DNA from: Deltaproteobacteria bacterium
GTDB taxonomy: Bacteria; Myxococcota_A; UBA796; UBA9615
NCBI GenBank assembly: GCA_002724675.1
Contig: PBPL01000176.1
Coordinates: 1-35,235, forward strand
Direction: 5' to 3'
Length of the DNA: 35,235 nt
In this document: positions 1 through 35,235 of the stretch, piece after piece
Numbering within the stretch: the stretch's first letter is position 1
How the letters are laid out: each line of letters starts with the position of its first letter
Translations under genes and position numbers: made by a program
The notes under the pieces: generated by a model
The model's database searches: none
What the model was told of the DNA's origin: nothing
Seen by the model: the letters and a program-made list of their open reading frames with translations, nothing else

Positions 1-1
1 C

Positions 2-676
2 AGCCAGCAACTGCTCCTTGGCCCGGGGGTCACCGAAGCGGTGGAGGTCGTGGTGAGTGGGCTGGCATCCGAAGATCCCCCTGGCGCTATTTGGCTCGAC
101 ACGAACGATCCGATGCGTCAGGAGCGACGAGCTACGCTGGTCCTACTCTCTGGCGGGCTCGCCGAAGGGGATTCGGTGCCCGACTTCCGCTTGCCCATCA
201 TCAACCGGTGCGCAGAGGGCACGTGTACGACGGAGCCCGAGTGTTTTCGGCACTATGATCCTCAGTGGGGTCAGATGCCCATTCTGATCGCGTTCTACAC
301 ATCTTGGTGACCCATCTGTGGTCTGGAGGTTCCAGATCTTGCAGCGTCGGTGCGAAGCGTCTTTGGTCGGGATGAGGTGGTGATCCTCGCTGTGGCCTGG
401 GAGGAGGGCGTCCAGCGCGCGCTGGAGTATGTGGGTGACACGGGGATTGTCGAGCCGGTAGCGCTGGACCTCAACGGCGTGGATGCGAACTGTTGGGAGA
501 TTCCCGAAGGTGAGAGTTCCTTGTATCGCTACTTCAACGATCGGGTGGCCCTGTCCGCTCTCGACAGTCCGTTCCCTTTCCAGATTCTGCTGGCTCCCGA
601 CGGTACCCTTGCCTACGCAAGCCGCCTGCACCAGCCGGACGTGATTCTGGCCAGAATCGGTGAGATGCTTCCGTGA
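2..676 (+). CDS. Thioredoxin/TlpA-like selenoprotein, 5'-partial, in-frame TGA read as selenocysteine
   Basis: The frame is open from the first base, so the start lies upstream; 224 residues are visible. A redoxin-type entry (GDSVPDFRLPIIN) begins about 45 residues before FYTSW-TGA-PICGLEVPDL. TlpA/ResA-type thioredoxins have WCxxC here, so the TGA at 308-310 sits exactly at the N-terminal redox cysteine, giving WUxxC. The same frame continues for 121 codons with typical thioredoxin-fold sequence (VVILAVAWEEG, then FPFQILLAPDGTLAYA), ending at TGA 674-676. A hairpin with a GGU loop follows the first TGA at SECIS spacing. Three more cysteines (CAEGTC...C) precede the motif. The expected role is thiol-disulfide exchange, probably outside the cytoplasm as in the TlpA family. 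The stop overlaps the GTG of the next gene. A nonsense mutation is the alternative, but position, hairpin and intact downstream frame argue against it. A gene caller would wrongly split this gene. Confidence 0.85.
308..338 (+). promoter_or_regulatory. Bacterial SECIS-like element following UGA(Sec)
   Basis: After the TGA at 308-310, bases 320-327 pair with 331-338 in eight consecutive pairs (one G-U), leaving the loop GGU at 328-330. Seventeen bases separate UGA from the loop. Bacterial SECIS elements are short hairpins directly downstream of UGA inside the coding region, with a G/GU in the apical loop bound by SelB; the E. coli fdhF element, as I remember it, has about 18 bases and a GGU-containing loop. 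The element also codes for the residues just after Sec, including the resolving Cys. Confidence 0.75.
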
Positions 677-2487
677 TCCGTGGTCCTGCTCGCAGTGCGG
701 TCCCGCTCTTCGCCGTTGCCATGACCCTTTGCGTGCTGTTGTCCTGTAGGGACAGGCCCAACGAGGGAACGGAGCCTGGGGACTGCAGCGACCGCGCCGA
801 TACGGACTCTGACGGTCTCTTCGACTGTGATGATCCTGACTGTGCGGGTTCGCCCGACTGTGCGGGCGATGACGATGACTCCGCTCCTGAAGACGACGAT
901 GGGGACGACGATGACTCGGCTGTCCCGACGTTTGTCGATTTCGAGCTGGGGCCCACGGTGGTGTGTGAAGCGCCGGTTTTGGGGATCGATCGGTTCCGAG
1001 AGGAGGGCGCGGACCGTGGCCTGACCATGATCCTCCAGGACCCAGAGGCACTGTGGGGTGCTGCCTCCGAAGGTACCGGTGGCTCTGTGGTGGCGCAGGA
1101 CATGGACCGGGACGGCGACATGGACATTGTCATCGGGCGGATCGATGGCGCTCCGTGGTTGCTGGAGAATGATGGAAACGGCCAGTTCGTGGAGCACGCG
1201 GTCTCGCTGGCCCCGGAGGAGCAGGCGATTCAGCAAGTCTCGGTGTTGTCGGCTCTGGACATCACCGGAGACCGCCTACCTGAGATCGTGTTGTCTGCTG
1301 GTGGCTACATGGCCTACTTGCCCAATGAGGGCGCCATGACCTTTGGGCCCCCTGTGCTGGCGTACATCGAAGATGATGGCGCGCAGGTCTACATGACGCA
1401 GGTCTGGGGAGATGCGGACAGGGACGGGGACCTGGATGTTGTGCTGCCGGGAACAGGCCCTGTGGGACTGGGACCTGGAGAGGGCCTGGAGCTTGGCGGT
1501 CCAGACCGGCTGTTGCTGGGGGAGGACGGCAATTGGTCCCTCGCCCTGGAGCTCATTGTTGCCGAGGAGGGGTCACGGACGCAGGTGGCGTTGTTCACCG
1601 ACCGTGATGCTGATGGTGATCCGGACCTCTTTATTCCCGCCGACCTGGGGCCGCCCTCGGGCTTCTACAGGAACGATGGCAACGATCCGGCCGGAGTTCC
1701 CATCTTCATTGAGGATGCTGCAGCGATTGGAGCGGACTTGGTGATGGCGGCCATGGGGATCGACTCTGCTGACCTCAACCAGGACGGTGTCCTCGACTAC
1801 TGCATCACTGATGTGGGCCGCCCAAAGTGTCTGCTCTCGGACTCTTCGGGACTCTGGTTCGAGGCTGGGCTCGCACTGGGGATTCTGCCTGAGGTGGAGG
1901 TTGGGTTCGACGGCACCATTGGTTGGGGTTTGAACCTTGCCGATCTGGACAACGATGGTTTTCTGGAGCTAGTGCAGGCCAGCGGACCAGACCAGGGCGC
2001 CGTGCTAGAGGGCCAGCTGGAATACCCGGACTTGCTGTGGCACGGCCAGCCCGATGGGACCTTTGTGGATGTCTCGGCCTTAGTGGGCTTTGACGACCTC
2101 GCGGTCAACTACGGGATGGTGACGGCCGACTTCAATGGTGATGGCTACCTGGACCTGCTCGTCACAGGTCCCCAGCATCGGCCTAGCTTGTACATGAACC
2201 AGTGTGGGGCGGAGGCTTGGTTACTCGTTGAACTGGAAGGGCTCGCTGGGAACACCGAGGCCATGGGAGCGTGGGTCGAGGTGGTCGTGGGTGCGACCAC
2301 ACGGATCCGGGAGGTCTACAACCTGAGGACTCAGAGCCAGACACCATCGCGGGTGCACTTTGGGCTGGGGGATGTGGACACCGTGGACCTGCTCCGTGTC
2401 CGTTGGCCCGATGGCACCGTGACCGAGCGCGCCAATGTGGATACTCGACGGGTCATTGTGGCCAGCCACCCTCAGCGGGAGGACTGA
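673..2487 (+). CDS. FG-GAP/VCBS beta-propeller lipoprotein with C-terminal ASPIC/UnbV domain
   Basis: A GTG start overlaps the stop of the selenoprotein gene (GTGA), so translation is probably coupled. The signal peptide ends in VLLSC with Cys25, a lipoprotein signal. Residues about 38-80 hold one Cys/Asp cassette (CSDRADTDSDGLFDC and following) and an acidic DDDDSA linker. Seven DxDxDG-type loops follow from about residue 143 to 490, for example DMDRDGDMD, DADRDGDLD and DFNGDGYLD, which suggests a seven-bladed calcium-binding propeller. The last ~85 residues are an ASPIC/UnbV domain (RVHFGLGDVDTVDLLRVRWPDG). Families of this type (CRTAC1-like) are exported; their biochemical role is mostly unknown. 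It is a close paralogue of the protein at 8091-10052 in blade order and C-terminus. Confidence 0.9.
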   Translation: MIRGPARSAVPLFAVAMTLCVLLSCRDRPNEGTEPGDCSDRADTDSDGLFDCDDPDCAGSPDCAGDDDDSAPEDDDGDDDDSAVPTFVDFELGPTVVCEAPVLGIDRFREEGADRGLTMILQDPEALWGAASEGTGGSVVAQDMDRDGDMDIVIGRIDGAPWLLENDGNGQFVEHAVSLAPEEQAIQQVSVLSALDITGDRLPEIVLSAGGYMAYLPNEGAMTFGPPVLAYIEDDGAQVYMTQVWGDADRDGDLDVVLPGTGPVGLGPGEGLELGGPDRLLLGEDGNWSLALELIVAEEGSRTQVALFTDRDADGDPDLFIPADLGPPSGFYRNDGNDPAGVPIFIEDAAAIGADLVMAAMGIDSADLNQDGVLDYCITDVGRPKCLLSDSSGLWFEAGLALGILPEVEVGFDGTIGWGLNLADLDNDGFLELVQASGPDQGAVLEGQLEYPDLLWHGQPDGTFVDVSALVGFDDLAVNYGMVTADFNGDGYLDLLVTGPQHRPSLYMNQCGAEAWLLVELEGLAGNTEAMGAWVEVVVGATTRIREVYNLRTQSQTPSRVHFGLGDVDTVDLLRVRWPDGTVTERANVDTRRVIVASHPQRED

Positions 2488-2496
2488 CCCCTGTTG

Positions 2497-3153
2497 CTAT
2501 TCGGTAGGGCTTCTTTGCTCGACCCAATTCCAGAGAGACTTTCCTTCGAGCACCGTGTCTCTGGGTTGACCCGTTCGTGCTGTCCGGAGAATGGCTTCGG
2601 CGAGGACAGGCACCGAAATGGGCTGCAGATGTGCGAGCCCGAAGGCTCGGGTGAAGAGTCCCAAGCCCGGCGGAGGGCGGTGGCCCTCCCCATCAAAGGA
2701 CGAGGGGCGAAAGATCGTCCAGTGGGCTCCGCTTTGGCGGACCAAGTCCTCGGCTTCCGCCTTTGCCTTTAGGTAGGCCCCCATGGGTCGCCCGGCCCCG
2801 GTGGAGCTCAACAGCACGATGTGCTCGATGCCTTGACGCTTCGCTCCGGCGACCAGTGTTCGGGTGGTGCCGATGTCGCTGGTCTCATAGGTGTCTCCGC
2901 TCGAGAATCGTTTTCGCATGGTGCCGATGAGCTGGACGATGGTGGAACAACCCTCCAGCGCAGCGTCGAGCGCTTGGCTGTCCTCCAGGTCGAGGACGGC
3001 GGCCTGGCTCTCCGGGGTTTGCTTGTGGGCAGACTGGGGTCGCACGTGGGGAACAATGTCCTGTCCCAGGTCCACGGCTCGTCTCACCACGTGGCGTCCC
3101 ACGGCTCCGGTGGCGCCGGCAATGAACAAGCGACGTGCTCCAACTGAACTCAC
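2497..3153 (-). CDS. Atypical SDR family NAD(P)-binding protein (NmrA/NDUFA9-like)
   Basis: This 218-residue protein begins with a Rossmann glycine motif (FIAGATGAVGRHVV), followed by VLDLEDSQALDAALEG, VVQLIGT-like and LLSSTGAG segments, and YLKAKAEAEDLVRQSG plus WTIFRPSSFDGEG. This order is typical of atypical short-chain dehydrogenases of the NAD(P)H-binding/NmrA type. The canonical catalytic YxxxK is represented by YLKAK. Such proteins act as oxidoreductases, quinone-binding subunits or redox sensors, and the substrate cannot be told here. The start is GTG with a purine-rich ribosome site (AGAGGAG) about nine bases upstream. It is convergent with the propeller gene (9 bases between stops) and divergent from the TPR lipoprotein gene. 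No signal peptide is visible, so it is probably cytoplasmic. Confidence 0.8.
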   Translation of the reverse strand: MSSVGARRLFIAGATGAVGRHVVRRAVDLGQDIVPHVRPQSAHKQTPESQAAVLDLEDSQALDAALEGCSTIVQLIGTMRKRFSSGDTYETSDIGTTRTLVAGAKRQGIEHIVLLSSTGAGRPMGAYLKAKAEAEDLVRQSGAHWTIFRPSSFDGEGHRPPPGLGLFTRAFGLAHLQPISVPVLAEAILRTARTGQPRDTVLEGKSLWNWVEQRSPTE

Positions 3154-3209
3154 GATAGGGCTCCTCTTCTCAGCGAGGTTAGGATGGTGTTCCGAAGTCC
3201 GGAACCCCG

Positions 3210-4268
3210 ATGCTCCGAATCCGCCCTCTGCTTTTCGTCCCCCTGTTTGTGTTGGCCCTGAGCCTGGGGGCCTGTCGTGGCCCGGGAGAACCGAGTGACG
3301 ATGTAGACCAAGCTCCTGTTCTCTCTCCGCCTATGGGCGAGGCTTCGAGTCGATCCTCAGTGGCTGGTGATCCGTGGGGAAGCGCCTTAGCGGCCTACGA
3401 GGCCGGAGATTACGGGGCTGCTCTTCAGGCGATCGGTGAGGCACCCGGGCTGGACTCCGATACCCGGCTACGAGTCTCCCACGCCTCTCTACTGCTCTTT
3501 GCACGGCGCTTCGATGAAGCCAAATCCATCGTCGACACGATCGCCGATGACCCGCGGGCTCGGGCCGGTGTGCGTGTGGTTCGGGCACACCTACGCATTA
3601 ACACTCAGGACTATGAGAGCGCTCGCGAGCTGGCAGGCGAAGTGGCCTCTGGCCCCGTTGCATCTGGAGTTGGTGCGCCGCCCGGCTATGGCGTGTTTAT
3701 CCACGAACTCGCCTGTTTGGCGATGGCCTGGTCGGAAGCCAATCAAAACGAACATGTGCGAGCGATTCGGTGGTTCGATCGAATTCTTGATCGGCAGGCG
3801 GATGATCTTCTGGGCCTTCTGGGGCGCGGGAACTCTCTGATTGCTCTCAACTTGCTGCAAGAGGCCCAGGAGACCCTGAGGCGGGTGTTGGCGGTTCACC
3901 CGACCAACCCCTACGCACTGGCAGAGCTAGGCATGGTCCACTTGAAGTTGGGAGATGAGGAGGCTGCTGAGACGCATTTCCAGAAGGCTCTCGAGAAGGA
4001 TGACGCGCGCTACACCTGTCCGCACGAAGGCCTTGGGCTCTTGTACTTGCGTCAGGGCCGCAAGGACCAAGCGAGAGATCATCTGGAGAGAGCGATCCGC
4101 ATCAACCCAGACATCGAGTACAAGAAGTACAACGGATTGGCGCGCATCTATCTCGAAGAGGGCAACGTCGCGGAGGCTGAGCGGTTGCTAGAGAAGTCGA
4201 TCGCCAACTTCCCTCATGACGCCGAGGCACGGGCGTTGCTCAAGGAGCTGAGAGGCTCGTCCCCCTAG
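3210..4268 (+). CDS. TPR-repeat lipoprotein
   Basis: The 352-residue product begins with a hydrophobic signal ending in LSLGAC (Cys22), a canonical lipobox followed by Arg, so an outer-membrane or periplasm-facing lipoprotein is likely. The rest is helical with tetratricopeptide repeats; the clearest are at the C-terminus, for example PYALAELGMVHLKLGDEEAA, LGLLYLRQGRKDQARDHL and ARIYLEEGNVAEAERLLEKS. TPRs mediate protein-protein contacts, but no partner is evident. The ATG at 3210 is the only start that keeps the signal peptide complete. The gene shares the four bases CTAG with the end of the opposite-strand TPR gene at 4265-5617, a second TPR lipoprotein. The two are similar in layout and may be old paralogues (GLGLLY and SLGQLY motifs at comparable places). 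Confidence 0.85.
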   Translation: MLRIRPLLFVPLFVLALSLGACRGPGEPSDDVDQAPVLSPPMGEASSRSSVAGDPWGSALAAYEAGDYGAALQAIGEAPGLDSDTRLRVSHASLLLFARRFDEAKSIVDTIADDPRARAGVRVVRAHLRINTQDYESARELAGEVASGPVASGVGAPPGYGVFIHELACLAMAWSEANQNEHVRAIRWFDRILDRQADDLLGLLGRGNSLIALNLLQEAQETLRRVLAVHPTNPYALAELGMVHLKLGDEEAAETHFQKALEKDDARYTCPHEGLGLLYLRQGRKDQARDHLERAIRINPDIEYKKYNGLARIYLEEGNVAEAERLLEKSIANFPHDAEARALLKELRGSSP

Positions 4269-5617
4269 CGGTTCTGCAGGTTCATGCCGCAGATGGCGCG
4301 GGCCAGTGCGACTCTCTCTGGGGCCGGCTCGGCTAGCCCTGCATCTTGTCGTGTGATGTGGAGACGTCCGTGAAGATCACAGGCTAGACGGTGGATCAGT
4401 TGGTGGTATCGAGGGAGGCCCGACTTGCTTAGGCTTCGCTCTTTCCAGGCCTTGAGGGCTTGGTGCACCTGCTCTTCCGCCTCGGCGTGCCTGGATTCCC
4501 GGATGGCCAGCTCCGCCAGGCCCAGGCGAGGGCCTGCTGCCGCTGGGGTTGAACTGGCCGCTGTCTCGAAGCTTTGTTTCGCATCCTCTGGACGGCTGAG
4601 ATCCAGCAAAAAGAGCCCTCGGAGTGTCCAGTACTCCACTCTGTCGGTCGACTGGAGTGCAGTTTCGATGCTCGAGAGCGCCTCATCGAGCTTGCCTGAC
4701 TCGTAGAGCACGAGAGCATCGAGGTGGCTCCGGTCGCTGGTGTGGACTTCCTGCTCGGAGCTCTCGAGGTCTCCCAGGGTCGCATAGAGCTGGCCTAGGC
4801 TCTGGTATGCGCATCCCCAGTGGGACCCGTCCGTGCGCACAGCCGCGTCCTTGAACATTTTCTCGGCTAGATCGTAGCGGCCGGTTTGGAGATAGGCGCG
4901 GCCCAGCACGTTGCGAGCCCGCCCCGCCTCTTCCTCGTTCGAGCGGTCTGTGGCCACCGCTAGCGCCTGAGCACCCACCCGCTCAGCCTGACCGTAGCGC
5001 TTTAGGAGGAGCAGACCTTCGCCCAGTCGATTCAGCCCCTCGATGTGGTCCGGCTGGAGCTCGACGAGGCGTTGCCAGCTTTGGACCGCCCGCTCATCGT
5101 CCAGATTCTCCATGAGAAACGCGAAGAGGCGTAGGGAGGCGAGATTGGTGGGGTTGGCGGCGATCGATTTCTCCAGAAGCGCGACGGCACGTTCTACGGG
5201 CTCGCGCAGGTTTCCATCGTCGAGGGTGGCTGGTGTTCCTCCGTCAGCTGGGCTGGAAAAGGCCTCCGGTGGTGCGTAGCGGGCGTGCAGCAAGGCGAGG
5301 GCGAGGTACACGGTGTCGGAGTTGTTGGGGTCGTCGACTAGCAGCCTCTCAAGGCGAGCCGTGGCGCCGCGAAAGCGGGCAACATCCATGTCTCCGGTAC
5401 TCTCCGGAGCCAGCAGTGCAGTGGCCGCGGACATGGCTTCGTCCTCAGTGGGCCCTGTGTAGCTGGATGTGGGGATGGTGACAGTGTCCAGAGGCGGCTG
5501 CACGGCGTCACTTGGGGATTGAAGAGGATGTGGATCTTCAGTGGTCTCGCAGCCCACTAGACTGAGGCCTAGGACCAGGCTCGCGGTCATGGTGATCGGA
5601 CGAACAAGCCGGGTCAT
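4265..5617 (-). CDS. TPR-repeat lipoprotein
   Basis: The 450-residue product has a signal peptide ending in LSLVGC (Cys23), a canonical lipobox. I chose ATG at 5617 over the upstream in-frame GTG at 5635 because GGGAGAG lies just before it and the signal peptide then starts with MTRLVRP. After an acidic/proline spacer, the protein is a chain of TPR-like helices: LGEGLLLLKRYGQAERV, VLGRAYLQTGRYDLAEKMF, SLGQLYATLGDLESSEQEV and LGLAELAIRESRHAEAEEQV. It probably serves as an envelope scaffold, but its partners are unknown. Its stop overlaps that of the convergent TPR lipoprotein gene. It is divergent from the Asp-box propeller gene, with about 117 bases between the starts for two promoters. Confidence 0.85.
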   Translation of the reverse strand: MTRLVRPITMTASLVLGLSLVGCETTEDPHPLQSPSDAVQPPLDTVTIPTSSYTGPTEDEAMSAATALLAPESTGDMDVARFRGATARLERLLVDDPNNSDTVYLALALLHARYAPPEAFSSPADGGTPATLDDGNLREPVERAVALLEKSIAANPTNLASLRLFAFLMENLDDERAVQSWQRLVELQPDHIEGLNRLGEGLLLLKRYGQAERVGAQALAVATDRSNEEEAGRARNVLGRAYLQTGRYDLAEKMFKDAAVRTDGSHWGCAYQSLGQLYATLGDLESSEQEVHTSDRSHLDALVLYESGKLDEALSSIETALQSTDRVEYWTLRGLFLLDLSRPEDAKQSFETAASSTPAAAGPRLGLAELAIRESRHAEAEEQVHQALKAWKERSLSKSGLPRYHQLIHRLACDLHGRLHITRQDAGLAEPAPERVALARAICGMNLQNR

Positions 5618-5734
5618 GGTGTTCTCTCCCGTCACCGTTGGCTGTTGCCTCCGGCGCCTTCTCCGCCAGGAACGATCAGGATGTTCAGCCTAGCCGCCAT
5701 CCCCACTGGACGGTACTTTCTCGCCGCTGACGTT

Positions 5735-7087
5735 ATGTTGCCTAGTGTGAGACATCCTCTACCTCTCCTGGCCATTGCTCTGGTGCTGCAGCTGTCCGCT
5801 GTTGACCGAGCTTGGGCCCACGCCGGGGCTTTGCCCCAGACGATCGATGTCTTCCCTCTTCCGGGTCACGAGGTCGCAGAGGGGCTCGAGACGACCTTTG
5901 GCCTGTTGCTGTCTCCAGATGGACAAGAGTTCCAGTGGCTCTGCCACGAAGCGATCACGGCCGACCTGGTGTTCGTCACTCCGGAGTATTTGCGCAATCA
6001 AGACGGTGTCATTCTTGCGGTGACTGGCCTGCTCTCTGAGGGTCTGCTGGACCCGGAGCAGTCCCTCTATAGGTCTACTGATGGCTGTAGTTGGTCGGGC
6101 GTGGAAGGGATGGGCGGAAGGCTTGTCTCTTCGGCAGCTTTCCATCCCGAAGACGGAGAGGTCGCTCTGGCGGTTCTGGGCGCCACGGGCCTAGAGGCTG
6201 ACAATGGCATCTGGCGTTCCAGTGATTCGGGGCTCACCTGGGCAGACACCGGTGTCGATGGTGGGTCCCGCCTGTTTCGAGATGTTCGTTTTTCGGATCG
6301 CTCAGGATCCGTCGCTTGGGCAATCGCTGTCTGGTTCGACCCATTGCAGAGTTGGGTCTACCGCAGTCTTGATGGCGGGGTGACCTGGGAAGTTCATACT
6401 CTGGACTTTGCGGTGGGGGGCCGTGTGCAGACGACTGTTGAGGTGGCTGCAGCCTCTTCTGATGGTCTGAGGGTCTGGCTTCGGGTTGCGACTGCCACGT
6501 CTGACTACCTCTTGGCGAGCACAGACGGTGGCGAGACCTTTGAGGAGGTGCTTGCCGTCGAAGGGCTGATTCACGATGTCGCCTTGGCGCCCGGAGACAC
6601 GCTTTGGGTCTCCACGGAGGCCTCGGGTCTGCTGCGCTCCCATGACGGAGTGAACTTCGAGCCCGTTGCTGATGCCCCGCGTACGTATGGGATCGCGGCG
6701 GACGATCGGGGTTTGCTCGTCGCGGTCGACATCGAAGCACATGACTTTGCGCTGGCGCTCAGTGCGGATGGTGAGCTCTTTGCGCCGCTCCTTGGCGTGG
6801 ACGCAACTGTTGGTCCATGGGCCTGTGCGCCTGGAACCCGTTCTGCGGAGATCTGTGATCCCCTTTGGCCTTATGTCGCGGCTCAGTTGGGGCTCGGGGA
6901 CTATCCCAGCGAGGTGGCCCCGTGGAGTGGCCTTGATGTGGATGAGGACGGCGCCCCATCGGGCTGTGGCTGTGCCGGCACGGTCTCAAGTGATTCCGGC
7001 GGGCGGCAGCCGAGGGGAGTGGGTTGGTTGACCCTCCTCTTGGTAGGGCTGTCGGCTGGAGTCGCTCGTCGAAGCGTGGCCCGGTGA
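5735..7087 (+). CDS. Exported Asp-box (BNR) beta-propeller protein with MYXO-CTERM-like tail
   Basis: Starting at ATG 5735, the 450-residue protein has a signal peptide (MLPSVRHPLPLLAIALVLQL, cleavage probably near AWAHA). The frame extends upstream to a TTG at 5645, but that would bury the signal. At least five Asp-box motifs (S-x-D-x-G-x-T-W type) are visible: RSTDGCSW, RSSDSGLTW, RSLDGGVTW, ASTDGGETF and RSHDGVNF. This is the repeat of sialidase/VPS10-like propellers, although no sialidase catalytic set can be assigned. The C-terminus has GCGCAG, then about 14 hydrophobic residues (WLTLLLVGLSAGVA) and RRSVAR, which fits the MYXO-CTERM surface-sorting signal of Myxococcota. It is convergent with the next gene, with three bases between stops. 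Confidence 0.8.
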   Translation: MLPSVRHPLPLLAIALVLQLSAVDRAWAHAGALPQTIDVFPLPGHEVAEGLETTFGLLLSPDGQEFQWLCHEAITADLVFVTPEYLRNQDGVILAVTGLLSEGLLDPEQSLYRSTDGCSWSGVEGMGGRLVSSAAFHPEDGEVALAVLGATGLEADNGIWRSSDSGLTWADTGVDGGSRLFRDVRFSDRSGSVAWAIAVWFDPLQSWVYRSLDGGVTWEVHTLDFAVGGRVQTTVEVAAASSDGLRVWLRVATATSDYLLASTDGGETFEEVLAVEGLIHDVALAPGDTLWVSTEASGLLRSHDGVNFEPVADAPRTYGIAADDRGLLVAVDIEAHDFALALSADGELFAPLLGVDATVGPWACAPGTRSAEICDPLWPYVAAQLGLGDYPSEVAPWSGLDVDEDGAPSGCGCAGTVSSDSGGRQPRGVGWLTLLLVGLSAGVARRSVAR

Positions 7088-7090
7088 CAG

Positions 7091-7963
7091 CTACTGGCAC
7101 GCGGCGGGGATCTTGATGCCTTTGGCCTTGTAGATTTCTTGTGCGTCGTGAAGGGCGTTCTTGAAGTTGTCGAGATCGTTCCCGCACTGCTCTTCCATGC
7201 TGTTGCCCGTGTAACTGCGGGCGATGCGGCATGTGTCGGCATGGTCGTAGCCGGCCACTTGTTCTCCCTTGGCCCTCATGGCCACGGCGCAGACGCAGTC
7301 CATGTAGTCCTGACAGGCCACTCCCTTGCCTTCCGGCTTGCCACCGGGTCCCCGCTGACCCTCGGGTGCTGGCTCCGTCCAGCCTCCGGGCGGTGGTCCT
7401 GGACCTCCGGGAGGTCCTGGTCCGAAGGGCCCCTCTCCCTCCGCGAACTCAGGAGGGGCGTCGTTGGAGTCGCCTTCGGAATCGCCTTCTGCTGGGCCTT
7501 CCGCGTCTTCGCACTCCGATGAGGACCAGCAGTCTGTGTCGTCGCAGTCGGTAGCGCGGTCACCGTCATTGTCTAGCTGGTCGCTACAGGCGAGCTCTAC
7601 AGTCGCGGACCCCACAGCTTTGGGACCCGTGCTCTCTGCGCTGCCCTGTCCCTCAGGAGTCGCTTTGGAGTCGCCGGCGTCTGCCGTCTCCGCTGCCCCA
7701 GCCGGCTCATTGGCCGTGGTAGAGCCGGAGTCATCGTCTCCCTGCTCAGCAGCGACGTCTTTCTGGGGTGTCTCGGGAGTCGCTGCTTGGTCTTGTGGCT
7801 CGGCTGGAGCCGGCTCTTGGCTTGTAGCGGGCGTTCCCGGCGATTCATTCGCTTGAGTCGGGGGAGTAGGTAGGGCTTCAGTGCCGGCTTCGCTGCATCC
7901 GAATGCAATGATGACCAGCAACAGACTCAGGCCGAGAGATCGTGGGTCGGGACGTGTGTGCAT
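7091..7963 (-). CDS. Acidic, low-complexity lipoprotein with one Cys/Asp cassette
   Basis: The 290-residue product has a signal peptide ending in IIAFGC (Cys23). A long stretch rich in Glu, Pro, Ala, Ser and Thr follows. Around residues 125-155 there is one Cys/Asp cassette (CSDQLDNDGDRATDC-DDTDC...C), the unit that is repeated about 40 times in the giant protein at 29454. A Gly/Pro-rich segment (FGPGPPGGPGPPPGG) leads to a C-terminal ~85-residue part with five cysteines (CQDYMDCVCAVAMRAKG, then DTCRIARSY and EEQCGNDLDNFKNAL, ending AACQ). I do not recognise the C-terminal part; its cysteines suggest a disulfide-stabilised helical domain. It is probably surface exposed. The gene lies downstream of the ASPIC propeller gene on the same strand, 127 bases away. 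Confidence 0.75.
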   Translation of the reverse strand: MHTRPDPRSLGLSLLLVIIAFGCSEAGTEALPTPPTQANESPGTPATSQEPAPAEPQDQAATPETPQKDVAAEQGDDDSGSTTANEPAGAAETADAGDSKATPEGQGSAESTGPKAVGSATVELACSDQLDNDGDRATDCDDTDCWSSSECEDAEGPAEGDSEGDSNDAPPEFAEGEGPFGPGPPGGPGPPPGGWTEPAPEGQRGPGGKPEGKGVACQDYMDCVCAVAMRAKGEQVAGYDHADTCRIARSYTGNSMEEQCGNDLDNFKNALHDAQEIYKAKGIKIPAACQ

Positions 7964-8090
7964 GGGCCCGCAGTATAGGGTGCTTACCGGGTCCGGTGCA
8001 GCCGCCGGGACTCATTGCCGTACGAGAGCGGCGGAGCGGACCCTCCAGAGGGGGGGGCAACACTGCCGTTCGATTGGTGACGAAGCGTGC

Positions 8091-10052
8091 TCAGGGGGAG
8101 CTGTAGCGCGGATGCAGCAGCGTGATTTGCCGGCGAACTGGGAGGTTGGTCGCCTCCGTGGCGGTGCCATCTGGCCACCGCACCCTAAGTTGGTCGATCG
8201 TTTCCGCATCGCCGAGACCAAAGTGAAGCCGGGAGGGGCTTTGACCCACAGACCGCAGGTTGTAGAGCTCACGAACCTGGGTCTGATTGTTAGCAGTCAC
8301 CTCGACACGAGCGCCGTATGCCTCAGCATTCTCGGCTGGGCCCACCAGCTCGATTTCGCTCCATGCGCCAGCAGCACAGGGGTTCATCCACAGCTTGGGC
8401 CGACCAGCGTCAGGCACAATGATCAAGTCTCGGGCTCCGTTGCCGTCGAAGTCGGCTGCTGCCATTCCGTAGTGGGCGGTCAGATCGCCAAAGCCTAGCT
8501 CCTGGGTTCGCTCCGTGAACGAGCCATCCGCGTTGCCCTCCCACAGTGCGTCGGGCTGGAAGGTGCAGGGGCAGTACCATGTGCTGTCAGGGTCGCGGGG
8601 TGGGGTGGGGCCCGCCACGGCAGCAAGGTCTAAGTCACCATCATGGTCGAAGTCGAGTAGCTCGACGGACCAGCCGAACCATTGGCAAAAAAGGTCTGCC
8701 CCTCCCCCCTGATTCATGCACCACTGATCGCAGTCTGGATCATCACAGTCCACGAGGCTGTCGTTGTCGTTGTCGATGCCATCCTCGCAGTTGGGGCATC
8801 CGTCGGGCTGACAGTCCAGTCCTGCCTCGTTGCTTTCATTGTCGCCAGGGCTGTCTCCGCCGGGGTCTCCTCCACCAGGCTGTGCGCCTCCGCCCATGTC
8901 GGGATGCAGCGCTTCCTCACTCCAGTCGGGGTGTGCTTCTAGGTCCGGGACGAGCCCCAAGGCCAAGCCTGACTCGATGTAGCCCGCGCCCTCATCACTG
9001 AGAAGACAGTAGATGTAGTCGTCGCTCATGCAGTAGTCGACCAAGCCATCTGCGTTCATGTCGGCCGCGCCCAGCCCCATGGCGGAAAAACGGAGGTCAG
9101 CGCTGACCTCCGGCGCGTCATTCTCGAAGACAGGCTGCCCCAGAGAGTCCAGGCCGTCGTTCCTGTAAAAAGCTGTGGGGGGCATCGGGGCTTGCGGGCG
9201 GTCTGAGGTGATGAGCACGTCAAAGTCGCCATCGTTGTCTCGGTCGGTGAATGCCCCAAGGAACGAGAGCCCCGGGACGCCAGCCGGTGACAGCTCATGA
9301 CTGAGGCGAAAGGCTCCCCCTTCGTTCAGTAGCAAGAGGTCAAAGGTTCCCTCTTGTGGTTGCCCTTGGTGTTGATTGAAGCCCCCTTCAGGCAACGGGT
9401 CGAGGCCGGGCAGAATGAGATCTAGGTCCCCATCGCCGTCCGCATCGCCAAACGAGAGGGTGTTGAAGCAGGTCTTGGGGTAGACCTCTTGTGCGAACAG
9501 CACCTCAAGGGGCCCGAAGCTCAACTCGCCCAGGTTGTGCGCCAGAAGGACAAGGCCAGGTCCGGTCATGATCACTTCAGGAAGGGAGTCGCCGGTCAGA
9601 TCCACGGCGGCGTGCGCAGACATGCGCACCCCGAATGTCTCGATAGTGTCCTGAGCTTGGGCGACTTCGGTGAAGTGACCTGTCCCGTCATTGCTGAACA
9701 GGTGGGGGAAGCCGGAGGCGCGATACACGAGGAGGTCATCATCGCCGTCCCCGTCTAGATCTTGTGCCACGACCCCCCCTGGAACAACGAAGCAAGAGGT
9801 GGGGTCCTCGTCGACTGTCAATTGGATGTCTAGGCCTCTGTTCAGGCCTTCTTCCGTGAAGCGGGCCATGCCCTCCACTGGGTTCGCACAGGAGATCTCC
9901 TCGCCGAGCAGGATGTTGTCGCCGGCAGCATCGGCGGTCTCGGGGCTCTCTTGCGAAGTGCAGCCGGTGCTAATCCACAGGATCGTGACGAGGCCTAGGG
10001 CCCCCAGAGTAGCCCCCGAGCGACGACTGTGGATGAGGCGAACCGAGGGCAT
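8091..10052 (-). CDS. FG-GAP/VCBS beta-propeller lipoprotein with ASPIC/UnbV domain and an inserted Cys/Asp cassette
   Basis: I chose ATG 10052, which gives a 653-residue protein whose signal peptide ends in WISTGC (Cys31); an in-frame ATG at 10091 would add 13 residues. Seven DxDxDG-like blade motifs are visible: DLDGDGDDD, DLTGDSLPE, DADGDGDLD, DRDNDGDFD, DMNADGLVD, DFDHDGDLD and DFDGNGARD, in the same order as in the protein at 673-2487. The ASPIC/UnbV domain closes the protein (LHFGLGDAETIDQLRVRWPDG). Unlike its paralogue, it carries about 85 extra residues between blades five and six: a Gly/Pro/Asp linker plus one Cys/Asp cassette (CEDGIDNDNDSLVDC-DDPDC). It is divergent from the six-cysteine protein gene at 10145. 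An exported calcium-binding role is inferred. Confidence 0.88.
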   Translation of the reverse strand: MPSVRLIHSRRSGATLGALGLVTILWISTGCTSQESPETADAAGDNILLGEEISCANPVEGMARFTEEGLNRGLDIQLTVDEDPTSCFVVPGGVVAQDLDGDGDDDLLVYRASGFPHLFSNDGTGHFTEVAQAQDTIETFGVRMSAHAAVDLTGDSLPEVIMTGPGLVLLAHNLGELSFGPLEVLFAQEVYPKTCFNTLSFGDADGDGDLDLILPGLDPLPEGGFNQHQGQPQEGTFDLLLLNEGGAFRLSHELSPAGVPGLSFLGAFTDRDNDGDFDVLITSDRPQAPMPPTAFYRNDGLDSLGQPVFENDAPEVSADLRFSAMGLGAADMNADGLVDYCMSDDYIYCLLSDEGAGYIESGLALGLVPDLEAHPDWSEEALHPDMGGGAQPGGGDPGGDSPGDNESNEAGLDCQPDGCPNCEDGIDNDNDSLVDCDDPDCDQWCMNQGGGADLFCQWFGWSVELLDFDHDGDLDLAAVAGPTPPRDPDSTWYCPCTFQPDALWEGNADGSFTERTQELGFGDLTAHYGMAAADFDGNGARDLIIVPDAGRPKLWMNPCAAGAWSEIELVGPAENAEAYGARVEVTANNQTQVRELYNLRSVGQSPSRLHFGLGDAETIDQLRVRWPDGTATEATNLPVRRQITLLHPRYSSP

Positions 10053-10144
10053 ACCGTTGAGGATAGCGCCTCCCTTGCACCGGCGGGCCATGCTAGTGTC
10101 GCCCCCGGTTCGGACGTCGCCATCAAGGTCCGTTGGAGGAGCTC

Positions 10145-11341
10145 ATGGGAAGCGAGAAATCCCTCAGGGTTATTGCGGTTGTACTGATCGTTGGCGTGGT
10201 TGTCGTCAGCTACATGAAGTGGCAACAGGGCGGTGACGACACGGTCGCTGCAGTAGACGTGACGCCAAGCCCTGCGGCCGGTGCCGTGGCGACGGATCAG
10301 GCCCCAGAACCAACCGCTGGGACTGTCGAGCCGGCTCCCGCAAAGGTTCAGGCAGAGGAGATCTCCGAAGGGATCCCTGAGGGAGCGATCAAAGATGGCG
10401 AGGACGGTTTTGGGGGCGCTGAGGGCGAGGCGCCTGAGCTGGACCCGGACCTGCCTGTTGGCGGTGGCTTCGCCCGGGGCGAGCCCGGCAAGGACCTCCA
10501 AGTCGTCCCCAAGAGTGCGACCGGCGATCCTCCCGAGGTGTGCTGGACCAACTCGGCGACGCCGGGCTCAGGCGCCTACACAGTCTCGGGGACCGTTTCG
10601 TTGGCAGGTGGCCTCCCGACCCCCGCACGAGTGGCCGTGGTCGTGGCCGATAAGGCTCTGAAGGGTTGGACCAACGGCGCCATGCTCAAGGTGTACGGAG
10701 CCAAGGCCTCGCCATTGGGGGCCTTTGAGGTGTCCGTGTCTGGCGCCGCTGGTCCGGTCCATGTCTGTGCGGTGGCGAACCCGACCTTCGATGACTTTCA
10801 GTCCTTCCTCGTGGCGGGCTGCGCCGCCAAGCCGGTTTCGTCGGCTTCCCGGGGCGTGGATATTGAGTTGATCAAGCAGAAGCAGCAGGTTGTGGTCCTG
10901 GGAGGCACGCGCTTCGGCCCCAAGGGGTTCGACGGCGATCGAACCCGACGTCAGATTCAAGGCAAGATCAGCGCACCGGGCATTCAGGCCTCTGGCTTCA
11001 TTGTGGCGGCCGCCCCGGCGCCGCTGCTCGCGGAGGAGGAGTCGGTGTTGGAGCCTTCTGCGATTCGGGTCGCTGATGGTTCAGGCTCCTTCGCTCTGGA
11101 CTATTTTTCGTCCCCCAAGGAGCCGCTCCATGTATGCGCCATGGCCTATTCGGGCAAGGGCAAGGTGGAGAGCATCGTGGGTCTTGGCTGCTCGCAGGTG
11201 GATGTGCCAAATGTCGCCACGGTGGAAGGTACCGTTGAGATTGCTGATGTCGTCGTGAAGCTTGAGGCTGAGAAGGAAAAGGTGGATGCCCAAGACAAGC
11301 AGCACTTTGCGCTGCTGCAGAAGTGTCTTGCCAGTTCGTAA
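10145..11341 (+). CDS. Membrane-anchored two-domain six-cysteine protein, unrecognised family
   Basis: The start is ATG 10145, directly after GGAGGAG (10135-10141); the TTG at 10133 lies before that site. The 398-residue protein has an N-terminal signal anchor (LRVIAVVLIVGVVVVSYM), an Ala/Pro/Glu linker, then two copies of a ~95-residue beta-rich domain. Copy one runs from YTVSGTVSLAGG to HVCAVA...AGC. Copy two runs from QIQGKISAPG through GFIVAAAP to HVCAMA...GLGC. Each has a Cys pair 20-25 residues apart. A lone Cys precedes copy one (EVCWTN) and another ends the protein (HFALLQKCLASS). The lipoprotein at 13860-15080 matches it over both domains and the C-terminus. I recognise no family. 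The domains may be Ig-like, and the function is unknown. Confidence 0.8.
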   Translation: MGSEKSLRVIAVVLIVGVVVVSYMKWQQGGDDTVAAVDVTPSPAAGAVATDQAPEPTAGTVEPAPAKVQAEEISEGIPEGAIKDGEDGFGGAEGEAPELDPDLPVGGGFARGEPGKDLQVVPKSATGDPPEVCWTNSATPGSGAYTVSGTVSLAGGLPTPARVAVVVADKALKGWTNGAMLKVYGAKASPLGAFEVSVSGAAGPVHVCAVANPTFDDFQSFLVAGCAAKPVSSASRGVDIELIKQKQQVVVLGGTRFGPKGFDGDRTRRQIQGKISAPGIQASGFIVAAAPAPLLAEEESVLEPSAIRVADGSGSFALDYFSSPKEPLHVCAMAYSGKGKVESIVGLGCSQVDVPNVATVEGTVEIADVVVKLEAEKEKVDAQDKQHFALLQKCLASS

Positions 11342-11410
11342 GCGATTATTTCCATTGAGAGATAGGTGAACGAAACGGGGCTCGGGGCTGCCCTACGCGG
11401 GTTGAGTTGT

Positions 11411-11437
11411 GGTCGGTTAAACTGACCGTCGGTTTTT
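11411..11437 (+). terminator. Possible intrinsic terminator
   Basis: GGTCGG (11411-11416) pairs with CTGACC (11422-11427), one pair being G-U, with loop TTAAA. A T5 run follows at 11433-11437, five bases after the stem. It lies 70 bases after the six-cysteine protein gene and before the P-domain lipoprotein gene. The stem is short, so this is tentative. Confidence 0.35.
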
Positions 11438-11456
11438 CGCCAATCGGAGAAGATGC

Positions 11457-12488
11457 ATGCGCTCGTTTCTGGTGTTGATTTTGGTTCCTCTGATGGTTGT
11501 GGTCTTCGCTGCTTGCGAGGAGGAGCGGGTAGAGGGGCAGTTCACTGCGGATTGCACCGATGGTGCGGACAACGACGAAGACGGCCTCTTTGACTGTGCC
11601 GATGACAGTTGCTCTGGATCTCCGGATTGCGCTTCTGCCGGTGATGACGACGACACGGGCGACGACGACACGGGTGACGACGACACGGGCGATGACGACC
11701 CGGGTGATGACGATGACTCGGGCCATCAGCACGATGATGACGACATGCCCCATGACGATGACGACTCGGCGCACGATGACGACGACTCGGCGCACGATGA
11801 CGACGACTCGGGCGATGATGGACCCGATGATGACGACACCGGCGATGACGACACCGGCGACGACGATACGGGCGACGCTGGGGACGACGACGATACGGGC
11901 GACGCTGGGGACGACGACGATACGGGGGACACTGGGGACGATGACGACACTGGTGATGACGACACTGGTGATGACGACACTGGTGATGACGACGATGGCG
12001 ACTCGACCTTCGCACAGCAGGGCCCCCCGGACGATGTTCCCGTGAACATCCCGGCCTCTGGCTCGGCCTCGTCGACGCTGGTCGTCGAAGACGTGTTGCC
12101 CGATGGTGGGGCGGATGGAGACCCCACTCCGCTCCAGAGTGTCTCAGTCACGGTGAACATTACGCACCCCAACGTGGGAGATCTCACGCTGACGCTCAAC
12201 CATCCTGGTGCTGGAGACATAGTTCTCAGCGATCAAAGTGGGGGCGACGGTGACAACTACACGAGTACTGTCTTTGTTCAGGACTGTGATGACTGTGACA
12301 CCATCGCTCAGACCAGCGCGGCGGCCCCCCCTTACACGGGCACGTTCTTGCCCCAAGACGGGTTTGGCGGCCTGGGCGGCTTTGACCTCAACGCCACCTG
12401 GACGCTGACCGTCGTCAATGCTGGCTCAGAGGTCGGAACCATCGACAGCTGGTACATCGACGGAGAGCTCACACCGCCGTCGCCCTGA
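11457..12488 (+). CDS. Lipoprotein with Asp-rich linker and C-terminal proprotein-convertase P-domain
   Basis: The 343-residue product has a signal peptide ending in VVFAAC (Cys20), then one Cys/Asp cassette (CTDGADNDEDGLFDC-ADDSC...C) and about 120 residues of almost pure Asp/Gly/Thr/Ser repeats (GDDDTG, AHDDDDS, GDAGDDDDT). From about residue 190 it is a P/Homo-B domain: a Ser-rich lead (SASSTLVVEDVLPDGG), VSVTVNITHPNVGDLTLTL, DIVLSDQSGGDGDNY, TGTFLPQDGFGGLGG and WTLTVVNAGSEVGTIDSWYI. This domain normally follows a subtilisin-like protease and stabilises it or aids secretion, but here there is no protease, so a binding or adhesion role is more likely. The ATG at 11457 follows GGAGAAG. It is convergent with the MopE-motif lipoprotein gene. 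Confidence 0.9.
   Translation: MRSFLVLILVPLMVVVFAACEEERVEGQFTADCTDGADNDEDGLFDCADDSCSGSPDCASAGDDDDTGDDDTGDDDTGDDDPGDDDDSGHQHDDDDMPHDDDDSAHDDDDSAHDDDDSGDDGPDDDDTGDDDTGDDDTGDAGDDDDTGDAGDDDDTGDTGDDDDTGDDDTGDDDTGDDDDGDSTFAQQGPPDDVPVNIPASGSASSTLVVEDVLPDGGADGDPTPLQSVSVTVNITHPNVGDLTLTLNHPGAGDIVLSDQSGGDGDNYTSTVFVQDCDDCDTIAQTSAAAPPYTGTFLPQDGFGGLGGFDLNATWTLTVVNAGSEVGTIDSWYIDGELTPPSP
11640..11999 (+). repeat. In-frame short tandem repeats coding an Asp-rich linker
   Basis: Short coding repeats of 15, 21 and 27 bases are visible, encoding GDDDT, AHDDDDS and GDAGDDDDT units. The 21-base unit occurs twice in a row near 11770-11811 and the 15-base unit three times near 11950-11995. Copies are nearly identical in DNA, which suggests slippage or recent expansion. 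All unit lengths are multiples of three, so the frame is kept. Confidence 0.85.
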
Positions 12489-12533
12489 GCGGGCGGGCGT
12501 CGAGTCGCGGTGGTCTGCCGCACTTCTAAGTCC

Positions 12534-13808
12534 TCAGGGGACCTCGTCGGTGGGCTCTTCCAGCGGAGCGAGGCCACACCATAGGCCGACTGATTCACCG
12601 TTGATGCTGACGAGGCCACAGCTGTCGCAGTTGGTCTCCCCGTCATAGGCGATCGAGCCAAGCCAGGTGACGGGCCCGTCGGTACTCTCTCTTGCTTCCA
12701 CTGTGATGGAGCCGCTTGCTGGTTCCAGGTAGCAGCCAGTCTTTGCGAACTCGCCGGTGTCCTCGTCGACGCCAAAGGCGTAGGACCAGGACAGCAAATC
12801 GGCGACTGCATGCCAGGGTTGGCTTGATGGATTGGCTGTCGCCGATCCCGTGGCCGTGAAGGTCTCTTCCTCGCGATCACAGGATTCCTCACCACCTCCC
12901 TGACAGGTGATGAGTGTGTGGGTGACCGTCAGGTCCAGCTGTGTGTGTGTGTCCCGCAGGTGCTTGGGCAGCGCTGTGGGGGCGTTGTTGCTACTGACCA
13001 ACAGGCTGATCTCCACGGCGCCCCACTCATCGCCCGCCTGAACCTCATCGTCGGTGTCGATGGCATCGGAGGTCATGGCGACGCTGCCATTCAGGGTCAT
13101 CCACCCCGGCTCCGCGCCTGCTTCATCCCAATGGAGAGCGAAGTCGTCAGCGACGAGATCTTGTCCGCTAAGAGAGCCAGACCAGGCGGGGTCTGTTGGC
13201 TGATAGGCCGTGCTGTATTCGGAAAAGGCTGCCGAACCCTCTGCGTTTCCTGCGTCGTGGCTACAGGGGCCCGAGAATGTGGCTACTGCTTCATCCGTGG
13301 TGACCGTGACCTCGTCACGCGAGGTTACGGTTCGAGATTGCGAGGTGTTCTCTTCGAGCGGGCACGTGGCGGTGCTCTGTTCACGCACGACGGTCTGAAG
13401 GTTGTCGACGAGATCGGCGTAGAAGGAGTAGGAGATGACGCTCACAGCCCACAGAAGCGCATCGCAGTCCTTGTGGCCATCGCCGTCCGTGTCGAGCTCA
13501 AACGTGGCGACGGTGCCGTCGCAGTCGTTGTCGATTCCGTCACAGAGCTCGGTTCCCTCGGGGTGGACATCCGCGTCGGAGTCATCGCAATCATCGAGTG
13601 CTGTCCAGCCGTCACCATCGGAGTCTTGGCTGGTGTCGTCATCGCCTAGGTCGTCGTCGTCCGCCGTATCGTCATCGCCTAGGTCGTCGTCGTCGGTTGG
13701 GGGCCGGTCTCCGCAACCAGAGATGAGAACAAGGAGAAAGGGGGTTCCCAGGACAAGGAGCAGGAGAATTCCTGCGAAGGCGGGCCAGGCTGTGGGGTTG
13801 GATTTCAT
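12534..13808 (-). CDS. Lipoprotein with MopE-type metal-binding motif
   Basis: The 424-residue product has a signal peptide ending in LVLISGC (Cys32), an acidic DDDDLGDDDT linker, then the MopE-like segment DGDGWTALDDCDDSDADVHP followed by ELCDGIDNDCDG and DTDGDGHKDC. This pattern is the repeat of the Cu-binding MopE family and of many myxobacterial surface proteins; copper or calcium binding is a family expectation, not shown here. The remaining ~300 residues are unrecognised: a beta-rich region with several cysteines (TATCPLEENTS, SGPCSHDAGNAEGS, TCQGGGEESCDREEE, TNCDSCGLVSINGES) and the motif MTLNGSVAMTSDAIDTDDE. It is probably exported and disulfide bonded. It is convergent with the P-domain lipoprotein gene, and 51 bases lie between its start and the stop of the next upstream gene on the same strand. 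Confidence 0.8.
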   Translation of the reverse strand: MKSNPTAWPAFAGILLLLVLGTPFLLVLISGCGDRPPTDDDDLGDDDTADDDDLGDDDTSQDSDGDGWTALDDCDDSDADVHPEGTELCDGIDNDCDGTVATFELDTDGDGHKDCDALLWAVSVISYSFYADLVDNLQTVVREQSTATCPLEENTSQSRTVTSRDEVTVTTDEAVATFSGPCSHDAGNAEGSAAFSEYSTAYQPTDPAWSGSLSGQDLVADDFALHWDEAGAEPGWMTLNGSVAMTSDAIDTDDEVQAGDEWGAVEISLLVSSNNAPTALPKHLRDTHTQLDLTVTHTLITCQGGGEESCDREEETFTATGSATANPSSQPWHAVADLLSWSYAFGVDEDTGEFAKTGCYLEPASGSITVEARESTDGPVTWLGSIAYDGETNCDSCGLVSINGESVGLWCGLAPLEEPTDEVP

Positions 13809-13859
13809 GGGATCGCTGGGCTCTTCCCATCACTCTAGCCCGAATCCGCACCGCCCTCG

Positions 13860-15080
13860 TCAGGAGTCCATGAAGCAGGCTTGCAGCATGGCAAAGTGCG
13901 CCTTCTCGTGGGCGGTGAGTGGCACGGAGTTGCCAGCGTCGAGCTGGATCTCAATGTCTCGCAGGGCTGGAGCCGTCCCCTCTCTCGGGAATGGGAAGAG
14001 CGTGCAGCCTGCCCCGGACAGGGTGTCCACGTCTTGGGTTGTCTTTCCGGCTGGGGGCAAGGCGATGGCGCAGATCCAAAGGGGCTCGCCAGGGGCAGCG
14101 AGATAGCTGAGAGAGAACTCTTCATCGGCCCGGATCGCGGTGACTACACGGGGGTCTTCTGCGACGTCTTGGCCGCTCAGTACGTCAATGGGTGCCGCGG
14201 CAACGAAGAAGCCTCCGGGGCCCTTCTCGGCCATCTTCACCCGGCCGGAGATGTTCCGCCGAACTCTCTTGCCTTGGGTGGGCCGGTCGTCGAAACGATC
14301 GAGGCCGATCAGCCCCAGCTTTTGTCCTCCAGGCTTCAGCACGATGTCGGTAGCGACGGCTAGCTTGCCTGCCTTCACCTGCGCGGGGTGGCAGCCGAAG
14401 TGGCCGAAGTACTCGATGCCGGCTAGGTCAGTGGGGACCACAGCACAGATCCAAAGCTGCTCAACCGGTGCCTTGAACGACATCTTGTAGTTGGGGCCCT
14501 GGGTCCTCGTTGTCCCATAGACGCGGAGCACCCGATCCGGCTCCAGAGTGTCCACTCGCTGGTCCATGGCCATGACGATGTAGGCGCCCCCCCCTTCTCT
14601 AGCGGCACCGGCTGGGAGGCTGAGGACACCGGTCACTTGGAAGTCTTCGGTTCCCCCCTCGATTGGCAGGATGCAGGATTCCGAGGCATTGGGGCCTGCA
14701 TTCACGGGGCGATCGGGCCCGTCTCCAGGCCCGCCGTCGGGCCAGTTCTCGTCGGGACCCTGGCCTGGACCTCCTTGCCAGTTCTCGTCGGGTTGGAGCC
14801 CTGGCTGCCCAGGCCCCCGTCCATCGGGGCCTGGGCCACGAGGGTCTCCAGGACCCTGAGCACGGTTGGCTTGGTCGGGTTTGTTGGCAGGATCAAAGGG
14901 ATATTCGTCGGGATGCAGGAAGCGCGTGGGCTCTTCAGCCTTCGAGGTGTCTCGTACTTCCCGGTCGCTCGCGCAGCCGCTGCTGATAGTCAGTAGACAG
15001 AGAGCAGCGATCATCACAAAGCTCGTTGCTGCTGGGCCGTGCGAGTGTGTCTGTTCAGTGGTGTGGGCCAAAGGTGTCAC
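13860..15080 (-). CDS. Two-domain six-cysteine lipoprotein, paralogue of the 10145-11341 product
   Basis: The 406-residue product (GTG start, no clear ribosome site) has a signal peptide ending in TISSGC (Cys36). A Gly/Pro/Asp linker with a repeated PDENW motif follows. Then come a lone Cys (SESCILPIEGG) and two ~95-residue domains. Domain one runs from FQVTGVLSLPAG to WICAVV...HFGC. Domain two runs from RRNISGRVKM through GFFVAAAPIDVLSG to WICAIA...GAGC. The end (HEKAHFAMLQACFMDS) matches HFALLQKCLASS of the paralogue, and all six domain and flanking cysteines are shared. It differs in being lipid-anchored rather than carrying a signal anchor. It is divergent from the ASPIC propeller gene at 15202, as its paralogue is divergent from the propeller gene ending at 10052. 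Function unknown. Confidence 0.8.
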   Translation of the reverse strand: MTPLAHTTEQTHSHGPAATSFVMIAALCLLTISSGCASDREVRDTSKAEEPTRFLHPDEYPFDPANKPDQANRAQGPGDPRGPGPDGRGPGQPGLQPDENWQGGPGQGPDENWPDGGPGDGPDRPVNAGPNASESCILPIEGGTEDFQVTGVLSLPAGAAREGGGAYIVMAMDQRVDTLEPDRVLRVYGTTRTQGPNYKMSFKAPVEQLWICAVVPTDLAGIEYFGHFGCHPAQVKAGKLAVATDIVLKPGGQKLGLIGLDRFDDRPTQGKRVRRNISGRVKMAEKGPGGFFVAAAPIDVLSGQDVAEDPRVVTAIRADEEFSLSYLAAPGEPLWICAIALPPAGKTTQDVDTLSGAGCTLFPFPREGTAPALRDIEIQLDAGNSVPLTAHEKAHFAMLQACFMDS

Positions 15081-15142
15081 GGGTCCGCCAGGAGGAGTCG
15101 CAGCGAAAAACTGTGCTCGTTGGGAAAGGATACCAGCGCCTC

Positions 15143-15168
15143 CGGGCCTGTTTCGGCCCGCATGCGGG
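15143..15168. promoter_or_regulatory. Overlapping palindromes in a divergent intergenic region
   Basis: CGGGCC (15143-15148) can pair with GGCCCG (15155-15160) across a six-base loop. CCCGCATGCGGG (15157-15168) is a perfect 12-base palindrome that shares bases with the first. Both lie in the 121-base gap between the divergent starts at 15080 and 15202. They could be an operator or alternative 5' UTR folds; no ligand or regulator can be named. Confidence 0.3.
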
Positions 15169-15201
15169 AGCGGGAGGTGGGGTGTATGGTCGAATCAGGT
15201 C

Positions 15202-16932
15202 ATGCAAGCCCCATCCCCCCCGTTGTCTGCCTGGCTGCCTCTGGTCTGGTCCGTCGTGGTCCTCTGCGCTTGCGGGGCGCCGGCGGACGACGACGACAGC
15301 GCTTCTTGCTGTGAGGACTCAGGCGTAGTCCCCGAGCAGCGTGAGGTTGGTGTGGAGTCCTCGGACGTTGTGGTGTGTTCGGACCCGGGCGCTCGAGCAC
15401 TGGGGCCCATGTATTCGGCTCAGGCAGGTCCCGACTTCGAGCAGCAGCAGGGATGGACGCCCACAGCTGAGGATCTGCCCTCCGGGCTCGCTGTAGCTGA
15501 CTTCGATGGCGACGGGCGGGCCGATGTGTTTTGGCCTACAGGGCTGTTTCTGACCCAGGAGGACGGGACCCTCTCCAACGTCACGTCGAGTCACCTGGCT
15601 GACTTCGGTTACGACATCGAGGGGTTGAGCGCAGCGGACTACGACGGTGACGGCGACCACGACGTGCTGGCGACGGGATTCAATGGCTTTCGGCTGTTGG
15701 AGAATGATGGCAGCGGCGTGTTTACCAACGTCACTGCGTCTGCGGGGTTAGATGCAGCGCCTTTGAACACTGGTACCAGTGCCTGGGCGGACTACGATCT
15801 CGATGGTGACCTGGATCTGGCGGTGATGGTCTTGGAGTCGCTGGATCCCGAAGGCGAGAGCCTGGAGGCGATCATCGAGGGCACGATGCCCGCTGGACTG
15901 GAGAGCCGTCTCTACGAGAATCAGGGGGATGGGACCTTTGTCCATCGAGTGGACCTCCTGCCTCCCGCGGCGAATCAGGGCTACACCTGCGCTGGCGGCT
16001 GGCATGACGTGGATGCTGACGGGCGGCTCGATCTCTATCTCGTCAATGACTTTGGGCCTCAGGTGCAAGGCAACCGATTGCTGAGGAATACGGAGGATGG
16101 TTTCACGGATGTCAGCCAGTCTCTGGCACTGGATGTGGAGATCTACGGGATGGGCCTGGGTATGGGCGACCTCAATGGTGATGGGGTTCCCGACTTCTTG
16201 GCGACCAGCTGGGAAGACATCGCGCTGTTGGAGAGCAGTGTAGACGGCACTTGGTATCGGTCGGAGCTGGCACGCGGTGTGGTGCTAGGACCCGATCAGC
16301 ATGCCTCCTGGGGCGCACACCTGGTGGACATGGACAACGATACGGATCTGGATGCTCTGGTGGCATTCGGGAACCTGCCCGATCACGGCGCCGAAGAGAG
16401 CCAGCAGATTGAAGAGGGCCTGGGGCTCGTGAACACCCCTGGCCAGCCCGATGCCCTGTTCATTCAGCGGGAGGATGGGGGCTTCTTCGATAGCGCCTCT
16501 TCGTGGAACCTCGATGATGATCGGGATGGCTACAGCATCGTGCCGGTTGATCTCAACGGTGACGGTTGGCTCGATGCGGTGAAGTCCGATCGGATCTGGC
16601 TGAGTCGGTGCGGAGATGCCTCTTGGATTCGAGTCGTACTCTGGGGGCCGTCGCCCAATCACTTCGCTGTGGGGGCTCGTGTCACTGTCGAGGCTGATGG
16701 CCGGAGCCAACATCGCTGGGTGGTCGCCGGTAGTACCGGTCACGGAAGCTCTATGCCTCCGGAGGCTCACTTTGGCCTGGCTACTGCGGAGCGAGTCGAC
16801 CGAATCACCGTGACCTGGCCTGATGGCGCGGTGAGTGTGGTCGAGGGCCTAGAAGCTCGGCGAGTGGTGCGTCTTGTTCGAGAAGACGCGAGCCTAGAGC
16901 CGCCTCCGCTGCCGCTGCCCAGCTTGTTTTGA
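15202..16932 (+). CDS. FG-GAP/VCBS beta-propeller lipoprotein with ASPIC/UnbV domain
   Basis: The frame extends upstream, but ATG 15202 gives a proper signal peptide ending in VVVLCAC (Cys24), followed by an acidic DDDDSA stretch; the product has 576 residues. Seven blade motifs can be read: DFDGDGRAD, DYDGDGDHD, DYDLDGDLD, DVDADGRLD, DLNGDGVPD, DMDNDTDLD and DLNGDGWLD. The C-terminal ~90 residues form an ASPIC/UnbV domain (AHFGLATAERVDRITVTWPDG). It is more distant from the two other propellers in the window than they are from each other, and it lacks the Cys/Asp cassette except for a short acidic CCEDSG segment. It is divergent from the six-cysteine lipoprotein gene. An exported, calcium-binding role is inferred from the family. 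Confidence 0.88.
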   Translation: MQAPSPPLSAWLPLVWSVVVLCACGAPADDDDSASCCEDSGVVPEQREVGVESSDVVVCSDPGARALGPMYSAQAGPDFEQQQGWTPTAEDLPSGLAVADFDGDGRADVFWPTGLFLTQEDGTLSNVTSSHLADFGYDIEGLSAADYDGDGDHDVLATGFNGFRLLENDGSGVFTNVTASAGLDAAPLNTGTSAWADYDLDGDLDLAVMVLESLDPEGESLEAIIEGTMPAGLESRLYENQGDGTFVHRVDLLPPAANQGYTCAGGWHDVDADGRLDLYLVNDFGPQVQGNRLLRNTEDGFTDVSQSLALDVEIYGMGLGMGDLNGDGVPDFLATSWEDIALLESSVDGTWYRSELARGVVLGPDQHASWGAHLVDMDNDTDLDALVAFGNLPDHGAEESQQIEEGLGLVNTPGQPDALFIQREDGGFFDSASSWNLDDDRDGYSIVPVDLNGDGWLDAVKSDRIWLSRCGDASWIRVVLWGPSPNHFAVGARVTVEADGRSQHRWVVAGSTGHGSSMPPEAHFGLATAERVDRITVTWPDGAVSVVEGLEARRVVRLVREDASLEPPPLPLPSLF

Positions 16933-17010
16933 CGGGGGGCTGGCCTGGTCTTTCATCGGTTTGCTTAGGCTCGTTGGGCTGGCGTTGGGTTTGCGCGGCC
17001 AAGATCCCCC

Positions 17011-19479
17011 GTGCAGACTGCTCTTGAGGTGGTCGTCCTTGGAATACTGAGCATCGTTCTCGGTTGGATCTGGACCCAGTATCTGCCCGGGTACTTCTTG
17101 AGCCGGGCGCTGGTTCCTGGGTTGCAGGGCTACGCGCGCCATGGGCTGGCGCTTGTGTGCGGCTTCTCCACGGTTCCGCTGGTCATCTTCCTGGCCACTG
17201 TCTGGCTGGAAATCCCCATGGATGCCCCGGTGATTCTCGGTGCGGCGACGGTAATCAATGCCGTGGGGTTTGCGACTGTCGTCCGTGGTGCCGGTGGCCT
17301 TCGATCCTCCCGTGGCTTGTTCCCCGACATTCAGTGGACCGAGGTGGCGACACTCGCTGTTGCGTGGCTCGTGATTGCTCTCTACATCCTCTTTGGCTTG
17401 CGCTCGTTGGATGGTGGCGACGTCTTCTCGACCGTGCACCACTGCTTGTACGTCATCGTGATGCACACCATCGGCAACGACGCGACTCATTCGCTCCCTC
17501 TCTACGACGGGATTTCGGACCAGCCTATCCATTATCTGGTCCAGCATCCGACGGTGAACTTCAATGGTCTGGCTTCACTCTTTTATGAGCAGAGATTGGG
17601 CAATGCTCCGATCCTAGCACCCGCTGTAGCCCTCTTTGGCACTGCTGGCTGGTACCTGACGACAGTCTCGGCCTCTCTGATTGTGGGGCTGTGCACGTGG
17701 TTGGCGGCTCGGGAGTTGGGCGCTCGTCCAGCGGCCGCAACGTTTTCAGCTGCTCTGTTCGTCTACGGCACCCATGTCTTCCTGGCGTACTTCGTCAACG
17801 AAAACCTGTACGCAGTGGCTTTGGTTGCTTTCCTCTTGTGGCTCGCTCTGCGCTCCCGAATGGAGTGGGGTGTGGTCGTGTTGGTCGGGATCACTGCCGG
17901 GCATCTCGTGGGGGTCCGCTACACCTCGTCCCTGTTTTGGCCGGCGATTGCCGCTTCAGTCTTTTGGCAGCAGGGACACACCCGAGACCGGTTCTTGCGC
18001 TTCGGGGTGGCGTTTGCGCTGGCGCTCGCAGCCGTCGCGCCGTGGCTCTATGTGAACTACATCATGTTGGGTCACCCCATCGATCATCCGAAGATTCACG
18101 AGGAGTCGACGGGTCGAGTGGCCATGAACACCTTCCTCGGGGTGAGCTTCTCGTTCCGGCCGCTGAACTGGCCGTTCACTGATGCCATCGTTCGCACAGC
18201 ATGGAACCCCCTGCCGTCGTTCCTGTGGATCCCGCTTTGGGTGGGTGTGTGTTTCGGTCAGCTTGCGCTTGCTCTGAGCCTGTTGGGTGCGCGCGATGTC
18301 TTGCGACAACGTCGTGCGCTGTTCCTCTTGTTGCTGTTTGCCGTTCCCCATTGCTTCGCCATGGGCCTGCTCGAGTGGTTGGATTGGGAGCAGGTGACCT
18401 ATGCTGTTCCCGGTCTTGTGCCACTGGCAGTCCTCTGGGCCGTGGGGCTCGAGGGTGTCCTGGACCCGAGCCGGGGGCGGAAGCAGGCCATGCTCTGTCT
18501 GGTGCTTCTCCTCGGCATTGGTGGGCTCAGTCGAGCCGGCCGGAGTCTGGAGTTTCCGGTGGACACGCGGCTTCTGGAGCCTGAGCACTGGCAAGACCCC
18601 CCGCCTATGGATGCGGGCACCAAGTCCGTTGGCGACCGCCTCATGTCCCTTTCGGTCTTCCCGCCCAGGCCGATTTTTCGGACCACTTTTGCCCGTTCTG
18701 CTTTGGGTTCTTTTGCCCATGCAGGTCTCCAGCCAGCGCTCCCGCTGGTGGGTGATCTACCGGCATATCCCAGCGGTCAGGTAGCTCTTCTTGCTGGCTA
18801 CGCTGCCGAGGAGGCTTCTCGGTATCGATTCGCAATGGAGGGGGGTGATCTGCGGAAACCCGACGAACCAATTCGTACCAGTCTCGGTCTGCACCTGGTG
18901 TCGCTCCAGTTGCCGGCTGAATCAGTCGAAGTGTCCATCTTGTGGCGCCAGGGGTCTTACGACATCAACATCGTGCCGGTCGGGGAGTCGGTTGGCTTGA
19001 AGGACTTCTCGTTCTGGCTGCACCCCTGGTACCCGCCTACTCGAATTATTCGCGTGAAGCAGGGGGGCGAGGCGATTCCGAGCCTGCGAGTCTTGGAGTA
19101 TGGCGGCTCTCGTGACGAAGGAGAGAGACGGTACATGGTGACCAACTATCCAGAAGACCGGCTGGATGTGGTGACTCTGCCGTATCGGGTCGAGCCTGGG
19201 GATGAGCCCGTGTACTGTGGGCTGTTTCTCTTCAGCTACGGGGTCGAGCCAGATCGCATTGAGACCCTGGTGCTCTCAGGTGGCCATGATCAGAGCTGGG
19301 ATGGGAGCCTGACTGGCACCATTACGCTTCCGCAAAACATACTGGCAGACAAGCTCGTGCTATTTGCTGAGCCGTACTGCAGTGACCACGTGCCTCAATA
19401 TGGAGATCGCTACTCTGTGATCGAGGGCCCCTTCGTGGATGGGCAGTTGCTGGAGTTTCGGTTGGACCGACACTGGTGA
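17011..19479 (+). CDS. Large multi-pass membrane protein, GT-C-like layout, first of a tandem pair
   Basis: The GTG-started 822-residue protein has roughly a dozen hydrophobic segments in the first ~520 residues, then a ~290-residue soluble C-terminal part. Motifs shared with the next gene product include QYLPGY, ARHGLAL, HCLYVI, a loop around D-x-GDV after the third or fourth helix, FEQR/YEQR-LGN, GHLVGVR, LAVAPWLY-like, HPKI, PLNWPFTD, WNPxPxFLW, EQVTYxxPGLVP, and C-terminal YC-x-x-HVPQYGD. The arrangement (acidic first loop, many helices, soluble tail) resembles GT-C glycosyltransferases that use lipid-linked sugars, but I cannot assign a family or confirm catalytic residues. Transfer to a lipid or exported protein is only a guess. 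It is translationally coupled to its paralogue (GTGATG overlap). Confidence 0.8.
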   Translation: MQTALEVVVLGILSIVLGWIWTQYLPGYFLSRALVPGLQGYARHGLALVCGFSTVPLVIFLATVWLEIPMDAPVILGAATVINAVGFATVVRGAGGLRSSRGLFPDIQWTEVATLAVAWLVIALYILFGLRSLDGGDVFSTVHHCLYVIVMHTIGNDATHSLPLYDGISDQPIHYLVQHPTVNFNGLASLFYEQRLGNAPILAPAVALFGTAGWYLTTVSASLIVGLCTWLAARELGARPAAATFSAALFVYGTHVFLAYFVNENLYAVALVAFLLWLALRSRMEWGVVVLVGITAGHLVGVRYTSSLFWPAIAASVFWQQGHTRDRFLRFGVAFALALAAVAPWLYVNYIMLGHPIDHPKIHEESTGRVAMNTFLGVSFSFRPLNWPFTDAIVRTAWNPLPSFLWIPLWVGVCFGQLALALSLLGARDVLRQRRALFLLLLFAVPHCFAMGLLEWLDWEQVTYAVPGLVPLAVLWAVGLEGVLDPSRGRKQAMLCLVLLLGIGGLSRAGRSLEFPVDTRLLEPEHWQDPPPMDAGTKSVGDRLMSLSVFPPRPIFRTTFARSALGSFAHAGLQPALPLVGDLPAYPSGQVALLAGYAAEEASRYRFAMEGGDLRKPDEPIRTSLGLHLVSLQLPAESVEVSILWRQGSYDINIVPVGESVGLKDFSFWLHPWYPPTRIIRVKQGGEAIPSLRVLEYGGSRDEGERRYMVTNYPEDRLDVVTLPYRVEPGDEPVYCGLFLFSYGVEPDRIETLVLSGGHDQSWDGSLTGTITLPQNILADKLVLFAEPYCSDHVPQYGDRYSVIEGPFVDGQLLEFRLDRHW

Positions 19480-21908
19480 TGCTGGGGCTTGCAGGTTTGG
19501 TCGCAGCGGCCTGTACCTGGCTATGGGTGCAGTACCTGCCTGGCTATGTCATCAGTCGATTGCTCGTGCCCGATGCTCGGGGCCTGGCTCGTCACGGTCT
19601 GGCTCTCCTTGTGGGCTTCTCGGTTGTTCCCCTGGGGCTGTTTCTGCTTGGAGCGTTGGTGGCCCAGGCCCTCAGCTCGACCTTCCTCTGGGTCTCAGCT
19701 TCGGTCATCAATCTGGCGGGGCTCGGGCTGGTGTTCCGAGAGGGGGGACGCCCCTTCTCTGACCTGGGGCGTCGCGATTGCCTTCAGGTCGTCGCGGTGG
19801 GGTTTTCTAGCGCCCTGTTCATCCTCCTGGGGATTCGGGGGATCGACGCAGGAGATGTGCTGACTACGATTCAGCATTGTCTCTATGTCATCGCGCTCCA
19901 TGGGATCCAGAGCCATCCCAGTGAGTCACTCGCTCTGTACGACCAGATGACCGATGACTTCATGCACTTCTTGATTCATCACGACTCGGCCCACCTGTCG
20001 GGGCTGAGTCAGTTGTTGTTCGAGCAGAGAATCGGAAATGTGCCGCTGTTGTCGCCTCCTGTGGCTCTGTACGGAATGAGTGGCTGGTTGATTGCGACGG
20101 TGCACGCAACGGTTGTGACGGCGGTCTGTAGCTATCTGGCGATTCGTGCGGCAGGGGCTGCGCCTTGGTCGGCTAGCGTGGCGGCGGGCCTCCTGGTCTG
20201 GGCCGGACACGTCCTCTGTGCCTACTTCCTGAATGAGAACTACTTCGCGCTGGCGATGGTCTCCTTCCTCATCTGGGCCGCTTTGAGAGAGAGCTGGTCG
20301 GTCGGATGGTTGGTGCTCTGCGGTCTGGTGGCCGGCCATTTGGTGGGAGTGCGTCATACGTCTGTGCTCTTCTTGCCAGGGCTTCTCCTGGCCATCCTCT
20401 GGGCTTCTGGCTCCTGGGGCTTACGCGTACGCCGACTAGCGCTGGCTCTAGCCTGTGCCTCGCTGGCAGTGGCACCGTGGCTCTACATCAACACGGTCAT
20501 GCTGGGGAGCCCGGTCACGCACCCGAAGATTCAGCCAGACTCCGATGGGCGGGTGGTCGAGAATGTGTTCTTCGGCTTTCAGTTCTTGTTCAAGCCCCTC
20601 AATTGGCCGTTCACCGACCGGATTGTGCGTACTGTCTGGAACCCTTTTCCCACCTTCTTGTGGTTGCCGTTGTTGGTGACTCGCGCTTTTGGTCAGGTGA
20701 CGACAGCCATAGGGGTCCTCGGTGTTGGACGGGCTGTGGGCAACCGACGCCTTGTTGCCTTGCTGGCTTTGTTCGCGCTGCCCCATTGGCTTGCGCTGTC
20801 GCTGCTCGAGGGGATGGACTGGGAGCAGGTCTCTTACGTCACCCCTGGGCTTGTTCCCTTTGTCGTCCTGGTTGCGTTTGGGCTGGAGAGTCTTGTTGCA
20901 CGGCGTCGGGTTCTCGTTGGTCTAGTCCTCGCTGCAGTCATCGCTCTGGTTTCCATTCTCCTTCGGGGGGTTGAGTTGCCGACGGATCCGAGGACTCGGG
21001 GGCCTCTGGCCGCTGGTGCGTCGTCAGAGATGGACCCGGGCACGCGCTCTGTTGGCGAGCGCTTGACGGGCTTTGCCCCGCTGCCCCAACAGCCGCACTG
21101 GCGTCTCGATGGCTTGGCGAGAGATTGGATGAGTCTTGGGGCGGTAGCTCGTTCGGCGGCGGTGCCGGTCAGCGAGCAGTCTGGTCTTCCGATCTATCCG
21201 AGCGGTCGAGCAGTCATGCTCTCGGCGTACTACAAGGGAACGGTACGGAGCTATGACTTTGAGGTGGCAGCAGGTCCCCTGCGAACGGCTGCCGACCCCG
21301 TGCGAACGGCAGTGTGGCTTCATACCGTGACGCTGCGGCTCAAGGCCGAGAGACTCCAGGTGCACGTGGAGCGCCATCGCACTCGCTACGATGTGGAGCT
21401 AGTCCGAGTCGGCGAGTCAGAGGAGTATCGGGACTTTACGTTTTGGCTCAATCCATGGGATCCCCCGATTCGGACCATGCAGGTCCAGCTCGACGGCCAG
21501 CGTATGGAGGAGCTTCGGATTCTCACCTATGGGGGAGAGCTTGAGTATGGAGAGCGACTGCACATCCTCACCAACTACGGTGAGGACGTCATTGATGTTG
21601 TCGACGTTCCGTTTGTGGTGAACAACGCCCAGGAGGGCGGGTGTGGGCTTTGGGTCTTCTTATCCGGGGTGGATGGCTCGCGCATTGAGACCCTCTCCCC
21701 GGGAGGTGCCTTTGACATGAAGTGGGGTGGAGAGACGCGGGGCGTTCTGAGGCTTCCTCGCAATATGCTGTCCGAACGCGTCGTGCTCTCGAGCGATCCT
21801 TACTGTGGGGAGCATGTGCCCCAGTATGGAGACTGGTTCGGCATTGCCGAGGGGGCGCCGTTTGGACCCAATCGACCGATTCGAATTGACCTCGATCAAA
21901 CCTGGTAG
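19476..21908 (+). CDS. Large multi-pass membrane protein, second of a tandem paralogous pair
   Basis: The start is GTG 19476 or the next codon ATG 19479; both overlap the TGA of the preceding gene, so reinitiation is likely. The 810-residue product aligns with its neighbour along the whole length: QYLPGYVISRLLVP, RHGLALLVGF, RGIDAGDVLTTIQHCLYVI, FEQRIGN, GHLVGVRHTSVLF, PLNWPFTDRIVRTVWNP, and YCGEHVPQYGDWF near the end. Hydrophobic segments fill the first ~510 residues and a soluble region follows, probably periplasmic. Both paralogues keep the same loops, so both are likely active, perhaps on different substrates or as a heterodimer. The fold is tentatively GT-C-like; no reaction can be assigned. 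No clear terminator follows. Confidence 0.8.
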   Translation: MMLGLAGLVAAACTWLWVQYLPGYVISRLLVPDARGLARHGLALLVGFSVVPLGLFLLGALVAQALSSTFLWVSASVINLAGLGLVFREGGRPFSDLGRRDCLQVVAVGFSSALFILLGIRGIDAGDVLTTIQHCLYVIALHGIQSHPSESLALYDQMTDDFMHFLIHHDSAHLSGLSQLLFEQRIGNVPLLSPPVALYGMSGWLIATVHATVVTAVCSYLAIRAAGAAPWSASVAAGLLVWAGHVLCAYFLNENYFALAMVSFLIWAALRESWSVGWLVLCGLVAGHLVGVRHTSVLFLPGLLLAILWASGSWGLRVRRLALALACASLAVAPWLYINTVMLGSPVTHPKIQPDSDGRVVENVFFGFQFLFKPLNWPFTDRIVRTVWNPFPTFLWLPLLVTRAFGQVTTAIGVLGVGRAVGNRRLVALLALFALPHWLALSLLEGMDWEQVSYVTPGLVPFVVLVAFGLESLVARRRVLVGLVLAAVIALVSILLRGVELPTDPRTRGPLAAGASSEMDPGTRSVGERLTGFAPLPQQPHWRLDGLARDWMSLGAVARSAAVPVSEQSGLPIYPSGRAVMLSAYYKGTVRSYDFEVAAGPLRTAADPVRTAVWLHTVTLRLKAERLQVHVERHRTRYDVELVRVGESEEYRDFTFWLNPWDPPIRTMQVQLDGQRMEELRILTYGGELEYGERLHILTNYGEDVIDVVDVPFVVNNAQEGGCGLWVFLSGVDGSRIETLSPGGAFDMKWGGETRGVLRLPRNMLSERVVLSSDPYCGEHVPQYGDWFGIAEGAPFGPNRPIRIDLDQTW

Positions 21909-22027
21909 CGTCCTGAAACACCCTCCTGGGTGGGTGACCTCCAGCTCAGAGCCTTTGGGTGTGGACCCTGTACAGAGCCCTCCGTGCTGACTGATAGACT
22001 GATTGCTTGCCAAAGGAGGACAGTCCT

Positions 22028-23680
22028 TTGTTGGACCTATTGGCTGTTCACAGCGCCGATCTGATTGAAGTGGTGGGGTCGGATCATCTCCGCAGCTGGG
22101 TCAGCCCTTCAGTGCAGCACCTGCTGGGATATGACCCAGAAGAGTTGATTGGATCCTCGGTGTTGAGTCGCGTTCTCCCCGAGGATCGAGCGGTTCTCGA
22201 AGAGCTACTTCAGCGTTGTGCAGATGACCCGAACGAACCCGTGCGGGCAGAGTACCGACTGACTACACAGAGCGGTCGGTCCATCTTTGTGGATGTGGTC
22301 GCGCGGAACCTGCTGGGCAACGAGTCCGTCGCCGGGATGGTTCTGACGAGCCGCGACATCACCGAGCGTGTGCAGCGCGAACGCAAGATGTTCGATGCTG
22401 TGACGGGTCTCCCCAACCGAGTTGTGTTCCTGGATCGCCTGGACGCGGCCCTGCGCAGGGCTAGCAATGACCCCAACTACCTCCTCGCGGTGCTGTCGTT
22501 GGATCTGGATCGCTTCAAGGTTGTGAACGAGGGCCTGGGGCACGATGCTGGAGACCTCTTGCTTCATGCTGTGGCTCGTCGTCTCGAGAGTTGCATGGGG
22601 CCACGGGATACGCTGGCACACCCGGGAGGCGACGAGTTCTCGATGTTGTTCGAGGATCTCAGTGATCCCGACGATAGCCGCAAGCTGGCAGATGACATTC
22701 ATCAGGCGCTATCCGAACCATTTCGGATCGCCGAGAGTGAGATCTACACGACAGCCAGCATCGGCATTTCGACCAATGTGAAAGGCTATGACGAGGCGGC
22801 GCATATGCTTCGAGATGCTGAGACAGCCATGAACCGCGCCAAGAGTGCGGGCCATCGCCACGAGACATTCAGCACGGTGATGCACATTGAAGCGCTGAAG
22901 CAAGTGCAGCTGGACACGGATCTTCGTCGAGCCATCGACCGAGAAGAGTTCTCGGTGCTCTACCAACCCATAGTCTTCCTGAGCAGCGGCGAGCTGGCCG
23001 GCTTTGAGTCTCTGGTCCGTTGGATTCATCCGGAGGAGGGGCTTGTCTCTCCGGCCGAGTTCATTCCAGTTGCGGAGGAGACGGGGCTAATTGCTCCCAT
23101 CGATCGGTGGGTTCTGAACCAATCCTGCGAGGCGGGGGCCGGCTGGCTGGGGGAGTGGCAGGGTCCGAAACCGCTGTGGTTTTCCGTCAACATTTCCAGT
23201 ACGCAGTTCTCCCGGAAGGACTTGGTGGGCTACGTAGAACAAGTCCTTCAGAACTCGGGCATTGAAGCTGGCCAACTCAAACTAGAGATCACGGAGAGCG
23301 CCATCATGGAGTCGCCAGAAGCGGCGCTTGAGAGCCTGCAGGGACTGAGGGGCTTAGGCGTCAGGCTGGCGCTCGATGACTTTGGTACTGGCTACTCTTC
23401 CCTCAGCTACTTGCATCGTTTCCCGTTCGACACCCTGAAGATCGATCAGTCGTTTGTGTCCCGTCTGGGTCAGCCCGATGACCAGATGGGCATTGTTCGA
23501 ACCATCATCGCACTGGCCGACAACATGGGGATGGATGTGGTTGCGGAAGGCATCGAGGACCAAGCGCAGTGGGACATCTTGAGCGAGCTGGGTTGTCTGT
23601 ACGGTCAGGGGTACTACTTTGCACGTCCTCTGGAGCCTAGGGATGCTCTGCAGAGGGTTCGCAAGCCGCGTTTTGAGTGA
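22028..23680 (+). CDS. PAS-GGDEF-EAL cyclic-di-GMP signalling protein
   Basis: I place the start at TTG 22028, seven bases after AAGGAGGA (22013-22020); the longer frame from TTG 22007 would include that ribosome site. The 550-residue protein has no membrane segment. An N-terminal PAS domain (about 1-115, ending TSRDITERVQ) leads to a GGDEF domain (TGLPNR, LDLDRFKVVNEGLGHDAGD, GGDEF intact) and an EAL domain. The RxxD inhibitory site before GGDEF reads GPRD, so product inhibition is probably lost. The EAL signature is ESL (GFESLVRW), but the other phosphodiesterase motifs are present: SVNIS, KLEITESA, LDDFGTGYSSLSYL, KIDQSFV and VVAEGIED. It can therefore be expected to make and/or hydrolyse c-di-GMP, controlled by whatever the PAS domain senses. 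Confidence 0.92.
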   Translation: MLDLLAVHSADLIEVVGSDHLRSWVSPSVQHLLGYDPEELIGSSVLSRVLPEDRAVLEELLQRCADDPNEPVRAEYRLTTQSGRSIFVDVVARNLLGNESVAGMVLTSRDITERVQRERKMFDAVTGLPNRVVFLDRLDAALRRASNDPNYLLAVLSLDLDRFKVVNEGLGHDAGDLLLHAVARRLESCMGPRDTLAHPGGDEFSMLFEDLSDPDDSRKLADDIHQALSEPFRIAESEIYTTASIGISTNVKGYDEAAHMLRDAETAMNRAKSAGHRHETFSTVMHIEALKQVQLDTDLRRAIDREEFSVLYQPIVFLSSGELAGFESLVRWIHPEEGLVSPAEFIPVAEETGLIAPIDRWVLNQSCEAGAGWLGEWQGPKPLWFSVNISSTQFSRKDLVGYVEQVLQNSGIEAGQLKLEITESAIMESPEAALESLQGLRGLGVRLALDDFGTGYSSLSYLHRFPFDTLKIDQSFVSRLGQPDDQMGIVRTIIALADNMGMDVVAEGIEDQAQWDILSELGCLYGQGYYFARPLEPRDALQRVRKPRFE

Positions 23681-23704
23681 GTTGGCCCCTGTGACGGTCT
23701 GACT

Positions 23705-23725
23705 CCACGATGAGACGTTTCGTGG
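23705..23725. terminator. Hairpin between convergent genes, possible bidirectional terminator
   Basis: CCACGA (23705-23710) pairs perfectly with TCGTGG (23720-23725) across a nine-base loop, in the 54-base gap between the ends of the c-di-GMP gene and the Fe-S protein gene. No T-run follows on either strand, so terminator function is only suggested by position. Confidence 0.3.
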
Positions 23726-23734
23726 CACCTGGCC

Positions 23735-24484
23735 TTATCGATCGCTCTGGTACTTCTTCCAAGCGAGCAGTGCAAAGCGATGATGGTGGGCGACCTGATT
23801 GATGGAGTATCGGCTGTTGGCTCCGACGGGACAGGCTGTGCGGGCGAGGCAGAGGCGTCCGCAGACCGCGCCGTCGCGCTGGCGCTCTTGAAAGCAGACC
23901 TCAAGGTCGAGTCCATTGGCTCCCCCGACAGCGCCAACGGGGCAGGCCTGAACACAGGGTTGCCCTGTGCAGGAGTCACAGGGGTTCTCCGACGCTGCTA
24001 GCTTCCGTTCGGGCCACTGCGGGCCCAGCAATACGACTGCCCGATACGCAAACCAGAGACCATGGACGGGGTGAAGTCCTAGACCCAGCGGGGATGTGTG
24101 CTGCCACCCGGCGTAGGTTCCCAGAGCCATCAAGGGGATCTCGCGTGCCGACTCATTGGGCCAGGCGACGAGGTGGTCGATGTCGTCTTCAGGAGAGTTG
24201 GCGCCCAGGTATTGAGAGCAGAAGGCCCTGACGGTGCCTTGGGTGTAGGTGTCTACAGGGTGAGTCCGATGACGCAGGTCCTCACCGTCTATTTGTTTCC
24301 AGAGATCTGGTCCCGCCGAGCCCAAGAGGAGCAGCGAGCCAAAGCGTTCGTGGTCTACAGAAAATTGGGGAAGCTGCTCTGAGAGTGCCTGGGTGGAAAG
24401 CAGAGCGAGCAGGTTGAAGCCTCGTTCCTTCAGGAATGTGAGCCCCGCATCCAGTTGCTGGTCCCTAGTTGCCACTTGGTTCAC
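23735..24484 (-). CDS. QueG-like 4Fe-4S protein
   Basis: The C-terminal half of this 249-residue protein has two cysteine clusters, CDSCTGQPCVQACPVGAV and, further on, C...C-GRL-C-LARTACPVG followed by NSRYS and NQVAHHHRF. This arrangement is shared with epoxyqueuosine reductase (QueG) and its smaller relatives, which carry two 4Fe-4S clusters. It is shorter than full QueG (about 350-380 residues) and I do not see the corrinoid-binding N-terminal region clearly, so the substrate is uncertain. The N-terminal half is unrecognised (LLLLGSAGPDLWKQ; LMALGTYAGWQHTSPLGLG). Its GTG start overlaps the TGA of the recQ-like gene (GTGA), so the two are probably co-translated. No signal peptide; cytoplasmic. 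Confidence 0.75.
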   Translation of the reverse strand: MNQVATRDQQLDAGLTFLKERGFNLLALLSTQALSEQLPQFSVDHERFGSLLLLGSAGPDLWKQIDGEDLRHRTHPVDTYTQGTVRAFCSQYLGANSPEDDIDHLVAWPNESAREIPLMALGTYAGWQHTSPLGLGLHPVHGLWFAYRAVVLLGPQWPERKLAASENPCDSCTGQPCVQACPVGAVGGANGLDLEVCFQERQRDGAVCGRLCLARTACPVGANSRYSINQVAHHHRFALLAWKKYQSDR

Positions 24485-27036
24485 GAGTCAAAGGCCTCGA
24501 CAACCGCTAGGAACTGATTGCCGACACGTTCGAACAAGCGGTCTCCCATGCCTGGGAGTTCGAGCATAGACGTCTTGTTCTTGGGCCTCGTTGCAGCGAT
24601 TCCCCGGAGCAGTCGGTTGGACCCTAGAGTGTATGGAGGGGTGTTCTTACTGTTGGCCATGGCTGCACGCACCTCGCGGAGCTTATCGAACAGTGCTTGC
24701 TGTTCCGGATCGAGGGAAACGCTCTTGCTGGTCCCGGTGGGTGCGGCTCTCCCGACCACCCCGACTGGCGGGAAGACCATCTCAAAATCAGGGGCCTCTT
24801 GACGCATCACCTGGTTGCCCAGGCTGGCCAGGTTGAGCACTCGGTACCGTCGGTCGTATCCGCGAATGGATCGCTGGACCTCGGTCTCCACGAGGCAGCC
24901 AGCACGCACAAGGGCCCGCAAGACATCCAGGATTTCGTCTTGCGACAGTGTCCTGAGCAGACCATAGGTGGAGAGCGTCTGAAACCCACGTTGCATGACG
25001 GCCTTGGAGCTCGATCCTGCGAGAACCTTGGCAACGAGTGATGGCGTGTGCCCGTTGCCCATCCGCGCCACACACGAGAGCGCCTTGCGAACGATCGTCT
25101 CACTGGCGGGAGACAGGGCCCGGGGCGGCGCACTCTGGCCGCCCCCTGCTTGGCAGTGGTCGCAGTTGCCACAGTTGTCCCAGTCTGGTTGCTCACCGAA
25201 GTATTGCAGTAGCGCTCGTCTTCGGCAGTGGCCCTGGTCCGTGTAGGCGACCATGTTGTCGAGCTTCTTGTACTCGTGGTTTCGGCGTTCTCGGAGCCTC
25301 GCGAAGTCGATGGTCAAGTCTTGACCCGGTCGCAGCAATCGTGCGCCACTACACCGGTCTGCGGGCACCCAATGTAGGCAGCCGAGTTCCTCGAGGCGTC
25401 GTAGCGCGCTGCCTAGCCGTGGCCGGTCAGTACCCAACTCGTCGGCGAGTGTAGGCAGATGAATTGGGATGGAGCTGGGCAAGTTGGATGGCCGTTCTCG
25501 GTTGGTCTCCTCGTGGGAGAGCAACTCGTGCTCATAGCCTTCTGGAGCTGGCGGTGCGCCGCCTGGAAAGAGGTCATCTGTGCACACGGGTGGAGGGCCG
25601 AACCTTGAGGCTTCGATGGGGTGACCGCCCCGGCCGCGCAGAGTTTGGAGCTGTTGCCAGAGGCGCTGCGGCAGGCCCGCACGCGTGGGCGCGCGTTGAG
25701 TACAGCCCTGGGGGAACGACACTTCAGTGAGCCCTTCGCGTATGGGGAGCCGTCGGAGCCATCCCTCTCGTTCCAAGACGACGAGTCCTGCGCCGACCAT
25801 GCGATCCGTGGCGATCCCGCCAATGCGCTCTGCCAATGCTTGGTGCGAGCGGAAGACGGGATTGCTGGGGGCCTCGTCGAGGGCCAACCAGGTTCCACTG
25901 ACAACCTCCTCGGGAGGATGAGAGTTGTCGATGAAGAACTCTTGAACAGTCCGATCTCCCGGCCGATGAAGGAGCGTAATGCTGGCCGGAAGTCCGTCAC
26001 GTCCTGCACGGCCAATTTCTTGGTAGTAGGCCTCAAGGGTTCGAGGAATGTCGAAATGGAGGACAGCGCGAATGTTGTCTTTGTCGATCCCCATTCCAAA
26101 GGCATTTGTCGCCACTACGACCGATAGAGCGCCTGCCATGAAGTCGTTCTGGACCTGTGTGCGTTCGATGGGGTCGAGCCCGGCGTGATAACTCCCGACG
26201 CGCTCACCCCGCTGCCGAAGGATGGAGGTCACCGACTCGACGGCTCGCCGTGTTGCGCAATACACGATGGCAGGGCGCTCGACTCCGTCCAGTTGAGCCG
26301 AAACCAACTCTTCTTTGTGCTTTCGGCTACGAGCCGAGAGAACGGAGAGCTCCAGGTTGGACCGGTCGAACCCGGTGACGAAGATGCCCGGAGAACTCAA
26401 GCGGAGAGAGTGGAGGATGTCGTCCCGTACTTGCTGGGTTGCTGTCGCGGTGGTGGCAATCGTTGGTGGATTACCGAGCATGTCGCGCACCTGGCCTAGG
26501 CGCAGATAGTCAGGTCGGAAGTCATGGCCCCACTGGGAGAGACAGTGGGCTTCGTCGATGACGAAGAGGCCCAGCAATGTCTGACCGAGACGCCGAGTAA
26601 ACGCATCACTTCGGAAACGCTCGGGTGCCACATAGAGCAGGTCTAGATCGCCAGCGATCGCTGCCTTCAGGCGCTGCTCGCGGACGCTGGGTTCCAGGCT
26701 CGAGTTGATGAACGTGGCTCGGATACCGAGCGCCACGAGGCTATCCACTTGGTCTTTCATCAGGGCGATGAGGGGCGAGACGACAAGTGCTAGACCCGGG
26801 CGATGTAGAGCTGGCAGCTGGTAGCAGATGGACTTGCCCGCTCCGGTGGGCATGACCACTAAGGCATCACCACCGGCGGCGACGTGCGTGACGACAGGTT
26901 CCTGACCTGGCCGAAATGCTCTATGACCGAAGCGCTCCCGCAGCAGAACGAGCAATTCGGCCCGAAGCGAAGCGGCATCGCCCGGAAAGATTCGAGGTGA
27001 TCTTGGTTCATCCGGGGGTTGAGGTTGGGGCGGCAT
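24481..27036 (-). CDS. recQ: RecQ family ATP-dependent DNA helicase
   Basis: The ATG at 27036 gives 851 residues; a TTG at 27057 would add seven, and neither has a clear ribosome site. Helicase motifs are complete: FRPGQ, MPTGAGKSICYQ (Walker A, about residues 62-73), VSPLIALMKDQV, VIDEAHCLSQWGHDFRPDY, ATTATAT, VVATNAFGMGIDK and YYQEIGRAGRDG. A zinc site of RecQ type follows (CRRRALLQYFGE, then CGNCDHC). A winged-helix region comes next and an HRDC-like end (GSNRLLRGIAATRPK, LLELPGMG-type). About 190 residues separate motif VI from the zinc site, far more than in E. coli RecQ, and they hold two winged-helix-like segments (LAERIGGIATDRMVGAGLV; LADELGTDRPRLGSALRRLE). It unwinds DNA 3'-5' in recombination and repair. 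It is coupled to the Fe-S protein gene. Confidence 0.93.
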   Translation of the reverse strand: MPPQPQPPDEPRSPRIFPGDAASLRAELLVLLRERFGHRAFRPGQEPVVTHVAAGGDALVVMPTGAGKSICYQLPALHRPGLALVVSPLIALMKDQVDSLVALGIRATFINSSLEPSVREQRLKAAIAGDLDLLYVAPERFRSDAFTRRLGQTLLGLFVIDEAHCLSQWGHDFRPDYLRLGQVRDMLGNPPTIATTATATQQVRDDILHSLRLSSPGIFVTGFDRSNLELSVLSARSRKHKEELVSAQLDGVERPAIVYCATRRAVESVTSILRQRGERVGSYHAGLDPIERTQVQNDFMAGALSVVVATNAFGMGIDKDNIRAVLHFDIPRTLEAYYQEIGRAGRDGLPASITLLHRPGDRTVQEFFIDNSHPPEEVVSGTWLALDEAPSNPVFRSHQALAERIGGIATDRMVGAGLVVLEREGWLRRLPIREGLTEVSFPQGCTQRAPTRAGLPQRLWQQLQTLRGRGGHPIEASRFGPPPVCTDDLFPGGAPPAPEGYEHELLSHEETNRERPSNLPSSIPIHLPTLADELGTDRPRLGSALRRLEELGCLHWVPADRCSGARLLRPGQDLTIDFARLRERRNHEYKKLDNMVAYTDQGHCRRRALLQYFGEQPDWDNCGNCDHCQAGGGQSAPPRALSPASETIVRKALSCVARMGNGHTPSLVAKVLAGSSSKAVMQRGFQTLSTYGLLRTLSQDEILDVLRALVRAGCLVETEVQRSIRGYDRRYRVLNLASLGNQVMRQEAPDFEMVFPPVGVVGRAAPTGTSKSVSLDPEQQALFDKLREVRAAMANSKNTPPYTLGSNRLLRGIAATRPKNKTSMLELPGMGDRLFERVGNQFLAVVEAFDS

Positions 27037-27261
27037 GATGTGCACAGGATTCCACAATGCCCACGGCCAGGACAGGATCCGTCCTGACTAGCTCAACGAA
27101 GATCTTCAGTCGATCCAGGCACCTGCGGAACCGGGCAGCAAAGTGCCTGATTTTTGCTTGGTTGAAAACAGGTTCTGGGGTTATGCTCGATCAACCAGAA
27201 ACTTCCTAAGCCCCTGTCTTCAAAGGGTTTTTGTGGACATTCGTCCGGAGGGAGAGGTGCG

Positions 27262-27522
27262 ATGGCTGCTAGCGAAGTCATGGACTGGACGATCTGGGGT
27301 GATGGTTCGACTGAGGTCATCGACTGGCCCAACCTGGGCGAGGTGTCTCCAACGGTATTGCGCTGTCCCAACTGCGGCTTGCACGTGACTCTGTTCGTCG
27401 ATACCTCGGCAGGCAGTCAGTCGTGTACGGAGCGCTGCCCCCTCTGTCTCCGGGCAATTGCCCTGAGTGTTGTCGTTGCTGACCTCCAGTTGGCAAGCAT
27501 CCAGGCCACCCGCCCATACTGA
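27262..27522 (+). CDS. CPXCG-motif cysteine-rich zinc-ribbon protein
   Basis: This 86-residue protein carries the signature of the Cys-rich CPXCG family: LRCPNCG, then LFVDTSAGSQ and ERCPLCLRAIALSVVV. Family members usually read CPYCG...VD.S.G.Q.Y.EDC.VCCRPI, so four cysteines at the two CxxC knuckles are kept and probably bind zinc. The function of the family is unknown. About 30 residues precede the domain (MDWTIWGDGSTEVIDWPNLG), an acidic/Trp-rich extension. The ATG follows GGAGGGAGAGG closely. A weak promoter-like pair, TTGGTT at 27158 and TATGCT at 27182 with 18 bases between, lies upstream. The sfsA-like gene follows immediately. Confidence 0.8.
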   Translation: MAASEVMDWTIWGDGSTEVIDWPNLGEVSPTVLRCPNCGLHVTLFVDTSAGSQSCTERCPLCLRAIALSVVVADLQLASIQATRPY

Positions 27523-27529
27523 TCGTTCT

Positions 27530-28252
27530 CTGAAGTTCTCTAGCTCGCTAGTACCCGGTGTGCTCTTGCGCCGCGAGAAGCGGTTCATCGTGCACGTCCG
27601 ACTTGCTGATGGCTCCGAGGTTGTCGCCCACACCAACAACTCAGGCTCCATGCTGGGCTGCTCGGAGCCAGGCAGCCCTGTGTGGCTGAGCCCTGCTGAC
27701 CGACCAGAGCGCAAGCTGAAGTGGACCTGGGAACTGGTGGCTGTAGGCCCAGCGGGTGTGCTGGTAGGCATCAACACAGCCTTGCCGAACCAGCTGGTGC
27801 AAGAAGGGACCGAACAGGGTGTCATCAGCGAGCTACAGGGCTACACACGGATCCGGCGAGAGGTTCGTTATGGAGCCGAGGGCTCTCGCATCGATCTGTT
27901 GCTCGACGATGAGCAGAGGGCTGCCAGCTCGCTTCCCAGTGCGTGGGTCGAGGTGAAGAACGTGACATTGGCGGAGGGGGGTCGTGCGCGCTTTCCCGAT
28001 GCGGTGACCGTCCGTGGCCGGAAGCACCTGCGAGAACTTGAGTGGTGTGTTCGCCAGGGCGACAGGGGGGTGCTTGTCTTTGTCGTTCAGCGAGCAGATG
28101 TGCACTCCGTCACTGCAGCGGACGACATTGATCCGGACTATGGGCACGCTCTTCGCCGGGCGGTGGATAACGGCGTCACAGTCCTAGCCTACCGGGCCCA
28201 GGTGACGCTGGAGGAAGTCTGCTTGGTCGAGTCACTACCGGTCTGCCTCTGA
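27530..28252 (+). CDS. sfsA: SfsA family protein (sugar fermentation stimulation homologue)
   Basis: The product matches SfsA along its length: REKRFIVHVRLADGSEVVAH, TNNSGSMLGC, WTWELV, ISELQGYTRIRREVRYG, GSRIDLLL, WVEVKNVTLAEGG, FPDAVTVRGRKHLREL and an ending SLPVCL close to the SLPVTL of E. coli. Conserved SRID and EVK acidic residues resemble a PD-(D/E)XK-type nuclease core; SfsA of E. coli is reported to bind DNA. The start is uncertain. CTG 27530 lines up exactly with the E. coli N-terminus as I remember it, giving 240 residues. GTG 27467 would add 21 unrelated residues and overlap the CPXCG gene, and GTG 27560 would cut the domain. No ribosome site is visible, so coupling to the CPXCG gene is likely. 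Confidence 0.9.
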   Translation: MKFSSSLVPGVLLRREKRFIVHVRLADGSEVVAHTNNSGSMLGCSEPGSPVWLSPADRPERKLKWTWELVAVGPAGVLVGINTALPNQLVQEGTEQGVISELQGYTRIRREVRYGAEGSRIDLLLDDEQRAASSLPSAWVEVKNVTLAEGGRARFPDAVTVRGRKHLRELEWCVRQGDRGVLVFVVQRADVHSVTAADDIDPDYGHALRRAVDNGVTVLAYRAQVTLEEVCLVESLPVCL

Positions 28253-28304
28253 CGCTTTCTTCAGAGTATTCTTCCCGCGCTAACCCCCGGGGCTATCGAG
28301 CGCA

Positions 28305-29354
28305 TTGACTACCAGCCAGAACACCATCCTCTCCCGCTTCCGTTCCGGTCTCATCTTTGGCCTCGTCGCTGGCGTTCTCCTCTATGTGGGCTATGCGCTG
28401 TGGGTGGGGTGGGAGGATGTCGCGGAAGCACTGCGAAGCTTCTTGTGGCGTTGGTTACCGGTCCTTCTCCTTCTAAGCCTCGGCAACTACCTGGTTCGAT
28501 TCGTTCGATGGGAGGCGTACCTCCGAACGCTCGAGATCCAGATCCCCTTTCGGAGTTCGATGGCGATCTTCCTCTGCGGTCTCGCCATGACCATTACGCC
28601 AGGGAAGGTCGGTGAGTTTCTAAAGTCCTACCTGCTCAAGGAGTCCCACGGGGTGCCAATGGCGACCTCGGCTCCTGTCGTGTTCGCGGAGCGGGTCACC
28701 GATCTCCTCGCTCTGGTCCTCCTGGCATCCGTTGGGGTTGCTAGCTATGGCGGGCCGAAGGCGCGCCTTGTGCTGGGGCTTGCCGGCGGCTGTGTTGCCC
28801 TCGCCTTGGTGGTTCTCCAGAGCAATCGCCTCACAGCTCAGGTGTTGTCTTTAGTGGAGGGCTTCCCTCTCGGCGCCCGGATTGCTCCCAAGCTTCGCGA
28901 AGTTCTCGATGCCTCCCGGGCTCTGCTCGCGTTGCGCCCTCTGCTCGTCGGACTGGTTCTGGCGATCCTAGCGTGGTTCCTTGAGTGCTATGGCTATTGG
29001 TTGGCGTTCGACGCGTTCCCCGTTCCTGTGGACATGGACCTTGGGGTCGCGGTCTTCGCCTACTCCTTCTCCACCGTTGCGGGTGTCGTCTCTCCGGGTG
29101 GTATCGGTCCGACGGATGTGGGCTTGATTGAACTAGCCCGGACGTTCACACCTGACCTTGCAGACCAGAGAGAGTTGGCAGCGGCTGCCTCGTTTATCGT
29201 GCGGGTCTGCACCCTTTGGTTTGCAGTGGGGCTCGGAGCCCTGGCCCTCTTGCGCTTCCGCACCCTGGTTGAGGTGGATGTCGAGGTGGCTCGGTCGGGA
29301 GAGAGCCAGCGGTCGAATCGAGGGGGACCAGAAGCGCCTGTGTCGACTCAGTAA
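28305..29354 (+). CDS. Lysylphosphatidylglycerol synthase TM-region/UPF0104 (YbhN-like) membrane protein
   Basis: The 349-residue protein (TTG start) has about eight hydrophobic helices and the two signatures of this family: LAMTITPGKVGEFLKSYLL, followed by a glutamate-arginine pair in VVFAERVTDLLALVLLA, and SPGGIGPTDVG toward the C-terminus. It lacks the soluble aminoacyl-transfer domain of MprF, so it corresponds to the flippase-like domain alone. Members are linked to lipid translocation or to mannosyltransfer (AglD-type), and the substrate cannot be told. The C-terminal tail is hydrophilic (VARSGESQRSNRGGPEAPVS). It starts 52 bases after sfsA on the same strand and may share its transcript. 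Confidence 0.9.
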   Translation: MTTSQNTILSRFRSGLIFGLVAGVLLYVGYALWVGWEDVAEALRSFLWRWLPVLLLLSLGNYLVRFVRWEAYLRTLEIQIPFRSSMAIFLCGLAMTITPGKVGEFLKSYLLKESHGVPMATSAPVVFAERVTDLLALVLLASVGVASYGGPKARLVLGLAGGCVALALVVLQSNRLTAQVLSLVEGFPLGARIAPKLREVLDASRALLALRPLLVGLVLAILAWFLECYGYWLAFDAFPVPVDMDLGVAVFAYSFSTVAGVVSPGGIGPTDVGLIELARTFTPDLADQRELAAAASFIVRVCTLWFAVGLGALALLRFRTLVEVDVEVARSGESQRSNRGGPEAPVSTQ

Positions 29355-29453
29355 AATTCAAGCTACTGTATAGACGCGCGAAAATGGCCGCGTGTACGTG
29401 CGTGCGATTCGTGGGCAGTTCGGCGAGGCTTGGTCACCCATCTGAGGCAGCGG

Positions 29454-32400
29454 ATGACGCGATACGGTCGTAGCACTCCGGTTCTCTTCTGGCATCTGTG
29501 CCTATTCCTGTTGGGCACGGCCTGCACCAGTGTTCCCACCTCGATTCCGCTTGGCGACGACACGGCAGCAGACGATGACGACTCGTCCGAAGACTCGGTC
29601 GAAGGCGAGGCTGCTGGAAGCTTGGATCCGCTTGTTCTCGACTTTGGGATTGTTGCGGTCGGTGAAGTCGAAGAACGCAGCGTCACGGTTACCTCCACCG
29701 GAACAGCTGCTCTGGTCATCGATGCCGTGGACGTGTCGGAAGGGGTTCCATTCTCGGCAGGCTTCTTGGCGCCAGTTACGGTTCCACCCGAGAGCAGCGA
29801 GAGTCTAGCGTTTCGATTCGAGCCCACGGAGGGAGGCACCTATGTGGCCCAGGCCTCGTTGGGCTGGAATGCGGCGAACGAGGACGATGTGGTCTGGCTG
29901 GAGCTCCGGGGTTTGGGGGATCCGGGAGAGGACCCTGTCTTCGATGAGGACTGCGACAACGAGCTCGATGACGACGGTGACGGCAATATCGACTGTGAAG
30001 ATCTCGATTGCTTCGGGGTGATCGTCTGCACCAACGAGAACTGCACCAACCTCATTGATGATGACGCTGATGGCGACCTGGATTGTGAGGACGATGAGTG
30101 CTCCGATGCGCCTGAGTGTGCGGCGGTTGAGGACTGCTACGACCAGGTTGATAACGATTCAGACGGCCTCATTGACTGTGATGATCCGGATTGTGCGCTG
30201 GGCATCGCATGCAACGCGGAGCTCTGCGACAACATCTTCGATGACGACGGGGATGGGCTACTGAATTGTGAGGATCCGGACTGCGCTTCCGACCCCGCCT
30301 GCCTCTCAGAGCTCTGCGCCAATGGTGTGGATGATGATGCCAACGGGCTGATCGACTGTGTGGACTCGGGGTGTGATGGCTCGTCCGATTGCATTGATGA
30401 GCTCTGCTGGAACGCGCTCGATGACGATGGTGACGGGGACACCGACTGTCTCGATGCGGAGTGCCTGACTGCGTCCAACTGTGTGGTCGAGGTGTGTACC
30501 AACGGCGTGGACGATGATGCGGATGGCTTCGTCGACTGCACGGACGATGAGTGCAGCGTGGATGTGGCCTGCACCGTTGCTGAAATTTGTTCCAATGGCG
30601 TGGACGACGACAGTGACGGGCAAGCGGACTGCGCGGATCCCGAGTGTGCGCCGACCGTAGAGTGCACTGGCTCGGAGGACTGTAGCAACGGCATTGATGA
30701 CGACGGCAACGACCTGCTCGACTGTGACGATCCTGCATGCTGGTCGCTTGCCGTCTGCCAGGCGGAGGACTGCGAAGACCTGGTGGATAACGACGGCGAC
30801 GACCTCGTCGACTGTACGGACGATGACTGCATCGGGTTGCCGGCATGCATTGATGAGGACTGTCAGAACGACCTGGATGACGACGGCGACGGTTACGTCG
30901 ATTGCGTGGATCCGGAGTGTGCGACTGACTCGGTTTGTGTCAGTGAGCTGTGTACTGATGGTGTCGACAACGACCTGGACGGAATGCTCGATTGTGTCGA
31001 CCCCGAGTGCGTGTCGCAGCCTGTCTGTGTGACGGAGCTCAGCTGCAACAACGGCGTGGATGATGATCTCGATGGGTTGCTGGACTGCGGGGACCCGGAG
31101 TGTGTGGGCAATCCATCCTGTAACGACGAGATCTGCGACGACGTCATCGACAACGACAGTGACGGTAGTACGGACTGTGCTGACTCCGACTGCGCATACA
31201 TTCCGCCGTGCTCTCTAGAGGACTGCACCAACGGAGTGGATGACGATCTGGACACGTTTGTGGACTGCCTCGACCCCCAGTGTCTCGGTGCTCCGGTTTG
31301 TGTGGACGAGGACTGTTCGGATGGAGACGACAACGACGGTGACTGGCTGATTGATTGCGCCGACAACGCAGTCAACGATCCCGTGGATCCCGACTGCGAG
31401 GACGCACCGGAGTGTACGGTCGAGATCTGTGACAACGGGGTCGATGATGACCTCGACGGCTACATCGACTGTGTCGACCTGGAGTGTCAACTCGATGATC
31501 CGGACTGCATCCAAGAGGACTGCTTCAATGGACTAGATGACAACGTGGACGGCTATATCGACTGCGCCGACCCTGATTGCGTAGCCAGCGAGCCGCTCTG
31601 CACTCCCGAAATCTGCGACAACCTCTTGGACGATAACGCGGACGGATTCATCGACTGCGCCGATCCTCAGTGCCAGTCGCAAGTCGTGTGCTTGCTTGAG
31701 GACTGTCTGAATGGGGTCGACGACGATCAGGACGGGCTCGTCGACTGCGATGACCCTGCTTGTGCGCCTCAAGCAGCTTGTCTTGCCTCTGGTGAGCTCT
31801 GCGACAACACCATCGACGACGACGGTGACGGGTTTGTGGACTGTGTCGACGTGGACTGCGTGGCATCTCCCGTGTGTCGAGTAGAGGACTGTCAGTCAGG
31901 CTTTGATGAAGATGGCGACAACTTTATCGACTGTGCTGACTCGGACTGTCTGGGCGAGCCGCTGTGTACAGATGAGGAGTGTGAGAACGAGGTCGATGAT
32001 GATGCCGATGGCTTGGTGGACTGCGTCGATCCCGATTGCGCGGCGCTACCTCTCTGTATCGAAGAGATCTGTGACAACGCCGAGGACGACGACGGGGACG
32101 GTGCCATCGACTGCGTGGACTCGGAGTGCGGTACCACGCTGTATTGCGAGGTGGAGCTCTGCTCCAATGGTGTGGACGATGATGGCGACGGCTTCTTGGA
32201 TTGCCTGGACTCTGAGTGTGCCTTTCATCCCTTCTGCTCCACGACCGGAGAAATCTGCGACAACGGCCTCGATGAGGACGGCGATGGCGATGTGGATTGT
32301 GAAGACACGAACTGCGGTCTGTTCACGGACTGTATCGCTGAGCTCTGTGATGACGGGCTGGACAACGACAGCGACGGGTACGTGGACTGTGTGGATCTGG

Positions 32401-35235
32401 AGTGTTCGTCTCACTCCGGTTGTGTGCCAGAGCTCTGTGAGAACGGAACCGACGATGACGGAGACGGCGACATCGATTGTCTGGACACCGAGTGCTTCGG
32501 CCTCGCGCACTGTCTGTCGGAGATCTGTGGCAATGGGCTCGATGACGATGGGGACGGAGCCCTGGATTGCGGCGACTCGGAGTGCTCCTCTGAGCCGGAT
32601 TGTCGCATCGAGGTCTGCGGCAATGGGCTTGATGATGATGAGGACGGCTACATCGACTGCGCAGACAGCGAGTGCTCGGCAGTTGCCGCTTGCCTGGGCG
32701 AGGACTGCGACAACGGTGTAGATGACGACACAGATGGTCTGGTGGATTGTGATGACCCGGCCTGTGATGGCGCGTCCGTCTGCGCGCTCTCCGGCGCGGA
32801 AGATTGTGGGAATGCTCTGGATGATGACGGGGACGGTCTGGTGGACTGCATCGATCCCGACTGCATCATCGCTGTCGACTGCCTCGTAGAGGACTGCGCC
32901 AACAGCCTCGATGACGACTTGGATGGCTTCATCGACTGCTCGGACTCCGACTGCTCGGTCCACGAGAGTTGCCTCCCAGAACTCTGCTCCAATGGCATCG
33001 ACGACAATGGAAATGAGGCCATTGACTGTGATGATTACGGATGTCTCGCCTCACCGGACTGTGCAGATGAGGACTGTTCGGATGGCTGGGACAATGATGC
33101 GGACGGCTTGGTGGACTGCGCCGATTCTGATTGTGGGTCTGCCCCTGCGTGCCTGGCCGAAGACTGCGTGAACCATGTGGATGATGATGGCGATGGCTTC
33201 GTCGACTGCGAGGACACGGGTTGCTTTGGTTCCTCTGCTTGTACCGTTTCGGGGACAGAGGACTGCGAGGACGGGTTAGACGATGACGCCGATGGACTGA
33301 TCGACTGTGTCGATCCCGATTGCCTTACCAACGATTACTGTCTTGCCTGCGACGTGCTGGACACTCTGGGCTGCGACAGCGTGGCGGTTGGGGTCAGTGA
33401 CGGACCGGGTTCTACTTCCGCCAACGCCTGGTATTCGTGCGGGGGCTGGGATGCGAGTGGTCCCGAGATGGTCTACGAGTTCGAAGCGCTGGAGTCGGGG
33501 ATCCACGTCTTCGATCTCAGCAGTACCGATGACTACGTAGACCTCTATCTCTTGGAGGCGGGGCTGGGTTGCGACCCCGATGCCTGCATCGCCTTTGGTG
33601 ACCAGACCCTGTCCGCAGAACTTGTGGTTGGTGAGACGTATCTGCTGGCAGTGGATGGCCGGTTTGGGACGACCTCTGACTTCCAGTTGGAATCGTCTTG
33701 TCCTTCTCAGCAGGTGGAGGACTGTGACAACGGTCTAGACGACGACTTCGATGGCTTCGTGGATTGTGCTGATGCCGACTGCGATTGCCCTGTGACCTGT
33801 TCGCTCTCGGGGGGGCTCTCCTGCGGAGATTCGGTCTCCGGCGATACGGCCGAAGGGGCATCCCAGATCAGTCTCTATGGCTGCGGTGTGCCGGAGAACG
33901 GTCCCGAGTTCTTCTATGCCTTCACGGGTCCGGCAGGTGGTGGGGACGTCGAGTTCCAGCTGTCTGTGCTGGGGTCGGCGGATCTGGACTTGGTGGTACT
34001 CGAGCTGGACTCGGGAGTCTGTGACCCCAACCATTGTGTGGCGGCCTCCGTTGGGGAGGGCAACACCGAGTCTCTAGTCGTGTCTTTGGTACCGGGTGCG
34101 CAGTACGCAGTGGGTGTGGAGAGCTTCGACGAGACTGAGTCGCCCTATGTGTTGGACGTCCTGTGTGCTGGGGACGTGGCAGAGGAGTGTGGCAACTGGG
34201 TTGATGATGACGGTGACGGGGATGTGGACTGCGATGACTCTGAGTGTCTTGGCGATCCCTACTGTGTCTTTGAGTTGTGCGGCAACGGCTTCGATGACGA
34301 CGCCGACGGCTTAATAGATTGTCTCGATTCGGACTGTGCCGATGCCCCGGATTGCGGGAACTGTCACGACGATGGCTGTCATGACCACGGAGACGATGAC
34401 GATTCGTTCGGCGATGACGATGACAGTAGCTGGCACGGCGACGACGACGACTGGTTTGGTGACGACGACGACTGGTTCGGCGACGACGATGACAGCAGCT
34501 GGCCTGGCGATGACGATTCGTTCGGCGACGACGATGACAGCAGCTGGCCTGGCGATGACGATTCGTTCGGCGATGACGATGACTCAGCGCATCACGATGC
34601 TGGTGATGATGACGATGTCGGCGATGACGACTCGGCGGCGCCTGATGATGATGACAGCGCGCATCACGATGATGACGATGCCGGCGATGACGATGACAGC
34701 GGCGGACCTGGCGATGATGACGACTCTTTCGGGGATGACGATTCGGCCCAGGCCGATGATGACGACTCGGCGCATCACGATGACGACGACTCGTTCGGGG
34801 ACGACGATTCGTTCGGTGATGACGATGACTCAGCGCATCACGATGCTGGTGATGATGACGATGCCGGCGATGATGACGATGCCGGCGATGATGACTCGGG
34901 CGATCCGGACGATGATGATTCGGCCCATCATGACGACGACGATGCTGGCGGCGACGACGATGACTCTGGTGATGATGACGACGCGTTTGGTGACGACGAT
35001 GACCTAGGCGACGATGACTCAGCACACCAGGATGATGACGACGCAGGCGACGATGATGACTCGTTCGGTGATGACGACTCGGGCGCGCCAGACGACGACG
35101 ATTCAGCGCCCGATGATGACGACGACTCGTTCGGTGATGACGACTCGGGCGCGCCAGACGACGACGATTCAGCGCACGATGACGATGACGACGCAGGCGA
35201 CGATGATGACTCGTTCGGTGATGACGACTCGGGCG
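29454..35235 (+). CDS. Giant repeat lipoprotein, 3'-partial (ASH domain, ~40 four-Cys acidic repeats, two PPC-like domains, Asp/His tail)
   Basis: One frame stays open from ATG 29454 to the window end (at least 1927 residues). The signal peptide ends in LLGTAC (Cys24); the lipobox is not canonical, with Gly at -3. An acidic linker is followed by an ASH/choice-of-anchor-D-like domain (about 55-160: LVLDFGIVAVGEVEERSVTV). Next come 37 units of 30 residues, C-x13-C-x4-C-x5-C-x4, each with a DxDxDG calcium-type loop (for example NGVDDDGDGFLDC). Then a ~120-residue PPC-like domain (MVYEFEALESGIHVFDLSS), unit 38, a second such domain (EFFYAFTGPAGGGDVEFQLS), units 39-40, CHDDGCHDH, and a DDDDS tail with His-His and Trp motifs. 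It is likely a calcium-stiffened, disulfide-rich surface rod. GAGG precedes the start. The 3' end is missing. Confidence 0.92.
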   Translation, partial: MTRYGRSTPVLFWHLCLFLLGTACTSVPTSIPLGDDTAADDDDSSEDSVEGEAAGSLDPLVLDFGIVAVGEVEERSVTVTSTGTAALVIDAVDVSEGVPFSAGFLAPVTVPPESSESLAFRFEPTEGGTYVAQASLGWNAANEDDVVWLELRGLGDPGEDPVFDEDCDNELDDDGDGNIDCEDLDCFGVIVCTNENCTNLIDDDADGDLDCEDDECSDAPECAAVEDCYDQVDNDSDGLIDCDDPDCALGIACNAELCDNIFDDDGDGLLNCEDPDCASDPACLSELCANGVDDDANGLIDCVDSGCDGSSDCIDELCWNALDDDGDGDTDCLDAECLTASNCVVEVCTNGVDDDADGFVDCTDDECSVDVACTVAEICSNGVDDDSDGQADCADPECAPTVECTGSEDCSNGIDDDGNDLLDCDDPACWSLAVCQAEDCEDLVDNDGDDLVDCTDDDCIGLPACIDEDCQNDLDDDGDGYVDCVDPECATDSVCVSELCTDGVDNDLDGMLDCVDPECVSQPVCVTELSCNNGVDDDLDGLLDCGDPECVGNPSCNDEICDDVIDNDSDGSTDCADSDCAYIPPCSLEDCTNGVDDDLDTFVDCLDPQCLGAPVCVDEDCSDGDDNDGDWLIDCADNAVNDPVDPDCEDAPECTVEICDNGVDDDLDGYIDCVDLECQLDDPDCIQEDCFNGLDDNVDGYIDCADPDCVASEPLCTPEICDNLLDDNADGFIDCADPQCQSQVVCLLEDCLNGVDDDQDGLVDCDDPACAPQAACLASGELCDNTIDDDGDGFVDCVDVDCVASPVCRVEDCQSGFDEDGDNFIDCADSDCLGEPLCTDEECENEVDDDADGLVDCVDPDCAALPLCIEEICDNAEDDDGDGAIDCVDSECGTTLYCEVELCSNGVDDDGDGFLDCLDSECAFHPFCSTTGEICDNGLDEDGDGDVDCEDTNCGLFTDCIAELCDDGLDNDSDGYVDCVDLECSSHSGCVPELCENGTDDDGDGDIDCLDTECFGLAHCLSEICGNGLDDDGDGALDCGDSECSSEPDCRIEVCGNGLDDDEDGYIDCADSECSAVAACLGEDCDNGVDDDTDGLVDCDDPACDGASVCALSGAEDCGNALDDDGDGLVDCIDPDCIIAVDCLVEDCANSLDDDLDGFIDCSDSDCSVHESCLPELCSNGIDDNGNEAIDCDDYGCLASPDCADEDCSDGWDNDADGLVDCADSDCGSAPACLAEDCVNHVDDDGDGFVDCEDTGCFGSSACTVSGTEDCEDGLDDDADGLIDCVDPDCLTNDYCLACDVLDTLGCDSVAVGVSDGPGSTSANAWYSCGGWDASGPEMVYEFEALESGIHVFDLSSTDDYVDLYLLEAGLGCDPDACIAFGDQTLSAELVVGETYLLAVDGRFGTTSDFQLESSCPSQQVEDCDNGLDDDFDGFVDCADADCDCPVTCSLSGGLSCGDSVSGDTAEGASQISLYGCGVPENGPEFFYAFTGPAGGGDVEFQLSVLGSADLDLVVLELDSGVCDPNHCVAASVGEGNTESLVVSLVPGAQYAVGVESFDETESPYVLDVLCAGDVAEECGNWVDDDGDGDVDCDDSECLGDPYCVFELCGNGFDDDADGLIDCLDSDCADAPDCGNCHDDGCHDHGDDDDSFGDDDDSSWHGDDDDWFGDDDDWFGDDDDSSWPGDDDSFGDDDDSSWPGDDDSFGDDDDSAHHDAGDDDDVGDDDSAAPDDDDSAHHDDDDAGDDDDSGGPGDDDDSFGDDDSAQADDDDSAHHDDDDSFGDDDSFGDDDDSAHHDAGDDDDAGDDDDAGDDDSGDPDDDDSAHHDDDDAGGDDDDSGDDDDAFGDDDDLGDDDSAHQDDDDAGDDDDSFGDDDSGAPDDDDSAPDDDDDSFGDDDSGAPDDDDSAHDDDDDAGDDDDSFGDDDSG
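29946..33347 (+). repeat. 37 tandem in-frame ~90-bp units coding a four-cysteine acidic repeat
   Basis: Units begin with Glu-x-Cys and have a 30-residue period with cysteines spaced 13, 4, 5 and 4 residues. The DNA copies differ at many positions while Cys, Asp and Gly are kept, so the array is old and held by selection rather than freshly expanded. A few units are longer: the sixteenth has about eight extra residues (ADNAVNDPVDPDC), and some carry ASG, TTG or SGA/SGT insertions between units. Three more units lie at about 33714-33810 and 34174-34355. Confidence 0.9.
34360..35235 (+). repeat. Low-complexity Asp/Ser/His tail with DNA-level tandem duplications
   Basis: GAC/GAT-rich coding sequence encodes runs such as DDDDSFG, DDDDSSWPG, DDDDSAHH, DDDDAG and DDDDSGAP. 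A 45-base unit (DDDDSSWPGDDDSFG) occurs twice in a row around 34480-34570, and a ~60-base unit (with DDDSGAPDDDDSA) recurs near the window end. Here the copies are almost identical in DNA, unlike the older Cys repeats upstream. The array continues beyond the window. Confidence 0.88.

Follow-up and report, generated by a model that had tools for sequence, protein, structure and literature searches.

Does the TGA codon at positions 308–310 of contig PBPL01000176.1 interrupt a redoxin gene, or does it encode selenocysteine within one? The contig (G000:C138), analysed here as one window of 35,235 nucleotides, belongs to a metagenome-assembled genome (MAG; G000) of 259 contigs and 4.8 Mb that is 90% complete. 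An open frame on the + strand, at 2–673, has this TGA as its sole interruption and ends at a second TGA (674–676) – the true stop, which overlaps the GTG start (673–675) of the next gene and at which protein alignments finish. The peptide around the internal codon reads FYTSW-U-PICGLEVPDL. The TGA replaces the first cysteine of a WCxxC redoxin motif (attacking position, residue 103 of the fragment), and the resolving cysteine is kept (C106, TGT 317–319). An original prediction, made from the DNA letters alone, had described one frame passing through the TGA with thioredoxin-fold sequence on both sides, the TGA falling exactly on the first cysteine and the second retained; frame and translation bear out both points.

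The contig starts inside the gene. Positions 2–676 encode no more than the last ~224 residues of a larger gene product, and the 5' part lies beyond the left contig end. The closest relatives of the fragment are a paralogue in the same MAG (G000:C12, 59% identity) and a gene from another genus (G001:C96, 60%), both of which carry the TGA. The two G000 paralogues are each cut by a contig end upstream of the redoxin (position 1 of the window; the right end of G000:C12, 49402), and near-identical 5' parts may have broken the assembly at both.

We examined the recoded codon across homologues. Among 71 genomes of the class, 51 of 56 matches over 100 bits have exactly one internal TGA. The codon at the site is TGA or Cys in every family member read individually, the pattern that the original prediction expected of Cys-containing homologues, and the resolving cysteine is invariant in two family alignments. 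Scanning GTDB genomes with a sequence pattern gave 82 stretches; 78 of the 80 loci listed are TGA family members, while one of the other two has TGG and the last is a short, spurious frame. The pattern-found members come, under submitters' names, from Myxococcota, Neomarinimicrobiota/Fidelibacterota, Krumholzibacteriota, Zixibacteria, Gemmatimonadota, Armatimonadota and others. Judged by sequence, relatives with a predicted recoded codon, the hairpin described below and largely the same domain layout span at least six bacterial phyla. In several cases (L112, L110, L121, G058:C915), a single contig carries two or three TGA members at short distances from one another, as tandem paralogues. IMG/VR viral contigs gave no match to the selenoprotein.

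These comparisons bear on two readings in which the UGA is not decoded. A pseudogene or sequencing error would place a nonsense TGA in an ordinary Cys-type redoxin; the codon is one base from TGC or TGT and the gene abuts the end of a MAG contig, but the TGA occupies exactly the same codon in the same-genome paralogue and in dozens of homologues from other genomes and phyla, and the frame beyond it is still conserved. Conservation of the TGA across independent assemblies refutes this reading in our view and leaves it practically no probability. Alternatively, the UGA could stop translation by design, with the upstream part as the product and the downstream frame a decayed relic. Bacterial UGA decoding is often inefficient, and a truncated product is to be expected on that ground. 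However, in a codon comparison with the G001 homologue and the paralogue, amino-acid conservation after the TGA is at least equal to that before it, including the resolving cysteine and the cis-Pro region, and regulated termination is accordingly very hard to credit.

If the UGA is instead decoded as selenocysteine, a bacterial SECIS element is expected in the mRNA. The stretch at 320–338 folds into a hairpin of eight pairs (320–327 with 331–338, one of them G-U) with a GGU loop at 328–330, placing 17 nt (311–327) between UGA and loop. The pairs, loop and distance are those of the original prediction, which had also started the hairpin immediately after the UGA; that detail did not hold, as the strong stem begins 9 nt downstream. 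Bacterial SECIS hairpins lie within about 16–37 nt of the UGA and carry a G in the loop, and the fragment hairpin shows both features. It resembles the element of Escherichia coli fdhF in following just after the UGA with a GGUC/GGUU loop, and family members of register 45 have the AGGUCU loop; it differs in its 17-nt distance to the loop, against about 18 in fdhF, and in that some family members have a GUU loop.

The main hairpin statistics were drawn from 23 TGA members that had been collected through protein similarity alone and not selected on DNA, because the search pattern behind the DNA-found set already dictates part of the stem. Tested against synonymous recodings that preserve the peptide, the fragment hairpin alone gives p=0.03; across the 23 members the 23-nt core has a mean z of -3.7 (p<0.05 in 87%), against a mean z of -0.3 for Cys redoxins in the same test. 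The inner stem forms in all 23; 15 members share one register, 8 are offset from it by one, and the loops are GGUU, GGUC, GUUU or GGCU. At stem pair 14-30 of this set we observed a compensatory swap from G-C to C-G that is coupled to an Asp-to-Glu change in the protein (C-G with Glu in L020, L054, L126, L168 and L174), and the protein sequence thus appears to be shaped by RNA structure at this pair. Pair 17-27 swaps T-A for C-G in the pattern-found set, which is itself partly selected on the stem. One Cys member (L039 / G049:C3; TGC at L039 1606–1608) stands among Sec members with a SECIS-type hairpin still present, and looks like a recent Sec-to-Cys replacement.

We next consider the decoding machinery. 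The MAG encodes SelA (contig C93, 469 bits) and SelD (contig C204, 365 bits), both above curated cut-offs, and SelB (contig C171, 306 bits against a cut-off of 242). The SelD gene (L071 1319–2272, G000:C204) is itself of the Sec form, with one in-frame TGA read within SAG-U-ASKLP, and is a second Sec-type gene in the MAG. A tRNA-Sec was absent from searches of this 90%-complete assembly with the Rfam model, the G001 gene DNA, a custom covariance model built from the genes of eight relatives and an anticodon-arm pattern; the pattern candidates that ARAGORN called were tRNA-Ser. The gene is clear in the same-family genomes G001, G002 and G004, where ARAGORN confirms the anticodon TCA. A missing gene of ~100 bp in an incomplete MAG is weak evidence against Sec. 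The original prediction had named selA, selB, selD and tRNA-Sec (selC) as the genes to look for, and the first three were found; it had also held that their absence from a complete genome would tell against it, a case that does not arise here because the MAG is only 90% complete and the three relatives have tRNA-Sec.

Across the class, three genomes with neither SelB over the cut-off nor tRNA-Sec (G015, G016, G035) had no TGA member among the matches listed. Another (G028) has TGA members and tRNA-Sec while its SelB is not above the cut-off, a gap that probably reflects incompleteness. In G006, G012, G019 and G038 (94–97% complete), SelB scores over the cut-off and two models plus the pattern found no tRNA-Sec, apart from a marginal 47-bit Rfam match in G012; G006, G019 and G038 also carry TGA members. 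These four gaps may reflect limits of the searches or an unusual tRNA-Sec.

The tRNA-Sec result for the source assembly is the point that would favour a TGA reassigned to, or read through as, Trp, Gly or Cys by an ordinary tRNA. Against this, TGA is the ordinary stop codon in 9 of the 16 window genes checked, the alternative residue in relatives is Cys rather than Trp or Gly, SelA, SelB and SelD are present and the SECIS-like hairpin is conserved; we regard reassignment as improbable. The conserved TGA, the three Sel proteins and the conserved, compensated hairpin together indicate that UGA 308–310 is decoded as selenocysteine in a redoxin, with a probability that we put at roughly 0.93 on these sequence data. 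The central claim of the original prediction, a real selenoprotein with Sec at the attacking position, is thereby upheld.

The redoxin itself occupies 167–673 and is assigned to the AhpC-TSA/Redoxin (ResA/TlpA-like) group by a thioredoxin fold with C/UxxC and a cis-Pro. In the fragment, Pfam AhpC-TSA scores just under its gathering threshold (24.5 against 26, E=2.9e-5) and Redoxin gives 8e-4, while the nearest homologue (L057) and the paralogue exceed the Pfam cut-off. The AlphaFold prediction for the domain has a pLDDT of 93.7, its best PDB match is ResA (E=3.6e-9), and the family profile matches ResA with E=2.7e-26. Upstream, 2–157 corresponds to the end of an Ig-like domain (ASH / choice-of-anchor D / DUF1573-like) with the motif LDTNDP, identified by alignment to full-length homologues. 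A Pfam search of the fragment gave no direct match for this part; in the full-length homologues, Pfam finds HYDIN/ASH/DUF1573 Ig-like domains immediately N-terminal of the redoxin.

In a tree, the fragment, the G001 homologue and the paralogue are grouped at full support within a nine-member subfamily (the window, L047, L114, L101, L141, L157, L167, L171 and L176) that includes Gemmatimonadota rows. Alignment places three extra cysteines (C70, C75 and C81 of the fragment, spanning 209–244) in a subfamily-specific insertion and a fourth (C164) at 491–493; each is shared by most or all of the nine members. Such cysteines would be compatible with structural disulfides in an extracytoplasmic protein.

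Because the N-terminus lies beyond the contig end, the export signal and propeller of the source protein are predicted from relatives. Full-length relatives are mostly about 600–900 amino acids, and their predicted layout is mostly a lipobox or type IX tail, an LVIVD beta-propeller, an Ig-like domain and the Sec-redoxin. AhpC-TSA and Redoxin match in all 63 long relatives scanned, LVIVD repeats occur in 52, a HYDIN-type Ig-like domain in 34 (others have DUF1573 or ASH) and a type IX sorting tail in 16–20. A simple pattern detects a lipobox in 17 of 51 unbroken relatives, with more recognizable by eye, and a lipobox-like signal starts many Myxococcota members. The nearest full-length homologue (G001:C96, 892 amino acids) has a lipobox-like signal, the redoxin and a sub-threshold LVIVD match (18.5 against 20.2 bits). 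By analogy with these proteins, the full source protein is probably exported. The 'exported-type thioredoxin' of the original prediction therefore finds its backing in the lipoboxes and type IX tails of full-length relatives, though not in the fragment, which has no N-terminus of its own.

Should the protein instead be seen as an ordinary single-domain ResA/TlpA-type selenoprotein (Prx-like or Trx-like UxxC) with no special architecture? This question concerns the architecture and leaves the Sec assignment untouched. The catalytic profile matches AhpC-TSA/Redoxin/ResA, UxxC families of this kind are listed (PMC13188914, PMC2398784), a fusion of Prx-like 3 to an unknown domain is noted in PMC2398784, and nothing beyond the redoxin and a partial Ig-like domain is visible in the fragment. 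However, the length and lipobox-like signal of the nearest homologue, the prevalence of LVIVD and Ig-like domains among long relatives, and the scores of NCBIfam selenoprotein models, all below cut-off in the proteins scanned individually, make the single-domain reading unlikely. We favour, with some reserve, a family of selenoenzymes, as yet unnamed and spread over several phyla, that would sit at the cell surface or in the periplasm. Its propeller and Ig scaffold would present a Sec redoxin outward – as lipoproteins in Myxococcota and through type IX export in FCB phyla – and Sec would be strongly preferred over Cys.

Gene neighbourhoods show no conserved neighbour pointing to a substrate. 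The next gene in the window (673–2487) encodes an FG-GAP/UnbV_ASPIC protein with a lipobox-like start and overlaps the selenoprotein stop (GTGA); further FG-GAP/UnbV genes lie at 8091–10091 (-) and 14866–16932 (+). We rejected a conserved operon with the downstream gene, since the paralogue and the G001 homologue have other neighbours and the window is rich in genes of this type. Similar genes lie downstream only in L101, L141 and L052.

A putative mechanism can be outlined from homology and analogy. SelB would decode UGA 308–310, guided by the hairpin at 320–338, to yield a protein with a lipobox or type IX signal, an LVIVD propeller, an Ig-like spacer and a C-terminal ResA/TlpA-like redoxin. 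In the WUPxC motif, Sec would serve as the nucleophile and Cys as the resolving residue: the selenolate would attack a disulfide or peroxide, the resolving cysteine would close an Se-S bond, and a reductant, we guess, would reopen it. The propeller and Ig domains may tether the protein or bind partners. The most likely activity of the protein is that of an extracytoplasmic thiol-disulfide oxidoreductase or thiol-dependent peroxidase, with disulfide or peroxide chemistry at the surface or in the periplasm as its probable function. Sequence alone cannot separate thiol-disulfide exchange from peroxide reduction, and we rate an oxidoreductase rather than a peroxidase role at even odds. Any assignment of substrate or partner is a guess.

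Standard gene calling would split each gene of this family at the UGA and leave its catalytic half unannotated. The family, which some genomes carry in several copies, suggests that many uncultured aquatic lineages perform selenium-dependent redox reactions outside the cytoplasm. Sec members beside a hairpin-bearing Cys member offer a natural comparison for why Sec is kept.

How does this family relate to known selenoproteins? Table 1 of PMC13188914, Table 2 of PMC2398784 and PMC1088965 list UxxC selenoproteins whose domains are PF00578, PF08534 or TlpA-like, and PMC2398784 also notes the fusion of Prx-like 3 to an unknown domain. The Prx-like and Trx-like UxxC families (PF00578, PF08534, COG0526/cd02966) of the Sargasso and GOS selenoproteomes (PMC1088965, PMC2398784) and of PMC13188914 share with the present family a thioredoxin-fold redoxin, Sec at the first Cys of CxxC and a bacterial SECIS just downstream of the UGA. 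They are set apart by description: these sources list them as redoxin-domain families, and the listings describe neither an LVIVD/Ig-like architecture nor an export signal. The label 'undescribed-looking' in the original prediction holds only in part. UxxC redoxin selenoproteins of a single domain have been described (PMC13188914, PMC2398784), whereas we found no description of LVIVD-Ig-redoxin selenoproteins, an exported, three-domain and Sec-dominated family, in curated family models or open-licence literature.

Among NCBIfam models, WAxxUGC_long, OS_HP2, PrxU and SelL-related families gave no score above their curated cut-offs in the proteins scanned individually. WAxxUGC_long (NF041054) and the UGC-containing TlpA-family selenoproteins likewise combine a ResA-like domain with Sec, but have a UGC motif where the present family has UPxC, and the best NF041054 score among individually scanned members was 30.8 against a cut-off of 300. 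OS_HP2 / DUF1573 selenoproteins (NF041425) share a related Ig-like domain; their UGC motif lies inside the DUF1573 domain in the listed proteins, whereas here the match (22.8 against a cut-off of 100) is confined to the Ig-like region that precedes the Sec redoxin.

The closest counterparts of the catalytic domain are ResA, TlpA and CcmG (PDB 1st9, 2h1b, 3c71), which provide its best structural and profile match. These proteins are tethered and extracytoplasmic, act in cytochrome c maturation and consist of a single domain on a membrane anchor with no propeller. They use Cys where the present family would use Sec.
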